In this document: in pieces, positions 1 to 64,000 of the stretch
Layout: each line of letters opens with the position of its first letter
Numbering within the stretch: position 1 is the first letter of the stretch
Source of the DNA: Serratia marcescens subsp. marcescens ATCC 13880
Lineage (GTDB): Bacteria; Pseudomonadota; Gammaproteobacteria; Enterobacterales; Enterobacteriaceae
NCBI RefSeq assembly: GCF_017299535.1
Contig: NZ_CP071238.1
Span: forward strand, 2,046,001-2,110,000
DNA: 64,000 bases
Direction of reading: 5' to 3'
The notes under the pieces: model-generated
Database searches by the model: none
Told to the model about the DNA's origin: nothing
The model's input: the letters and a program-made list of their open reading frames with translations, nothing else
Position numbers and translations under genes: made by a program

Positions 1-720
1 GACGATGGTGATGCGAGATTCATTATCGACCGCGATCACGCCTTCTTTAATCGACTGCAGCATGGCGTTGCGCTGTTCGAACAGGTTGGAGATTTCGTAG
101 GGCTCGAAACCCAGCATGATGCGTTTGAGCGCAGAGACCAGGAAAAAGGTGCCCAGGCTTCCGACCAGCGCGGCGAAGGCGATGGTCCAATAGATGATCC
201 AACGGCTCTCCGCCACCACCCGCTGCACGGTGTCCAGCGCGATGCCGAGCGCCACCACGCCGATTTGTTTTTTCTGATCGTCATACACCGGCACGAACAC
301 CCGCAGCGCCGGGGCCAGCGTGCCGCGGTTGATGGCGCTGTTGACGTTGCCTTGCAGCGCGGGCGCCAGATCGTCGCCGATAAAATGCTTGCCGATCAGC
401 CAGGGTTTAGGGTGCGAATAGCGGATGCCCCGCATATCCACCACCACCACGAACAACAGCTCGTTTTGATGGCGCACCTGCTCGGCGAAGCGCTGAATGG
501 CGCCGCTTTGATCGCGCCGCTGCAAGCCGTCGATCACGGTGTTGGAGAGCGCCAGCGTGTTGGCGACGGCGATGGCTTTTTGCTGCAGCTGATCTTGCCC
601 CTCGCGGCTCATCTGCACGAAAAACAGCGCGAACACCACCAGCAGCACCGAAGCGATGATGGCGGACACCATCAGCGTGATGGAGGTGCTCAGCTTGAGC
701 GGCACCCGTTGTTTTGGCAT
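1..720 (-). CDS. dcuS: DcuS-type C4-dicarboxylate/citrate sensor histidine kinase, 5' part
   Basis: The first 240 residues of a membrane sensor kinase are present; the PAS and kinase domains run off the left edge. TM1 lies near residues 12-35 and TM2 near 175-196, and they enclose a periplasmic PAS/Cache sensor. That sensor carries RYSHP at 100-104, the ligand-binding signature of the DcuS/CitA family, followed by AINRGTL and ALRVFVPVYD. The linker EPYEISNLFEQR and the start of the cytoplasmic PAS (SIKEGVIAVD) resemble E. coli DcuS closely. DcuS senses fumarate, succinate or citrate and phosphorylates DcuR. The partner regulator should lie just left of the window. Start is the ATG at 720; no better upstream start is seen. 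DpiB/CitA is the alternative name, less likely given the linker. Confidence 0.85.
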   Translation of the reverse strand, partial: MPKQRVPLKLSTSITLMVSAIIASVLLVVFALFFVQMSREGQDQLQQKAIAVANTLALSNTVIDGLQRRDQSGAIQRFAEQVRHQNELLFVVVVDMRGIRYSHPKPWLIGKHFIGDDLAPALQGNVNSAINRGTLAPALRVFVPVYDDQKKQIGVVALGIALDTVQRVVAESRWIIYWTIAFAALVGSLGTFFLVSALKRIMLGFEPYEISNLFEQRNAMLQSIKEGVIAVDNESRITIV

Positions 721-845
721 GGCGGTTCTCCGAATGGCGATATCACGGCGTATTCTAGCGAGGAATGCGGCAAGCTGCAGTTACCGGCAGCAGGTTATAG
801 CATGCTGCCGGGGGAGCGGGGGGTTATTTTAGTTACAAAAGCGGG

Positions 846-1688
846 TTACTGCTGGTGGTAGATCTCCAGCGCCTGTTGGCCGCTGGCGCCCTGATGGATG
901 ATCGCCATCAGGGCGCGCACCACCTGCGACGGGTTGCTGTGTTGATAGACGTTGCGGCCATAGACCATGCCGGAGGCGCCCTGCGCCATCAGCGCGGCGG
1001 ATTTCTCCAGCACCGGGCCCAGCTCACCCTTGCCGCCGCCGCGCACCAGCGTCGGGCAGCGCGCCGCTTCCACCACGCGGTGGAAATCTTCCACCCGATC
1101 GGTCGGATCGGCCTTGATGATGTCGGCGCCCAGCTCGCGCGCCAGCCGCACCAGCGGCACGATCTTCTCCACGTCACCCAGCGATCCGTAGGCGGCGCCC
1201 TGGCCGGCCGGGGCCATCACCAGCGGTTCGATCATCAGCGGCATGGCGTAGCGGTCGCAGGCGTGGCGCAGGCGGCCGATGTTCTCTACGCATTGGCGGA
1301 AAATGCCGGGTTCATCCGGGATCATATACAGGTTGACCACCACCGCGGCGGCGTCCATTTGCAGCGCGGCCAGGATCGGCGCTTCCGGATTGTGCAACAC
1401 CGCCCACATCTCACGGTGGCGCGCGGCGTTATAGGCGTTGCCGACGTCGGTGCGCAGCACCAGCGCCGGCTTTTCGCGCTGCGGCGCGCGCTGCAGCAGA
1501 TCCGCCTGGCCGTAGTTGACCTGAATGGCGTCGGGGCGCGCGGCGATCAGGTTGCCCATCACCCGTTCGATATCTTCCAGGCCGATTAAGAAATCCGGTT
1601 CGTTGGCGATGCCGTGATCGATCGCCACGTCCAGGCACTTGCCGTTGTTGAACAGGCGGTTCATCCGCACCTTACTGCTGAGCTGCAT
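846..1688 (-). CDS. class I aldolase of the DeoC/FbaB/LsrF family
   Basis: A 280-residue TIM-barrel aldolase. It has the family opening (CLDVAIDHG near 18-26), then DAIQVNYGQ, and a likely Schiff-base lysine K192 in ADIIKADPT, followed by the phosphate-binding loop LVRGGGKG. Such enzymes cleave or condense sugar phosphates such as fructose-1,6-bisphosphate or the autoinducer-2 phosphate product. It starts with a strong ribosome site (AGGAGG, 7 nt before the ATG). It is divergent from the sugar ABC transporter at 2173 and shares its 484-bp control region, so it probably processes the phosphorylated form of the imported sugar. The substrate cannot be told from sequence; no kinase for it is seen nearby. 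Confidence 0.8.
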   Translation of the reverse strand: MQLSSKVRMNRLFNNGKCLDVAIDHGIANEPDFLIGLEDIERVMGNLIAARPDAIQVNYGQADLLQRAPQREKPALVLRTDVGNAYNAARHREMWAVLHNPEAPILAALQMDAAAVVVNLYMIPDEPGIFRQCVENIGRLRHACDRYAMPLMIEPLVMAPAGQGAAYGSLGDVEKIVPLVRLARELGADIIKADPTDRVEDFHRVVEAARCPTLVRGGGKGELGPVLEKSAALMAQGASGMVYGRNVYQHSNPSQVVRALMAIIHQGASGQQALEIYHQQ

Positions 1689-2003
1689 GTCAGGTCCTCC
1701 TGAGATAGGGATATGTCCATTATTGCCGAGTAAGGATGGTCGGGAAACGCGGAAACCGCAAACTGCGCGCCCGCTCGCAGTTTTTGCCGGCGCACGAAAG
1801 GGGAACGCTCGCGGGCGGCTTTCATTTCATTTGTTAGATCCATGTCATGTTTTTGTTAATAAGCCATTCCAAAACGCATGTTTCGCTTGTTTGGGTTAAA
1901 AAGTTTCAATAATCTAAATTATGAAATAAACATTTAAAAAAGCGGCGAGGACGCGGCTTTCTCCTCCAGGGGTTTATTTCAATTGATTGTTTTTAATCTG
2001 TTT

Positions 2004-2019
2004 TGAGATATCGATCACC
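2004..2019. promoter_or_regulatory. putative CRP site
   Basis: TGAGA-TATCGA-TCACC matches the TGTGA-N6-TCACA consensus at 8 of 10 positions. It lies between a divergent aldolase and a sugar transporter, where catabolite control is expected. No matching start point was mapped. Confidence 0.4.
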
Positions 2020-2037
2020 ATTTTGTTCACGGCCTTA

Positions 2038-2068
2038 ATACGGCGATAACGCGGTAATTTCGCCGTAT
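2038..2068. promoter_or_regulatory. 9-bp inverted repeat, possible operator
   Basis: ATACGGCGA at 2038-2046 and TCGCCGTAT at 2060-2068 are perfect inverted copies with a 13-bp spacer. They sit about 105 bp upstream of the binding protein start. They are not followed by a T-run, so an operator is more likely than a terminator. No LacI or similar regulator for it lies in the window. Confidence 0.4.
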
Positions 2069-2172
2069 CAAAGGGATAACACCGACCGTATTGTTGTTTG
2101 AATGTAAAAAATATTTTTCATTAGCTGTCAACCAACAGACCTCTTCATTCTAACGATTAAAGGGTAACGAAC

Positions 2173-3102
2173 ATGAAGCTGAAGAAACTGATCGCCGCCT
2201 CGGTACTGATGTGCATGCTGCCGGCCAGCGTGTTGGCGAAAGACATCAAGATCGGCGTTTCCATGGCTTACTTCGATGACAACTTCCTCACCATTCTGCG
2301 CCAGTCGATGCAAAGCAAAATGAAAGCCGACGGCAACGTCAGCGGCCAGTTCGAAGACGCCAAGGGCGACATCGCGCAGCAAATTCAACAAATCGAAAAC
2401 TTCGTCAGCCAGGGCGTCGACGCCATCATCCTCAACCCGGTGGATACCCAGGGCGTCAAGCCGATGATCAAACTGGCCGAGAACGCCAAGATCCCGCTGG
2501 TGTTCGTCAACCGCAAGCCGGAAGTGGCGCTGCCGGCCGGCATGGCCTACGTCGGATCCGACTCCAAGCTGGCCGGCAAACTGCAGATGGAAGCGCTGGC
2601 CAAGCTGATGAACGGCAAGGGCAACGTGATGATCCTGATGGGCGAGCTGTCGAGCGAAGCCACGCGCGACCGCACCCGCGGCGTGGAAGAAGTGGCGGCC
2701 AACTATCCCGGCATCAAAATAGTCGACAAGCAAACCGCCAAGTTCTTCCGCAAAGAGGCGGTGGACGTCACCACCGACTGGATTTTGTCCGGCCAGCAGA
2801 TCGACGCCATCGCCTCCAACAACGACGAAATGGCCATCGGCGCTATTTTGGCGCTGAAGCAAGCCAAAAAACCCGGCGTGCTGGTGGCCGGCGTTGACGG
2901 CACGCCGGACGCGCTGGAGTTCATCAAAAAGGGCGATCTGGCGCTGAGCGTGTTCCAGGACGCCAAAGGCCAGGGCGAGGGCGCGGTGCAGACCGCCGTT
3001 CAGCTGGTGAAAGGCGAAAAAGTGGAAAGCAACGTGTTGATCCCTTACCAGCTGATCACTCAGGCCAATTACCAGCAATTCGCCGATAAAAACAAGAAAT
3101 AA
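2173..3102 (+). CDS. sugar ABC transporter periplasmic binding protein (RbsB family), copy 1
   Basis: A 309-residue periplasmic binding protein of the type I (peripla_BP_4/RbsB) fold. A Sec signal peptide covers about residues 1-22 (KKLIAASVLMCMLPASVLA). The mature part opens KIGVSMAYFDDNFLT, followed by VDAIILNPVD, hinge-region IVDKQTA and IASNNDEMAIGAI, then VAGVDGTPDAL. The opening resembles inositol- and rhizopine-type binding proteins, so a polyol or similar sugar is a reasonable guess, but not proven. ATG at 2173 follows AAGGG with 8 nt spacing. First gene of the transporter operon; a paralogue lies at 5782. Confidence 0.85.
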   Translation: MKLKKLIAASVLMCMLPASVLAKDIKIGVSMAYFDDNFLTILRQSMQSKMKADGNVSGQFEDAKGDIAQQIQQIENFVSQGVDAIILNPVDTQGVKPMIKLAENAKIPLVFVNRKPEVALPAGMAYVGSDSKLAGKLQMEALAKLMNGKGNVMILMGELSSEATRDRTRGVEEVAANYPGIKIVDKQTAKFFRKEAVDVTTDWILSGQQIDAIASNNDEMAIGAILALKQAKKPGVLVAGVDGTPDALEFIKKGDLALSVFQDAKGQGEGAVQTAVQLVKGEKVESNVLIPYQLITQANYQQFADKNKK

Positions 3103-3177
3103 GCCTTGAAGCCCGCCGCGGGCGCCGGTGTGGGGCGAGCGCGGCGGAAAACGTGGGTCAGTGCGGAGGTAAGCGGT

Positions 3178-4662
3178 ATGTACCCTTATGTTCTTGAGGC
3201 CGAAGGCATCAGCAAGCAGTTCCCCGGCGTCAAAGCGCTGGATAAGGTCTCGATTAAAATCAAACCCGGCAGCGTGCATGCGCTGATGGGAGAAAACGGC
3301 GCGGGCAAATCGACGCTGATGAAATGCCTGATCGGCATCTACCACCCGGATGAAGGCTCGATAAAAATCAAAGGTCGGCCGGTCACCTTCAGCGACACGC
3401 TGCAGGCGCTGCATTCGGGCATTTCCATGATCCACCAGGAGCTGAACCTGGTGCCTTACATGACGGTGGCGGAAAACATCTGGCTGGGGCGCGAGCCGGC
3501 GCGGTTGGGGTTCGTCAACCACGAACAGCTGAACGAGAACACCCGCGAGCTGCTGGCGCGGCTGAACATCAAACTGCAGCCGGACACGCTGGTGGGTGAT
3601 CTGAGCATCGCCAACCAGCAGATGGTGGAGATCGCCAAGGCGGTGTCCTACAACGCCGACGTCTTGATCATGGACGAACCGACCTCGGCGCTGACCGAAG
3701 GTGAAGTGGTGCATCTGTTCGCCATCATCCGCGAACTGCGCGAGCAGGGCAAAGGCATCATCTATATCAGCCACAAGATGGACGAGATCTTCGCCATCAC
3801 CGACGAAGTGAGCATTTTCCGCGACGGCACCTTCATCGCCTGCGACAAAACCGAAAACCTGACCAAACAGTCGCTGATCACCATGATGGTGGGGCGCGAA
3901 CTGACGCAGATGTTCCCCAAATTCAACAACAATATCGGCGAGGAAGTGCTGCGGGTAGCGGGGCTGCGCCGCAGCGGCTGGTTCCATGACGTGTCGTTCA
4001 GCGTCAAACGCGGCGAGATCCTCGGCGTCGCCGGGCTGGTGGGCGCCGGGCGCAGCGAAGTGATGGAAAGCCTGTTCGGCATGCACCCGGCGGACGGCGG
4101 CGAGATCTTTATCGAAGGCCAGGCGGTGAAGGTCGATTCCCCGGCGAAGGCGATCGAGAGCGGGCTGGCGTTTCTCACCGAAGACCGCAAGAAATCCGGC
4201 CTGTTTCTGGTGCTGTCGGTGGTCGAGAACATGAGCATCGTCAACCTGTCGGAATACATCGGCAAGAACGGTTTCGTCAGCCACGTGCAGATGGCCAAAG
4301 ACTGCATGGATCAGATCAAAAAACTCAACATCAAAACGCCGACCATGGATCAGATCATCAATAACCTCAGCGGCGGCAACCAACAGAAGGTGCTGATCGC
4401 GCGCTGGCTGCTGGCGCAGCCGAAAATTCTGATCCTCGACGAACCGACGCGCGGCATCGACGTGGGGGCGAAAGCGGAAATCTACCGCCTGATCAGCGAG
4501 CTGGCCAACCGCGGCGTCGCCATCATTTTGGTCTCCTCCGAGCTGCCGGAGATCCTCGGCATGAGCGACCGGGTGATGGTGATGCACGGCGGCCGCATCA
4601 CCGGCATTTTGGACAAAGACGACGCGGACCAGGAGAAGATCCTGGCGCTGGCCTCAGAATAA
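3178..4662 (+). CDS. sugar ABC transporter ATPase (RbsA/MglA family)
   Basis: A 494-residue protein with two fused nucleotide-binding domains, typical of ribose/galactose-class importers. NBD1 has Walker A GENGAGKST and Walker B VLIMDEPTSAL. NBD2 has the degenerate Walker A GLVGAGRSE usual for this family, signature LSGGNQQKV and Walker B ILILDEPTRGID. The ATG at 3178 is preceded by GGAGGT; a longer reading from a TTG at 3106 gives a low-complexity, atypical N-terminus and is rejected. It energises transport through the permease at 4678 and is in the same transcription unit as both. Confidence 0.9.
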   Translation: MYPYVLEAEGISKQFPGVKALDKVSIKIKPGSVHALMGENGAGKSTLMKCLIGIYHPDEGSIKIKGRPVTFSDTLQALHSGISMIHQELNLVPYMTVAENIWLGREPARLGFVNHEQLNENTRELLARLNIKLQPDTLVGDLSIANQQMVEIAKAVSYNADVLIMDEPTSALTEGEVVHLFAIIRELREQGKGIIYISHKMDEIFAITDEVSIFRDGTFIACDKTENLTKQSLITMMVGRELTQMFPKFNNNIGEEVLRVAGLRRSGWFHDVSFSVKRGEILGVAGLVGAGRSEVMESLFGMHPADGGEIFIEGQAVKVDSPAKAIESGLAFLTEDRKKSGLFLVLSVVENMSIVNLSEYIGKNGFVSHVQMAKDCMDQIKKLNIKTPTMDQIINNLSGGNQQKVLIARWLLAQPKILILDEPTRGIDVGAKAEIYRLISELANRGVAIILVSSELPEILGMSDRVMVMHGGRITGILDKDDADQEKILALASE

Positions 4663-4677
4663 CGAAGGGTGAACATC

Positions 4678-5718
4678 ATGAGTAACGTAAAGATTGAGAA
4701 GCCGCTCTCCGCCGATTCAACGGGCAAGGGAACGCTGTTCTCCGGGCTGAGCGGCAAAATGCCGAAGGATACCGGCATCTTCATCGTGATGATCGGCATC
4801 GCGCTGATCTTCGAAATCCTCGGCTGGTACATGCGCGATCAGTCGTTCCTGCTGAACCCGAACCGCCTGCTGCTGATCGTGCTGCAGGTGGCGATCATCG
4901 GCATCATCGCGGTGGGCGTCACCCAGGTGATCATCACCACCGGCATCGATCTCTCCTCCGGTTCGCTGATTGCGCTGACCGCGGTGGTGGCGGCCAGCCT
5001 GGCGCAGACCTCGGACAGCATTTCGCCGATGTACCCGGGGCTGCTCGATCTGCCGGCGGCGATCCCGATCGGCGCGGGGATTGGGGTGGGCATTGTCTGC
5101 GGCTTTATCAACGGCTTCCTGATCACCCGCACCGGCATTCCGCCGTTCATCGCCACGCTGGGGATGATGGTATCGGCGCGCGGTCTGGCGCAGTACTACA
5201 CCAAGGGCAATCCGGTCAGCTTCCTGTCGGACGGCTTCACGTCAATCGGCCAGGGCGCGATGCCGGTGATCATCTTCCTGGTGATTGCGGTGATCTTCCA
5301 TATCGCGCTCAAACACACCCGCTACGGCAAATACATCTACGCCATCGGCGGCAATATGACCTCGGCGCGGGTGTCCGGCATCAACGTCAACAAATATCTG
5401 GTGACGGTTTACACCATCGCCGGCGGGTTGGCGGGACTGGCGGGCGTGGTGCTGGCGGCGCGCGTCAGCAGCGGCCAGTCGAGCATGGGGATGTCGTACG
5501 AGCTGGACGCCATCGCCGCGGCGGTGATCGGCGGCAGCAGCCTGATGGGCGGCGTCGGGCGCATCACCGGCACGCTGATCGGCGCGGTGATCCTCGGCCT
5601 TATCAAAAGCGGTTTCACCTTTATCGGCGTCGATTCTTACATTCAGGACATCATCAAAGGCGTGATTATCGTCGCCGCCGTGTCGATCGACATGCGTCGC
5701 AACCGCAAAAAACACTGA
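4678..5718 (+). CDS. sugar ABC transporter permease (RbsC family)
   Basis: A 346-residue inner-membrane permease of the RbsC/BPD_transp_2 family, with about eight to ten hydrophobic segments. Family motifs are visible: QVIITTGIDLSSGSLIALTAVV, GFINGFLITRTGIPPFIATLG and SYELDAIAAAVIGGSSLMGG near the C-terminus. An in-frame GTG at 4669 would add three residues, but the ATG at 4678 is better spaced from GAAGGG. It follows the ATPase gene by 15 bp and is closed by a strong terminator at 5731-5766. Confidence 0.9.
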   Translation: MSNVKIEKPLSADSTGKGTLFSGLSGKMPKDTGIFIVMIGIALIFEILGWYMRDQSFLLNPNRLLLIVLQVAIIGIIAVGVTQVIITTGIDLSSGSLIALTAVVAASLAQTSDSISPMYPGLLDLPAAIPIGAGIGVGIVCGFINGFLITRTGIPPFIATLGMMVSARGLAQYYTKGNPVSFLSDGFTSIGQGAMPVIIFLVIAVIFHIALKHTRYGKYIYAIGGNMTSARVSGINVNKYLVTVYTIAGGLAGLAGVVLAARVSSGQSSMGMSYELDAIAAAVIGGSSLMGGVGRITGTLIGAVILGLIKSGFTFIGVDSYIQDIIKGVIIVAAVSIDMRRNRKKH

Positions 5719-5730
5719 TTGCCGTGAATT

Positions 5731-5766
5731 GCCGCCGGCGCCAAGGTTGGCCGGCGGCGTTTTTTT
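5731..5766 (+). terminator. rho-independent terminator after the permease
   Basis: Perfect 9-bp stem GCCGCCGGC (5731-5739) / GCCGGCGGC (5750-5758) with a 10-nt loop, followed by seven T residues. It falls between the permease and the second binding protein, so it should reduce transcription of the latter. Confidence 0.85.
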
Positions 5767-5781
5767 ACCGGGGGGCACATC

Positions 5782-6702
5782 ATGAATTACCTGAAAGGGC
5801 TGTGGCTGGCGGTGGCGCTGTGTGCGTCCACCCCGGCATGGGCGCAAACCATCGGCGTATCGATGGCCTATTTCGACCAGAACTTCCTCACCATTATCCG
5901 CCAGGCGATCGACAAGGAGGCCAAGGCGCGCGGCATTACCGTGCAGTTCGAGGACGCGCGCGGCGACGTCGGCCGCCAGACCGATCAGGTGCAGAGTTTT
6001 ATCAGCGCCGGGGTGGACGCGATTATCGTCGATCCGGTCAACTCGGCCAGCACGCCGGTAATGACCAAAATGGTGCAGGCCGCCGGCGTGCCGCTGGTGT
6101 ACGTGAACCGCACGCCGGGCGACGCCAAACTGCCGCAGGGCGTGGTGTTCGTCGGCTCCGACGAGCGGGAATCCGGCACGCTGCAGATGGAAGAGTTGGC
6201 GCGGCTGGCCAACTATCAGGGCAACGTGGCGGTGATGATCGGCAACCTGACCGACGCCGGCGCGCTGCAGCGCACCAAAGACGTGGAGCAGGTGGTGGCC
6301 AGGTACCCGAAAATGAAGGTGGTGCAGAAGCAGAGCGCCAACTATTCACGCAGTGAAGGCATGGATCTGATGATGAACTGGCTGACCAACGGCGAAGCGA
6401 TCGACATCGTCGCCGCCAACAACGACGAGATGGCGATCGGCGCGATCATGGCGCTGCAGCAGGCGGGCAAGGCGGACAAGAAAGTGCTGATCGGCGGCAT
6501 CGACGCCACGCCCGACGGCCTCAAGGCGCTGGCCTCCGGCAAGATGCAGGTCACGGTGTTCCAGGACGCGGTCGGCCAGGGCAAGGCCTCGGTCGATGTG
6601 GCGCAGCGCATGATCAACGGTGAAAAGCTCGAGCCGTATTACTGGATCCCGTTCGAGCTGGTGACGCCGGCCAATCAGGGAAAATACGCGGCCAGGCCGT
6701 GA
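5782..6702 (+). CDS. sugar ABC transporter periplasmic binding protein (RbsB family), copy 2
   Basis: A 306-residue paralogue of the protein at 2173: both share IGVSMAYFD, NFLTI, QFEDA, VGSD, NNDEMAIGAI, FQDA and the same overall length, with roughly half the residues alike by eye. The signal peptide is about residues 1-21 (ending TPAWA). GGGG lies before the ATG. It is only 63 bp downstream of the permease but behind a rho-independent terminator, so it is probably expressed at a lower level or by readthrough. Two binding proteins feeding one transporter would widen its substrate range; this role is inferred. Confidence 0.85.
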   Translation: MNYLKGLWLAVALCASTPAWAQTIGVSMAYFDQNFLTIIRQAIDKEAKARGITVQFEDARGDVGRQTDQVQSFISAGVDAIIVDPVNSASTPVMTKMVQAAGVPLVYVNRTPGDAKLPQGVVFVGSDERESGTLQMEELARLANYQGNVAVMIGNLTDAGALQRTKDVEQVVARYPKMKVVQKQSANYSRSEGMDLMMNWLTNGEAIDIVAANNDEMAIGAIMALQQAGKADKKVLIGGIDATPDGLKALASGKMQVTVFQDAVGQGKASVDVAQRMINGEKLEPYYWIPFELVTPANQGKYAARP

Positions 6703-6728
6703 GTTAACCGCCAGGTTCGCGTTGCCGG

Positions 6729-6752
6729 GGCGCTGCTTGCAGCGCCTTTTTT
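6729..6752 (+). terminator. rho-independent terminator after second binding protein
   Basis: Stem GGCGCTGC (6729-6736) / GCAGCGCC (6739-6746) with a TT loop, followed by six T residues. Confidence 0.85.
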
Positions 6753-6841
6753 ATTGGCGTCAGTTACATGTCCGCTTGCGGCCAGCGCGGCGCGGGATCT
6801 TGCCTCACACTGAGGATCTTTAAACCGCGTGAGGATGAGCG

Positions 6842-7606
6842 ATGAATGCATTAAACGGCAAGGTGGCGGTGATCGGCGGCGCCAGTTCGGGGATCGGCAA
6901 AGCGGCGGCGCTGCTGTTCGCCCGGCAGGGGGCAGCGCTGGTGTTGGGCGCCCGGCGCGCGCCGCTGTTGGCCGAGTTGGTGGAGGACATTCGGCGCGAG
7001 GGCGGCCGAGCATTGGCGGTGGTGGGTGACGTGCGCGACGAAGCCTTCGCCGAACGGCTGACGGCGACGGCGGTCGACGAATTCGGCGGGCTGGATATCG
7101 CCTTCAACAACGCCGGCACCTTGGGGCCGCTGGGGCCGTCGCTGGCGCTCAGCGCGTCAGAATGGCGCGAGGTGCTGGAAACCAACCTGTCCAGCGCCTA
7201 TTACGGCGCCAAGCATCAAATTCCCGCCATGCTGGCGCGCGGCGCGGGCTCGGTGATTTTCACCTCCACGTTCGTCGGCCACACCGCGGCGTTTCCCGGC
7301 ACGGCAGCCTATGCGGCCGGCAAATCGGGGCTGATCGGCCTGACGCAGGCGCTGGCGGTGGAGTTTGGCGGGCGCGGCATTCGGGTGAACGCGCTGCTGC
7401 CGGGGGGCACCGACACGGCGATGGGCCGGCAGATGAGCAATACCCCGGAGGCGCTGGCGCAGGTGGCCGATCTGCACGCGCTGAAGCGGCTGGCGATGCC
7501 GGAGGAGATCGCGCAGGCGGCGCTGTATCTGGCGTCTGACGCTTCCTCATTCGTCACCGGCACCGCGATGCTGGTGGACGGCGGCGTGTCCATTCAGCGC
7601 GGCTGA
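6842..7606 (+). CDS. short-chain dehydrogenase/reductase (SDR)
   Basis: A 254-residue classical SDR, a NAD(P)-dependent oxidoreductase. The cofactor motif is GGASSGIGKAAA near residues 13-24 (TGxxxGxG variant), then NNAG at about 90, and the catalytic Ser (STFVGHT) with YAAGKSG as the YxxxK pair. The C-terminal SSFVTGTAMLVDGG is typical of the FabG-like branch. The substrate is unknown. A single gene with a terminator before it and a hairpin after it. ATG at 6842 follows GAGGATGAGCG. Confidence 0.85.
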   Translation: MNALNGKVAVIGGASSGIGKAAALLFARQGAALVLGARRAPLLAELVEDIRREGGRALAVVGDVRDEAFAERLTATAVDEFGGLDIAFNNAGTLGPLGPSLALSASEWREVLETNLSSAYYGAKHQIPAMLARGAGSVIFTSTFVGHTAAFPGTAAYAAGKSGLIGLTQALAVEFGGRGIRVNALLPGGTDTAMGRQMSNTPEALAQVADLHALKRLAMPEEIAQAALYLASDASSFVTGTAMLVDGGVSIQRG

Positions 7607-7615
7607 GGTTGGCAT

Positions 7616-7642
7616 GGCCCGTGGCCTGGCGCCACGGGCATA
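7616..7642. terminator. hairpin between convergent SDR and nlpA
   Basis: GCCCGTGGC and GCCACGGGC form a GC-rich inverted repeat in the 46-bp gap between two converging genes. There is no T-run, so termination is inferred from position. Confidence 0.5.
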
Positions 7643-7652
7643 CGGGAGAGAT

Positions 7653-8468
7653 TTACCAGCCTTTGACGGCGTCACCTTTGTAGATGTCGGCGGCGCTGGC
7701 CGCCACTTCATCAGTCTGGTAGGCCTTGACCAGATCCTTCACTTTCTCGCTGTCTTTGTTGTCGATGCGGCTGGCGAAGATGTTGACGTAAGGCGAGTTT
7801 TTGTCTTCGACAAACAGCCCGTCCTTGGCCGGCGACAGGCCAATCTGGCTGGAATAGTTGGTGTTGATGATCGCCAGCGTCACCTGTTGGTCGTCCAGCG
7901 CGCGCGGCAGTTGCGGCGCTTCAACCTCGACGATCTTCAGCTTTTTCGGGTTGCTGACGATATCCAGCGCGGTCGGCAGCAGGCCGACGCCGTCTTTCAG
8001 GGTAATCAGCCCCTGTTTTTGCAACAGCAGCAGCGAACGGCCCAGGTTGGTCGGATCGTTAGGCACCGCCACCTGCGCGCCGTCCGGCAACTGGCTGAGT
8101 GCGGTTATCTTCTTCGAATACCCGGCGATCGGGTAGACGAAGGTATTGCCCACCGCCGCCAGCTTGTAGCCACGTTCCTGCATCTGCTTGTCCAGGTAAG
8201 GCTTGTGCTGGAAGGCGTTGACGTCCAGATCGCCATTGTTCAGCGCTTCGTTCGGCAGCACGTAATCGTTGAAGGTCACCACCTCCACGTCCAGATCGTA
8301 TTTTTGCTTGGCGACCTTCTGCACCACCGCCCACAGCGACTGATCGATGCCGGCGCTGATGCCGACCTTGATGTGGTGCTCGTCCTGTGCGGTCGGGCCG
8401 CAGGCGGTCAGCAGCAGCGTGCCGGCGGCGGCCAGCGCCAACGTGAGGTTTTTCAGCGTAAATGTCAT
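7653..8468 (-). CDS. nlpA: NlpA-family lipoprotein, methionine-type binding protein
   Basis: A 271-residue lipoprotein of the NlpA/MetQ family. The signal peptide ends in the lipobox LTAC with Cys23; the next residue is Gly, so outer leaflet sorting is possible. Family blocks HIKVGISAG, VAVPNDPTNLGRSLLLLQ, LLPTALDI and the C-terminal KGDAVKGW are present. MetQ binds methionine for the MetNI importer; no metN or metI is adjacent, so this is the orphan NlpA type, as in E. coli. Upstream at 8568-8594 a repeated CTATGA motif may be its operator. Confidence 0.85.
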   Translation of the reverse strand: MTFTLKNLTLALAAAGTLLLTACGPTAQDEHHIKVGISAGIDQSLWAVVQKVAKQKYDLDVEVVTFNDYVLPNEALNNGDLDVNAFQHKPYLDKQMQERGYKLAAVGNTFVYPIAGYSKKITALSQLPDGAQVAVPNDPTNLGRSLLLLQKQGLITLKDGVGLLPTALDIVSNPKKLKIVEVEAPQLPRALDDQQVTLAIINTNYSSQIGLSPAKDGLFVEDKNSPYVNIFASRIDNKDSEKVKDLVKAYQTDEVAASAADIYKGDAVKGW

Positions 8469-8567
8469 TTTCCCAGGGTCCTTGTCAACATTGCCTGCTA
8501 ATTTTGGCGGGCAGAATAGTGGCAGTGACTGTAGGTAATCGCTGGGCTAAAACAAAATACTGATTCA

Positions 8568-8594
8568 CTATGACTCATAGCGATTAGCTATGAG
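8568..8594. promoter_or_regulatory. triple CTATGA inverted motif upstream of nlpA
   Basis: CTATGA (8568-8573), TCATAG (8575-8580) and GCTATGAG (8587-8594, paired with CTCATAGC at 8574-8581) give three half-sites in alternating orientation, about 100 bp upstream of nlpA and 110 bp upstream of the plus-strand gene at 8705. It resembles a regulator site; no factor can be named. Confidence 0.4.
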
Positions 8595-8704
8595 CGGCCG
8601 CTGCCCGGCGCGGTGCGGATTGTTTTGACGGCGAATCGGCGGGCTTATTATGATAGCCGTTGGCCCGTAAGGGCAGACTGGGTACTGAAACGAAGGAATA
8701 GACA

Positions 8705-9223
8705 ATGCGATTGAACACTTGGAGCAAGGCGCTGCTGCCGCTGGTGGTGTTGGCCTGCGTCTCGGCGACTCAGGTTCGGGCGGCGGAGAGCGATACCGGG
8801 CCGATCCCTAAACAACTGCTGGGCAACTGGCGCGTCAGCAAAATTGTGCCGACTCAAACCACCGGCTGCTGGGATCAGCAACAGGCGCAGAGCCTGATCG
8901 GCGGCAAAATCAGCTATAAGGCGGATGCGTTCAGCTGGAACGACACGGCGCTGAAAAGCGAAGGGGCGACCGTCAGCACCGTAGAAGCGCAGGAGTTTGT
9001 CGAGGACAATGCCGGCAGCAGCTCCTATATCGATTTCCCGATGCTGGGCATCAGCACGCCGTCGGTCGAGCGTGTGGCCATTCAGCACGCGGATACCGTC
9101 ATCAAAGGCATCACCGATCAGGGCACTGATGGGGTGCCCGGCGATAACGTGCTGGTGAAAGACGCCAACACGCTGATCCTGTCGTTGTGCAACGTCTGGT
9201 TTGAGGCGCAGCGCGAGAAATAA
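8705..9223 (+). CDS. secreted protein of unknown function, 172 aa
   Basis: Not recognised. It has a clear Sec signal peptide (about residues 1-26, ending QVRAA), so it is probably periplasmic. The mature part of about 146 residues starts with LLGNWRVSKIVPTQTTGCW, an arrangement seen in lipocalin-like or META-like small beta proteins where a GxW block opens the barrel; that fold is only a guess. Two cysteines (in GCWD and in LSLCNVW near the end) could form a disulfide. AAGGA precedes the ATG by 7 nt. It is monocistronic, followed by a terminator-like hairpin. Confidence 0.7.
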   Translation: MRLNTWSKALLPLVVLACVSATQVRAAESDTGPIPKQLLGNWRVSKIVPTQTTGCWDQQQAQSLIGGKISYKADAFSWNDTALKSEGATVSTVEAQEFVEDNAGSSSYIDFPMLGISTPSVERVAIQHADTVIKGITDQGTDGVPGDNVLVKDANTLILSLCNVWFEAQREK

Positions 9224-9234
9224 TTTCTGCCTTC

Positions 9235-9256
9235 AGCCCCGGCAACGGGGCTTTCC
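9235..9256 (+). terminator. terminator-like hairpin
   Basis: AGCCCC (9235-9240) / GGGGCT (9247-9252) with GGCAAC loop and a short T-containing tail, directly after the gene ending at 9223. Confidence 0.6.
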
Positions 9257-9370
9257 CACCGCATCACCTCCCGCCATGAGCGCCATTTCTGAACTAAAAT
9301 TAATCATAACGATATGACCCCGGCGTGATATCGGAGCCTCGGCTCAACCGAGTCCATGACAGGAGGCGCT

Positions 9371-9796
9371 ATGTGTTACCACCATATTGTCATCGCCACC
9401 GATCTGAGCGATGACGGCAAACGGCTGGTCGAAAAGGGGGCGTTGCTGGCGGAGGCGCTGCAGGCCAAACTCTCGCTGATCTATGTGGACGTCCACTACG
9501 ACACCTACCACGCGGCGATCGGCTTTTCGGAACGCAGCTATGACGGCGTGCCGTTCGAAGAGAAGATCCGCAAAGAGCTGGAACCCACCACGCAAAACGT
9601 CAATTACCCGATCGCGGAAGTGATTATCGGGCGCGGCGGCTTCGTTGACGAACTGCGCACGGCGGTCGTGGACAAGAACATCGATCTGTTGGTGTTCGGC
9701 CATCACCACGATCTGTGGAGCAACCTGTTTTCCTCTACCCGCAACGCCATCAACCAACTGAATATCGACGTGCTGGTGATCCCGATCCGTTCATAA
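9371..9796 (+). CDS. universal stress protein, UspA family
   Basis: A 141-residue single-domain Usp protein. It opens CYHHIVIATDLSDDGKRLVEK, like E. coli UspA, and ends with GHHHDLWSNLFSSTRN and DVLVIPI, the UspA-type C-terminal block. It lacks the G-2x-G-9x-G-S/T ATP loop in clear form, which fits the non-ATP-binding UspA/C/D branch. An upstream ATG at 9356 is in frame, but AGGAGG lies just before 9371, so that start is chosen. Cytosolic stress resistance is the known family role; which Usp this is cannot be settled. Confidence 0.85.
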   Translation: MCYHHIVIATDLSDDGKRLVEKGALLAEALQAKLSLIYVDVHYDTYHAAIGFSERSYDGVPFEEKIRKELEPTTQNVNYPIAEVIIGRGGFVDELRTAVVDKNIDLLVFGHHHDLWSNLFSSTRNAINQLNIDVLVIPIRS

Positions 9797-9819
9797 GCGC
9801 GATCATGCCTCGTCCATTC

Positions 9820-9848
9820 ACTCCGCGCTGCGGCGCGGAGTCTCTTTT
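9820..9848 (+). terminator. rho-independent terminator after usp gene
   Basis: Perfect stem ACTCCGCGC (9820-9828) / GCGCGGAGT (9833-9841), TGCG loop, then CTCTTTT. Confidence 0.8.
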
Positions 9849-9906
9849 GCAGCAAAAAATGCCGTGCTCGGTTGCATAATACATAAGTGAATACTAATGT
9901 GTTTAT

Positions 9907-10221
9907 ATGAACGAAAATGACATCTTCAAGGCGTTGGCCGATCCGACCCGCCGCCGCATCTTCGACAAACTCGCTGTCGCCAGCATGAACGCCAGTGCGT
10001 TGCGCGAAGGGCTGCCCATCAGCCAGTCGGCGATGTCACAACACCTGGCGGTGCTGCGTAACGCCGGACTGGTACGCGAGACGAAGCAGGGGCGCTGCGT
10101 CAATTACCAGGTCGACCCGGAAGGGCTGGCGCAGATCGCCCAGTGGCTGGCGAAGTACCGCGCCTACTGGCCGGCGCGCATCGACGCGCTGCAAACCTTG
10201 CTGAAGGACATGGATCAATGA
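9907..10221 (+). CDS. ArsR-family repressor (SdpR-like)
   Basis: A 104-residue winged-helix protein. It opens NDIFKALADPTRRRIFDKL and has the recognition helix ISQSAMSQHLAVLRNAGLV followed by the wing RQGRCVNYQV-like segment (KQGRCVNYQVD). No metal-binding ELCVCDL motif is present, so it is not a metal sensor. Its stop overlaps the next start by ATGA, and the partner is an SRPBCC protein. This ArsR/SRPBCC pairing is common and usually self-regulating. AT-rich sequence at 9875-9905 probably holds its promoter and operator. Confidence 0.85.
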   Translation: MNENDIFKALADPTRRRIFDKLAVASMNASALREGLPISQSAMSQHLAVLRNAGLVRETKQGRCVNYQVDPEGLAQIAQWLAKYRAYWPARIDALQTLLKDMDQ

Positions 10222-10547
10222 ACAAACAGGCTGAGCGGCCGCCGCGCGACCGGCTGGTGTTGGAGTATGCGCTCGAGGCGCCGCCGGAAAAAGTGTGGCG
10301 GGCGCTCAGCGTTCCCGAATTGCGCGAGCAATGGCTGCCGACGGGGGATCTGGCGCAGGCTGAACCGTTGGCCGCCACGCCGGGCGAGGCGGTGAGCTAT
10401 CGCCTGCGCGACGACCAACCGCCGTTTCTCGAAAGCGTCGTCACCCTGCAGATCGTGCCGGACGCCGGCGGCGGCAGCCTGCTGCGGATTATCCACCAGC
10501 TCGACGCCGCCAACGATGGCCCGCCGACGGTGATGCGCGCCGCCTGA
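10218..10547 (+). CDS. SRPBCC/AHSA1-like protein
   Basis: A 109-residue protein of the START/Bet v1-like superfamily. LVLEYALEAPPEKVWRALSV and LREQWLP are the AHSA1 opening block (substrate cavity rim). It is shorter than the usual 140-160 residues, ending soon after the LLRIIHQLD strand, so the C-terminal helix that caps the cavity is missing or reduced. Translation is coupled to the ArsR gene (ATGA overlap). The ligand is unknown. The short length may be natural or reflect a truncation. Confidence 0.75.
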   Translation: MNKQAERPPRDRLVLEYALEAPPEKVWRALSVPELREQWLPTGDLAQAEPLAATPGEAVSYRLRDDQPPFLESVVTLQIVPDAGGGSLLRIIHQLDAANDGPPTVMRAA

Positions 10548-10592
10548 CGCGTTAAACACATTTCTCTTTGTTGCCAACCCAGGAGTTCACCG

Positions 10593-11186
10593 ATGCGTGA
10601 GAAGATGATGCTCGTCCCGATGGTGGTGGAACAGACCAGCCGGGGAGAACGTTCCTTTGATATTTATTCGCGCCTGCTGCGCGATCGGATCGTGTTCCTT
10701 AACGGCGAAGTCAACGACGACGTGGCCGAAATGCTGTGTGCCCAGTTGCTGTTTCTGGAGGCGGAAAACCCGGAAAAACCGATCCACCTGTACATCAACT
10801 CGCCGGGCGGGGCGATCACCAGCGGGCTGGCGATTTACGACACCATGCAGTATATCCGCGCGCCGGTGCATACGCTGTGCATGGGCACCGCGCGTTCGAT
10901 GGGGTCGTTCCTGTTGATGGCCGGCGAACCGGGGCACCGCATGGCGCTGCCTAATGCCAGCCTGCACGTGCACCAGCCGCTGGGCGGCTTTCAGGGGCAG
11001 GCCTCCGACATCTTGATCCACGCCGAAGAGATGAAGCGCACCAAAGACCGGGTGATTCGGCTGTATGCCCAACATTGCGGCCTAAGTTATGAAGAGGTGG
11101 AGCGGGTGTTGGATCGCGATCGCTTCATGACCGCCGACGAAGCGGCGGCCTGGGGGTTGATCGATAGGGTATTGCGGGCGCGGTAA
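10593..11186 (+). CDS. ClpP-like serine protease, second paralogue
   Basis: A 197-residue caseinolytic protease subunit with the full triad: Ser102 in ARSMGS, His127 in LHVHQPLGG and Asp176 in [23 protein letters not shown] is also conserved. The opening [20 protein letters not shown] lines up with ClpP after its propeptide, so this form is expected not to need N-terminal processing. It is not beside clpX or lon, so it is a stand-alone paralogue and not the housekeeping ClpP. It differs at residues around the active serine (TARSMGSF instead of QAASMGAF). It may form mixed or separate barrels; partner ATPase unknown. Confidence 0.85.
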
Positions 11187-11191
11187 AGGGC

Positions 11192-12058
11192 TCAGGAGTG
11201 CGAGGCGGATTGTTGCGTTTGCCAAACCCGTTCAAGTCCGAATTCGACCATTGCGAAATAGAGACTGAAATAGCGCTCCGCCATGATGAAGAACGAACTA
11301 TTGAGTTCGATCACCACATTATTGGTGGTGGTCAGCAGACCGGATTTTTCCGCCGCCTGCAGAATGCGGTTCACGTGCGCGCGTGAGACGGAGCAGGACT
11401 TGGCGATTTTGGCCGAGGAGAGCAGCAGAAAAGGGGAGTCCTGTCGGATGCTTTCGATAAACAGCATCAACAGCACCATGTGGCCGGCATCTTTGCTGAT
11501 AAACAGCCCTGACTGTTGCACCAGATCGATCAGGTAGATCTCCTTGAGCATCAGTTGTCCGTAGGCGGCGAAAAAGGTGGACAGAAAGCCGGGCGCCGCC
11601 AGCAGCGCCGCGATGGGCATCTGTGGCGCCAGCGCCTGATAAGGCCGCGCCATTGAGGCGATCAGCGCCTGGGTTTCCGCCAGCGCGTGCGGCGTAGGCT
11701 TATAGCGTAACTGGCGTTTGTCATGCTCACAGGGTTTGACCTCCAGCCGGCGCCCGACCCGCAAGAAAAACAGAAAGGAGTCCAGGGAGTTCTCGCTGAT
11801 CAAATTTTTCCCTTTAAAAAAGGCTTTGATGTCTTTCAGCCCGGCGGCGGGCTGGTGGTAATAAATGGACAGGATGGTGGAACAAATGATGAACCGGCTG
11901 TTCCTGAAGATGATTTTGTAAAACAGCGGATGTTTCTTGTAGGTCTCTTTCAATAACTCCCCGTGTTTGACGATGGCGGCGTGAAACGCCGGTGACTGCC
12001 TGATGATGTTGGCCTGTTTCTCCAGGTGAAACTGTAGCTGGAATCTGCTTAGACTCAT
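11192..12058 (-). CDS. winged-helix regulator at the end of the fimbrial operon
   Basis: A 288-residue protein of no family I recognise. The C-terminal part (about residues 205-250) reads as a winged helix: SSAKIAKSCSVSRAHVNRIL is a helix-turn-helix and SGLLTTTNNVVIELN the wing. The first 200 residues are mostly helical with no clear ligand domain. It is codirectional with the fimbrial genes, 43 bp after the second chaperone, so it is probably the last gene of that operon and may control it. Its lower GC (notably residues 30-100, rich in Lys, Phe and Ile) suggests foreign origin, as in the intergenic region upstream of the pilin. Confidence 0.7.
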   Translation of the reverse strand: MSLSRFQLQFHLEKQANIIRQSPAFHAAIVKHGELLKETYKKHPLFYKIIFRNSRFIICSTILSIYYHQPAAGLKDIKAFFKGKNLISENSLDSFLFFLRVGRRLEVKPCEHDKRQLRYKPTPHALAETQALIASMARPYQALAPQMPIAALLAAPGFLSTFFAAYGQLMLKEIYLIDLVQQSGLFISKDAGHMVLLMLFIESIRQDSPFLLLSSAKIAKSCSVSRAHVNRILQAAEKSGLLTTTNNVVIELNSSFFIMAERYFSLYFAMVEFGLERVWQTQQSASHS

Positions 12059-12101
12059 TTTCCCTATTTCCTGTACTTAAAAAATGTGCTGCTTTTTATC
12101 G

Positions 12102-12854
12102 TTATGGGTTTGCTGTGTATGACTTGACGATCTGTTGGCCCTGGTCGTTGATGAGGGTGGCCTGAACGGTGATCTGAGAGGGGAGTTCCGACGCTGCAAC
12201 GTCGTCCAGGTGATAATCTCGCGTGCTGAATGGCGCGGTCATCATGTCGCTTTCTTGCCGCACCGGGGCATCGCGCCTGTCGGTTTGCACGGCGATGCGC
12301 GCGAACGAGAGATAAAACGCCGACCGGTTGTGACAGCGCAGCAGATAGCCGCCCGGTGATTTTTGCAGCGTGAACGAAACGGCCTCGGCCGCGTTGTCGG
12401 CGTTTCCCTTCAGCGCGCTGGGCCGGTAGAAGATTTTCATCTGCGTGTTCATCGCCAGCGTCACGCGCGACGCCAGCGGCGGCGTGGCCGGCCGGCTGGG
12501 CGGGATCTCATACAGGTTAAGCCAGAACACCGACTCCCTGTCGGCGGGCAGGCTCGCGCCGGCAAACAGGATCCGCAGCCCCTTCAGCGCCGAAGGCTGC
12601 AGGGCGAATACGCTGGGCAGGGTGACAAACGGCGCGCGGGACAGTTCGGGGGCGGCGTTGACGTCACCGTTATCGATCCAGGTTTGCGCCACGATCGGAT
12701 AGCCGTTGGTGTTGAGCAGCATCAGGGTTTTTTCCGTCTCGCCCTCGTGAAAGATCACCCGCGTGGCGGAGGCGATGATGCCCGCCTGCGCGCCGATGGA
12801 AGCCAGCGCCAGCAGCAGGGCGCATCCCATAATCAGGCATTTCTTTCTCATCAT
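12102..12854 (-). CDS. fimbrial periplasmic chaperone, second copy
   Basis: A 250-residue PapD-like chaperone. Signal peptide about 1-24 (ending GAQA). The N-terminal Ig domain has RVIFHEGETEKTLMLLN and the subunit-binding strand with TQMKIFYRPSAL, matching the conserved Lys of family chaperones. It starts by a 4-bp overlap with the adhesin stop (ATGA), so the two are translated together. A second chaperone placed just after an adhesin often serves that adhesin only. Related to the chaperone at 16771 but clearly diverged. Confidence 0.9.
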   Translation of the reverse strand: MMRKKCLIMGCALLLALASIGAQAGIIASATRVIFHEGETEKTLMLLNTNGYPIVAQTWIDNGDVNAAPELSRAPFVTLPSVFALQPSALKGLRILFAGASLPADRESVFWLNLYEIPPSRPATPPLASRVTLAMNTQMKIFYRPSALKGNADNAAEAVSFTLQKSPGGYLLRCHNRSAFYLSFARIAVQTDRRDAPVRQESDMMTAPFSTRDYHLDDVAASELPSQITVQATLINDQGQQIVKSYTANP

Positions 12855-14191
12855 TGCACCTTAACCCAGACGTAGGCCCTGGCGTCCACCTTGCCGGCGG
12901 TGACGGTTTGGCCAGGCAGCCGGGCGAGCGTGGCGGTGAGCTGGGTGGTGTAGTGGGTAAACCCCGCCGCGGTGCTGCCGCCGCCGCTGGCGCCGTTGAG
13001 CACCGGATACCAGCCGGCGTCGTTGCCCTGCGGGCATTGCCCGGCGCTGCAGCGCGCCCAGCCGACAAAGTTCATTGGCGCGCCGTTGCCGGCGTTGGCG
13101 AGCGCGATGCCCACGCCGGTAGCGACGCTGCTGTCGGTGCCGTAGCCGCTGGAGAGCAGGTAACTCACGCCGCCGTTGGCGCTGACCAACCCGAGTCGCT
13201 GCGCCGCGACATAGCTTTCATACGGCACCTGCAGGCCGAGGGCGGTATTGTTGCTGCTGACGCCGGACACGGCGGCGTTGTCACATTCGATATTGAGGGT
13301 GAACTGCGCCTGTGAGGTTTGCCCGGCGGTCAACTGGCTGACGGAGAGGGTCGGCAGGATCACCAGCGGCGTGACGTTGCGCGCCACGCAGGTGGCGGTA
13401 TAGGTCAGCGAAGAGATCGGTGCGGTGCCCATGCCCATCGCATTCCAGCGCCCGGTGCCCCAGGTGGCGTAGTTGGTGGCGGAATCGCTGCCGATAGGAT
13501 CCGAGGCGATGCCGGGCCCCTGAAAGGTGACATAGCCGTTCGGCTGCGTGCAGGTATAGTTCGAATTGCCGGTGGTCGACGCCATGCCCACCAGCGGGTT
13601 GCCGGCGCTGTAGCCGCAGTAGTTGCTGGCGCCCGCGCCCGGCAGCGAGCTGATGCGGATCAGATCGGCGCGGATGGCGCTGAAGTCTTTCACCCGGATC
13701 TGGATTTTGTTGCCGACGGTGGCGTAGCGGGTAATCGGCGCCGACTGCCAGTAACGGGTAAAAACCTTGCCGGAATCCAGGTGGGTCAAACGGATGCCGA
13801 CGTAAGGGAAGTAGGTGGCGTAATAGTTGGGGTTGCCGTCCCTGGCGCCCAGATCGTAATAGCCGCCGACGCGATCGTCGCCGTTGGTGGCGAAGACTTC
13901 ATAAATTTGCCCGACATCGCCGGCATCGCATTCATACAGCACCTTATTGGGATCGGGATAGCGGGTGCCGGAGGTCAGATCGAACACGCTGGTGCCGAGC
14001 GGCGTGCCGACGGGCTGCAGATAGGTGCTGGTCAGGTTGACCCGACCCAGCGCCGTGCCCACCCCGCAAGGATCGCAGCCGGAGTCGATCCAGGGGGCGA
14101 CCCGCGTGCATTGCGCCAGCGCCGCGGGCGCGCCGAACAGCGACAGGGCGAACAGCGCCGGGGCGGCGACCAGATAAGAAATGCGTTTCAT
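12851..14191 (-). CDS. fimbrial tip adhesin (two-domain)
   Basis: A 446-residue secreted protein with signal peptide about 1-26 (ending AALAQ). Length and position after the usher fit a tip adhesin: an N-terminal receptor-binding domain (about 27-255, cysteine-containing, rich in Tyr, Gly and Asn) and a C-terminal pilin domain (about 265-446). The pilin part has CVARNVTP...LPTLSVSQLTAGQ and ends KVDARAYVWVKVQ, the alternating strand that complements the next subunit. The receptor is unknown. It lies 27 bp after the usher and overlaps the following chaperone by 4 bp. Confidence 0.8.
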   Translation of the reverse strand: MKRISYLVAAPALFALSLFGAPAALAQCTRVAPWIDSGCDPCGVGTALGRVNLTSTYLQPVGTPLGTSVFDLTSGTRYPDPNKVLYECDAGDVGQIYEVFATNGDDRVGGYYDLGARDGNPNYYATYFPYVGIRLTHLDSGKVFTRYWQSAPITRYATVGNKIQIRVKDFSAIRADLIRISSLPGAGASNYCGYSAGNPLVGMASTTGNSNYTCTQPNGYVTFQGPGIASDPIGSDSATNYATWGTGRWNAMGMGTAPISSLTYTATCVARNVTPLVILPTLSVSQLTAGQTSQAQFTLNIECDNAAVSGVSSNNTALGLQVPYESYVAAQRLGLVSANGGVSYLLSSGYGTDSSVATGVGIALANAGNGAPMNFVGWARCSAGQCPQGNDAGWYPVLNGASGGGSTAAGFTHYTTQLTATLARLPGQTVTAGKVDARAYVWVKVQ

Positions 14192-14218
14192 CGTCTCTCC
14201 TGAGATAAGTTAAACGGG

Positions 14219-16750
14219 CTAGCGGCACGGGGCGCTGAGCCGTTGCATCGGGCTGTCTTCCGCGACGGGCAGGCGGTAATGCAGCGTGCACTGCTGACCG
14301 GGCGCGTCGCCCCAGTTCAGCGTCAGCACACCGGCATTCCGGTCGCTGCGCAGATACACCTGATTGGCCTGGCCGACCATGCCCACGCTGTTGCCCGCTT
14401 TGTCCAATACGGTGGCGCCCATCGGGATCGGCGCGTTATCGGGCCGCTGCGCGGTGATCAGCAGCGCCTGGCCGCGCACGGTGTTGAAGCGCAGGCGCAC
14501 CGTGGCGCCAGCGTACGGCGCCACGCGCCGCTGGCCGTCTTCCAGTTCCGCTTTGTCATTCATACCCTCGGGGTTCAGCGCGACGGTGTTGTAGTGATAG
14601 GGCACCAGCGCCGGCGCCAGCGCATAGCCGAAGCGATCGACACGCGCGCCCTGGCCGTCCATCACCTGCGCGCCGCTGGCGCCGGGCGCCTCGATCAGGG
14701 CGAAGGTGTCACCGACATACGGCCCTAATGTCACGCCGCCGCGGTGCGCCACCACCGCGCCCTGCAGCGACAGTGAGCCTTGTCGATATTGGCGCGCGGT
14801 GGAGAACGAGCCGGTGACGTTGGCGTAGGGCAGGCGGGTTTGCAGGTTGCCGCCCCAGATGCTTTGTTGGCGATCGTCGTCGGTGGTGAAGTTCAGGCCG
14901 TAGCTGACTGGCTGCTCGTCACCGACGCTGCCCGACAGCGCAGCCTGATAGTTGCCGCCCTGACCCTGGCTGTGGTTGGCCAGCAGCGAGACGCTGGGGG
15001 CGGATGACGAACGCCCGAGCGGGAAGCTCAGCGACAGGGCGGTGACGGTCTGCGTGTTCTGCGCCAACGGCGCGCTGTAGACGTTGTCCAGCGGCCCGTA
15101 GCCGCGGTAGTCGCCGTTGCTGTAGCCCAGGCTGCGGGTGCGGGTGACGGAGAGGTTAAGCGCCACGCCGTTGCCGAAGGTTTTCCCCCAGCCCAACTGG
15201 AGCTGATTATCGCGGCCGCGCTGATCGCGGTAGTCCTGGGTCGAGCCGGACATCGTCAGGCTGCCGAACGCGCCCATGCCCTGATTGACGGCCACCTCGA
15301 AACGCGAACGCTGGCGGTAGGAGTCGGACTGCCAGCGTTGGCCGGTGACGGCGGCGCGCCGCACGCCGAGCACGTCGCTGAGATCGCGGAAACCTTCGGT
15401 GGAGTGGCGGTAGCCGGCGATGGATAAGGTGGTGTCCGTCGGGCTGAAGGTTCGGCTGTAAGAGAGATGCAGCATCCAGCCTGAGGCGCCGCCGTCCGGC
15501 AGGCTGGCGTGGGAATAGGTTGTGTCCATGCCGAAGGCGCCCAGTTCGTTGCTGTACACGCCGCCCAGCATCATCGCCTGATAGCCGTCCGCCAGCTGGT
15601 TGCCGAGGTTGAAGGTCAGGGCGTTGGTCAGGCCGTGCTGCCAGGTCACTTCGCTGAACAGATCGTTGTCGCCGACGTAGCGGGAACGGCCGACAATGGC
15701 GGAGTAGCGAGACTGGCCGGGGCGGATGGATTCCGGCACTGCGGCGAACGGCACGGTGAAGGTGCTGACGCTGCCGTCGGCTTCGGTCACCACTACGGTC
15801 AGATCGCCGGCGTAGTTGGTGGCGTACAGATCGTTGATGGCGAACGGCCCCGGCGCAACGGTGGTTTCGTACAGCGTGCTTTTGCCCTGCAGCACCGTCA
15901 CGCGCGCGTTGCTTTTCGCCACGCCGCGCACCACCGGCGCATAGCCGCGCTGTGAATCCGGCAGCATGCGATCGTCCGAACTGAGCTGAATGCCGCGAAA
16001 GCCCAGGCCAGAGAAGAAGTGCCCGTCGGTAAAGCCTTCGCCCAACAGCATTTCGCTGCGCCAGGGCAGGATTGCGCGCTGCACGTAGCGGCGGCTGGTG
16101 TCCAGGTGACCGCCGAACTCCCGATCGTAGCGGTAGCTGGACTGCTGACGGTAGCGCCATAGCCCGAGGTTGAACCCGCCGTTCAGGTTGGCGTAGGTCG
16201 AATCGAGGTCGCGGGTTTGCCCCTGCCGGTAGCTGACGTGGTACTGGTTGAGGTTGTAATTGACGAAGGCCATCGATTCGCCGCTGTCCAGGCTGGCGGG
16301 GTTGACGCTGCCGCGCGGCTGGCCGTTCAACAGCGCCTGCGGAATGCTCAGATCCAGCCGTAGCCGCGAGATATCGGCATTCACCGCGATGTCTTTGAGA
16401 TCCCGGCCGGGCAGCAGGCATTCCGCCTCGGCCGCCGGCGGATTCTTCAGCCCGAAGCGTGTCAGCTGCGGCCGATCGAAACAGGGCAGCACCTGCTTGT
16501 CTGCGCGCACGAAGCGAATTTGGTCGCGTTCGAGAAACTGGCCGTTGAGGTACAGATCGATCTGATAGCTGCCGGGGGCGACGGCGTCCTGTTGGTTGAA
16601 CTGGCTCAGGGCGCTGTTGCTCAGCACGCTGCCGCGCAGCAGCGCGGGATCGAAGGTATAGCCGTCGGCGGCGGCGCAGCCCAGCGGCAGCGCCAGCAGC
16701 GCGCAGCACCAGCGCGCGGGCAGCGGCGTCGCCTTGCGGACATCGAACAT
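14219..16750 (-). CDS. fimbrial outer-membrane usher (FimD/PapC family)
   Basis: An 843-residue usher, usual length for the family. A signal peptide (about 1-27) is followed by the N-terminal chaperone-binding domain (TFDPALLRGS, then DIYLNG-like QIDLYLNGQFLER). The barrel start is marked by FFSGLGFRGIQLSSDDRMLP and RGYAPVVRGVAKSNA; the plug region has LYETTVAPGPFAINDLY. The C-terminal domains hold GAQVMDGQGARVDRFGYA and LRFNTVRGQALL. It exports and assembles pilus subunits delivered by the chaperones. It sits 20 bp after the first chaperone gene. Confidence 0.92.
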   Translation of the reverse strand: MFDVRKATPLPARWCCALLALPLGCAAADGYTFDPALLRGSVLSNSALSQFNQQDAVAPGSYQIDLYLNGQFLERDQIRFVRADKQVLPCFDRPQLTRFGLKNPPAAEAECLLPGRDLKDIAVNADISRLRLDLSIPQALLNGQPRGSVNPASLDSGESMAFVNYNLNQYHVSYRQGQTRDLDSTYANLNGGFNLGLWRYRQQSSYRYDREFGGHLDTSRRYVQRAILPWRSEMLLGEGFTDGHFFSGLGFRGIQLSSDDRMLPDSQRGYAPVVRGVAKSNARVTVLQGKSTLYETTVAPGPFAINDLYATNYAGDLTVVVTEADGSVSTFTVPFAAVPESIRPGQSRYSAIVGRSRYVGDNDLFSEVTWQHGLTNALTFNLGNQLADGYQAMMLGGVYSNELGAFGMDTTYSHASLPDGGASGWMLHLSYSRTFSPTDTTLSIAGYRHSTEGFRDLSDVLGVRRAAVTGQRWQSDSYRQRSRFEVAVNQGMGAFGSLTMSGSTQDYRDQRGRDNQLQLGWGKTFGNGVALNLSVTRTRSLGYSNGDYRGYGPLDNVYSAPLAQNTQTVTALSLSFPLGRSSSAPSVSLLANHSQGQGGNYQAALSGSVGDEQPVSYGLNFTTDDDRQQSIWGGNLQTRLPYANVTGSFSTARQYRQGSLSLQGAVVAHRGGVTLGPYVGDTFALIEAPGASGAQVMDGQGARVDRFGYALAPALVPYHYNTVALNPEGMNDKAELEDGQRRVAPYAGATVRLRFNTVRGQALLITAQRPDNAPIPMGATVLDKAGNSVGMVGQANQVYLRSDRNAGVLTLNWGDAPGQQCTLHYRLPVAEDSPMQRLSAPCR

Positions 16751-16770
16751 GAAAACCTCCCTGTCTGGTT

Positions 16771-17523
16771 TCAGCGCGCGACGTTCAGGGTGCGCGTGAT
16801 TTCCACCCCATAGTCATTGATGACGCGCAGCGCGACCTGCCGCACCTCCCCGTTCACCGGCCAGCTGGCCTGCGAAAACGGCGGGATCAGATCCGCCTGC
16901 GGGATCACGGTGCGTTTCGCGCCGCTCAGGATCGCGGCCTGGCTGACGTTGGCGTAGTAGCCGGTCGGGTTGTCGATGCGCAGCGCGTTGCCGACCTGGC
17001 GCAGGCTGAGCCGATCGATGACGTGGTTGGCGTCGCCGGCCAGCCCGGCGGGGCGATAGAACACCTTCAGCCGATTGGTGACCACCAGCAGCAGTTTGTT
17101 CTTGTCGCTGTCCGTCTGACGCACGGCGGGCACCTGCAGGAAGTTGAGGTAGAACAGCGATTCGCGATCGCGCGCCAGCGGCTGGCCGACGAACGACAGC
17201 CGCACCATTTGCCCGCTGTGCGGGGCCATGCGGAAGATTTGCGGCGAGGCGACAAAGGGCGCATCGGCGTTTTCCGGCGTGGACTGCGGGTTATTGATGT
17301 CGAGCCAGATCTGCATCAGCGCCGGGGCGCCGTCGTCATTGGTGAACTGCAGCGTTTTTTCCCGCGCCTCGGCGGGGTAGATCACGCGGTTGCCGAGCAG
17401 CGTTACGCTGGCCAAGGCGTGGGTGGCGGCAAAACTCATCAGGCAAAGCGACAGGGCGGCCCATCGGCGGGCGGAGCGGGTTATCTGCGGCATAAACGTG
17501 AACCGATAAAGGGAGCGAGTCAT
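16771..17523 (-). CDS. fimbrial periplasmic chaperone, first copy
   Basis: A PapD-like chaperone of up to 250 residues. NRVIYPAEAREKTLQFTN and LMQIWLDINN open the first Ig domain; NRLKVFYRP carries the conserved Lys used to clamp subunits. An in-frame Met at residue 11 (start 17493) gives a more ordinary signal peptide (MPQITRSARRWAALSLCLM) and is an equally possible start. It lies between the pilin (gap 59 bp) and usher (gap 20 bp), the canonical place for the main chaperone. Confidence 0.9.
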   Translation of the reverse strand: MTRSLYRFTFMPQITRSARRWAALSLCLMSFAATHALASVTLLGNRVIYPAEAREKTLQFTNDDGAPALMQIWLDINNPQSTPENADAPFVASPQIFRMAPHSGQMVRLSFVGQPLARDRESLFYLNFLQVPAVRQTDSDKNKLLLVVTNRLKVFYRPAGLAGDANHVIDRLSLRQVGNALRIDNPTGYYANVSQAAILSGAKRTVIPQADLIPPFSQASWPVNGEVRQVALRVINDYGVEITRTLNVAR

Positions 17524-17582
17524 TCAGCGCCGCCCGCTAAGGAACGGCGCTGGCATCAACAGGTATGGCGCCTGACGCCGGC

Positions 17583-18116
17583 TTATTTGTAGCTAATGGC
17601 GAACTGGGCGGTGGCGATCACCGAACCGGCCGCCACGCCGGTGTCTTCCGCGTAGTAGCGGGCCACCAGATTCTGTGAGGTGGAGGTGGCGTCCTTCGCC
17701 AGCGTCATCGCGGAGGTGGTGACGGTCGAACCGCTGGCGAATGACAGCGGCGTGGTGGCGTCGCTGTCCAGCAGTTGAATGGACACCTTGGCCGCATCGC
17801 CCGCGTTGCCCAGGTTGCCGTTGGTGGTCGGGTTGTTGCCCGCCAGCACGGTTTTGATCGCCGTATCGCTGGTCGCCGCGGCGCAGCCCGTCACGTTAAC
17901 GGTAAAGGTGGTGTCGCCGGCGGTGGCGCCTTTGGCGGCGAGTTTGCTGGCGGCGACGGTCGGCAGCAACACGACCGGGTTGGATTGGTTGCCGTTAATA
18001 TTCACCGAACAGGTTTGCGTGCTGACTTCGCCTTTGAATTGCACGGTATTGGATGAGGCGGCCGCACAGGCGCCGGAGAGAGCCAGCATGGATAATGCGA
18101 CTAATTTAACATTCAT
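17583..18116 (-). CDS. major fimbrial subunit (FimA-type pilin)
   Basis: A 177-residue type 1-like pilin. Signal peptide about 1-20 (ending CAAA). The mature part opens VQFKGEVSTQTCSVNING with one Cys, the second Cys is in NVTGCAAATSD, and the C-terminus ends IATAQFAISYK with the penultimate Tyr of this family. These give donor-strand polymerisation and a disulfide. First gene of the operon, preceded by a long AT-rich region with palindromes. Small hairpin-forming sequence after the gene may favour higher pilin mRNA than downstream genes. Confidence 0.92.
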   Translation of the reverse strand: MNVKLVALSMLALSGACAAASSNTVQFKGEVSTQTCSVNINGNQSNPVVLLPTVAASKLAAKGATAGDTTFTVNVTGCAAATSDTAIKTVLAGNNPTTNGNLGNAGDAAKVSIQLLDSDATTPLSFASGSTVTTSAMTLAKDATSTSQNLVARYYAEDTGVAAGSVIATAQFAISYK

Positions 18117-18596
18117 GTGAAATGCCCTTTAATTAACTTTAGAGAAAAGCTTTCCTGACAGTAATAAATTACTGACGTGCGTTTGTTGATTAATCATGTT
18201 GCGCAATTGTTTTTTTAACGCGTCGGCAAACATGGATTTTCATCCTAACAAACTAAGAATTTTCCCTATAGGTGTTTTCCACATGGTAATAAGGTGATGG
18301 TGTGGGTTGTTACATTTATTTTCATTTTCCCTTATATCATACAAAATGGAAAATAGATCTATATCATTGTGTTGCGTTTTTATTGGGTTGTCAGTTTTTA
18401 ATTATGAAATAATTTGAAACATTCATGCCTTTTTTGCGTATTAATCAACGTGCTGACTGTTGCGTGATTATTTGAAAAACATGTTATCAAGATGTTTTAT
18501 ATCGGTGTGCTTTGCAAACGAATTACCCCAAAAAAGAACAGCGACAAGCTGCCTAAGGTGTGGAAGCATGTTTTCATGCTGATAAGGAGAATTAAA
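18117..18596. promoter_or_regulatory. AT-rich control region of the fimbrial operon
   Basis: 480 bp much richer in A and T than the neighbouring genes, as is usual for H-NS-silenced fimbrial promoters. It holds a palindrome CAGTAAT-AA-ATTACTG at 18159-18174, a palindrome TGATTAATCA at 18187-18196, and a 10-bp inverted pair (18185-18194 and 18440-18449). Promoters for both the pilin (minus) and the LuxR-type regulator (plus) must lie here. No invertase gene is nearby. Confidence 0.55.
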
Positions 18597-19175
18597 GTGA
18601 GAGTGATTTATATCGACGGTTCGTCGTTGTGCCGGTTAGGTATGAAAACATTATTGGGCGGTGGGGTGATAACCTTATCTGCGCCTAATATTAACATCGT
18701 TAAAAATATAAGCCCGGCGCCTGATTTAATTATCATGGATTTTCCCCATGAAATCTATCGGTTCGAAGCCTATTTGAGGTTTGTTGACCTTTGCCGCGCT
18801 GAATATAAAGACGTCCGGATACTGTTCTTCGTCGATAAGACTTCGCCGCTGATCCTGGCATTTATCGCGGCGGCGCGGCCGGATGCGATTTTGCACAAAC
18901 GGGAAGCGCTGCAGGTGGTGCGGGAAACCTGCGCGGCGCTAGTCCGCCGTGAAGCGGCGGGCGAACGGCGCGTGGTGAACCGGCATCGGGCGGCGGCGAT
19001 CACGCCTGGCGAGGCGGCGGTGCTGTGTGAAACCGCCCGCACCGAAGATATCCGCCAGACCGCGCGGCGGCTGAATTTGCACCCGAAAACCGTTTATTCG
19101 CACCTCAACAATGCCGGCAAGAAGTTCGGCATCCGTAATCGGGTGGAACTGCTGAAGATGATTGCGCTGTTGTAG
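18597..19175 (+). CDS. LuxR/FixJ-type transcriptional regulator divergent from fimbriae
   Basis: A 192-residue protein from the GTG at 18597, which is preceded by AAGGAG at 7 nt; longer readings from 18492 or 18576 are less well supported. The N-terminal half looks like a degenerate receiver (VRVIYIDGSSLCRLGMKTLL, DLIIMDFP, ILFFVDK) with Asp in IIMDF as a possible but unproven phosphate site. The C-terminal half is a LuxR helix-turn-helix: ITPGEAAVLCETARTEDIRQ and LHPKTVYSHLNNAGKKFG. It is divergent from the pilin gene, so it probably controls the fimbrial operon, like FimZ-type orphan regulators. Confidence 0.75.
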   Translation: MRVIYIDGSSLCRLGMKTLLGGGVITLSAPNINIVKNISPAPDLIIMDFPHEIYRFEAYLRFVDLCRAEYKDVRILFFVDKTSPLILAFIAAARPDAILHKREALQVVRETCAALVRREAAGERRVVNRHRAAAITPGEAAVLCETARTEDIRQTARRLNLHPKTVYSHLNNAGKKFGIRNRVELLKMIALL

Positions 19176-19182
19176 CGCGCCG

Positions 19183-19473
19183 TTAACGGGCCTGGCCGAC
19201 GGCCAGCCGCCATCGCGTGATCTCATCGGCGCCGGGCCCGGCCGCCAGCGCCAGGTTTTGCGGCGGCAGCGATGCGCCGGTCACGGCATCTACCACGGGC
19301 AAGGTAGCGGGGTGGCCGGTCGCGCGGTCAACTACGCGCAGCGGCGGCCCGGCCAGCTCGGACAGATTCCATTTGTCGCCAATCTGAATCATCGCCATCA
19401 CCAGCAACCCGAGATCCTTTCCCTTCTCCGTCGGCAGATACTCGCAGCGATCGGGGCGCGTCGGGTATTGCCG
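19183..19473 (-). pseudogene. HxlR-family regulator, 5'-truncated remnant
   Basis: The minus strand codes for about 95 residues that look like the C-terminal part of an HxlR-type regulator: YPTRPDRCEYLPTEKGKDL, IQIGDKWNL, ATGHPATLPVVDAVTGA. Reading upstream, the frame meets a stop at 19474-19476 and the winged-helix core is absent. No start with a ribosome site exists. It abuts the tautomerase remnant head to head, so one deletion seems to have removed both 5' ends. Confidence 0.7.
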
Positions 19474-19853
19474 CTAAACGCGCGATCGCACAGAAGGTCT
19501 CCGCCCTGTATCAGGACTTCTTGCCGCGTTTTTACGTCAACGTGTTTTTTCACGCGCTGCCGCCAGGGTCGGCCTATCTCGGCGGCGAGCCGGCCGATGA
19601 CTTCGTGCGGGTGACCATCGATCATATCGCCCGCGCCATGGACAACGACGCGGAGCAGCAGCAATTCCTGGCGGCCTGCACCCGCATCCTGCAACCCGAC
19701 GTCGCCGCCCGCGGGCTGTGTCGGGAACTGCACGCCGACGAAACGCCGTTCTCGCTGTGGACCATTGACGAATTGAAACCGCCGGCGCCGGGGCCTTCGG
19801 CGGGGGAGAGGTGGCGCAGCGAGAATCGGCCCTCGGCGTGGGAGGGAAGTTGA
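19471..19853 (+). pseudogene. Tautomerase_3-like protein, 5'-truncated remnant
   Basis: About 125 residues on the plus strand, from AAKRAIAQKVSALYQDFLP through RFYVNVFFHALPPGSAYLGG, DDFVRVTIDHIAR to the C-terminus SENRPSAWE. This pattern is that of the cis-chloroacrylate-dehalogenase-like tautomerases. The normal N-terminus, including the catalytic Pro1, is missing, so the protein would be inactive even if made from the TTG at 19521. The break lies at about 19471. Confidence 0.65.
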
Positions 19854-19906
19854 TGGGGCGCGGCGGCGGCAAAACGCTATTCGCCACCGCGAACCGTCAT
19901 CAGCGC

Positions 19907-22900
19907 TTAGCCTTTTCGCTTAAAGACCTTCTGCCGCAGCCAGTGTTTGATCTGGCCCCAATACTCTTTGCCCAGCAGGGCGATGGCAATGACAAACAAG
20001 GTTTCACCGACCACGACAAGCGTAGAGACAACGACAATCTTGTAGGGAATGTCGAGGAACGGAATGACAGGAAATGCCAGCCAATACAGCAAAACCACGG
20101 TAAGCATGGCAAACCCGGCTTTTTTCCTCCCGCTCAGGTTCTTGCTGCGTGCCAGTAGGCTGGGCAACTTGCGCAGCCAGTTTTCGAGATCGTCAATCAG
20201 GGTATAAACGACAGGGATAACCAGCAGGCTCAGCACGGTGGAGGTGATCAATCCTCCGATGACGGCCACCGCCATCGGGCTGCGGAAGCTGGGATCGGCA
20301 CTGCCGAAACCCAGAGCCACGGGCAACATGCCCGCCCCCATCGCTAACGTCGTCATGATGACGGGGCGGGAACGTTTGTGGCAGGCATCAATCAGCGCCT
20401 CTGTCCGGCTCATGGGTTTATTGAGCACTTCGCCATTCGGGCCGTAATGGCCGCGCCGTGACTCGATCGCATAATCGACCAGCAGGATCGAGTTTTTGGT
20501 CGCAATCCCCATCAACATGATTAACCCGATCAGGGATGACATCGAGAAAGACTGGCCCGCCAGCAGTAACCCAACGAATGCGCCGCCCAATGACAGCGGG
20601 AGCGCGGCCAGAATGGTGATCGGTTGGAAGAAGTCTTTGAACAGCAGAACCAGCACGATATAGATGGCCAGGATGCCGGCGACCATTGCCGTACCGAAAC
20701 CGGAAAACAGCTCCTTCATCATTTCGTCATCACCCTGCACAACCTGGTGCACGCCGGTCGGCAGATTCTGGATTGACGGCAGCTTCGCCACCTGAGCGGC
20801 CAGATCCCCGAGCTGGGTGCCCGACAGTTCCACGTCAAGGGTCACGCTGCGTGTGCGATTGATGCGATTAATCTGCGCCGGCCCACTGCCTTGCTCGATA
20901 TTGACGATCTGATTGAGCAGCACCGGGCCTCTGGCGCCTGGTACGGTCAAACGTTCAAGTACCCCCATATCTTCACGGATGTCCTTTGACAGCTTGACGA
21001 CGATCGGGATCTGGCGCTGCTCCACGTTGAATTTTGACAGAAACTGATCGTAGTCACCCACGGTTGCGATACGCAAGGTATCGGCAATCGCGACGCCCGA
21101 TACCCCCAGATCGGCCGCTTTGGCGAAATTGGGCTGCAAGAGGACTTCGCTGCGCGCCAGCCCGGCGCTGGAGGTAATATTGCCGAGGCCGGGGATCTGC
21201 CGCAGGTCACTTAATACGGCATCGGCCGCCTTTGCCAGCAGCTGAGGATCATCGCCGGCCAGCACCAATTGGTATTTTTCACCTGAGCCGCCAAACCCCA
21301 CCTTGCTGCGCACGCCCGGAAGCGCTGCCATCGCCGTGCGTATCTCGCCTTCGATGACCTGTTTCTTCGGGCGCTCGTTACGCGCATCCAACAACACCGT
21401 CAGCGTTGCCATGCGAACATCGGTTTTTCCGTCGGAAGCCATGACATCGCCGCCCGTTGCGCCGCCACCGATGGTGGTATAGATGTTGCGGATATGCGGG
21501 ATGGGGGCCAGGCGATGCCGAGCGCGTTCGGCCACTGCCTGGGTTTGTTCCAGCGTGCTCCCCGGCGGCAGTTCCAACGTCACCTGCGTCTGGGAGTTGT
21601 CATCTGCAGGGAAAAAGCCCTGGGGCAGCAGAGGGATAAGCATCAGAGAGCCGATAAAGAACCCGCCGGCCAGCGCCAGGGTGAGCCCGCGGTGCCGCAG
21701 CGTCCACCGACAGGCGCGCAGGTAGAGCGCCATCCAGAAAGGATCGCGCTGAGGGCGCGTATGCGGCTTCATCAGGTAGGCGGCCATCATCGGCGTCAGC
21801 AAGCGCGCCACAACCAGCGAGGCAAACACCGCCAGCGCCGCCGTCCATCCAAACTGCGTGAAGAATCTTCCGGCAACGCCGGACATGAAGGCCGTCGGCA
21901 GGAAAACGGCGATCAAGGCAAATGTCGTGGCGACGACGGCCAGGCCGATTTCCGATGCGGCATCCATCGCGGCCTGGTACGGCGGTTTGCCCATGCCGAT
22001 GTGGCGTTCGATGTTCTCCACTTCGACGATGGCATCATCCACCAACAGGCCAATCACCAGCGATAGCGCCAGCAGCGTGACGATACTGAGCGAGAAGCCC
22101 ATCATGTCCATACCGATGAAGGCCGGTAAAATCGACAGGGGCAACGCCGCCGCCGAGATCAACGTCGCTCGGATATCGCGCAGAAACATGAAGACCACCA
22201 GGATGGCGAGAATGGCGCCTTCATAAATCATGTGCATGGAGGCGTCGAACTCCTCCTGCACAGGCCGGACAAAGTCGAAGACCTGCGTGACGTGCAAATC
22301 AGGCCGCTCCGCACGCAATTGCGCCAGAACTTTTTCAACCTTGTCGCCGACCTCGACTTCACCGGCGCCTTTGGCGCGCGTGATCTCAAAGCCAACCACC
22401 TTCTGGCCGTTGAGGAGCGCAAGTGAACTGCGTTCCGCAATGGTGTCTTTCAGCGTCGCCACGTCGTCCAGGCGAAAACGTTGCCCGCCGGGCAACGACA
22501 GTTCGACTGCGGCTAATTCATCCACGTTCTTGACGCGGGCGACCAAACGCAGCGGCTGTTTTCCCCGCCCCAGATCGACTCGCCCGCCCGTCGCGTCCAT
22601 CTGTACATCGCGCAACTGGCGGGAAACCTCGGCGGCGGTGGCGCCAATCGCCTCCAGTTTGACCGGATCGAGTTCGACTTGGATCTCGCGGTTCACGCCG
22701 CCCACACGGGTGACCGACCCTACGCCGGCGACGCCTCTCAGACGCCGCGACAGGGTATTGTCCACGAACCAGGACAGCTCATTCTCATCCATCTTGCTGG
22801 CGCTGATGGAAAAGGCCAGGACAGGTTTGCCCGTGATGTTGAGCTTGCGAACGATAGGATCACGCAAATCCGTCGGCAATTCGGTGCGAATGCTTTGCAC

Positions 22901-23233
22901 GGCTGAGCGGACTTCATCCACCGCTTCCTGAACGGGTTTTTCCAGACGAAACTCCGCTGAGATATCGACCAGTCCATCCTGGATCGTGGTGCGCAGGTTC
23001 TTCAAACCCTGTACCGAAGAGACGGTGTCCTCCAGCTTGCGCGCCACCTCCGTTTCGAGCTGGGGCGGCGCAGCGCCCGGAAGCGAAGCGGATACGGTGA
23101 CCGTGGGCACATCCATGTCCGGGAAGCTCTGGATCTTCATCAATTTGAAAGAATAAAAGCCGGCAACGCTCAAGATGACAAAGAGCAAGATGGACGGAAT
23201 AGGGTTGCGAATGGACCAGGTTGAGATATTCAT
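19907..23233 (-). CDS. RND efflux pump inner-membrane subunit with C-terminal extra membrane domain
   Basis: 1108 residues from the ATG at 23233; the in-frame extension to 23380 runs into the adaptor gene and is rejected. It is an AcrB/MdtB-class RND transporter: TM1 at 12-28 (PSILLFVILSVAGFYSF), LPGAAPPQLETEV, the TM4 charged motif LVIGLLVDDAIVEVENIERH, and a second half with LIGLIMLMGIATKNSILLVDYA. The usual family ends soon after LVIPVVYTLIDD; here about 90 more residues follow, with two further hydrophobic segments (AGFAMLTVVLLYWLAFPV and VVSTLVVVGETLFVIAIALL) and a basic tail. That extra part looks like the free-standing 'transporter suffix' small domain. Forms an operon with the adaptor 10 bp upstream. 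Confidence 0.9.
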   Translation of the reverse strand: MNISTWSIRNPIPSILLFVILSVAGFYSFKLMKIQSFPDMDVPTVTVSASLPGAAPPQLETEVARKLEDTVSSVQGLKNLRTTIQDGLVDISAEFRLEKPVQEAVDEVRSAVQSIRTELPTDLRDPIVRKLNITGKPVLAFSISASKMDENELSWFVDNTLSRRLRGVAGVGSVTRVGGVNREIQVELDPVKLEAIGATAAEVSRQLRDVQMDATGGRVDLGRGKQPLRLVARVKNVDELAAVELSLPGGQRFRLDDVATLKDTIAERSSLALLNGQKVVGFEITRAKGAGEVEVGDKVEKVLAQLRAERPDLHVTQVFDFVRPVQEEFDASMHMIYEGAILAILVVFMFLRDIRATLISAAALPLSILPAFIGMDMMGFSLSIVTLLALSLVIGLLVDDAIVEVENIERHIGMGKPPYQAAMDAASEIGLAVVATTFALIAVFLPTAFMSGVAGRFFTQFGWTAALAVFASLVVARLLTPMMAAYLMKPHTRPQRDPFWMALYLRACRWTLRHRGLTLALAGGFFIGSLMLIPLLPQGFFPADDNSQTQVTLELPPGSTLEQTQAVAERARHRLAPIPHIRNIYTTIGGGATGGDVMASDGKTDVRMATLTVLLDARNERPKKQVIEGEIRTAMAALPGVRSKVGFGGSGEKYQLVLAGDDPQLLAKAADAVLSDLRQIPGLGNITSSAGLARSEVLLQPNFAKAADLGVSGVAIADTLRIATVGDYDQFLSKFNVEQRQIPIVVKLSKDIREDMGVLERLTVPGARGPVLLNQIVNIEQGSGPAQINRINRTRSVTLDVELSGTQLGDLAAQVAKLPSIQNLPTGVHQVVQGDDEMMKELFSGFGTAMVAGILAIYIVLVLLFKDFFQPITILAALPLSLGGAFVGLLLAGQSFSMSSLIGLIMLMGIATKNSILLVDYAIESRRGHYGPNGEVLNKPMSRTEALIDACHKRSRPVIMTTLAMGAGMLPVALGFGSADPSFRSPMAVAVIGGLITSTVLSLLVIPVVYTLIDDLENWLRKLPSLLARSKNLSGRKKAGFAMLTVVLLYWLAFPVIPFLDIPYKIVVVSTLVVVGETLFVIAIALLGKEYWGQIKHWLRQKVFKRKG

Positions 23234-23243
23234 AATGGGCCTC

Positions 23244-24410
23244 TTAGCGCGGATCCGATGAGTTGGAAGCCTCGGCCGTGTTGGCCAACTGGACTTTATC
23301 GCCCTCATTGAGGAACACGCCGCCGCTGGCGACGATGCGTTCCGCGCCTTGAAGACCGGACAGGATCTCCTGCTGGTCATTCACCAGACGGCCTACCGCG
23401 ACTTTAAGCGGATGTGCATGCAGCTCGTCATCTACGGTGAACACCAGGTGAAAACCGTCGCGCGCCACGACGGCGGATTGCGGCACGGTCAGCCCTTGCC
23501 GATCGCCTACCGTAATCGTACCGCTGGCATACGTGCCGGGCCGAATCGGCGAGGCATTCTTCGCGGTTGATGGGAGGATGTCCACATAGGCAATTCCGCG
23601 GCGCGAGGTCGAATTGACCGTCGGTGCCGCCAGGCGCACGATGCCTTCCCAGGTGTTACCGCCAGGTGAAGCGATCTGCGCTTTTTGCCCCGGTTGGATT
23701 TGTTCCAGCTGCTGCGCCGACAATTCCGCTCGCCATTCAAATTTTCCCTGGCGGATCAGGCGGAACATTTCGGTGCTTTGCATAGGAACTGAACCGACCG
23801 CGGCCGATCGCGCGGAAATGATGCCGTCATCGGGGGCGCGCAATATCGTCTGGTCTAGTCGCAACTGCTGGGCCGCCATCCGCGCTTTCGCCGATTCCAG
23901 ACGCGCCTGCGCCGTCTTTTCCTGGGTTAACAGCTTTTGGATATCCTGTTCGCTCAGGCTGCCGACACCGCGCAACAACCGCGCTCGTTTTCCATCCGCT
24001 TGCGCATTCAACGCGACCGCTTTCGCTTCGTTGAGATCGGCTTTCGCCAGCAGCCAGTCATTCATCACGGAATCGCGTGTAAATTCCGCCAGAGGTTGGC
24101 CCTGGCGCACCACATCCCCTTCCTGCACCAACAGTTTTTGCACGCGCAGTCCATTAGCCTCCGGGCTGATGATCGCCTCTTGCCAGGCCGCAATCGAACC
24201 ATTGGCCGTGATGGTGCGGGAAAGGGATTGTCTTGCCGGCGTCGTCAGGGCCACGGTCAGCGTCGGTTTATCTGCCGGTGGGGCAACCTTGTCCGCCGGC
24301 GCATCGCAGGCCGATAAGGCGGCGGCAATCGGCATCATCAGCGCGGTTGTACGAAGTGTCTGTAAAGACCAAAAGCGGGGGCGCGTGTTTTGAGCTATCA
24401 GTTGTGTCAT
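23244..24410 (-). CDS. RND efflux periplasmic adaptor lipoprotein (AcrA/HlyD family)
   Basis: A 388-residue membrane fusion protein. The signal sequence ends in LSAC with Cys35 followed by Asp, which favours inner-membrane retention. Then comes the biotinyl-lipoyl half VRQGQPLAEFTRDSV, a helical hairpin (about 110-180, KADLNEAKAVALNAQADG and LLTQEKTAQARLESAK), the second lipoyl half ILRAPDDGIISARSAAVGS and the beta-barrel domain. It links the pump to an outer membrane channel. Located directly upstream of the pump gene (10-bp gap). Confidence 0.9.
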   Translation of the reverse strand: MTQLIAQNTRPRFWSLQTLRTTALMMPIAAALSACDAPADKVAPPADKPTLTVALTTPARQSLSRTITANGSIAAWQEAIISPEANGLRVQKLLVQEGDVVRQGQPLAEFTRDSVMNDWLLAKADLNEAKAVALNAQADGKRARLLRGVGSLSEQDIQKLLTQEKTAQARLESAKARMAAQQLRLDQTILRAPDDGIISARSAAVGSVPMQSTEMFRLIRQGKFEWRAELSAQQLEQIQPGQKAQIASPGGNTWEGIVRLAAPTVNSTSRRGIAYVDILPSTAKNASPIRPGTYASGTITVGDRQGLTVPQSAVVARDGFHLVFTVDDELHAHPLKVAVGRLVNDQQEILSGLQGAERIVASGGVFLNEGDKVQLANTAEASNSSDPR

Positions 24411-24485
24411 CGGGAGAACCCATAAGGTAATTATTTGTCGGACCAGTCGCCAACGGCGCGGCGATGTATTGTTCTGTATTGAATT

Positions 24486-25268
24486 TCAAACGAATCCGGT
24501 GCTGTTCTGCTGCGGTTCAGCCTGGCGTTGAAGCACTGTTCGCTCTGACGAAGTGAACAAACGCCGTATCCACTTCCGCACGGTCGATCGCACGCGGTTA
24601 TGATGCTCATGCGGTTCAGCCCGCCAATCCGCTGCGCTTTCGCCGGGTTCGGTATCCACGCGCGATAAATCCAACATCAAGGAAACGGAATTCCTGGTGG
24701 TGTGGCGGTTGCTCCCGTTTCCATCGGCAGCGGTCTTGCCGCGCTCGGCGACGTCCCCACGCAGAGGGGAGGACGTTCGACGCGGGGGCGTTTGTCTCGC
24801 CCGTTCGGGGGATTCAGGCAATGGCGCGCTTTGGAGAGAGAACGCGTGTTGTCGCCGGCAGGTGCGTGATGCGTAATAGAGGGCCGCAGCCTCTGCCGCA
24901 ACCAGTTTGCGAGCGTCATTCCATAACGCCTGAACGCACTCCAAATTTGCACGCGCAACCGGCGTTTTTGCTCCGCGCTCATTCTCCTCGTGACTGGGCT
25001 TGCCAGCCGGAGCGCGCAAGCGCCGGGCGCCTGATTCATTTCGGGCGGAGGGCCATGCATTCCACACAGGCACGTGTGCCGAGTCAGGCAGGGAGGCCCG
25101 CCATTTTGTTGGAACATGCTGGGTTCCTGACAAACGGTCTGATGCAGGTGCGGTTGCGCAAGCGCAGAGGATCAAAGACACGCTGAGAATAAGAGAAACG
25201 AATATGAGTCGGCGGAGCCTTGGATAGGGCCGTGTTCGCAGCATTTTTAGTTTTGAAACGGGTGGCAT
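24486..25268 (-). pseudogene. decayed outer-membrane-factor-like ORF (probable OprM-type remnant)
   Basis: An open frame whose N-terminus is a lipoprotein signal (IFVSLILSVSLILCACA) followed by PTKWRASLP, much as in OprM/NodT channels. Further on, ARANLECVQALWNDARKLV and AEAAALYYASRTCRRQ resemble one coiled helix pair of that family. The rest has none of the expected repeats, its composition is rich in Arg, Pro and Ser like out-of-frame DNA, and 260 residues are far fewer than the usual 460. The nearest sensible start is the ATG at 25268; the ATG at 25307 overlaps the operator. It lies between the TetR gene and the adaptor, just where a channel gene is expected. A novel lipoprotein cannot be excluded. 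Confidence 0.45.
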
Positions 25269-25292
25269 GATTGTCGTGTCTTTTTTAATGCG

Positions 25293-25306
25293 TGAGTACG
25301 CACTCA
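25293..25306. promoter_or_regulatory. TetR-type operator, copy 1
   Basis: TGAGTACGCACTCA, a palindrome (arms TGAGT / ACTCA), followed on the plus strand by TTATA. The same sequence with AAAC in the middle is found upstream of the TetR gene. It lies between tetR and the efflux genes, upstream of the latter. Confidence 0.65.
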
Positions 25307-25327
25307 TTATATGATTAAAAAAAGAAG

Positions 25328-25912
25328 CTAGATGGCTGTATGAGCGCCAGGAAGCTCAATGGCTCGCATCATGGCTTCATAACCTGCGCGTTTGTAAATA
25401 TCCAACAGGTGCGGTTTTTGAACGGCCATATCGATAACGCCATTGGCCATTACCGTGCAGATCATGCCCTGAAACTCGCTCGACTGCGGTAAATCCAGCC
25501 CTTGAACCAATGGAATACCCAGCTGGGAAATATCACCGAACCGTACGCTTCTTTCCCTCTGTGCAGGGGATAACTTGCCGGAGACCATCAATTTGTTCCC
25601 TGTCGCATACGCGGCGGGATTGGCGAGCGCCCAATCAATGTAGGCATCCCAGGCGAGCTGCATTTGATCTTTACCCGGCAAAACGCCCTGCAAGCTTTGC
25701 GTCAGCAGGCGCTCCATTTCATCAAGCAGGTAGTCGCAGACTGCGCTCAGCAGTACGTCCTTATTTTCAAAGTAGCGGAACAGCGTGCCTTCCGAGACGC
25801 CGGCTTTCCTGGCGATGGCCGATGTGGGCGCCGCTAATCCTTGTTCGGCAAAAATGTCGGTGGCGGCCTGCAAGAGCGCCTGCTGCTTTTCTTCACTGCG
25901 GGGACGGGCCAC
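25328..25912 (-). CDS. TetR/AcrR-family regulator of the efflux cluster
   Basis: A 194-residue TetR-family protein. The DNA-binding domain is in residues 1-55: ALLQAATDIFAEQGLAAPTSAIARKAGVSEGTLFRYFENK has the classical helix-turn-helix and YF-NK helix-4 cap. The C-terminal helical domain (about 60-194) is the ligand pocket, of unknown specificity. It is the first gene upstream of the efflux operon, codirectional with it. Matching operators on both sides (25293-25306 and 25933-25946) suggest it represses itself and the pump genes. Confidence 0.88.
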   Translation of the reverse strand: MARPRSEEKQQALLQAATDIFAEQGLAAPTSAIARKAGVSEGTLFRYFENKDVLLSAVCDYLLDEMERLLTQSLQGVLPGKDQMQLAWDAYIDWALANPAAYATGNKLMVSGKLSPAQRERSVRFGDISQLGIPLVQGLDLPQSSEFQGMICTVMANGVIDMAVQKPHLLDIYKRAGYEAMMRAIELPGAHTAI

Positions 25913-25932
25913 GGTGAGGCTCCTTTAATAAG

Positions 25933-25946
25933 TGAGTAAACACTCA
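25933..25946. promoter_or_regulatory. TetR-type operator, copy 2
   Basis: TGAGTAAACACTCA, same arms and length as copy 1, also followed by TTATA. It is 21 bp upstream of the TetR start codon, so binding would block the regulator's own promoter. Confidence 0.65.
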
Positions 25947-26140
25947 TTATAAAGACACAAGGGAAGATGACAAGCTTTTTCCTGTAGGACAAGGGATCAA
26001 CACGAGAGCCGTTTTTCGTGCTGTGATGCGGATAATGCCGTCATGACGGGCGCAATGAAACGTACGGCGAGATCGTTCTGTGGGAAACATGAGACCGTGA
26101 TGCTCTGTGTCCAGACCGTCAAAACACAGAACCGAGAAAC
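25947..26140. other. spacer between tetR and ychF
   Basis: About 190 bp in which I see no gene and no clear RNA or repeat. It should contain the tetR promoter at its left end. The ychF terminator follows. Confidence 0.5.
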
Positions 26141-26170
26141 AAAAAATCCACGCCGAAGCGTGGATTTTTC
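26141..26170 (-). terminator. rho-independent terminator of ychF
   Basis: AAAAAATCCACGC / GCGTGGATTTTT around a CGAA loop; read on the minus strand it is a GC stem with a T-run. The symmetrical A and T tracts make it bidirectional. Confidence 0.85.
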
Positions 26171-26208
26171 CGTTTCCGGCAGCGGAGAGAAACGCTGCGG
26201 GGAAGGGG

Positions 26209-27300
26209 TTAGACGTTGAACAAGAAGTTCATCACGTCGCCGTCTTTGACGATGTAGTCTTTACCTTCGGAGCGCATTTTGCCGGCTTCTTTGGCGCCTT
26301 GCTCACCCTTGTAGGTGATGAAGTCGTCAAAGGCGATGGTTTGCGCGCGGATAAAGCCTTTCTCGAAGTCGGTGTGGATCTTGCCGGCCGCCTGCGGAGC
26401 GGTGGCGCCGACCGGGATGGTCCAGGCGCGCACTTCTTTCACGCCGGCGGTGAAGTAGGTCTGCAGGTTCAGCAGCTCGTAACCGGCGCGGATCACGCGG
26501 TTCAGGCCCGGCTCTTCCAGACCCAGCTCGGCCATGAATTCGTCGCGCTCTTCGTCTTCCAGCTCGGCAATGTCGGATTCCACGGCGGCGCACACGGCGA
26601 CCACCACGGAGCCTTCGGCGTCGGCGATTTTACGCACGGTGTCCAGGTACGGGTTGTTCTCGAAGCCGTCTTCGTTGACGTTGGCGATGTACATGGTCGG
26701 CTTCAGCGTCAGGAAGCTCAGGTATTTGATCGCCGCCTTGTCTTCCGCGGTCAGATCCAGCGCGCGCAGCATGCCTGCGTTTTCCAGGTGCGGCAGGCAT
26801 TTCTCCAGCGCCGCCAGCTCGGCCTTGGCGTCTTTGTCGCCGCCTTTGGCTTTCTTCTGCACGCGGTGGATGGCGCGTTCGCAGGTGTCCAGGTCAGACA
26901 GCGCCAGCTCGGTGTTGATGACGTCGATGTCTTCGGCCGGATCGACCTTGTTGTTGACGTGGATGATGTTGTCGTTCTCGAAGCAGCGCACCACGTGGCC
27001 GATGGCTTCGGTTTCGCGGATGTTGGTCAGGAACTGGTTGCCCAGGCCTTCACCCTTGGACGCGCCTTTCACCAGGCCGGCGATGTCGACGAATTCCATG
27101 GTGGTCGGCAGAATGCGCTGCGGCTTGACGATCTCGGCCAGCTTATCCAGACGCGGATCGGGCATCGGCACCACACCGGTGTTCGGTTCAATGGTGCAGA
27201 ACGGGAAGTTGGCTGCTTCAATGCCCGCTTTGGTCAACGCGTTGAACAGGGTGGATTTGCCTACGTTAGGCAGGCCGACGATACCGCATTTGAATCCCAT
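26209..27300 (-). CDS. ychF: redox-regulated ATPase YchF (Obg-family GTPase fold)
   Basis: A 363-residue protein opening [22 protein letters not shown], the P-loop of the YchF/OLA1 family, with G3 [15 protein letters not shown] and a C-terminal TGS domain ([19 protein letters not shown]). The NxxE replaces NKxD, giving the known preference for ATP. Full length and highly conserved. It binds ribosomes and responds to oxidative stress. Its promoter on the minus strand is well formed (see 27378-27406). In E. coli it is next to pth; here a SulP transporter gene lies between. Confidence 0.97.
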
Positions 27301-27634
27301 GTTGTAATCACCTTAAATATCTTAACTATCAGCTGGTTAGGTTTAACCGACTGCATAAAGGGCAAAATAATGCCGCCATTATACACGTAATGGGCGTTTA
27401 TCTCGATCAGACTTGCTTGGCGGGGGGGAGCGCAGCGCGGGTGACCGGTTTTTGATTGAGATTTGGATCACATTTACCCATACTGGCCGTTCCGATTAAC
27501 CGACAGGAAACGCGCCGGATGTATTTCTTGCCTACGCCACCCTGAGCTGTGCCCGCCTGCACTCTGCCGCGCCTTGCGGTACCCCATACCCGCTACGCGG
27601 GGAGATGATGTCATCTGTCATAAGTGAATAATGC
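27301..27634. other. intergenic region between ychF and SulP gene
   Basis: 334 bp. The left half holds the ychF promoter (27378-27406). The right half should hold the start signals of the SulP gene, but I see no convincing sigma70 pair there and only a weak ribosome site before its ATG. No RNA gene or repeat seen. Confidence 0.5.
27378..27406 (-). promoter_or_regulatory. sigma70 promoter of ychF
   Basis: On the minus strand TCGAGA (27401-27406) and TATAAT (27378-27383) are separated by 17 bp; the -10 is perfect and the -35 matches 4 of 6. It is about 80 bp upstream of the ychF start. Confidence 0.65.
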
Positions 27635-29164
27635 ATGTTTAACCTGAGTAACGTCAGGATCGCGGACGTTAAAAATGAAGTCCTGGCGGGCTTTGTGGTG
27701 GCGGTTTCGATGATCCCCGAGGCGGTCGGCTTTTCGCTGGTCGCCGGTCTTTCGCCGATCGTCGGTTTGCATACCGCGTTTATTATCGGCCTGGTCACGG
27801 CGCTGTTCGGCGGCAAGCCGGGCATGGTTTCCGGCGCCGCCGGCTCCATTGTGGTGGTGCTGATGAGTCTGGCGGCGCAGTACGGCATGGGTTACGTGCT
27901 GTGGGCCACGCTGTTTGCCGGGGGGATCCAAATTCTGATCGGCGCCTTCCGGTTGGGCAAGTTCATTCGGCTGGTGCCGCTGCCGGCGATCCACGGCTTC
28001 GTCAACGGTCTGGCGATCGTCATCATGCTGGCGCAGCTGAAGATGATCGCCGGGCAGGGCCCGCTGATGTACGGCCTGGTGGCGCTGGCGATTGCGGTGG
28101 TGGTGCTGTTCCCGCGCCTGACTAAAGCCATCCCGTCTTCGCTGGCGGCGCTGCTGGTGGTCTCGGCGTTGGCGATCGGCCTCAGCCTGCACACGCTGCG
28201 CGTGGGCGATCTGGCGGACATTTCCGGCGCGCTGCCGCACTTTAGCCTGCCGACGGCGCCGTTTACCCTGGAGATGGTGCGGGTGGTGCTGCCCTATGCG
28301 GTGGTGATCGCCCTGGTCGGTTTGATTGAATCGCTGCTGACCATGACGGTGCTGGATGAAATGGGCGGCAAGAAGGGCAACGGCAACCGCGAGAGTATCG
28401 CGCAGGGCGCCGGTAACGCGGTATGCGGCCTGTTCGGCTGCTTCGCCGGCTGCGCGATGATCGGCCAGTCGATCATCAACTTCACCTCGGGCGGTCGCGG
28501 GCGCATCTCCGGCACGGTAGGCGCCATCCTGCTGATCCTGTTCGTGGTCAGCCTGTCGCGCTATATCGGCCTGCTGCCGGTGGCGGCGCTGGCCGGGGTG
28601 ATGCTGGTGGTGTGTTACAACACCTTCGAGTGGAGCTCGCTGCGTCGCTTGCGCCGCATGCCGAAGGCGGACGCGCTGGTGATGGTCGCCGTCACGCTGA
28701 TCACCATCTTTACCGATCTGGCGGTGGCGGTGATCAGCGGGGTGATTATTTCGGCGCTGGTGTTCGCCTGGCAGCAGGCGCGCATCCGCGTGCGTCAGCG
28801 GCAGGTAACGGGCGAGGTGGCGGTGTATCAGCTCGATGGCCCGCTGTTCTTCGGCTCTGCTGCGGCTTTCGCCGAGCTGTTCGACCCGCAGAGCGATCCG
28901 CAGAGCGTGGTGCTGGATTTTGCCGGCACCCGGGTGATGGATTCCAGCGGCGTAGAGGCGATCGATAAGCTGACGGCGCGCTATCTGGCGGCGGGGAAAA
29001 GCATTCGTCTGCGCCACCTGAGCGGTGACTGCGTGCGCCTGCTCAAGCGCGCCGGGCCGTTTTGCAGCCATGAACTGGACGATCCGCAGTATTATGTGGC
29101 GGAAGAGGGATTCACCGCCGACGATCGCCGCGTGGGCGAGGAGACCTTCAACCCGCGCGGCTAA
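27635..29164 (+). CDS. SulP-family anion transporter with STAS domain
   Basis: A 509-residue inner-membrane transporter. The SulP core spans residues 1-390 with about 12-14 membrane segments: VVAVSMIPEAVGFSLVAGLSP is the family opening, then GMVSGAAGSIVVVL, and LIESLLTMTVLDEMGGKKG before the middle. A STAS domain follows (about 405-500; VLDFAGTRVMDSSGVEAIDKL). Known family members move sulfate, bicarbonate or dicarboxylates; the substrate here is unknown. It interrupts the usual ychF-pth order. The ribosome site is weak, so the start may lie slightly downstream. It is distinct from DauA at 39056. Confidence 0.85.
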   Translation: MFNLSNVRIADVKNEVLAGFVVAVSMIPEAVGFSLVAGLSPIVGLHTAFIIGLVTALFGGKPGMVSGAAGSIVVVLMSLAAQYGMGYVLWATLFAGGIQILIGAFRLGKFIRLVPLPAIHGFVNGLAIVIMLAQLKMIAGQGPLMYGLVALAIAVVVLFPRLTKAIPSSLAALLVVSALAIGLSLHTLRVGDLADISGALPHFSLPTAPFTLEMVRVVLPYAVVIALVGLIESLLTMTVLDEMGGKKGNGNRESIAQGAGNAVCGLFGCFAGCAMIGQSIINFTSGGRGRISGTVGAILLILFVVSLSRYIGLLPVAALAGVMLVVCYNTFEWSSLRRLRRMPKADALVMVAVTLITIFTDLAVAVISGVIISALVFAWQQARIRVRQRQVTGEVAVYQLDGPLFFGSAAAFAELFDPQSDPQSVVLDFAGTRVMDSSGVEAIDKLTARYLAAGKSIRLRHLSGDCVRLLKRAGPFCSHELDDPQYYVAEEGFTADDRRVGEETFNPRG

Positions 29165-29170
29165 AAGCAG

Positions 29171-29193
29171 GCAGCGGGCAGGGCGCCCGCTGC
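29171..29193. terminator. hairpin between convergent SulP and pth genes
   Basis: GCAGCGGGC (29171-29179) / GCCCGCTGC (29185-29193) with a short loop in the 37-bp gap. No T-run on either side, so its role is inferred from position. Confidence 0.5.
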
Positions 29194-29201
29194 GGCAAGG
29201 T

Positions 29202-29792
29202 TCAGGCCTGCGCCTTGAAGCTGTGCAGGCGCTGAACAGTTTTTTCCAGCCCGTCCTTCATCAGCATCTCGGTGCAGCGCAGCGATTCGTCGATCGCTTC
29301 ATCGATCATCTTCTGCTCGCCGGCCGGCGGCTTGCCGAGCACGAAGCCCACCACCTTGTTCTTGTCGCCCGGATGGCCGATGCCGATGCGCAGGCGGTAG
29401 AAGTTCGGGTTGTTGCCGAACTTGTTCTGGATGTCTTTCAGGCCGTTGTGGCCGCCGTTGCCGCCGCCGAGCTTGATTTTGGCCACGCCGGGCGGCAGAT
29501 CCAGCTCGTCGTGCGCCACCAGGATCTCGTTGGGTTCGATGCGGTAGAAATTGGCCATCGCCAACACCGCTTTGCCGCTCAGGTTCATGAAGGTGGTCGG
29601 CACCAGCAGGCGCACGTCGTTGCCCGCCAGGTTCAAACGGGCGGTGTAGCCGAAGAACTTGCTCTCTTCTTTTAACTGCTGATTGTGGCGCTGGGCCAGC
29701 AGATCGACGTACCAGGCGCCGGCGTTGTGGCGTGTCTGGGCGTATTCCGCGCCCGGGTTGGCGAGGCCGACTATCAATTTAATACTGCTCAC
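29202..29792 (-). CDS. pth: peptidyl-tRNA hydrolase
   Basis: A 196-residue enzyme of the Pth family that recycles tRNA from abortive peptidyl-tRNA. It opens [23 protein letters not shown] with the catalytic His; later [23 protein letters not shown] (catalytic Asp) and [12 protein letters not shown] are present. Full length for the family. It is convergent with the SulP gene and divergent from ychH. Confidence 0.97.
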
Positions 29793-30093
29793 TGGGAGAT
29801 TCGCTATGATCAGGGTAATGGAAAGGGCCTTAGTCTACCTGTCGGGGCGGTGAATGACAAAACCCGATCTCTGCCGTCACCTTAGGTAAGAAAGGCGAGT
29901 GATTCATTAGCTGAATAATTCAATTTGTCCGCTAATTTTCATCGCCGTGTTAAGAAGTGTCAATAATTCTTTACCATTTGTGATCGCCTCCGCAATCCCC
30001 TTGCCGCAACAGGGACTATACTTAACTTATCAAAGTGGGTTAACAAGTTGCAGCGTTATCCCGGTTGGCACATGGCAATCATGGAGGTGGCAT
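29793..30093. other. intergenic region pth / ychH
   Basis: 301 bp holding the pth promoter (minus) and the ychH promoter (plus). A CRP-like site (29979-29994) and a -10 element (30017-30022) are listed together below. An ORF-like extension of ychH through this region has no conserved content. Confidence 0.55.
29979..30022 (+). promoter_or_regulatory. putative CRP-dependent promoter of ychH
   Basis: TGTGA-TCGCCT-CCGCA (29979-29994) has one perfect CRP half-site; TATACT at 30017-30022 is a good -10 with no matching -35. The centre of the CRP site falls about 41-42 bp before the expected start point, the class II spacing. ychH is known to depend on CRP in E. coli. Confidence 0.5.
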
Positions 30094-30372
30094 ATGAAAC
30101 GTAGAAGCGCGGACAGAGTGGGCAACTTTTTTATGGGGCTGGGGCTGGTCGTGATGATCGGCGGTGTCGGATACTCCATTATTGCTGAAGTATCCCAGTT
30201 CAATCTGCCGCAGTTTTTCGCCCACGGCGCCATCATGAGCATCTTCGTCGGCGCGCTGTTGTGGCTGGTGGGCGCGCGTATCGGCGGCCGCGAGCAGGTG
30301 GCGGATCGCTACTGGTGGGTAAAACACTTTGATAAACGGTGCCGCAACGATCAACATCGTTCGTCGCATTGA
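30094..30372 (+). CDS. ychH: YchH, small stress-related inner-membrane protein
   Basis: A 92-residue protein from the ATG at 30094 (GGAGG 6 nt before), the same length as E. coli YchH. Two membrane helices are clear: about 12-34 (FFMGLGLVVMIGGVGYSIIA) and 45-63 (GAIMSIFVGALLWLVGARI). It is linked in E. coli to stress resistance and biofilm changes; the molecular role is unknown. A longer frame from 29947 exists but lacks conservation. A bidirectional terminator separates it from prs. Confidence 0.88.
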   Translation: MKRRSADRVGNFFMGLGLVVMIGGVGYSIIAEVSQFNLPQFFAHGAIMSIFVGALLWLVGARIGGREQVADRYWWVKHFDKRCRNDQHRSSH

Positions 30373-30457
30373 TTAAAAAAGCAGAAGGGAAGCAAGAGCA
30401 GGGCAAGGGAACATCTGCCGTGCATTAAGGTTTGAGGTCATGTCGGACTACGAGTAG

Positions 30458-30498
30458 AAAACCCGTTGTTGCTCACGCACCAACGGGTTTTTCTTTTT
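30458..30498. terminator. bidirectional terminator between ychH and prs
   Basis: AAAACCCGTTG (30458-30468) / CAACGGGTTTT (30481-30491) with a 12-nt loop; T-rich tail on the plus strand and A-rich start serving the minus strand. Confidence 0.85.
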
Positions 30499-30557
30499 CT
30501 GCTGTCGAGCGCGCTATCTTTCCGGCGCAGTGGGCGCCGCACCGGAAAGATGACGGA

Positions 30558-31679
<1,122 letters not shown>

Positions 31680-32546
31680 CTACGACTCAAACCGCCCGGA
31701 ACGAATGCGATGTAGTGGGGAGACGTTAACGCCGCGCGCTACAAAACCACACAACCACTCCGGGGCTTGATTTAACACCTGACGGGCGGCGATTTCTGTG
31801 TCGAATTCAGCAAACACACAAGCACCTGTGCCAGTCAGGCGTGACGGGGCGTATTCTAACAGCCATGAAAGAAGCTGTTCAACCTCGCGAAAACGTTTTC
31901 TTGCGATCGGTTCGCAATCATTTGCGTACGGCGCCTGCAACAGCTCACTTAAGGAGCGAACCGGGGTGTTTCTTTTTAATTCGGGGTCGCCGAAGATAAC
32001 CGGCGTCGGGATGCCGACGCCGGGATGCGCCACCAGATACCATTTTTCCTGCGGCTCGGCCGGCTGCAGACGCTCGCCGATGCCTTCGGCGAAGGCGGCG
32101 TGGCCGCGCACGAACACCGGCACGTCGGCGCCGAGGCTAAGCCCCAATGCAGCCAGTTGGTCGTCGCCAAGACCGCAGCGCCACAGTTCGTTCAGCGCCA
32201 CCAGCACGGTGGCGGCGTTGGAGGAGCCGCCGCCCAAACCGCCGCCCATCGGCAGGCGCTTGTCGATGCTGATGTCGGCGCCGCGCGGCGCGGTCTGCAG
32301 ACCCTGTTCATCACAATAGCGCTGCAGCAGGCGGGCGGCGCGCACGATCAGGTTCTGCTCGTCCGGCACGCCCTCGACCGGCGTCAGCAGGTTAATGCGA
32401 TCGTCCTGGCGCGGGTCAATGGTCAGGGTGTCGCCGTAGTCCAAAAACTGGAACAGCGTTTGCAGCAGGTGATAGCCGTCTTCACGACGGCCGGTGATGT
32501 ACAGAAACAGGTTGAGTTTCGCGGGGGAGGGCCACTGGCGGATCAT
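31680..32546 (-). CDS. ispE: 4-diphosphocytidyl-2-C-methyl-D-erythritol kinase
   Basis: A 288-residue GHMP kinase of the MEP isoprenoid pathway. It opens [22 protein letters not shown] with the substrate-binding Lys, then [24 protein letters not shown] as the ATP loop, and [10 protein letters not shown] near the end. It overlaps lolB by 4 bp, the ancestral lolB-ispE-prs order. Length and motifs are standard. Confidence 0.97.
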
Positions 32547-33166
32547 TTGAGCGTCCAGTTATCCATTTTCAGCTTGATGCGCTGGTCGCCCTGCTGCAGC
32601 TCCAGACGGTTCGGCAGCGTCGGCTGCACCTCGGTGCTGTAGCTCTGGTAATCCACTTTCCAGGTCTGGCCGCCTTGCTGGTAGGTCAGTTTGCTCAGTC
32701 GATATTGGTCATCCAGCGCAAAATCGCTGGCTTCGCCCGGCAGGCCGACCATCCACTGGCGCAGGTTGTTCAGCGGGATCGCCATGCCGGTCAGCTTGCG
32801 GATCATCTCTTCCGGGTTGTCGCTGACGTAGCGTTTGCCCTGGTTGTCGGTCAGCTGCACCACGTTTTTCTGTACGTTGAGATCCATTTCCGTGCTGCCC
32901 AGCGGGTTAGTCAGCAGCAGGCGGTAGCGCTCCGGCGAAAACTGTTGCCAGAAGAAGCGGGCATAGACTTTTTTCTGATCAGACAAGTAGGCGAAAGAGC
33001 CGCGGGTCTGATAGGTGCTAAGCTGCTGCACCGCCTGCTCATGGGCGCGCCACTGCGGTGAGGTCGGGCTGGTGGCCGGGCCGGTCGGCTTGGTGGTGGT
33101 ACAGGCGGCCAGCACCAGGCTGGCCAGCGGGATCAGACGGAGCAAACTAACTTTGCGTATTGGCAT
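32543..33166 (-). CDS. lolB: outer-membrane lipoprotein LolB
   Basis: A 207-residue lipoprotein, the outer-membrane acceptor that receives lipoproteins from LolA. From the ATG at 33166 the signal is [15 protein letters not shown] with Cys22 followed by Thr, so it is sorted outward. The mature part has [20 protein letters not shown] and [12 protein letters not shown], matching E. coli in sequence and exact length. An upstream in-frame start at 33199 is rejected because it would bury the signal peptide. The rest of the Lol pathway, lolCDE, is at 46702-49848. Confidence 0.96.
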
Positions 33167-33633
33167 AACTTTTTCTTGTCCTTTTGTCCTTGCGGGCATG
33201 CGCGACGAAACCCGGATTCAGCGCTCACGCTAACGGGGCGCCGGCGGCGCGTCAATTTTTTGCTGCATCGCGTTGAATCTTGCCGCGTTTACCGGCGTAG
33301 TGCCAACGCGGCGCGCGCGTCGGGGTTGCCATTAAGCGTAACACAATCGCCTGAAGGCGGGGGAGGCGCTCCCGATAAGCGGTGCAGAGTTGCGCAAACG
33401 CCGCCGTTATGTGCGCCGAATAGCGTGCGCGTCATCGCAAACTGCGCTAAAATTTAAACAATCAACCTACCCTTTGACTATTTATCCCGCTGTATTTATT
33501 ACTTATTCATTAATTGATGTCGTCTATGACAGCGATTGAACGGAAGATGCGGTTGTTACTTTTATTGATCCCGCGCATCAAGTAGAATGCCGTTCAACGA
33601 GAACCCGTACCAACAGAAGTATTACTCGAAGCA
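33167..33633. other. intergenic region lolB / hemA
   Basis: 467 bp between divergent genes, lolB-side half GC-rich, hemA-side half AT-rich. It holds both promoters. A -10 like TAGAAT at 33583-33588 with TTTATT at 33561-33566 (16-bp spacing) is the best hemA candidate. No gene or repeat is seen. Confidence 0.5.
33561..33588 (+). promoter_or_regulatory. putative hemA promoter
   Basis: TTTATT and TAGAAT, 16 bp apart, about 45 bp before the hemA start codon. The -35 is weak (3 of 6). Confidence 0.4.
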
Positions 33634-34896
33634 ATGACCCTGCTGGCGTTAGGTATAAATCACAAAACCGCTCCGGTTTCTCTGCGTGAAAGGGTGACCT
33701 TCTCGCCAGAGTCCATCGATGAGGCGCTGACCAGCTTGCTCCAACAACCGTTGGTGCAGGGCGGCGTCGTGTTGTCCACCTGCAACCGCACCGAGCTGTA
33801 CCTCAGCGTGGAGCAGCAGGAGCACATGCACGAACAGCTGGTCGCCTGGCTGTGCGCCTACCACAACCTGCGTCCGGAAGAGGTGAAGAAAAGCCTCTAC
33901 TGGCATCAAGGCAACGACGCGGTCAGCCATCTGATGCGGGTGGCCAGCGGGTTGGACTCGCTGGTGCTGGGCGAACCGCAAATCCTCGGCCAGGTGAAAA
34001 AGGCCTTCGCCGAATCCCAACGCGGCCAGTCGCTGTCCGGCGAGCTGGAGCGGCTGTTCCAGAAATCCTTCTCCGTTGCCAAGCGCGTGCGCACCGAAAC
34101 CGACATCGGCGCCAGCGCGGTCTCCGTGGCTTTCGCCGCCTGTACGCTGGCGCGGCAGATCTTCGAATCGCTGGCCGATCTCAACGTCTTGCTGGTGGGC
34201 GCCGGTGAAACCATCGAGCTGGTGGCGCGCCACCTGCGCGAGCACAAAGTGCGGCACATGATCATCGCTAACCGCACCCGCGAGCGCGCGCAATTGCTGG
34301 CGGACGAAGTCGGCGCGGAAGTGATCACCCTGCCGGAGATCGACGAGCGTCTGGCGGACGCCGACATCATCATCAGTTCCACCGCCAGCCCGCTGCCGAT
34401 CATCGGAAAAGGGATGGTGGAGCGCGCGCTGAAGGCGCGCCGCAACCAGCCGATGCTGCTGGTGGATATCGCCGTACCGCGCGATATCGAACCGGAGGTC
34501 GGCAAACTGGCCAACGCCTATCTGTACAGCGTGGACGATCTGCACGCCATCATTCAAAGCAACCTGGCGCAGCGCAAAGCGGCGGCGGTGCAGGCGGAGT
34601 CGATCGTGCAGCAGGAAAGCACCAACTTCATGGCCTGGCTGCGCTCGCAGGGCGCGGTGGAAACCATCCGCGACTACCGTTCGCAGGCCGACCAGATCCG
34701 CGCAGAGATGGAGGCCAAAGCGCTGGCCGCCATCGCGCAGGGCGCCAGCGTGGAGCAGGTTATTCACGAGCTGGCCCATAAACTGACCAACCGTCTTATT
34801 CATGCCCCTACCAAATCCCTCCAGCAGGCCGCCGGCGACGGCGACGTGGAGCGGTTGCAGTTATTACGCGACAGCCTCGGGCTGGATCAGCATTAG
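33634..34896 (+). CDS. hemA: glutamyl-tRNA reductase
   Basis: A 420-residue enzyme that makes glutamate-1-semialdehyde, the first committed step of haem synthesis. The start is [20 protein letters not shown], as in E. coli. The catalytic Cys is in [10 protein letters not shown]. The NADPH domain has [16 protein letters not shown] and the C-terminal dimerisation helix follows. The N-terminus also contains the region used for ClpAP/Lon-dependent turnover. It starts the hemA-prfA-prmC-sirB2-sirB1-kdsA run, all codirectional. Confidence 0.97.
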
Positions 34897-34927
34897 TTTT
34901 CTCTATTAACAGGGTTTATTACCACGC

Positions 34928-36013
34928 ATGAAGCCTTCTATTGTTGCCAAACTGGAAGCGTTACAAGAGCGCCATGAAGAAGTGCAGGCGCTGCTCGGCG
35001 ATGCCGGCGTCATCGCCGAGCAAGACCGGTTCCGCGCGCTGTCGCGAGAATATGCGCAGCTGACCGATGTCAGCCGCTGCTTCCTGGAATGGCGTCAGGT
35101 GCAGGAGGATCTGGAGACGGCGGAAATGATGCTGGACGATCCGGAAATGCGCGAGATGGCGCAGGAAGAGCTGAAACAGGCGCGGGCGACCAGCGAAGCG
35201 CTGGAACAGCAGCTGCAGGTGTTGCTGCTGCCGAAAGATCCGGACGATGAGCGCAGCTGCTTCCTCGAAGTGCGCGCCGGCACCGGCGGCGATGAGGCGG
35301 CGATCTTCGCCGGCGATCTGTTCCGCATGTACAGCCGCTATGCGGAAAGCCGCCGCTGGCGCGTCGAGGTGATGAGCGCCAACGAAGGCGAACACGGCGG
35401 CTTCAAAGAAGTGATCGCCAAAGTTTCCGGCGACGGCGTGTACGGCCAGCTGAAGTTTGAATCCGGCGGCCACCGCGTGCAGCGCGTGCCGGAAACCGAA
35501 TCCCAGGGGCGCATCCACACCTCCGCCTGTACCGTGGCGGTGATGCCGGAAGTGCCGGAAGCCGAGCTGCCGGACATTAACCCGGGCGATCTGAAAATCG
35601 ACACCTTCCGCTCCTCCGGCGCCGGTGGTCAGCACGTTAACACCACCGACTCGGCGATCCGCATCACCCACCTGCCGACCGGCATCGTGGTGGAGTGCCA
35701 GGACGAACGTTCGCAGCACAAAAACAAAGCCAAGGCGATGTCGGTGCTGGGCGCGCGCATTCGCGCCGCCGAGATGGCCAAGCGCCAGCAGGCCGAGGCG
35801 TCCACGCGCCGCAACCTGCTGGGCAGCGGCGATCGTTCCGACCGCAACCGCACCTACAACTTCCCGCAGGGGCGGGTGACCGACCACCGTATCAACCTGA
35901 CGCTCTACCGTCTGGACGAAGTGATGGAAGGCAAACTGGACATGTTGATCCAGCCGATCGTGCAGGAGTATCAGGCCGATCAGCTGGCTGCGCTGTCCGC
36001 CGAGCAAGAGTGA
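34928..36013 (+). CDS. prfA: peptide chain release factor 1
   Basis: A 361-residue RF1 recognising UAA and UAG. The GGQ motif is in [15 protein letters not shown] (hydrolysis of peptidyl-tRNA), and the codon-recognition domain precedes it. [13 protein letters not shown] follows as usual. The gene starts 31 bp after hemA and its stop overlaps prmC by ATGA-type coupling (TGATG). PrmC methylates the Gln of GGQ, so the neighbouring gene acts on this product. Confidence 0.97.
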
Positions 36014-36846
36014 TGGACTATCAACACTGGCTGAAAGCCGCCGCCGCGCGTTTGACCCACAGCGACAGCGCCCGGCGCGACGCGGAAATCCTGTTGGGTT
36101 TCGTGACCGGCAAGGCCAGAACCTTCCTGATGGCGTTCGGGGAAACCCTGCTGACGCCGCCGCAGCAACAGCAGCTGGAGACGCTGCTGGCGCGCCGCGA
36201 ACGCGGTGAGCCGGTGGCCTATCTGGTGGGTGAACGCGAGTTTTGGTCGCTGCCTCTGTCGGTCTCGCCGGCGACGCTGATCCCACGCCCGGATACCGAA
36301 TGCCTGGTGGAACTGGCGCTGGCGCGCCTGCCGCCGCAATCCTGCCACTTCCTCGATCTTGGCACCGGCACCGGCGCCATCGCGCTGGCGCTGGCCAGCG
36401 AGCGCCCGGATTGTTCGGCTATCGGCGTTGATGTGCAGCCGGAGGCGGTTGCGCTGGCGCAGCACAATGCGCACAAGCTGAGGATCGACAACGTCCGATT
36501 TCTACAGGGCAGCTGGTTTGCGCCCGTCGCGGGGCAACGCTTTGCGCTGATCGCCAGCAATCCGCCCTATATCGACGCCGCCGATCCGCATTTGTCACAG
36601 GGCGACGTGCGCTTCGAGCCGGGCAGCGCGCTGGTCGCCGCCGAGCACGGGCTGGCGGATCTGGCCGCCATCGTGCGCCAGGCGCCGCACTATTTGCAGC
36701 CGCAGGGCTGGCTGCTGTTAGAACATGGTTGGCAGCAGGGCGAGAGCGTGCGCGCGCTGCTGCAGGCCGCCGGATTTTCCGCTGTCGCCACCCACCGTGA
36801 TTACGGCGACAACGACCGCGTGACGCTCGGCCAATGGCCGGGATAA
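36013..36846 (+). CDS. prmC: release factor glutamine methyltransferase
   Basis: A 277-residue class I methyltransferase. The N-terminal helical domain (about 1-75) binds the release factor; the SAM loop is FLDLGTGTGAIALALA and the Gln-specific motif is ASNPPYID. Its ATG overlaps the prfA stop by one base (TGATG), the conserved coupling. It modifies the GGQ motif of RF1 and RF2. Confidence 0.96.
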   Translation: MDYQHWLKAAAARLTHSDSARRDAEILLGFVTGKARTFLMAFGETLLTPPQQQQLETLLARRERGEPVAYLVGEREFWSLPLSVSPATLIPRPDTECLVELALARLPPQSCHFLDLGTGTGAIALALASERPDCSAIGVDVQPEAVALAQHNAHKLRIDNVRFLQGSWFAPVAGQRFALIASNPPYIDAADPHLSQGDVRFEPGSALVAAEHGLADLAAIVRQAPHYLQPQGWLLLEHGWQQGESVRALLQAAGFSAVATHRDYGDNDRVTLGQWPG

Positions 36847-36890
36847 GCGCCCCTCATAATAACGACGCCCGGGCCATTTAAGAGAGCATC

Positions 36891-37285
36891 ATGACTGCAT
36901 ACACCGCGTTGAAACATTTCCATTTGCTGACGGTCGCCATCAGTATTACCTTGTTTGTACTGCGTTTCTACTGGCAGTGGCGCCGCTCGCCGATCATGGG
37001 GCGCCGCTGGGTCAAGGTCGCGCCGCACCTGAATGACACGCTGCTGTTCGTCAGCGGCATCGCGCTGGTGGTGACGTTCGGGTTTTATCCGCTGCTGGGT
37101 ATGGACTCATGGCTGACCGAGAAGCTGTTTGGCGTTATTATCTATATCCTGCTTGGCTATGTCGCATTGGGCAAGAAGACCAAAAGTCAGCGGCTGCGAA
37201 CCGTGGCGTTCGTGCTGGCGTTGGGCTGTCTGTATCTGATAATTAAACTTGCCACGACGAAAATACCGTTTCTGATGGGATACCT

Positions 37286-37289
<4 letters not shown>
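36891..37289 (+). CDS. sirB2: SirB2-family membrane protein (YchQ)
   Basis: A 132-residue protein with four hydrophobic segments: about 10-28 (FHLLTVAISITLFVLRFY), 45-65, 80-98 and 105-125. It begins TAYTALKHFHLLTVAIS, as in E. coli YchQ. The biochemical role is unknown; it was named as a regulator of invasion genes in Salmonella. It overlaps sirB1 by 4 bp. Confidence 0.9.
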
Positions 37290-39008
<1,719 letters not shown>

Positions 39009-39022
39009 GCGCTCGTCGCCAT

Positions 39023-39052
39023 AAAAAAAGCCCGACTTGTCGGGCTTTTTTA
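39023..39052. terminator. bidirectional terminator between kdsA and dauA
   Basis: AAAAAAAGCCCGAC / GTCGGGCTTTTTT with a short TT loop; A-run and T-run make it serve both converging genes. Confidence 0.9.
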
Positions 39053-39055
39053 CGT

Positions 39056-40744
39056 TTAGGCGCCGGTGGCCGCCAGCGCTTCCGGCAGGGTCGGATAGAA
39101 CTGCAAGCGGCCCTCGATCGGCTGCACCCGCGCGCGCGCCAGGGTTTTCAGCGGCTGGAATGGCACGTCGGTGATCACCAGTTTCTTGTCCGCCGGCAGC
39201 ACGTCGATAAAGCGGCGCAGGGCGCTCAGGCCGCCGGCGTCGAGCACCGGCACCGCATCCCATTGCAGCACGATCGTGCGATAACTTTCGCTGCGCGCCA
39301 GCAGTTCGGTAAAGATGCGCTCGGCGGCGGCGAAGAACAGCGGGCCATTCACTCGCAGCACCAGACGGCCGTCATCGGCGCTCAGTTCGCTTAGCCGCGT
39401 CATGCGGGCGATGCGGCGCATAAACAGCAGCGACGCCAACACGATGCCCACGGTAATGGCGATCACCATGTCGAACAGCACCGTCAGCGACATGCACAGC
39501 AGCAGTACCAGAATGTCGTCCTTCGGCGCCCGGCGCAGCAGGTAAATCACTTTGTGAGCCTCGCTCATGTTCCAGGCGACCATCAGCAGCAGCGCCGCCA
39601 TCGCCGCCAGCGGCAGATAAGAGAGCCATGGCGCCAGAACCAGCAGCGCCAACAGCACCAGCAGCGCGTGGATGATGGCGGACACCGGCGAGGTGGCGCC
39701 GGCGCGCACGTTGGCGGCCGAGCGGGCAATCGCGGCGGTCGCGGTGATGCCGCCGAAGAACGGCGCGATGATGTTGCCCGCGCCCTGGCCGATCAGTTCG
39801 CTGTTCGAGTTATGCTTCTTGCCGGTCATGCCGTCGAGCACCACCGCGCACAGCAGCGATTCGATCGCCCCGAGCATCGCCATCGAAAACGCCGCCGGCA
39901 ACAGGGCGGAAACGGTTTGCCAACTCAGAGTGAACGGCTGCCCGCCGCCGCCCGGCAGATCCCAGGGCAGCAGCAGCTGCGGCAAGATAGGCGGGATGCC
40001 CTGGCCGCTGCTGCCATCGGCCAGCAGGTAGCTGAAGCGGGAGCCGATGGTCGCCACCGGGTGGTCAAACAGCGTCAGCAGCCCCATCAGCGCGGTGCCC
40101 GCCAGCAGCGCCGGCAGGTGGCCTGGCACCCGCAGGCCGAGCTTGGGCCAGAAGATCAGGATCAGCAGCGTCACGGCGCCGATCAGGGTATCGCCGAAAT
40201 CCAGCGTCGGCAGCGCCTGCAGCAGGGCGTACAGCTTGCCGACGTAATTTTCCGGCGTGTGCGCCAGTTGCAGGCCGAAAAAATCCTTGATCTGCATGGT
40301 GGCGATGGTGATGGCGATGCCGGAGGTAAAGCCGAGCGTCACCGGCAGCGGAATGTACTCGATCAGCCGGCCAAAGCGCGCCAGCCCCATCAGCAGCAGA
40401 AATACCCCGGAGATCAGCGTGGCGACCAGCAGGCCGGCCAGGCCGAACTGCTGAGAAACCGGATAGAGGATCACTACGAAGGCGGCGGTGGGGCCGGAGA
40501 CGCTGTAGCGCGAACCGCCGCTGACGGCGATGACGATGCCGGCGATGGCGGCGGTATACAGGCCGTACTGCGGCGGCACGCCGCTGGCGATCGCCAGCGC
40601 CATCGCCAGCGGGATGGCGATAATACCGACCGTCACCCCGGCGATAGCGTCTTTCAGCAACCGCGCCAGGCTATAAGGTTCCCGCCAGCAGGCGTCTATC
40701 AGCGCGCTGAAGGGGCGAATTTTGTTTATTTCATGGGTTTTCAT
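39056..40744 (-). CDS. dauA: C4-dicarboxylate transporter DauA (SulP family)
   Basis: A 562-residue SulP transporter with C-terminal STAS domain. In E. coli DauA (YchM) lies in the same neighbourhood, next to prs. It opens [21 protein letters not shown] before the membrane part; [24 protein letters not shown] and [16 protein letters not shown] are SulP core motifs. The STAS part has [22 protein letters not shown]. It imports succinate and other C4-acids at acid pH and binds acyl carrier protein in E. coli. The second SulP protein in this window (27635) is a more distant member. Confidence 0.88.
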
Positions 40745-40925
40745 CTACGGTGCGTACCAAATCTTCAAAAGTGAAAGGAATGGCGGGCCCGATGAGGTCC
40801 GTCTTGTCACGTGACAGATACCATACGCCTTTTTTCCAGCGGATTACCAGACCTGTGTCAATTTGGCGCAGGAAATCAGAGAGTCGCCCTTTTGTTCGGC
40901 GCTAAATGCCGTTAATAGAGAAGTC

Positions 40926-40944
40926 AGCCGCAGATTCTGCGGCT
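40926..40944. terminator. hairpin downstream of the UPF0303 gene
   Basis: AGCCGCAG / CTGCGGCT around ATT, a perfect 8-bp stem beyond the stop of the minus-strand gene at 40977. T-run is weak, so termination is uncertain. Confidence 0.45.
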
Positions 40945-40976
40945 GAAAAGGAAAGTGACAGTCAAGGTTTTAACGG

Positions 40977-41462
40977 TTATTGCAGGGCGGGCAGGGATAA
41001 GCCGAGAAAGTGGGCTAAAGTGCTCACCAATAGTTGGTGATCTTCCTTCTGCGGCGCGCCGGAAATGCTGATGCTGCCGACGCAGCCGAGGCCGGTCAGG
41101 GTGAGCGGGAAGGCGCCGCCGTGCACCGAATAGTCGCGCACGCTCAGCCCGTAACGCTCCTCCAGCGACGTTTGCCGCTGCTGCAGGCGCAGGCCGATGG
41201 CGTAAGAGCTTTTGTGAAAATGGTTCACCAGATTGCGCTTGCGCCGCACCCAGTCGGCAATGTCCGGCGTGGCGCCCGGCATGGCGTAATAAAACAGCGT
41301 CTGCCCGGCCAGTTGGATCTCGATGGCGATGCTCAGGCCGCGCCGCTCGGCGGCGGTTTTCAGCGCCGCGCCCAGTTCCCAGGCGGTGGCGGCGTCAAAA
41401 TGGGTAAAGGCCAGCGTCGCTTCCTGTTCGCTGAGCGCTTGCAGTTCATCGTCGATATTCAT
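40977..41462 (-). CDS. UPF0303 (GlcG/HbpS-like) family protein
   Basis: 161 residues from the ATG at 41462, which is preceded by GGGGAGA; a longer reading to 41507 adds a poorly conserved start. The block AIEIQLAGQTLFYYAMPG, RRKRNLVNHFHKSSYAIGL and VHGGAFPLTLTGLGCVGSISISG is that of the UPF0303/YBR137W family, which has the HbpS-like fold. The molecular function is unknown in bacteria; heme degradation is proposed for relatives only. It is divergent from the diguanylate cyclase. Confidence 0.8.
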   Translation of the reverse strand: MNIDDELQALSEQEATLAFTHFDAATAWELGAALKTAAERRGLSIAIEIQLAGQTLFYYAMPGATPDIADWVRRKRNLVNHFHKSSYAIGLRLQQRQTSLEERYGLSVRDYSVHGGAFPLTLTGLGCVGSISISGAPQKEDHQLLVSTLAHFLGLSLPALQ

Positions 41463-41785
41463 GCGGTTCTCCCCCGATAACACAACGCTCAGAGTAGCCT
41501 GAAGCATGCGTCGTGAGATAGACGGCTTGGCGATAAGATAGAACTGCTACTCTATTAATAGACTGTGTATCCCTATGGATTTCAAATTGCAGCTAGGCGC
41601 CCAGCGATCGCATCCCCAGTAGCTTACTCAGGTAAGTGACTGGGGTGAGAGCGCGCAGGTAACAACGCTGCGGTTTGAAAGACGATGGGTATAAATGGCC
41701 GCCGCCGAAGCGGAGACGACAGGGATGCGTTATTCAACATCTGCACATTACCCCCTGGCGATCCCGAGGAGCGCGCTGACTATTT
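41463..41785. other. intergenic region UPF0303 / diguanylate cyclase
   Basis: 323 bp; the palindromic repeat fills 41568-41693. The rest should hold promoters for both divergent genes; CGAGGAG lies 8-20 bases before the cyclase ATG. Confidence 0.5.
41568..41693. repeat. 126-bp palindromic intergenic repeat (MITE-like)
   Basis: The ends are imperfect inverted copies: a TATCCCTATGG / ATTTCAAATTGCAGC start mirrors the GCTGCGGTTTGAAAG / CGATGGGTATA end. In the middle CCCCAGT (41614-41620) and ACTGGGG (41639-41645) form a second hairpin. The sequence resembles, from memory, a repeat of this size scattered between genes in Serratia and Yersinia; copy number was not checked. It has no ORF and lies between UPF0303 and the cyclase gene. 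Confidence 0.7.
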
Positions 41786-42886
41786 ATGACTTACATTGCG
41801 TCCATTTCCACCCTTTACAGCGACGCCTGCATCACCTACGCGACGTTGTCGATAAGCTATTTCCTTCTCAGCAAGAATGCCCCTTTTTCTTATCAATCCG
41901 CACTGTGGAAGCGCGTTGTTTTCGGCCTGCTGGCCGGGGTGGCGGTGCTGTATTTGAGCCAGGATCGGCTGGAGCTGACCGATAAGGTGCATTACAGCTT
42001 TGCGATGATCCCGATGATATTGGTGACTTTCTTCGGCGGCGGCGTCAGCGGGCTGGTGAGTTTTCTGTTCGCCATGGCGCTGACCGGCGGTTTCACCGTC
42101 GATAACTTGTTCATCGCCTCGATCGTCGCGCCGCTGCTGCTGTCTCGCGTGTGGCTGAAGAAATCCCATCGGGTGTTTTACCTGACGATCGGCATCATCG
42201 CGCTGTATCGCATCGCGGTGGTGTGGCTGCTGGTGGACATGAGCGGGCTGTGGCCGGATGTGTTGCTGTACCAGGCGGTTTCCGCACTCTGTCTGGCGAT
42301 TTGCTATCATGCGCTGAATTTCAAAGAGCGCCATATCTACGCCTATTTCGCGATGCGCGCGCGCGCCACCACCGACAGCCTGACCCACATCAACAACCGC
42401 GCCAGCGTCGATTATCAGCTGATGCTGCAGCGCGCCGAACGCCGCCCGTGCGGGCTGATGATCCTCGATTTGGATAACTTCAAAAGCATCAACGATACCT
42501 ACGGTCATCCGGCCGGTGACGTGCTGCTGGCCAGCGTCGGCCGGCTGCTGCAAAACAGCGTGCGCAATGAGGACTTCGTCGGGCGCTACGGTGGCGAAGA
42601 GTTTATGGTGATCACCGCCAGCTACGATCCGCAGGTCATCGGCGGGGTGGCGGAGCGCATTCGCAGCGCGGTGGAAAGCTCGACGTTCTTGCTGAATGCG
42701 CACGACGAAGCGCACATCACGCTGTCGATCGGCGTGTCGCTGTATCTGCCGGGCATGACGCTGGACAAGGCGATCGCCATGACCGACGAGGCCTTGTATG
42801 AGGCGAAGCGCGGCGGCAAAAACCGGGTGGTGACCAGCCGCGTGATGCAGCTGGCGCCGCTGGGCGCCGGATTCCCGCGCGAATAA
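41786..42886 (+). CDS. membrane diguanylate cyclase (5TM-LYT/MASE-like + GGDEF)
   Basis: A 366-residue protein. The first 185 residues hold about five membrane segments (for example VVFGLLAGVAVLYLS, FAMIPMILVTFFGGGVSGLVS, LTIGIIALYRIAVVWLLV) of the 5TM-LYT type sensor. The GGDEF domain (about 200-350) has DSLTHINNRASVDYQL, LMILDLDNFKSINDTYGHPAGD, and the active site GRYGGEEF. An inhibitory site RNED lies five residues before GGEEF, so product feedback is expected. It should make cyclic-di-GMP, which controls motility against biofilm. The gene is monocistronic; a hairpin follows. Confidence 0.9.
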   Translation: MTYIASISTLYSDACITYATLSISYFLLSKNAPFSYQSALWKRVVFGLLAGVAVLYLSQDRLELTDKVHYSFAMIPMILVTFFGGGVSGLVSFLFAMALTGGFTVDNLFIASIVAPLLLSRVWLKKSHRVFYLTIGIIALYRIAVVWLLVDMSGLWPDVLLYQAVSALCLAICYHALNFKERHIYAYFAMRARATTDSLTHINNRASVDYQLMLQRAERRPCGLMILDLDNFKSINDTYGHPAGDVLLASVGRLLQNSVRNEDFVGRYGGEEFMVITASYDPQVIGGVAERIRSAVESSTFLLNAHDEAHITLSIGVSLYLPGMTLDKAIAMTDEALYEAKRGGKNRVVTSRVMQLAPLGAGFPRE

Positions 42887-42889
42887 GCC

Positions 42890-42914
42890 GCCCCCGCCGC
42901 CACGGCGGGGGCGT
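42890..42914. terminator. GC-rich hairpin between diguanylate cyclase and mfd
   Basis: CGCCCCCGCC / GGCGGGGGCG around GCCAC, between two converging genes. No clear T-run; role inferred from position. Confidence 0.55.
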
Positions 42915-42918
42915 TGGC

Positions 42919-45900
42919 TCAGGCCGCCAGCGTGTGCTCGCGGAAGGCGTTCAGCAGCTCTTCGGTGAACGTCAGGCGTTTTTGGCGATCGGCCAGATCG
43001 AGCGTGAACTTCAGCTTGCTCGGGCCGTCCAGGCGGTAAACCTGCGGATTGCCCTGCAACAGGCCGATCAGATAACCCGGATCGACGCGGTTGTTGTCGC
43101 CGAACTCGATAAAGCCGCCGCGTTCGTTGCTCTCGATGCGTTTGATCCCCAGTTTCTGCGCATGCAGGCGCAGCGCCGCGCACTGCAACAGATTGCGCGC
43201 CGCATCCGGCAGTTGACCGAAGCGGTCGATCAGCTCGACCTTCAGCTCGTCAAGCTCACCGTCGTTTTTCGCGCTGGCGATACGCTTATACAGTGACAGG
43301 CGGGTATTGACGTCGGGAATGAAATCTTCCGGCAGCAGCGCCGGCATGCGCAACTCTACCTCGGTCTGGCTGCTGGTAAGATCTTCCAGCGACGGTTCTC
43401 GGCCGTTTTTCAACGCGTCGACGGCGCTTTCCAGCAGCTCCATATAGAGCGAGAAGCCGACGGTGGTCATCTGGCCGCTCTGATCTTCTCCCAGCAGCTC
43501 ACCGGCGCCGCGGATCTCCAGATCGTGGGTCGCCAGCGCGAAACCGGCGCCGAGATCTTCCAGCGACGCGATGGCCTCGAGCCGTTTATGAGCGTCGGTG
43601 CCCATGGCTTTCGGGTTTGGCGTCAGCAGATAGGCGTAAGCCTGATGGTGCGAACGCCCGACGCGGCCGCGCAGTTGGTGCAGCTGCGCCAGGCCGAAGC
43701 GATCGGCCCGCTCGATGATGATGGTGTTGGCGCTGGGGATATCGATGCCGGTTTCGATGATGGTGGTGCACACCAGCACGTTGAAGCGCTGGTGGTGAAA
43801 ATCGTTCATCACCCGCTCCAGATCGCGTTCGCGCATCTGGCCGTGACCGATGGCGATGCGCGCTTCCGGCACCAGCTCAGCCAGGCGCTGCGCCGCTTTC
43901 TCGATGTTTTCCACGTCGTTGTAGAGGTAGTAAACCTGGCCGCCGCGCAGCACTTCGCGCAGGATCGCCTCGCGCACCACCAGACTGTCGTATTCGCGCA
44001 CGAAGGTCTTCACCGCCAGCCGGCGCGCCGGTGGGGTGGCGATGATCGACAGATCGCGCATGCCGCTCATCGCCATGTTCAGCGTACGCGGGATCGGCGT
44101 GGCGGTCAGCGTCAGGATATCGACGTCGGCGCGCATCGCTTTGATGCGCTCCTTGTGGCGCACGCCAAAGCGGTGCTCTTCATCGACGATCAGCAGCCCC
44201 AGGTCTTTCCAGCGCAGATCGCTCTGCAACAGCTTGTGGGTGCCGATAATGATGTCCACTTTGCCTTCGGCCGCGTCGTCCAGCACCTGCTGCTGCTCTT
44301 TGGCGCTGCGGAAACGCGACATCATCTCGATGCGGATCGGCCAGGTGGCGAAGCGATCGCGGAAGTTGTCGAAGTGCTGCTGCGCCAGCAGTGTCGTCGG
44401 CACCAGCACCGCCACCTGCTTGCCGTTTTCCACCGCCAGGAAGGCGGCGCGCATCGCCACTTCGGTTTTGCCGAAGCCGACGTCGCCGCACACCAGGCGG
44501 TCCATCGCCAGCGGCTGGCACATGTCGCTCAGCACCGCGTTGATCGCCTGTTCCTGATCCGGCGTGGTTTCGAACGGGAAGCTCTGGCAGAACAGCTGGT
44601 ACTGCTCGCGGTTGTGTTTGAAGGCGAAACCGGCCTTGGCGGCGCGCTGGGCGTAGATATCCAGCAGCTCGGCCGCTACGTCGCGCACCCGCTCGGCCGC
44701 TTTCTGCCGCGCGCGCGTCCAGGCGTCGCCGCCCAGTTTGTGCAGCGGAGCGTTTTCGTCCGCGCCGCCGGCGTAGCGGCTGATCAGATGCAGCGAAGAC
44801 ACCGGCACGTACAGCTTGTCCTCACCGGCGTAGGAGAGGATCAGGTATTCGGCCTTGATGCCGCCGGCTTCCAGCGTGGTCAGGCCGACGTAGCGGCCAA
44901 CGCCGTGCTCCAGGTGCACCACCGGCTGGCCGGGATGCAGCTCCGCCAGGTTGCGGATCAGGGTATCGGTGTTGATGGTGCGCCGGTTGTCCTGCCGGCG
45001 GCGGCTGACGCGCTCGCCGAGCAGATCGCTTTCGCAGATCAGCGCCCGCTGGCGCAGGCCGTCGAGGAAGCCGTGTTCGGCGGCGCCGACCATCATGTAA
45101 CGGCCTGTCGTCTCCGCCTGATCGAGACGCTGAATCAGCGCCGGCGCCAGCTTGATGCGGCCGAGCAGATCCTGCAGCGTTTCACGCCGCCCCTCGCTCT
45201 CGACGGAGAAAATCACGCTGCCGTCGAAGCCTTCGATAAAGCGCCGCAAATTATCCAGCGGGGATTTATGCTGCGCCTGCACAGCCAGGTCGGGCAGGGC
45301 ATGGTAATCCAGATTGGTATTGCCGGCCTTGGCCGGCAGCTCATCGGTTTTCAGCGCGATGCGCGGCCAGGCCTTCAGCTCACCGAACAGCGCGTCAACG
45401 CGCAGCCACAGCGTATCCGGCGCCAGCAGCGGACGCATCGGATCGACGCGGCGGCTTTCGTAACGCTGGTTGACGTCCTGCCAGAAGCGCTCGGCGGCGC
45501 CCTCCAGATCGCCGGTATTGACGATCAGCGTATTGGCCGGCAGGTAGCTGAACAGCGACGGCAGCGGCTGGCTGAAGAACAGCGGCTGCCAGTATTCGAT
45601 ACCGGCGGGCCAGGCGCTTTTGCTGACCTGCTGATAGATGTGCTCGGCGTCGCGACGCACCTCAAACTGCTCGCGCCACTGGCTGCGGAACAGCTCGATG
45701 GCGTTCTTGTCGGTGGGGAACTCGTGGGCCGGCAACAGATTGATGGCCTCGACTTCGCTCAGCGTGCGCTGGGTATCGACGTCGAAGATGCGCAGACTGT
45801 CGATTTCGTCATCGAAAAAGTCGATGCGGTAAGGCTCATCGCTGCCCATCGGGTAAAGATCGAGCAGCGCGCCGCGGGTGGCGAATTCGCCATGCTCCAT

Positions 45901-46392
45901 CACCTGATCGACGCTGCGGTAACCGGCCTGTTCCAACTGCGCGCGCAGCTTGTCGCGCGACAGGCGCTGGCCTTTCTTCATCACCAGCGCGTGGCCATGC
46001 AGGAATTCGTGCGGGCAGACGCGCTGCATCAGGGTGTTGACCGGCAGAATGATCACGCCGCGCGCCATGGTCGGCAGGTGATACAGGCTCGACAAACGAT
46101 CCGAGATGATTTCCTGATGCGGCGAGAAGCTGTCGTACGGCAGGGTTTCCCAGTCGGACAGCGTGGTCACCATCTGATCGGTGAACTGCTGGATCTCGTC
46201 GCGCAGCCGCAGGGCGTTTTGCATGTCCGGCGCGATCAGCATCACCGGGCCAGGGTGGCGTTCGACGATCTCGGCGCACTCCACGGCACAGGCCGCGCCG
46301 GTCAGTTGCCCCAGTTGGCGCAGATCGCCCGCGCGATCGGGCAGAGAATAACGGGGGGATGAAGAACGGTTACGGCTATCGGAAGTGCTCAT
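42919..46392 (-). CDS. mfd: transcription-repair coupling factor Mfd
   Basis: A 1157-residue ATPase that frees stalled RNA polymerase and recruits UvrA. Order of domains: UvrB-like N-terminus (TTLSDWETLPYDSFSPHQEI), the polymerase-binding module around EAGGIKAEYLILSYAGEDKLYVPV, then the motor with VCGDVGFGKTEVAMRAAF (Walker A), LLIVDEEHRFG (DEEH box) and LTATPIPRTLNMAMSGMRDLS, and a C-terminal UvrA-occluding domain. Near the usual 1148 residues. Its start at 46392 is supported by homology. Confidence 0.97.
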   Translation of the reverse strand: MSTSDSRNRSSSPRYSLPDRAGDLRQLGQLTGAACAVECAEIVERHPGPVMLIAPDMQNALRLRDEIQQFTDQMVTTLSDWETLPYDSFSPHQEIISDRLSSLYHLPTMARGVIILPVNTLMQRVCPHEFLHGHALVMKKGQRLSRDKLRAQLEQAGYRSVDQVMEHGEFATRGALLDLYPMGSDEPYRIDFFDDEIDSLRIFDVDTQRTLSEVEAINLLPAHEFPTDKNAIELFRSQWREQFEVRRDAEHIYQQVSKSAWPAGIEYWQPLFFSQPLPSLFSYLPANTLIVNTGDLEGAAERFWQDVNQRYESRRVDPMRPLLAPDTLWLRVDALFGELKAWPRIALKTDELPAKAGNTNLDYHALPDLAVQAQHKSPLDNLRRFIEGFDGSVIFSVESEGRRETLQDLLGRIKLAPALIQRLDQAETTGRYMMVGAAEHGFLDGLRQRALICESDLLGERVSRRRQDNRRTINTDTLIRNLAELHPGQPVVHLEHGVGRYVGLTTLEAGGIKAEYLILSYAGEDKLYVPVSSLHLISRYAGGADENAPLHKLGGDAWTRARQKAAERVRDVAAELLDIYAQRAAKAGFAFKHNREQYQLFCQSFPFETTPDQEQAINAVLSDMCQPLAMDRLVCGDVGFGKTEVAMRAAFLAVENGKQVAVLVPTTLLAQQHFDNFRDRFATWPIRIEMMSRFRSAKEQQQVLDDAAEGKVDIIIGTHKLLQSDLRWKDLGLLIVDEEHRFGVRHKERIKAMRADVDILTLTATPIPRTLNMAMSGMRDLSIIATPPARRLAVKTFVREYDSLVVREAILREVLRGGQVYYLYNDVENIEKAAQRLAELVPEARIAIGHGQMRERDLERVMNDFHHQRFNVLVCTTIIETGIDIPSANTIIIERADRFGLAQLHQLRGRVGRSHHQAYAYLLTPNPKAMGTDAHKRLEAIASLEDLGAGFALATHDLEIRGAGELLGEDQSGQMTTVGFSLYMELLESAVDALKNGREPSLEDLTSSQTEVELRMPALLPEDFIPDVNTRLSLYKRIASAKNDGELDELKVELIDRFGQLPDAARNLLQCAALRLHAQKLGIKRIESNERGGFIEFGDNNRVDPGYLIGLLQGNPQVYRLDGPSKLKFTLDLADRQKRLTFTEELLNAFREHTLAA

Positions 46393-46701
46393 TCAGGTAT
46401 CTTTAATCAATGTGTTGGATGGCGTCCCGGCACGGATAACCCAGCGCCTTTATGCTGTTTATAGTAGCCCAGCGGCCGGCAAACTGACACAGCAAAAAGC
46501 GCTGCCCATCAATTTTCTGCCGGTTATTTAACCGGTTAATGCCGTCTGTTTTTTGCGGTTGAGAATAAATAACGCGCGAAGCTGCCGCCGTCTCCCTCTT
46601 CGCCGCCACGCAATAAAAGGCCGTCGGGTGTTCCCTAAACGAGGGAGAGCCTTTATTATCCATGATCACTTTGCTTAAGCCACGGCTATCAAACGGATTT
46701 C
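46393..46701. other. intergenic region mfd / lolC
   Basis: 309 bp between divergent genes. A palindrome CCGGTTA-TT-TAACCGG is at 46520-46535, and a -10-like TATAAA on the minus strand at 46458-46463 may serve mfd. No gene is seen. Confidence 0.45.
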
Positions 46702-47904
46702 ATGTATCAACCTGTCGCGTTATTCATTGGCCTGCGCTACATGCGCGGGCGAGCCTCAGACCGCTTCGGGCGGTTTGTGTCCTGGCTTTCCACCATCGGC
46801 ATTACGCTGGGGGTGATGGCGTTGGTCACCGTGCTGTCGGTGATGAACGGATTTGAAAAGGATCTGGAAAACAACATTCTCGGCCTGATGCCGCAGGCGT
46901 TGGTCACCAGTCCGCAAGGATCGGTCAACCCGCAGCAGCTGCCGGCCTCCGAAGTGCAGAAGCTGCAGGGCGTCACGCGCGTCGCGCCGCTGACCACCGG
47001 TGACGTGGTGCTGCAAAGCGCCCGCAGCGTGGCGGTCGGGGTGATGCTCGGCGTCAATCCCGACGAGGCCGATCCGCTGACCCCGTATCTGGTCAACGTC
47101 AAGCAGCAACAGCTGCAGCCGGGCCAATACAACATCATCATCGGCGAACAGCTGGCGGGGCAACTGGGCGTCAAGCGCGGCGATTCGCTGCGCGTGATGG
47201 TGCCGAGCGCCAGCCAGTTCACGCCGATGGGCCGCATTCCCAGCCAGCGCCTGTTCACTCTCATCGGCACCTTCCACGCCAACAGCGAGGTGGACGGCTA
47301 TCAGCTGCTGGTCAACCAACAGGACGCTTCGCGCCTGATGCGCTACCCGGCCGGCAACATCACCGGCTGGCGCCTGTTCCTGCAACAGCCGCTGACGGTC
47401 GATACCCTCAGCCAACAGGCGCTGCCGGCGGGCACTGTCTGGAAAGACTGGCGCGATCGCAAGGGCGAGCTGTTCCAGGCGGTGCGTATGGAGAAGAACA
47501 TGATGGGGCTGCTGCTCAGCCTGATCGTGGCGGTGGCGGCGTTTAACATCATTACATCGCTCGGCCTGCTGGTGATGGAGAAGCAGGGCGAGGTCGCCAT
47601 TCTGCAGACCCAGGGGCTGACCCGCCGCCAGATCATGTCGGTGTTCATGGTGCAAGGCGCCAGCGCCGGCATTATCGGTTCGCTGCTCGGCACGCTGCTC
47701 GGCGTGCTGCTGGCCACCAACCTGAATAACCTGATGCCGATCCTCGGCGCCTTGATCGACGGCGCTTCGCTGCCGGTGGCGGTCGATCCGCTGCAGGTGA
47801 CGATCATCGCCGTGGTGGCGATGGCGGTTTCCCTGTTGTCCACGCTTTATCCTTCATGGCGCGCTGCCGCCGTACAACCCGCTGAGGCTTTACGTTATGA
47901 GTAA
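46702..47904 (+). CDS. lolC: lipoprotein-releasing ABC transporter membrane subunit LolC
   Basis: A 400-residue inner-membrane protein with one N-terminal TM (about 24-46), a large periplasmic domain, and three C-terminal TMs. [30 protein letters not shown] opens the family, and [23 protein letters not shown] marks the cytoplasmic coupling helix. It works with LolD and LolE to extract lipoproteins and pass them to LolA. LolC carries the hook for LolA. It starts the lolCDE operon, overlapping lolD by 8 bp. Confidence 0.95.
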
Positions 47905-48601
47905 CCATCTTTTGCTGCAGTGTGACAACCTGTGCAAGACCTACCAGGAAGGCAATCTGCACACCGACGTGCTGCGCAACGTCAGCTTTGCCATGCAGCA
48001 GGGCGAGATGATGGCGATCGTCGGCAGCTCGGGTTCCGGCAAGAGCACCCTGTTGCACCTGCTGGGCGGGTTGGACTCGCCGACCTCCGGCGAGGTGATC
48101 TTCAAGGGCGAATCGCTGAACGCCATGTCTTCGGCGGCCAAGGCCGAGCTGCGCAACCGCCAGTTGGGCTTCATCTATCAGTTCCACCATCTGTTGCCGG
48201 ACTTCACCGCGTTGGAAAACGCCGCCATGCCGCTGCTGATCGGCGGCGCCAAGCCGGCGCAGGCGCAGGAGAAAGCGCGGGAGATGCTGGCGGCGGTCGG
48301 GCTGGAAAAGCGCAGCAAACACCGCCCGTCCGAGCTTTCCGGCGGCGAGCGTCAGCGCGTGGCGATCGCCCGTGCGCTGGTCAACAACCCGGCGCTGGTG
48401 CTGGCGGACGAACCGACCGGTAACCTGGATAAACGCACTGCAGACAGCATCTTCGATCTGCTAGGCGAGCTGAACGTGCGCCAGGGCACCGCGTTCCTGG
48501 TGGTGACGCACGATCTGCAGCTGGCCAAGCGACTGAGCCGCCAGCTGGAAATGGCCGACGGCCACCTGCAGGCGCAGCTGACCCTGATGGGGGCCGAGTA
48601 A
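47897..48601 (+). CDS. lolD: lipoprotein-releasing ABC ATPase LolD
   Basis: A 234-residue ABC ATPase with Walker [10 protein letters not shown], the LolD-typical [22 protein letters not shown], signature [14 protein letters not shown] and Walker [13 protein letters not shown]. It powers the LolCE complex. It overlaps lolC by 8 bp and lolE by one base (TAATG). Confidence 0.96.
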
Positions 48602-49848
48602 TGGCGGGAGCCTCACTGTCCTTCCTGACGGCCCTGCGTTTTAGCCGCGGCCGTAAACGCGGCGGCATGGTGTCGCTGATCTCGGTCATCTCCACCATCG
48701 GCATCGCGCTGGGGGTGGCGGTGCTGATCGTCGGTCTGAGCGCGATGAACGGCTTTGAGCGCGAGCTCAAGAACCGCATTCTGGCGGTGGTGCCGCACGG
48801 CGAGCTCGAGCCGGTCAATCAGCCGTTCAGCGGTTGGCCGTCGATTCTGCAGCGGGTGGAAAAGGTGCCGGGCATCTTGGCCGCCGCGCCGTACATCAAC
48901 TTTACCGGCCTGATGGAAAACGGCGCGCAGCTGCGCGCGGTGGAAGTCAAAGGCGTGGATCCGCAGCAGGAGAGCCGACTGAGCGCGCTGCCGCAGTATG
49001 TGCAGGGCGACGCCTGGGCCAACTTCAAGCCCGGCGAGCAGCAGGTGATCCTCGGCAAGGGCGTGGCCGACGCGCTGGGCGTCAAGCAGGGCGCCTATGT
49101 CACGGTGATGATCCCTAACAGCGACCCGGAGATGAAGCTGCTGCAGCCGAAGCGCATTCGCCTGCACGTGACCGGCATTTTGCAGCTCAGCGGCCAGCTC
49201 GATCACAGCCTGGCGCTGGTGCCGCTGGCCGATGCGCAGCAGTATCTCGACATGGGTGACAGCGTCACGGGCATCGCGCTCAAGATGAACGACGTGTTCG
49301 CCGCCAACAAGCTGGTGCGCGACGCCGGCGAAGTGACCAACGCTTACATCTACATCAAGAGCTGGATCGGCAAGTACGGCTACATGTACCGCGACATCCA
49401 GATGATCCGCGCCATCATGTACCTGGCGATGGTGCTGGTGATTGGCGTGGCCTGCTTCAACATCGTCTCCACGCTGGTGATGGCGGTGAAAGACAAAAGC
49501 GCCGACATCGCGGTGCTGCGCACCCTGGGCGCCAAAGACGGCTTTATCCGCGCCATCTTCATCTGGTACGGGCTGCTGGCCGGGCTGCTGGGCAGCCTGA
49601 GCGGCGTGGTGATCGGGGTGATCGCCTCGCTGCAGCTGACCAACATCATCCGTGGCATCGAGAAACTGGTCGGTCACTCCTTCCTGTCGGGCGATATTTA
49701 CTTCATCGACTTCCTGCCTTCCGAGCTGCACTGGCTGGATGTGCTGATCGTGCTGGCGACCGCCATCGTGCTGAGCCTGTTGGCCAGTTGGTATCCGGCG
49801 AGGCGCGCCAGCCGCATCGATCCGGCGCGGGTGCTGAGCGGACAATAA
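48601..49848 (+). CDS. lolE: lipoprotein-releasing ABC transporter membrane subunit LolE
   Basis: A 415-residue paralogue of LolC, with the same architecture of one plus three TMs around a periplasmic domain. It has [38 protein letters not shown] and the coupling helix [19 protein letters not shown]. LolE accepts the incoming lipoprotein. The gene is closed by a terminator at 49856-49887. Confidence 0.95.
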
Positions 49849-49855
49849 AACCGAC

Positions 49856-49887
49856 GGGGAGGCAGCGATGCCGCCCCGTTTTTTTAG
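49856..49887 (+). terminator. terminator after lolE
   Basis: GGGG-A-GGC / GCC-G-CCCC imperfect stem around AGCGAT, then seven T residues. Confidence 0.8.
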
Positions 49888-49901
49888 CCTGGGGATGGGT
49901 T

Positions 49902-50819
49902 ATGTACTACGGTTTCGATATGGGCGGCACCAAGATTGAGCTGGGGGTGTTCGACGACAACCTGCAGCGCATTTGGCAAAAGCGGGTGCCGACGCCGCGT
50001 GAAGATTACCGGCAGCTGCTGGCCACGCTGTGCGATCTGACCCTTGAGGCGGATGCGTTTTGCGGCCGGCGCGGCAGCGTCGGCATCGGTATTCCGGGCC
50101 TGCCCAACGACGATGACGGCACGTTGTTTACCGCCAACGTGCCGGCGGCGATGGGGCGGCCGCTGCCGCGCGATCTGGCGGCGCTGATCGGGCGCGAGGT
50201 GCGCGTCGATAACGACGCCAACTGCTTTGCGCTGTCGGAAGCCTGGGACGACGAGTTCCGCCGCTACCCGACGGTGCTGGGCATCATTCTCGGCACCGGC
50301 GTAGGCGGCGGCCTGATCGTCGACGGCAAGACGGTGCCCGGGCGCAACTATATCGCCGGCGAGTTCGGCCATTTGCGCCTGCCGGTGGACGCGCTCGAGG
50401 TGCTGGGGCGTGATGTGCCTCGCGTTGCCTGCGGGTGCGGCCATCAGGGTTGCATTGAAAATTACATATCGGGCCGCGGTTTCGAATGGATGTACGCCCA
50501 TTTCTATGACCGGCGCTTGCCTGCCACCGAGATCATTGCGCATTATCAGGCGGGCGAGCCGCAGGCGGTGGCTCACGTCGACCGCTTTATGGACGTGCTG
50601 GCGATCTGCTTGGGCAACCTGCTGACGGTGCTGGATCCGCACCTGGTGGTGATCGGCGGCGGGCTGTCGAACTTCGACGCCATTTACCGGGCGTTGCCGC
50701 AGCGGCTGCCGGCTCACCTGCTGCGGGTGGCCCGGCTGCCGCGCATCGAGAAAGCGCGCTATGGCGACGCCGGCGGCGTGCGCGGCGCGGCGTTTCTCAA
50801 TTTGGCTCGCCCAACGTAA
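49902..50819 (+). CDS. nagK: N-acetyl-D-glucosamine kinase
   Basis: A 305-residue ROK-family kinase. It opens [18 protein letters not shown] with the ATP-binding DxGGTKxE, then GIGIPGL, the catalytic [12 protein letters not shown], and the zinc site [15 protein letters not shown]. It phosphorylates GlcNAc from cell-wall recycling. In E. coli nagK also lies between lolE and cobB. ATG at 49902 is supported by homology (303 residues in E. coli). Confidence 0.95.
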
Positions 50820-50910
50820 TGGGCGTTGCGGCCAGGCGTGAATATATGCAGCCAACAACGCCGCAACGTCCAGTAAGAAGGGTAAACAGGGAAAAGTAAG
50901 GAGAGAGTTA

Positions 50911-51747
50911 ATGCACACTCGCCATCGGCTGTGTCAATTTCGCAAGAGTAAGCATGTGCTGCATCAGCGCTTTCGTTCACGCATTTTTCACCGTGACACC
51001 ATGGCGGCGGCCGAGCTGAAAAAGCCGTTTGTGGTGGTGTTGACCGGGGCCGGCATTTCGGCCGAGTCGGGCATTCGCACCTTCCGCGCCGCGGATGGGT
51101 TGTGGGAAGAGCACCGGGTGGAGGATGTCGCCACGCCGGAAGGTTTCCAGCGCGATCCGGCGCTGGTGCAGGCGTTTTACAACGAACGCCGCCGTCAGCT
51201 GCAGACGGAGGAGATCGTTCCGAACGCCGCGCACCGCGCGCTGGCGGATCTGGAAGAGTGGCTGGGGGACAACTTCCTGCTGGTCACGCAAAACATCGAT
51301 AATCTGCATGAGCGCGCCGGCAGCAAGCGGGTGCTGCATATGCACGGCGAATTGTTGAAGGTGCGCTGCACCCAATCGGGGCAGGTGTTCGAATGGCCCG
51401 GCGATCTCAGCGTCGACGATCGTTGCCATTGCTGCCAGTTCCCGGCGCCGCTGCGGCCACACGTGGTGTGGTTCGGCGAGATGCCGCTGGGCATGGACGA
51501 CATCTACCAGGCGCTGAGCAAGGCCGATTTCTTCGTCGCCATCGGCACTTCCGGCCACGTCTATCCGGCGGCCGGGTTCGTGCATGAGGCGCGGCTGGGC
51601 GGCGCCTACGCGATGGAGTTGAACCTGGAGCCGAGCCAGGTGGAAAGCCAGTTCGACGAGAAACACTACGGTCTGGCCAGTGAAGTGGTGCCGCGTTTTG
51701 TGCACAAGTTCCTGGTGGGCAAGGTGGCGCGGGCCGACAGGCCCTGA
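50911..51747 (+). CDS. cobB: NAD-dependent protein deacylase CobB
   Basis: A 278-residue sirtuin, long form. The N-terminal basic stretch (about 1-30: [19 protein letters not shown]) corresponds to the long isoform of E. coli. The NAD site is [22 protein letters not shown], with [13 protein letters not shown] and catalytic His in MHGEL. Zinc cysteines appear as VRCTQSG and CHCCQFP. It removes acetyl and succinyl groups, for example from acetyl-CoA synthetase. A shorter start at Met31 is possible as a second isoform. Confidence 0.95.
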
Positions 51748-51753
51748 GAAAGG

Positions 51754-51780
51754 CATCAGGGCGCACTGCGCGCCCTGATG
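51754..51780. terminator. bidirectional hairpin between cobB and potD
   Basis: CATCAGGGCGC / GCGCCCTGATG around ACTGC, in the gap between converging genes. No long T-run. Confidence 0.65.
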
Positions 51781-51795
51781 AGATGGCGGGGCGTA

Positions 51796-52839
51796 TTAGC
51801 GCCCGGCTTTCAACTTTTGGAAGTAGCTTTCGTACAGCGTGCTGGCGTCGCCGACGTCGTTTTGCCACTCGCCGTGCTCAATCACCGCCTTATCCGGATA
51901 GAGTGACGGGTCGTTGGCGATCTCCGGCGACAGCAGCTTCTTCGCCGCCAGGTTCGGCGTCGGGTAACCGATGGTCTCCGCCACCTGCACCGCGATTTCC
52001 GGCCGTAACAGGAAGTCGATCAGCTTCAGCGCCCCTTCGACGTTGCGCGCGTTGGCCGGAATGGCCAGGCTGTCCATCCAGAAGATCCCGCCTTCCTTCG
52101 GCCAGACGATCTCCAGCGGCGTGCCGGCCTGGCGCGCCACAAAGGCCGAACCGTTCCACACCATGCCGACGTTGACTTCCCCTTCCATAAACGGGTTGCC
52201 CGGGTTGTCGGAGTTGAAGGCCAGCACGTTCGGCATCAATTTCTGCAGTTCGTGGTAGGCGGCTTCGATCTCTTTCGGATCGGTGGTGTTGCCGGAATAA
52301 CCCAGCTTGAGCAGCGCCATCTGGAACACTTCGCGCGCGTCGTCGGTCAGCAGCAGGCGGCCCTTGTACTGCGGTTGCCACAGATCGGCCCAGGCGGTAA
52401 CGGTAGAGGGATCCTGCGCGTCGCTGTTGACGCCGATGGCGGTAGCGCCCCAGATGTAAGGAATGGAATAGTCGTTGTTGGGATCGAACGGCTTGTTCAG
52501 CAGGGTGGGATCGAGATCCTTGAAGTGGCTGAGCTTGCTCTTGTCGATTTTTTGCAGCATGCCTTCCTTGCTCATCTTGGCGATGAAGTACGTGGAAGGC
52601 ACCACCAGATCGTACGCGCCGTCTTTGTAGGTCTTCAGCTTGGCGTACATGCTTTCGTTGGATTCATAGGTGGAATAGATCACCTTGATGCCGGTTTCTT
52701 TGGTGAACTGCTCCAGCAGCCCCGGCGGGACGTATTCAGTCCAGTTATAGAAGTACAGTGTCTTGCCGTCAGAGGCGTTTGCAGAGCAGAAACTCAGCGC
52801 CATCATCCCGGCTGCGAGCAGATGTGACCACTTTTTCAT
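51796..52839 (-). CDS. potD: spermidine/putrescine periplasmic binding protein PotD
   Basis: A 347-residue binding protein with a Sec signal peptide (about 1-23, ending ANA). The mature part opens KTLYFYNWTEYVPPGLLEQF, followed by YESNESMYAKL, DLVVPSTYF, IPYIWGATAIGVN, and GIFWMDSLAIP with polyamine-contacting acidic and aromatic residues. It delivers spermidine to PotABC. In E. coli it is the fourth gene of potABCD; here potABC lie 4.1 kb away beyond a sugar cassette, and potD has its own promoter at 52919-52947. Codirectional with potABC. Confidence 0.95.
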   Translation of the reverse strand: MKKWSHLLAAGMMALSFCSANASDGKTLYFYNWTEYVPPGLLEQFTKETGIKVIYSTYESNESMYAKLKTYKDGAYDLVVPSTYFIAKMSKEGMLQKIDKSKLSHFKDLDPTLLNKPFDPNNDYSIPYIWGATAIGVNSDAQDPSTVTAWADLWQPQYKGRLLLTDDAREVFQMALLKLGYSGNTTDPKEIEAAYHELQKLMPNVLAFNSDNPGNPFMEGEVNVGMVWNGSAFVARQAGTPLEIVWPKEGGIFWMDSLAIPANARNVEGALKLIDFLLRPEIAVQVAETIGYPTPNLAAKKLLSPEIANDPSLYPDKAVIEHGEWQNDVGDASTLYESYFQKLKAGR

Positions 52840-52918
52840 GCAGCGTATCCTTCAGCAGTAGTGAGCCGAACCCGTATGGGCTGCCGTTTCCGGCCGCGCC
52901 ATACCCCAGAAAGGGGCC

Positions 52919-52947
52919 ATTATAGGGGCCGGGGCGGGGTGGGTAAA
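52919..52947 (-). promoter_or_regulatory. sigma70 promoter of potD
   Basis: On the minus strand TTTACC (52942-52947) and a perfect TATAAT (52919-52924) are 17 bp apart, about 80 bp upstream of the potD start. It gives potD its own transcript. Confidence 0.65.
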
Positions 52948-53075
52948 GGCGGTTATCCCGCTGGCAAATCAAGGGGTTCGGCGGCTTAAAGCGCATCACA
53001 ATTTGTGTGTCTCGCGCTGGACAGGCGGTGAAGCGCGTGCGAAACAATAATTTTGGCGAATAAACGAGGGCGGCG

Positions 53076-53786
53076 ATGAATTTCAAACAGGTCTTCAGCC
53101 AGGCGGAGCTCAGCAAGACGGATCTGACGATTTTGCACTGCATTCTCGACAACCCGGACGCCTGCATCGACGACGGCATCCGCGCGGTGTCCGCACGCTG
53201 CTACAGTTCCCCCTCGACGCTGGTACGGCTGGCTAAAAAGCTGGGCTTTCGTGGCTATCTCGAACTGGTTTATTTCATCAAATTCAACCTGACGATGGCG
53301 CCGGCCTACCAGGCGGAACGCCCTACGTCGGCGGCGCCGCCGGCCCAGCAGGCGCAGTTTCTCGATCTGCTCGACAGCGGCAAGATCCTGATCCACGGCA
53401 GCGGTTTTTCGCAGCTGGTGGCGCAGTATATGTACAACAAGTTTATGACGCTGGGCGTAGACAGTTACCTGTCGCTGTGGCCGGATTTCGACATTCTTGA
53501 CCGTGAGACGCGCTTTCGCTTCGACATGGTGATCGTGATTTCAAAGTCGGGCAACAGCGGCTCGGCGCTGAGCTGGGGCGAGGCGGTGAAGCGTAACCGC
53601 ATTCTGCTGGCGGCCTTCTGCGGCGACGGCGACAGCCCGCTGGCGCAACAGGCCGACATGACCTTTCTGTTTGAGGACCGGCAAAAATACGATCACGATA
53701 TCTACTATCCCAACCCGTTTTTCGGTCACTGTCTGTTGGGATTCGAGAATGTGATCACCGCCTGGTTTGAACGGCGCGGCCGCTGA
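53076..53786 (+). CDS. RpiR/MurR-family regulator of the PTS-glycosidase cassette
   Basis: A 236-residue protein with the RpiR arrangement: helix-turn-helix in residues about 1-75 (YSSPSTLVRLAKKLGFRGY) and a SIS sugar-phosphate domain from about 95 (ILIHGSGFSQLVAQYMYNKFMTLG, then VIVISKSGNSGSALSW). It probably senses a phosphorylated glucoside. It lies divergent from potD and convergent with the GH4 gene. RpiR-type regulators, GlvR/MalR, control alpha-glucoside PTS operons elsewhere. The palindrome CACAA-T-TTGTG (52997-53007) upstream may be its own operator. Confidence 0.85.
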   Translation: MNFKQVFSQAELSKTDLTILHCILDNPDACIDDGIRAVSARCYSSPSTLVRLAKKLGFRGYLELVYFIKFNLTMAPAYQAERPTSAAPPAQQAQFLDLLDSGKILIHGSGFSQLVAQYMYNKFMTLGVDSYLSLWPDFDILDRETRFRFDMVIVISKSGNSGSALSWGEAVKRNRILLAAFCGDGDSPLAQQADMTFLFEDRQKYDHDIYYPNPFFGHCLLGFENVITAWFERRGR

Positions 53787-53796
53787 CGGCCGCGCC
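53773..53796. terminator. GC-rich hairpin between regulator and GH4 genes
   Basis: GGCGCGGCCG / CGGCCGCGCC around CTGA, a perfect 10-bp stem that overlaps the regulator stop codon, in the gap between converging genes. No T-run. Confidence 0.6.
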
Positions 53797-53803
53797 GCGC
53801 CAT

Positions 53804-55189
53804 TTAGCGCCAGTGCCCTGCATACTGACGGTGAACCTGCAGGTACTCCTCCACCAGCGTTTTCGCCAGCGAGTAGGAGTTGACCAGCGGGTGCACCATC
53901 AGCGCCTTGATGGCCAGCTGGCGATTGCCGGTCAGGATCGCCGCCACCGCCAACCGTTCGTACTCTTTCACCTGCGAAATCAGGTTTTTCTGGGTGTCGG
54001 GAATATCGCGCATTTTGACCGGCTGAATGCCGGCGCTGCTCAATTCGCAGCTGATTTCGATCACGTCTTCCGGGTGCAGAAAATCGAGCGTGTCGCGGTT
54101 TTGCATCGATACCACCACGCGTTTTTGCCGGCCGCTGTTGACCGCCTCCAGAATGTCGATCGCCACCCCGGCATAGCCGCCGCTGTCCGGCTGTTCGATA
54201 AACTGTTGCAGCGTCAGCATCTCACGCGTTTTCACCTTGCCCTGGTTGGACTCGCGCTGCATGTAGGAGTTTTCGCGCTGCAGGTAATGGCAGAAATAGA
54301 CAGAGAAGGCGTGTTCCAACTGGCGGGGGATGTCCAGTTCGCCTAACTCTGACAGCATTTGGCGGTTGATCGCCGCGATTTGTTCGCCGCGCGTCTCGCC
54401 GCCCGCGACGATGGCGGCGATCGCCTGCTCACGGTAGTAGTAATAGTAGAGATACTCGTTGAGCATCAAATTGTCCGACAGCGCCACCAGCTCCGGCGAG
54501 AAGTATTTCATGCAGGTATCGCGATACAGGCGCGGATCCGCCAGCAACCGTTCCGTGACCGGCTCGCCGTTGACGCGCGCATTGCGGAACCAGGAAAGAT
54601 GGTTGAGGCCGAAACAGTCGACGCTCAGTTGGTCTTCGCGGCAGTCCAGCAGCTCGGCCAGTTCGCGGATAAACTCGCTGGGGGCGTCGCAGATGCCGTA
54701 GACCCGGCGCTGGAAGCCGGATTTGATGATCGCCTCGGTCACCATGCCGGAAGGATTGGTGAAGTTGAACAGGACCGCGTCCGGCGAGGAAAGCTGCTCG
54801 ATCAGGCGGCAATAGTCGAGGATCGCCGGAATTGAACGCATCGCCATGGCGAAGCCGCCGGCGCCGGTGGTTTCTTGCCCGAGCAACTGGTGATTGAGCG
54901 CGATGCGCTCGTCATGGATGCGGCCTTCCTCGCCGCCGATGCGCAGGGTGGTGATGATGTAATCGGCGTCTTGCAGCGCCTGGCGCGGATCGCTGCTGAG
55001 ACTGAAAGCAATGTCGCCGCGAATGCGCTGGAATACGCCCTGCGCGAGGGCGCCGTAGATCGCCAGATGGCGCTCATCGGTATCCATAAACACCACTTCG
55101 GTAATGCCGATGCGATGGGCGTTATAGGCGATGGACTTGGCGAGGAACGGGGAACGCACGCCGCCGCCGCCGAGAACGGTTAATTTCAT
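53804..55189 (-). CDS. GH4 family 6-phospho-glycosidase
   Basis: A 461-residue NAD- and metal-dependent glycosidase of family GH4. The nucleotide loop is VLGGGGVRSPFL at 5-16, metal/catalytic motifs are NPSG (145-148), CDAP (167-170) and GLNHLSW (194-200). In GH4, CDMP is typical of 6-phospho-alpha-glucosidases and CNVP of 6-phospho-beta-glucosidases; CDAP resembles neither exactly, but CD favours alpha. It should hydrolyse the phosphorylated disaccharide made by the PTS protein 24 bp upstream. NAD is not consumed but used for transient oxidation at C3. Confidence 0.85.
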   Translation of the reverse strand: MKLTVLGGGGVRSPFLAKSIAYNAHRIGITEVVFMDTDERHLAIYGALAQGVFQRIRGDIAFSLSSDPRQALQDADYIITTLRIGGEEGRIHDERIALNHQLLGQETTGAGGFAMAMRSIPAILDYCRLIEQLSSPDAVLFNFTNPSGMVTEAIIKSGFQRRVYGICDAPSEFIRELAELLDCREDQLSVDCFGLNHLSWFRNARVNGEPVTERLLADPRLYRDTCMKYFSPELVALSDNLMLNEYLYYYYYREQAIAAIVAGGETRGEQIAAINRQMLSELGELDIPRQLEHAFSVYFCHYLQRENSYMQRESNQGKVKTREMLTLQQFIEQPDSGGYAGVAIDILEAVNSGRQKRVVVSMQNRDTLDFLHPEDVIEISCELSSAGIQPVKMRDIPDTQKNLISQVKEYERLAVAAILTGNRQLAIKALMVHPLVNSYSLAKTLVEEYLQVHRQYAGHWR

Positions 55190-55213
55190 TCGATATCTCC
55201 CATTAATAAAGCG

Positions 55214-56773
55214 TTAGAGTGCCGCTAAATATTTCTCTACCTGATTTTTGACCTTTCCGACCGTGACGCCGTAAATCACCTGCACTTCACGGCGATTCTT
55301 CACCACGCCTTTGGCGCCGGTGCTTTTCAACGCGGCCTCATCCACCCGCGCCATATCCTTTAATTCCACCCGCAGCCGGGTAAAGCAGTTATCGACGGAA
55401 ATAATGTTTTCCTTGCCGCCCAGCGCGCGAATAATGATGCCGCTCGGCTCGTCCGGGGTATTTTTGCGGTTCCGGTAATCCTGTTTGGAATAGAGTTTGA
55501 CGTCCTGATCATCTTCACGGCCCGGCGTCTTCAGATTGAGCTTCAGCACCAGCGTTTTGAACACCAGGTAATACACCGCAAACTGCACCAGGCCGATGAC
55601 CACATACAGCGGCCAGCGGGTGAGGGAAACCGGCAGCGGCAGGTTGTAGGCCAGGAACTCGACCAGCCCGCTGGCGCCCCAGGGGCGAACCTGCAACAGG
55701 TTGCAGGCTACCTGCGACAGCGCGGTCAACACGGCGTGGATCACCCACAGCAGCGGAGAGATAAACAGGAAGGTGAACTCTATCGGCTCGGTGATGCCGA
55801 CCAGGATCGAGGTGGTGATGGCGGGGATTAGAATCGCCTTGGCCAGCATTTTCTTTTCCGGCTTGGCGGTGTGATAGAAAGCCAATGCCGCGCCCGACAG
55901 GCCGAAGATGGTCACCATCCCTTGCTGCGAGAAGCGCAGCGCCTCGTTCATCAGCGGCGAGATGCTCGGGTCGCGCATGTAGGCCAGGAAAATCGCCTGT
56001 GAACCGGAGACGGTCTGGCCGTCCTGCACGATCGAACCGCCGATGCTGGTGAGCTGGAACGGCGACCAGATAAAGTGGTGCAGCCCGGTGGGGATCAGGA
56101 ATTTCTCAAAGAAACCGTAGACGAATACCCCGAGCGAGCCGGCGCTTTTCATAAAGCCGGTCAGCGCGATCAGGCCCTGTGAAATCGCCGGCCATAGGTA
56201 GCTGAAGGCGACGGCGTACAGCATGATGATCGGCGTCATGGCAATCAGCACCAGCTTGGCGCCGCCGTAGACCGAGAACACGCCGTTGAGTTCGACGTTG
56301 CACAGGCGGTTATGCACCCAGGCGATGGTGACGCCGAGGATAAGACCGAGGAAAATGCCCATATCCACCACGGTAAAACCCAGCAACTCCGTCTGCCCGG
56401 TGCCATAATACTCACCGTTGATCTTGGCCGCGACGTGGCCGCTGAATTGCAGATAAGAAGAATTGGCGCCGAGGAACATGATAAAGCACATCACCGCGAC
56501 CAGCGCCGCTTCGCTTTTCTTGTCTTTGGCCAGGCCGTAGGTAATACCGATACAGAAAATCAGCCCGAGATTGCCGAATAACGGCCAGAAGGTATCGCCG
56601 ATCATTTTACCGATAGAGAAGACGGCGGAATGTTCATTGATTAATGTGGCATTGGTAAGAATAGAACTGAGCGCCAGAATCAGACCGATTACCGGCAGGA
56701 AAAATATCGGCCCCATCATGGCTTTGGAGAAAAGCTGCAGCTTATTTAAGATATTATCGATAATACCTTTCAT
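55214..56773 (-). CDS. PTS EIICB of the glucose/alpha-glucoside family
   Basis: A 519-residue PTS permease with EIIC first (about 1-400, ten membrane segments; GMVTIFGLSGAALAFYHTA and SILVGITEPIEFTFLFISPLLW are typical) and EIIB last, with the phospho-Cys463 in SVDNCFTRLRVEL. No EIIA domain, so it uses the general EIIA-Glc (Crr). It resembles GlvC/MalX-type proteins, and the GH4 and RpiR neighbours fit a glv-like operon for alpha-glucosides such as maltose or related sugars. Directly upstream of the GH4 gene; a CRP site and promoter lie at its 5' side. Confidence 0.88.
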   Translation of the reverse strand: MKGIIDNILNKLQLFSKAMMGPIFFLPVIGLILALSSILTNATLINEHSAVFSIGKMIGDTFWPLFGNLGLIFCIGITYGLAKDKKSEAALVAVMCFIMFLGANSSYLQFSGHVAAKINGEYYGTGQTELLGFTVVDMGIFLGLILGVTIAWVHNRLCNVELNGVFSVYGGAKLVLIAMTPIIMLYAVAFSYLWPAISQGLIALTGFMKSAGSLGVFVYGFFEKFLIPTGLHHFIWSPFQLTSIGGSIVQDGQTVSGSQAIFLAYMRDPSISPLMNEALRFSQQGMVTIFGLSGAALAFYHTAKPEKKMLAKAILIPAITTSILVGITEPIEFTFLFISPLLWVIHAVLTALSQVACNLLQVRPWGASGLVEFLAYNLPLPVSLTRWPLYVVIGLVQFAVYYLVFKTLVLKLNLKTPGREDDQDVKLYSKQDYRNRKNTPDEPSGIIIRALGGKENIISVDNCFTRLRVELKDMARVDEAALKSTGAKGVVKNRREVQVIYGVTVGKVKNQVEKYLAAL

Positions 56774-56863
56774 GGCAGTTCCTTTTTATATTTTAATGGA
56801 TGACGACGTTGCTGAATAAACTCCCTGAAAGCGAGAAAAAATAAGGCGCCTTGCCTGGATTCA

Positions 56864-56892
56864 GTTATAGGGGGAAGTTTTCGCCGCTGCAA
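56864..56892 (-). promoter_or_regulatory. putative promoter of the PTS-GH4 operon
   Basis: On the minus strand TTGCAG (56887-56892) and TATAAC (56864-56869) are 17 bp apart. The -35 is weak, which fits a promoter that needs CRP. It is about 90 bp before the PTS start. Confidence 0.45.
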
Positions 56893-56930
56893 TCGGCGGG
56901 GCGGAAATAGGCACCGATGGTCAGAGAGTG

Positions 56931-56948
56931 ACAACCGGTGCCGGTTGT
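56931..56948. promoter_or_regulatory. palindrome, candidate operator for the RpiR regulator
   Basis: ACAACCGG-TG-CCGGTTGT, perfect 8-bp arms. A third copy of CACAACCGG follows at 56958-56966. The palindrome overlaps the CRP site, so repressor and CRP would compete. Confidence 0.45.
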
Positions 56949-56961
56949 GAAGGGGATCACA
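56946..56961. promoter_or_regulatory. perfect CRP site upstream of the PTS operon
   Basis: TGTGA-AGGGGA-TCACA matches the consensus at all ten conserved positions, and the flanks extend the symmetry (GGT and ACC). It is about 175 bp upstream of the PTS start, between potC and the PTS gene. Confidence 0.7.
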
Positions 56962-56962
56962 A

Positions 56963-56982
56963 CCGGGCGCTGCGGCGCCCGG
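56963..56982 (-). terminator. hairpin after potC
   Basis: CCGGGCGC / GCGCCCGG around TGCG, 10 bp beyond the potC stop on the minus strand. The tail has few T residues. It would end potABC transcription before the sugar cassette. Confidence 0.55.
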
Positions 56983-56991
56983 CGGGAAGGA

Positions 56992-57774
56992 TTATTCTGC
57001 CTTGGGCGCGCGATCGCGCATCACCCACTGGCTGGCGATCACCAGCACCAGCGACAGCAGCAGCAAAATGGTGGCCAGCGCATTGACCTCCGGCGAGACG
57101 CCGACTTTCACCATCGAGTAGATCTTCAGCGGCAAAATCTCGTAGCTCGGCCCGGTGACGAAGGAGGAGACGACCACGTCGTCCATCGACAGGGTGAAGC
57201 TCAGCAGCCAACCGGCCGCCACCGCCGGCATCGCCAGCGGCAGGATGATTTTGCGCAGGATGGTGAACTCGCTTGCGCCGAGATCGCGCGCGGCTTCCAG
57301 CATCTTCACGTCGAAGCCTTTCAGGCGCGCGTAGACGGTCACCACCACGAACGGCAGGCAGAAGGTGATGTGCGAGAACAGCAGCGACCAGAAGCCGAGC
57401 GAAATGCCCAGCAGCATGAACAGCACCAGCAGCGAGATAGCCATCACGATGTCCGGCGACATCATCACCACAAACAGCATGCCGCCGACAAACGGCTTGC
57501 CGCGGAAGCGGTAGCGGTACAGCGCCACCGCGGTCAGCGAGCCGATCAGGGTGGCGAAGGTAGCGGAGAGCACCGCCATGGTCAGCGAGTGCCCCGCGGC
57601 CTGCAGCAGGCTGTCGTTATTCAGCAGCGTGCTGTACCACTTGGCGGTAAACCCTTGCCAGTTGATGCCGAAGCGCGAGGCGTTGAAGGAGTTGACGATC
57701 AGGATGACGATCGGGATATACAGATAGGCGTATACCAGCGTCATAAAGCCGCCGCGCAGCAGACGTCCGATCAT
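56992..57774 (-). CDS. potC: polyamine ABC transporter permease PotC
   Basis: A 260-residue permease with six membrane segments and the coupling loop [27 protein letters not shown] at 57774 overlaps the potB stop by ATGA; a longer reading from 57882 lies inside potB and is rejected. It forms the PotB-PotC channel energised by PotA. In E. coli potD follows directly; here a 218-bp gap and then the PTS gene follow. Confidence 0.95.
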   Translation of the reverse strand: MIGRLLRGGFMTLVYAYLYIPIVILIVNSFNASRFGINWQGFTAKWYSTLLNNDSLLQAAGHSLTMAVLSATFATLIGSLTAVALYRYRFRGKPFVGGMLFVVMMSPDIVMAISLLVLFMLLGISLGFWSLLFSHITFCLPFVVVTVYARLKGFDVKMLEAARDLGASEFTILRKIILPLAMPAVAAGWLLSFTLSMDDVVVSSFVTGPSYEILPLKIYSMVKVGVSPEVNALATILLLLSLVLVIASQWVMRDRAPKAE

Positions 57775-58631
57775 GCCAGATCCTCCTTCTTGTTCAGCAG
57801 GCGTGCGGCCCGGTAATAGACCAGCAGCAACAGCCCCATCACCAGCGTCAGGCAGATGCTGGTGGCCGCGCCGAACGGCCAATCGCGGATATTGAGGAAC
57901 TGGCTTTTAATCACGTTGCCGATCAGCAGGTTTTTGGCGCCGCCCATCAGATCGGCGACGAAGAACAGCCCCATCGCCGGCAGCACCACCAGCAGGCAGC
58001 CGGCGATAATGCCCGGCATGGTCAGCGGCACGATGATGCGGATAAAGGTCTGCAGCTTGCTGGCGCCGAGATCGCGCGCCGCCTCCAGACAGGACTTATC
58101 GAGCTTTTCGATGCTGGAGTAGAGCGGCATCACCATAAACGGCAGCAGGATATACACCAGGCCGAGGACGACCGCTTCCGAGGTGTACATGATGCGCAGC
58201 GGCTTGTCGATGACGCCGATCCACAGCAGCGCGTCGTTGAGATAGCCGCGGGTGCTGAGAAACAGCTTCAGGCCGTAGATGCGGATCAGCGAGTTGGTCC
58301 AGAAGGGCACGATCAGCAGAAACAGCAGCAGCGGCCGCACCTTCTGCGGCAAGCGCGCCAGGATAAAGGCGAACGGATAGCCGATAGCCAGGCAGCACAG
58401 GGTGGCGATCAGCGCCATGTTCAGCGAGTGCAGCAGCACCTGGGCATACAGCGGATCGAACAAACGCCGGTAGTTATCCAGCGTGAACACCATCTGCACC
58501 AGGTTGGCGTCGTCGCGGGTCAGGAAGCTGGCGCCGATGATCATCAGGTTCGGCATGAACACGAACAGCAGCAGCCAGGCGACGACGCCGACGATCACCA
58601 CATTCTGAAAGACTTTACGCGATTTCTTCAT
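57771..58631 (-). CDS. potB: polyamine ABC transporter permease PotB
   Basis: A 286-residue permease: [24 protein letters not shown] opens the conserved part, with [27 protein letters not shown] and the coupling loop [20 protein letters not shown]. It overlaps potA by 17 bp and potC by 4 bp, so the three genes are tightly coupled. Slightly longer at the N-terminus than E. coli PotB (275). Confidence 0.95.
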
Positions 58632-59730
58632 CGGCCAGCACCACCTCCCAGCTTTCGACCCAGGTCACCGCCATCTTCTGATTGAGCGAGTGATCGACGT
58701 CCGGATCGTCTTCGTTGAAGAACTCGCTGACCATCACCGTTTTGCCATTCTCCAGCTCGACCACCGACTCCAGCGTCATGCCTTTGTAGTTGCGCTCGCG
58801 CACGTACCCGATCAACCCGTCGTGCTGCGCGCTGTCGTTCACTTCTTCCACCCGCAGATCTTCCGGGCGCAGCAGCACCTTCAGCTTTTGGCCCGGCTCC
58901 ACCGGCAGATCGGCGTAGATGTCGCACTCGCGGCCCTCGACGTTGGCGCGCACCCGCTGCGGATCGAGGCGTTGCAAAACCACCGCGTCGAAGATGTTGA
59001 TCTCGCCGATGAAGCTGGCGACGAACAGGTTCTTCGGCTCTTCGTAGATCTCACGCGGCGTGCCGTCCTGCTCGATGCGGCCTTCGCGCATCACCACGAT
59101 GCGATCCGACATGGTCAGCGCTTCTTCCTGATCGTGGGTAACGAACACGAAGGTGATGCCCAGTTTGCGCTGCAGCGCTTTCAGTTCGTTCTGCATCTGC
59201 TTGCGCAGCTTGTAGTCCAGCGCCGACAGCGATTCGTCCAGCAGCAGCACCTTCGGTTTGTTGACCACCGCGCGGGCGATGGCCACGCGCTGCTGTTGGC
59301 CGCCGGAGAGCTGCCCCGGCCGCCGCTTGGCGAACGCATCCAGCTGCACCATGCGCAGCGCCTCTTCCACGCGCGGCGTCAGTTCCGCCGCCGGCACCTT
59401 TTGCATGCGCAGGCCGAAGGCGACGTTGTCGAACACCGACATGTGCGGAAACAGGGCGTAGCTTTGAAACACGGTGTTGACGTGGCGATGTTCGGCCGGA
59501 ATGGCGGTGATGTCCTGGCCGTCGAGCGCGATGCGGCCCCGATCGGCGTCTTCCAGACCGGCGATCAGGCGCAGCACCGTGGTTTTGCCACAGCCGGAGG
59601 GGCCGAGAATGGTAAGGAATTCGCCGTGATTAATCGTCAGATCCAGATCGGCAATGATGGTTTTGCCATCGAACGCTTTGCTCAGGGCATGCAGTTCAAC
59701 AAGGGGAGTCGGAGAGGATGTCTCAGTCAT
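58615..59730 (-). CDS. potA: polyamine ABC transporter ATPase PotA
   Basis: A 371-residue ATPase with Walker [10 protein letters not shown], signature [14 protein letters not shown], Walker [13 protein letters not shown], and a C-terminal TOBE regulatory domain (about 290-360, [10 protein letters not shown]). It drives spermidine uptake via PotB/C and is first in the operon. Divergent from pepT, as in E. coli. Confidence 0.96.
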
Positions 59731-60085
59731 TTATCGTATTACTCTATCCCGTGGGCTAATGCAGATAGAACCGCAACTGGAAAAGACTGCCGGAGCTTGC
59801 GGGATGCCCGCTGATCAAATGAAGCTCAAACCAGTTACGCCAATGGAAATTTTTCGAGCGCGCATGATAGACGCTGAATGCCGGAATTGAAAGCCGATCC
59901 GGCCCAGATGCCGCGTTTTTCATCATGATAGCGACAAATGACCCTGTGATGACAGCATTATTCCCCTCAGAAATCATCACAAAGGTTAATGATATTGGCG
60001 AATTCTGGTTAAAAATGACCTGACGCAATATTTGATCCTGATCGGTTCCGCATAATGAAACGCGATATTCTGAGGGGCCGCTACC
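59731..60085. promoter_or_regulatory. intergenic region potA / pepT
   Basis: 355 bp between divergent genes, AT-rich near pepT. It contains an FNR-like site at 60032-60045. The potA promoter should be in the left third, but no strong pair was seen. No gene or repeat is seen. Confidence 0.5.
60032..60045 (+). promoter_or_regulatory. putative FNR site before pepT
   Basis: TTGAT-CCTG-ATCGG matches TTGAT-N4-ATCAA at 8 of 10 positions, about 45 bp before the pepT start. pepT is known to be induced by FNR without oxygen in Salmonella. A clear -10 at the usual class II distance was not found (best TATTCT at 60066-60071). Confidence 0.5.
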
Positions 60086-61315
60086 ATGGACAAATTACTT
60101 GACCGCTTTTTCAACTACGTCTCTTTCGACACCCAGTCCAAAGCGAACGTAAAGCATGTGCCGAGCACCGACGGGCAGTTGAAGCTGGCGCGTGCGTTGC
60201 AGCAGGAAATGATCGCGCTCGGCTTCGAGCGGGTGTCGCTCAGCGAACACGGCTGCGTGATGGGCACCTGGCCGGGTAACGTCGCTTGGCCGGTGCCTGC
60301 GGTCGGTTTCATCGCCCATCTGGATACTTCGCCGGATTTCAGCGGCAAACATGTCAATCCGCAGATCGTCGAGAACTATCGCGGCGGCGACATTGCGCTC
60401 GGCATCGGCGATGAAGTGCTGTCGCCGGTGATGTTCCCGATCTTGCACCAGATGCTGGGGCAGACGCTGATCACCACCGACGGCAAGACGCTGCTGGGCG
60501 CCGACGACAAGGCGGGCATCGCCGAGATCCTCACCGCTATGGTGCGCCTGCGCGCGCGCAAAATCCCGCACGGCGACATCCGCGTGGCCTTCACCCCGGA
60601 CGAGGAGGTGGGCAAGGGGGCGCAGCTGTTCGACGTGGCGGCCTTCAATGCCGAATGGGCCTACACGGTGGACGGCGGCGGCGTCGGCGAGCTGGAGTGC
60701 GAGAACTTCAACGCCGCCTCGGTGACGATCAAAATCCTCGGTAACAGCGTGCACCCCGGCAGCGCCAAGGGGGTGATGGTCAACGCGCTGTCGCTGGCCA
60801 CCCGCATTCATCAGGCGCTGCCGGCGGACGAAGCGCCGGAGACCACCGAAGGCTACCAGGGCTTTTATCATCTCAGCAGCATTAAGGGCAGCGTAGAGCG
60901 CGCCGAAATGCACTACATCCTGCGCGACTTCGAGCGTGAGGGGTTTGAGGCGCGCAAACGCAAGATGGTGGACATCGCTCGCGAGGTCGGCAAAGGCTTG
61001 CCGCGCGATTGCTATATCGAAGTGAGCATCGAAGACAACTATTACAACATGCGTGAACAGGTGGCGGAGCACCCGCACGTGATTGCGCTGGCGCAGCAGG
61101 CGATGCGCGACTGCGACATCGAACCGGTGATGAAGCCGATCCGCGGCGGCACCGACGGCGCGCAGCTGTCGTTCCGCGGCCTGCCGTGCCCGAACCTGTT
61201 CACCGGCGGCTACAACTACCACGGCAAGCACGAATTCGTGACGCTGGAGGGCATGGAGCAAGCGGTGGCGGTGATTATGCGCATCGCGGCGCTGGCCGCC
61301 GAGCGGGCGCGGTAA
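60086..61315 (+). CDS. pepT: peptidase T (tripeptidase)
   Basis: A 409-residue M20B zinc aminopeptidase that removes the N-terminal residue of tripeptides. Zinc ligands are visible in [11 protein letters not shown] (His and Asp), [14 protein letters not shown], and [14 protein letters not shown] (catalytic Glu), with YTVDGGG and [21 protein letters not shown] later. ATG at 60086 is preceded by GAGGGG. It marks the conserved potABCD-pepT neighbourhood; everything to the right is accessory. Confidence 0.96.
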
Positions 61316-61614
61316 ACCCCTTCATTCCCCGGCCGGCTTGGCCGGCCCGCATTCCCTTTTCTGATCCACCCGGCGGGGCTCCGTGCACTCGCCGTTCTCT
61401 TATCGTTCCCTGCCTCACTGTTGTCCCCTTCATCATACAACCCGTGGTGAGGGGATCTCGTTATCCTCAGAGATAGAATGCTGGTTATGCATACAGGCTT
61501 GCTGTGTGCTTAACCGGTTTTACAGCTTCGGTGCGGTGAGCCCAGTGGCCAGGGAATGCTGGGGGAATGAGCGCTGTTAACCGCCATCAAACAGGACGTA
61601 AGAGGGTAACAATC
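61316..61614. promoter_or_regulatory. leader region of the S74/bacteriocin locus
   Basis: 299 bp between pepT and the S74 gene. GGCCGGCTTGGCCGGCC near 61330-61348 could end pepT transcription. A LexA-type box lies at 61481-61496 and a TAGAAT -10 directly before it. No other gene is seen. Confidence 0.5.
61474..61496 (+). promoter_or_regulatory. LexA (SOS) box over a putative promoter
   Basis: CTG-GTTATGCATA-CAG (61481-61496) is a full CTG-N10-CAG with an AT-rich palindromic core and ACAG on the right. TAGAAT at 61474-61479 directly precedes it and would be blocked by LexA. It lies about 120-135 bp upstream of the S74 gene. Colicin operons are typically controlled this way. Only one box was found; many colicins have two. 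Confidence 0.6.
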
Positions 61615-62754
61615 ATGGCAGAAGAAAAGAAAAATGCTCAGGTGATTAACGGCGTTAATGACGATATCGCCGAACTGAAATCGCTGTCTACACTGCGCCA
61701 GCGCGTGGTCAGCGACGGTGAAATCGTCTCCAAATCGGCCAATGGTTTTCGGCTGGCAAATGGCAATACCGGCGTGATGCTGCGTAATGATGGACGCGAT
61801 TTTTATGCGCTGACGACGCCGGGTGGCCAAGCGCTTAACGGACAGTGGAACACCCTGCGCCCGTTCTCGTTCAATTTGGCGTCTGGCCGGGTTGCACTGC
61901 GCAATGGGGTGGACATTTCCGGCGGGGCGATGGTCTCGCATGACGCGGGTATCTCCACCTCGACCACCGGCCCGATCCCGCTTATCAATGGACAAATCTA
62001 TAACTCCGCACCTTTAAAAAGTGATTTCACTAGCGGTAGTGTCACCACAACCATCATGTTGGGATCCCGCGTCATTCCGGGGAAGGATAACTTCGGGTTA
62101 ATTTCTTACCGCGACTGGCAGGGGAATTGGAACGAACTTCAAGTCAGAACTAACGCGGAACTTTCCGTCGGGCAATTGACCAAACGCAATTCTGACGGCT
62201 GGTTCTTTGCCAGCCCTCCTCAGAATGCAGATAGCAATAAAGAATCCCTTACCAAGGGATTGTACTTGCAAGCCCCGAATAACAAGCATGCCAATATTTA
62301 TCACCATGACCATGTGAAATACAACGAACTCGTTATCAACGTGGGCAATGGCGGTCGGAATAGTTGGTTCGTTTTCAAAGAAGATGGCTATGCCGTTACC
62401 GGCGGTGGCTGGAACAGCAGCTCCGACGTCCGCATGAAAACGGACATCACCCAAATTGCTGGCGCATTGGACAAGTTGGCCAATATCGGCGGCTACACCT
62501 ACCTCAAACAGGGCGTGCCGGAAGCCGGGGTGATCGCTCAGGAAGTGGAGAGCGTATTGCCGCAGTCGGTCACCCAAACCGAATTGAAGCTTAACGACGG
62601 CAGCGTGCTGAAGGATGCCCGGGGCATCAATATCAACGGCGTGGTGGCGCTGCTGGTTGAGGCGCTTAAGGAGGAGCGCTCACTTCGAGATGCCGAGCGT
62701 GAAGCATTTGAAGCTCGATTGGTTGCTTTGGAAAAAGCGATTGTGAACGCCTGA
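61615..62754 (+). CDS. phage tail-fibre-like protein with S74 intramolecular chaperone domain
   Basis: 379 residues from the ATG at 61615 (AGAGGGTAAC before it; an ATG at 61567 is rejected). Residues about 1-120 resemble tail-fibre shaft (AEEKKNAQVINGVNDDIAEL, then VSDGEIVSKSANGFRLANG); the middle (130-265) is a beta-rich binding part not recognised. From about 267 comes the S74 autocleaving chaperone: NSSSDVRMKTDITQIAGALDKL with likely cleavage at Ser270, GVIAQEVESVLPQSV, and a C-terminal coiled coil (345-379). The chaperone trims itself off after trimer folding. No other tail genes are near, so a phage remnant or a co-opted accessory of the bacteriocin 106 bp downstream is possible. Confidence 0.75.
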   Translation: MAEEKKNAQVINGVNDDIAELKSLSTLRQRVVSDGEIVSKSANGFRLANGNTGVMLRNDGRDFYALTTPGGQALNGQWNTLRPFSFNLASGRVALRNGVDISGGAMVSHDAGISTSTTGPIPLINGQIYNSAPLKSDFTSGSVTTTIMLGSRVIPGKDNFGLISYRDWQGNWNELQVRTNAELSVGQLTKRNSDGWFFASPPQNADSNKESLTKGLYLQAPNNKHANIYHHDHVKYNELVINVGNGGRNSWFVFKEDGYAVTGGGWNSSSDVRMKTDITQIAGALDKLANIGGYTYLKQGVPEAGVIAQEVESVLPQSVTQTELKLNDGSVLKDARGININGVVALLVEALKEERSLRDAEREAFEARLVALEKAIVNA

Positions 62755-62779
62755 TTAATATCGGTAGCGATAGTTTGCG

Positions 62780-62820
62780 CTGCGTGGTGCTCAGCGCTTT
62801 CGCCGGAGAGCACCACGCAG
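62780..62820 (+). promoter_or_regulatory. 13-bp perfect hairpin between S74 and bacteriocin genes
   Basis: CTGCGTGGTGCTC (62780-62792) and GAGCACCACGCAG (62808-62820) pair over all 13 bases with a 15-nt loop. A T-run is lacking, so it is either a weak terminator of the S74 gene or an mRNA structure before the bacteriocin ribosome site. Confidence 0.6.
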
Positions 62821-62860
62821 GCATTCACTTTACAATACGATGACGGAAAGGAACTCAATT

Positions 62861-64000
62861 ATGGGTGGATTTAATTACGGTGGTGGCAAAGGGGACGGCA
62901 CCAATTGGAGTAGTGAGCGGGGAAATGAACCGGCACCTGGCGGTGACTCTCAGGGTAATGGCGGAAGAGACAGCAGCAGCAGTGGGAACACCCAGGCGGC
63001 AGCCATACAGCGACAGATGAACGCCATTAAAAGTGACTCCTACGTTAATAATGTACTGAAAGAATTACAAAAAAAAGTGCGTGCGGTGGCGCCTTACGCA
63101 AAGGTTTACCTTTCAGGTGTTGATGATACCGGCAGAGTGCAGCTTCAGGTTGGCGAGATTAACCGTGCTGAAGAAGCGGCTGTGAGCCAGGCCTTGGCGT
63201 CAGTCCCTCAGGTTAAAAATGTACTAGGCATGGGATTCCCTAATGATGCCAAAGTCGTGTTTGGTGCGAATATTGATACTCCTCACCGCATCGGTAATTA
63301 TCAAGGTGTTCCTAACGGAAACAATAATGGCAGTAATTCTGCTGCCGAAGACAAGGCGTCACTGGCAACATATTCAGAGGTACTGAACGGTAAGATTCCC
63401 CCCGGATTCTGGCTTGATAATGACAGGGTCATGACCGAAGTTACGATAAAATATGAAATCAACGGTGGTGGAAAGGGAGGTGACCGTACAGGGTACAGGA
63501 AAAGTAACGCCGAGGTGCCTTCTCTGACAGCAGCCTATAAACAATTTAAGCAGGTAGAGCGGGAAGTGGCGGAAGAAGCGCGTCGAGCCGAAGAAGCCCG
63601 CAAGGCTGAAGAGACCCGCAGAGCCGAGGAGGCCCGAAAGGTGGAAGAGGCCCGCAGAGTCGAAGAGGCTCGTAAGGCTGAAGAGGCTCGCAAAGCCGAG
63701 GAAGCCCGTAAGGCTGAAGAGGCCCGCAAGGTGGAAGCAGCTAGAAAAGCGTTGTTCGCTAAAGCGGGTATTATGGACGCTCCGGCGTATACGCCGGAAA
63801 AGCTAAAAGCGGCCAATGCGGCGCTGGCGGCGGCAGGCGCCATGGTGCTCAACCGCGCCCCCGCCATGCTGCAGACGTCGATGGTCGGGCAAGGTGTGAT
63901 GACGACCACGAGCGAACTGGCCGGCTGGGCAGCGAGCGCATCGTGGCGGGCGGCCTACGAAGTCGGCAGTATACGCGCCGGCACCGCGGTCGCCGCCGGA
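62861..64000 (+). CDS. colicin-like bacteriocin, 5' part (Tol-dependent type)
   Basis: 380 residues in an open frame that runs off the right edge without a stop; ATG at 62861 follows AAAGGA. The N-terminus is Gly/Ser-rich and disordered, with DGTNWSSE at 12-19, which matches the TolB box of group A colicins (DGSGWSSE in E-type). Residues about 48-190 include a helix and an unknown domain (VYLSGVDDTGRVQLQVGEI). A 60-residue charged helix (238-297) built from hexads like AEEARK follows, then LFAKAGIMDAPAYTPEKL and NAALAAAGAMVLNRAP, typical of the pyocin-S/colicin translocation segment. The killing domain and immunity gene lie beyond the window. Confidence 0.75.
   Translation, partial: MGGFNYGGGKGDGTNWSSERGNEPAPGGDSQGNGGRDSSSSGNTQAAAIQRQMNAIKSDSYVNNVLKELQKKVRAVAPYAKVYLSGVDDTGRVQLQVGEINRAEEAAVSQALASVPQVKNVLGMGFPNDAKVVFGANIDTPHRIGNYQGVPNGNNNGSNSAAEDKASLATYSEVLNGKIPPGFWLDNDRVMTEVTIKYEINGGGKGGDRTGYRKSNAEVPSLTAAYKQFKQVEREVAEEARRAEEARKAEETRRAEEARKVEEARRVEEARKAEEARKAEEARKAEEARKVEAARKALFAKAGIMDAPAYTPEKLKAANAALAAAGAMVLNRAPAMLQTSMVGQGVMTTTSELAGWAASASWRAAYEVGSIRAGTAVAAG
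63572..63751 (+). repeat. ten tandem 18-bp units inside the bacteriocin gene
   Basis: Ten in-frame units of 18 bp coding for hexads such as AEEARK, AEEARR, VEEARR. Copies differ at third positions, so the repeat is old or has been drifting under selection for the same protein. A long straight charged helix is expected. Differences in copy number would change its length by six residues each. Confidence 0.85.

What the first reader, a model, noticed from the sequence alone, without database searches (positions are those of the whole stretch)
61474..64000. SOS-controlled pair: S74 tail-fibre-like protein plus Tol-dependent colicin
A LexA-type box is followed by a tail-fibre-like protein with its own S74 autocleaving chaperone, and 106 bp further by a colicin-like gene with a TolB box. 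Tail fibres bind cell surfaces and need S74 domains to trimerise; colicins use their own receptor domain. Finding both on one apparent transcript, without other tail genes, suggests either a phage remnant that supplied the promoter, or a fibre co-opted to help target or release the bacteriocin. Phage-linked klebicins are known in Klebsiella, so association with phage genes has precedent; a functional partnership does not, to my knowledge.
Basis: partly seen in the sequence, partly recalled or inferred. Interest (0 to 1): 0.8.

Follow-up and report, generated by a model that had tools for sequence, protein, structure and literature searches.

The report
Klebicin-type operon with tail-fibre partner
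A Serratia-like genome carries a known but poorly understood kind of bacterial weapon, a colicin-like toxin encoded together with a small protein borrowed from virus tail fibres, and comparison with relatives suggests that the two are kept together by selection rather than by accident.

Summary
An imperfect LexA-type box is followed by a 379-aa fibre protein (Gp34_trimer stem, variable middle, S74 end) and, 106 bp on, by a 671-aa colicin with a ColA-like Tol N-terminus, a Pyocin_S central domain and a colicin-D tRNase domain. Immunity and an orphan toxin/immunity module lie beyond the window.

The pairing is not unprecedented: it is the klebicin C/D kind of cluster (kcp/kdp plus kca/kda), already noted in Klebsiella, Erwinia and S. 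marcescens WW4.

I add evidence that the fibre is a dedicated partner, not a phage relic. In 30 genomes of the genus, fibre and the close form of the central domain occur in the same 15. In a tree of 57 central domains the fibre-linked ones form one clade (100/99). Of 39 such loci none has an intact colicin without an intact fibre, though N-terminal, toxin and fibre-middle types changed at least 10, 14 and 15 times. The fibre is under purifying selection.

Probably it is an accessory adhesin, perhaps docking on the central domain. That is inferred: a published KlebC hybrid kills without it. New member of a known kind, with an open, testable function.

The parts
61479..61498 (+). LexA-type box, one mismatch in the CTGT/ACAG core
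   Evidence: equivalent boxes at -133 to -157 in most Serratia relatives
61615..62754 (+). Fibre protein gene (kcp/kdp-like), 379 aa
61615..61686 (+). Conserved N-terminal 24 residues; candidate docking segment (inference)
61687..61974 (+). Conserved stem, aa 25-120 (Gp34_trimer match at aa 23-85)
61975..62400 (+). Variable, recombining middle of the fibre, aa 121-262
62401..62751 (+). S74 chaperone end, aa 263-379, with conserved SSDxRxK motif; self-cleavage inferred from the family
62780..62820 (+). Intergenic inverted repeat with 13-nt perfect arms and no T-run; role unknown
62861..64000 (+). Colicin gene, first 380 of 671 aa inside the window: Tol-type N-terminus, N domain, long helix of EEARK repeats, start of the central domain. 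It continues to about 64876 (central Pyocin_S and colicin-D tRNase domains), followed by immunity (about 64873-65139), orphan toxin end and second immunity (about 65342-66074) in L002

Best explanation
A chromosomal bacteriocin operon of the klebicin C/D kind. DNA damage (SOS) is expected to switch on one transcript for a fibre protein, a colicin and its immunity protein. The window's colicin enters rivals through Tol and its C-terminal domain cuts tRNA like colicin D. The fibre is a maintained partner of the toxin: it presumably folds as a trimer with the help of its S74 end, which then cuts itself off and leaves an adhesin with an exchangeable middle. Most likely the adhesin works with the toxin outside the cell, binding surface structures of prey, and attaches by its conserved N-terminus or stem to the constant central (Pyocin_S) part of the colicin. 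Shown from sequence: gene order, domains, co-inheritance with one central-domain clade, purifying selection, exchange of the fibre middle. Inferred: SOS induction, trimer, self-cleavage, toxin activity and Tol use of this copy, adhesion, docking. My odds: klebicin-type operon 0.95; fibre functionally tied to the toxin 0.85; adhesin aimed at prey about 0.5; direct docking about 0.3.
For: Fibre 66.6% identical to a protein annotated 'klebicin C phage associated protein'. Same 15 of 30 genus genomes have fibre and central domain at 60% or more, side by side; same 8 of 392 family genomes. 35 fibre-linked rows (a fibre match of over 200 aa) in one clade, 100/99, with two relic-fibre rows, in a tree of 57. 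33 of 39 clade loci have both genes intact, 0 of 39 an intact colicin without an intact fibre. dN/dS medians 0.091, 0.165 and 0.125 for stem, middle and S74 part. Middle replaced between L002 and L038 (dS 2.2 against 0.12 and 0.17 in the flanks); 12 middle types. Gene gap of 3 nt in L044, L045, L051 and 4-nt overlap in L099. LexA-type box upstream in 33 of 42.
Against: Purified KlebC-E9 hybrid toxin kills and its authors hold that the KlebC domains suffice for transport; 'phage' does not occur in that paper (PMC8324772 passages), so the fibre is not needed for killing in that assay. That this KlebC belongs to the fibre-linked clade was not tested here. Docking rests on co-inheritance alone; linked genes can travel together. 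Intact fibres with lost or broken colicins exist (L038, L042, L043, L050). 9 of 42 fibre loci lack a box by the rule used. No structure supports docking: the fibre model is poor.
Confidence: 0.55

Rival explanations
1. The fibre acts for the producer and its kin, not on prey: released trimers cover surface receptors and block phages, or re-binding of the toxin, during SOS release.
For: Fibre of phage descent with a recombining middle; no need for it in a published killing assay (PMC8324772); expected to be induced with SOS, when prophages are too.
Against: Does not explain why the fibre follows one clade of colicin central domain and not other colicins. Not tested directly.
Confidence: 0.2
2. 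Phage relic: the fibre gene only came with, or supplied, the SOS promoter and has no role.
For: The LexA-type box lies upstream of the fibre, not of the colicin; phage origin; some loci lie in lambdoid prophages.
Against: Purifying selection; intact in front of 33 of 33 intact colicins of the clade through many module swaps; in the prophages L099-L101 the cassette sits beside NinB, not among tail genes.
Confidence: 0.08
3. The fibre is the toxin's essential receptor-binding subunit, standing in for a missing receptor domain, as suggested for Kcp/Kdp in the Klebsiella literature.
For: PMC10269471 reports that Kcp/Kdp resemble tail-fibre ends with a function comparable to colicin receptor-binding domains (passages).
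Against: Fibre-linked colicins have N-terminal modules of known receptor or translocation types: colicin B-like in L044, colicin E/cloacin-like in L040. The KlebC-E9 hybrid kills alone.
Confidence: 0.09
4. The fibre helps to release the toxin in place of a lysis protein.
For: A pattern scan found no convincing lysis-lipoprotein ORF after fibre-linked colicins, while it found that of colicin D in L161.
Against: Fibre-less relatives other than L161 gave no convincing one either. The pattern is crude: it also gave doubtful matches in L031, L033, L108, L109 (fibre-linked) and L156, L162 (fibre-less). Pfam and PHROGs show no membrane-active domain in the fibre.
Confidence: 0.07

Closest known systems
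Klebicin C and klebicin D clusters (kcp-kca-kci, kdp-kda-kdi; Chavan et al. 2005, not read, known through PMC10269471)
   Same: Fibre-like gene directly upstream of a nuclease bacteriocin with a colicin-D-like central domain, immunity gene downstream; relatives on Klebsiella plasmids are 61-67% identical in the fibre.
   Different: Chromosomal here; Tol-type rather than Ton-type N-terminus; extra orphan toxin/immunity module. The original records were not available, so no direct comparison with Kcp/Kdp themselves.
Serratia marcescens WW4 bacteriocin cluster SMWW4_v1c20330-20390 (PMC3717176)
   Same: Klebicin C phage-associated-like gene, klebicin-D-like S-type pyocin gene, immunity genes and further toxin pieces in a row.
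   Different: DNase-type toxin ends there, colicin-D tRNase here; sequences not compared directly.
Colicin D (cda, E. coli)
   Same: Central and tRNase domains, immunity; central domain 46% identical.
   Different: Colicin D has no fibre gene upstream and a lysis gene downstream (L161); its N-terminus differs.
T4-like long tail fibre proteins (gp34/gp37) and other S74 fibres
   Same: Gp34_trimer stem and S74 end.
   Different: No best place of 60% identity or more in 50,697 phage records; short, no tail genes next to it here; residues 1-40 unmatched in 18 distant fibre loci.
Telocins of Klebsiella telomere phages (PMC12042878)
   Same: Colicin-like toxin carried by a phage element.
   Different: The passages seen describe toxin and immunity pairs, no fibre partner.

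Membership tests
Klebicin C/D-type phage-associated bacteriocin cluster | Fibre-like (kcp/kdp) gene directly upstream, same strand | tested here: met
   66.6% identity to a protein annotated klebicin C phage associated protein; gap 106 bp
Klebicin C/D-type phage-associated bacteriocin cluster | Nuclease bacteriocin with colicin-D-like central domain | tested here: met
   Pyocin_S and Colicin_D domains; 5znm match
Klebicin C/D-type phage-associated bacteriocin cluster | Immunity gene downstream | tested here: met
   PF09204 in L002:6874-7137
Klebicin C/D-type phage-associated bacteriocin cluster | Direct relation to the type records AY578793 and AY578792 | not tested
   AY578793 is not in the collections; AY578792 was not tried
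Klebicin C/D-type phage-associated bacteriocin cluster | Killing activity | not testable with these tools
   -
Group A (Tol-dependent) colicins | TolB-box N-terminus | tested here: met
   aa 1-45 match colicin A 3iax_B, E=2.2e-7; by homology only
Group A (Tol-dependent) colicins | Lysis gene in the operon | tested here: not met
   none seen by a crude pattern scan of 3.5 kb downstream; listed as a usual, not a strict feature
Tailocin or prophage tail module | Neighbouring tail, sheath or baseplate genes | tested here: not met
   scanned neighbours are household genes
S74 autocleaving fibres | PF13884 domain with SSDxRxK motif | tested here: met
S74 autocleaving fibres | Self-cleavage and trimer formation | not testable with these tools
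   single-chain model poor
S74 autocleaving fibres | Known receptor-binding fold of the middle region | tested here: inconclusive

The most novel reading that the evidence does not exclude
A two-component bacteriocin: a phage-derived trimeric adhesin docks on the constant Pyocin_S domain of this colicin clade and helps bring it to prey, so that targeting is set by two independently recombining modules, the fibre middle and the colicin N-terminus.
Probability: 0.28. Interest if true: 0.82.

Novelty: new member of a known kind. Interest (0 to 1): 0.5.

Why it matters
The fibre gene of phage-associated klebicins has been on record since 2005, and nine searches of the open library showed me no test of what it does. 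Its tie to one clade of colicin central domain, its purifying selection and its recombining middle mark it as a functional partner and name the domain to test for binding. If it docks, colicin-like toxins can be aimed by a separate adhesin, which would bear on how their host range is predicted and on why purified toxins may behave unlike natural producers.

Tried and rejected
Phage relic: disfavoured by selection and retention. Replacement of a lysis gene: fibre-less relatives mostly lack one too. Intergenic hairpin as a terminator: strong (z -3.48; 1 of 200 shuffles as good) but without a T-run, and the same repeat is not in the other gaps listed (L032 has a different 12-nt one).

Seven central-domain positions differ in fixed fashion between 37 clade and 16 other rows (four distant rows left out beforehand). 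Any long branch gives some, so I draw nothing from them.

I expected fibre and colicin decay to go together. Where the fibre is broken the colicin is broken too (L045, L049, L106, L160; L047), but the reverse fails (L038, L042, L043, L050). Not in the count of 39, because no full central domain is in view: L043, L047, L048, L050, L103, L144, L145, L155, L159. The 39 include near-duplicates (L044/L051; L100/L102/L104/L143).

The N-terminal 24 residues as a klebicin-only segment: weak. Residues 1-40 had no match in 18 distant fibre loci, but a 40-aa query has little power, one full-length alignment starts at aa 7, and two phage records align from residue 1 at about 24%.

Papers: PMC3717176 section 17 read whole and other passages seen. 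Passages only: PMC10269471, PMC8324772 (also abstract and outline), PMC12042878, PMC12927319, PMC10906532, PMC5536347, PMC6817936, PMC12312913, PMC3482391, PMC6455109, PMC9990079. PMC2821528: search listing only. Chavan 2005: not held (101).

Full report
WHAT IS THERE. At 61479-61498 sits an imperfect LexA-type box. The fibre gene runs 61615-62754 and codes for 379 aa with a Gp34_trimer stem match (aa 23-85) and a Peptidase_S74 match (aa 270-319); PHROGs rank long tail fibre distal subunits first. After 106 bp a colicin gene starts at 62861 and, read from the genome, codes for 671 aa. Its first 45 aa match a colicin A chain (3iax) and aa 289-671 the central and tRNase domains of colicin D (5znm). 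An immunity gene overlaps its stop, and an orphan colicin-D toxin end with a second immunity gene follows.

NEIGHBOURS. The cassette lies between an M20 peptidase gene (pepT by recall) and an ATP-grasp gene, a RoxA-like gene and phoQ/phoP-like genes. Six loci including this one (L002, L028, L032, L038, L105, L110) have the pepT-like gene upstream, and five of them also show the roxA-like gene; neither was in view in the other loci searched, whose flanks differ in length. Other pairs lie on plasmids. Three IMG/VR loci that I looked at are in lambdoid-like prophage regions: NinB lies downstream in L099, L100 and L101, and O- and P-like genes upstream in L099 and L101. There the cassette is not among tail genes.

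PRECEDENT. [quoted passage not shown] Kcp/Kdp were described as similar to tail-fibre ends and comparable to receptor-binding domains (PMC10269471 passages, citing Chavan 2005, which is not held). The window protein is 66.6% identical to one annotated 'klebicin C phage associated protein' (CP011634). S. marcescens WW4 has the same kind of row of genes (PMC3717176). The pair as such is therefore known.

CO-INHERITANCE. In 30 genomes of the genus the fibre (E<=1e-20) is in 15. A central domain of 60% identity or more is in the same 15, about 1-1.2 kb behind the fibre on the same strand. Three more genomes (G203, G207, G208) have only a 46-49% form and two of the 15 (G205, G216) a further 48% form elsewhere; no fibre was found beside these five. 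In 392 family genomes 8 have the fibre at E<=1e-40, and the same 8 have a central domain of 55% or more. In G299 it appears split over two contig ends, with two stops in the second piece. Eleven further genomes have only forms of 52% or less, and one (G048) a 124-residue piece at 70%; none of these twelve has the fibre at that threshold. An order-wide draw of 295 found only the own genome. Of nine plasmid records with a near-complete fibre (H1-H9), seven have a colicin of this clade behind it (three of these are intact-looking duplicates or near relatives, two are broken: L042, L045) and two have transposon-type sequence instead.

ONE CLADE. In a tree of 57 distinct central domains (59 before two identical ones were dropped; over 200 aa, no stop) all 35 rows with a fibre match of over 200 aa lie in one clade with support 100/99. 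The two other rows in it (L049, L160) keep a relic of the fibre's S74 end. Of 39 loci of the clade, near-duplicates included, 33 have both genes intact by length criteria, 0 an intact colicin without an intact fibre, 2 an intact fibre with a broken colicin, 4 both broken. On the same tree the colicin N-terminus changed type at least 10 times (10 types, 29 rows; L038 and L042 left out), the toxin end at least 14 times (5 types, 30 rows) and the fibre middle at least 15 times (12 types, 31 rows); types are single-linkage clusters at thresholds of my choice. Pfam names some of them: colicin D tRNase, E3-type Cytotoxic, colicin/pyocin DNase, ColA_N, Cloacin. A 'DYNNG' N-terminus occurs with the fibre (L040, L046, L099) and without it (L113). 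So the fibre follows the central domain and not the receptor or toxin module.

SELECTION AND MOSAICISM. Median dN/dS between fibres is 0.091 for aa 1-120 (267 of 630 pairs with dS 0.1-1.5), 0.165 for aa 121-262 (112 of 630) and 0.125 for aa 263-379 (204 of 630). Between this locus and L038 the flanks have dS 0.12 and 0.17 but the middle 2.2, which points to replacement by recombination; that phage fibre tips do the same is recalled. In L112 the S74 end is missing and another end, matched by phage families, takes its place.

EXPRESSION. A LexA-type box lies upstream of 33 of 42 fibre loci against 54 of 2100 shuffles; among 37 loci scanned between the genes one box was found, in the broken locus L106. 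The genes are 3 nt apart in L044, L045 and L051 and overlap by 4 nt in L099. This fits one SOS-controlled transcript; nothing was measured.

MECHANISM. A purified KlebC-E9/Im9 hybrid kills, and its authors state that the other KlebC domains hold the information needed for transport (PMC8324772 passages). Fibre-linked colicins L044 and L040 have N-terminal modules like colicin B and colicins E. The fibre is therefore unlikely to be a missing receptor domain. An accessory adhesin tied to the constant central domain fits best; adhesion and docking are inference. A shield on the producer's own surface is the main rival.

VERDICT. A klebicin-type operon, a new member of a known kind, whose long-known partner gene now has a clear pattern of co-inheritance and a sharp test.

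Noticed in passing
L002:7343-8075 (beyond the window, about 65342-66074): Orphan colicin-D toxin end (70% identical to the main one) with its own immunity gene behind the operon, as in other swappable toxin arrays.
   Followed up: partly
L108 (G205:C1:3417500-3430000): Five orphan toxin-end pieces in a row behind one fibre-linked colicin.
   Followed up: no
L099, L100, L101 (IMG/VR contigs): Fibre-colicin-immunity cassette inserted next to NinB in lambdoid-like prophage regions, away from tail genes.
   Followed up: partly
L112:1046-2278 (G074): A colicin-linked fibre whose S74 end is replaced by another phage-family end.
   Followed up: partly
window 62780-62820: Strong GC-rich hairpin between fibre and colicin genes, no T-run, same repeat not seen in relatives.
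   Followed up: partly
L002:8488-9282 (minus strand): R2K-clade ATP-grasp gene between the cassette and the RoxA-like gene; not found in the other loci compared.
   Followed up: no
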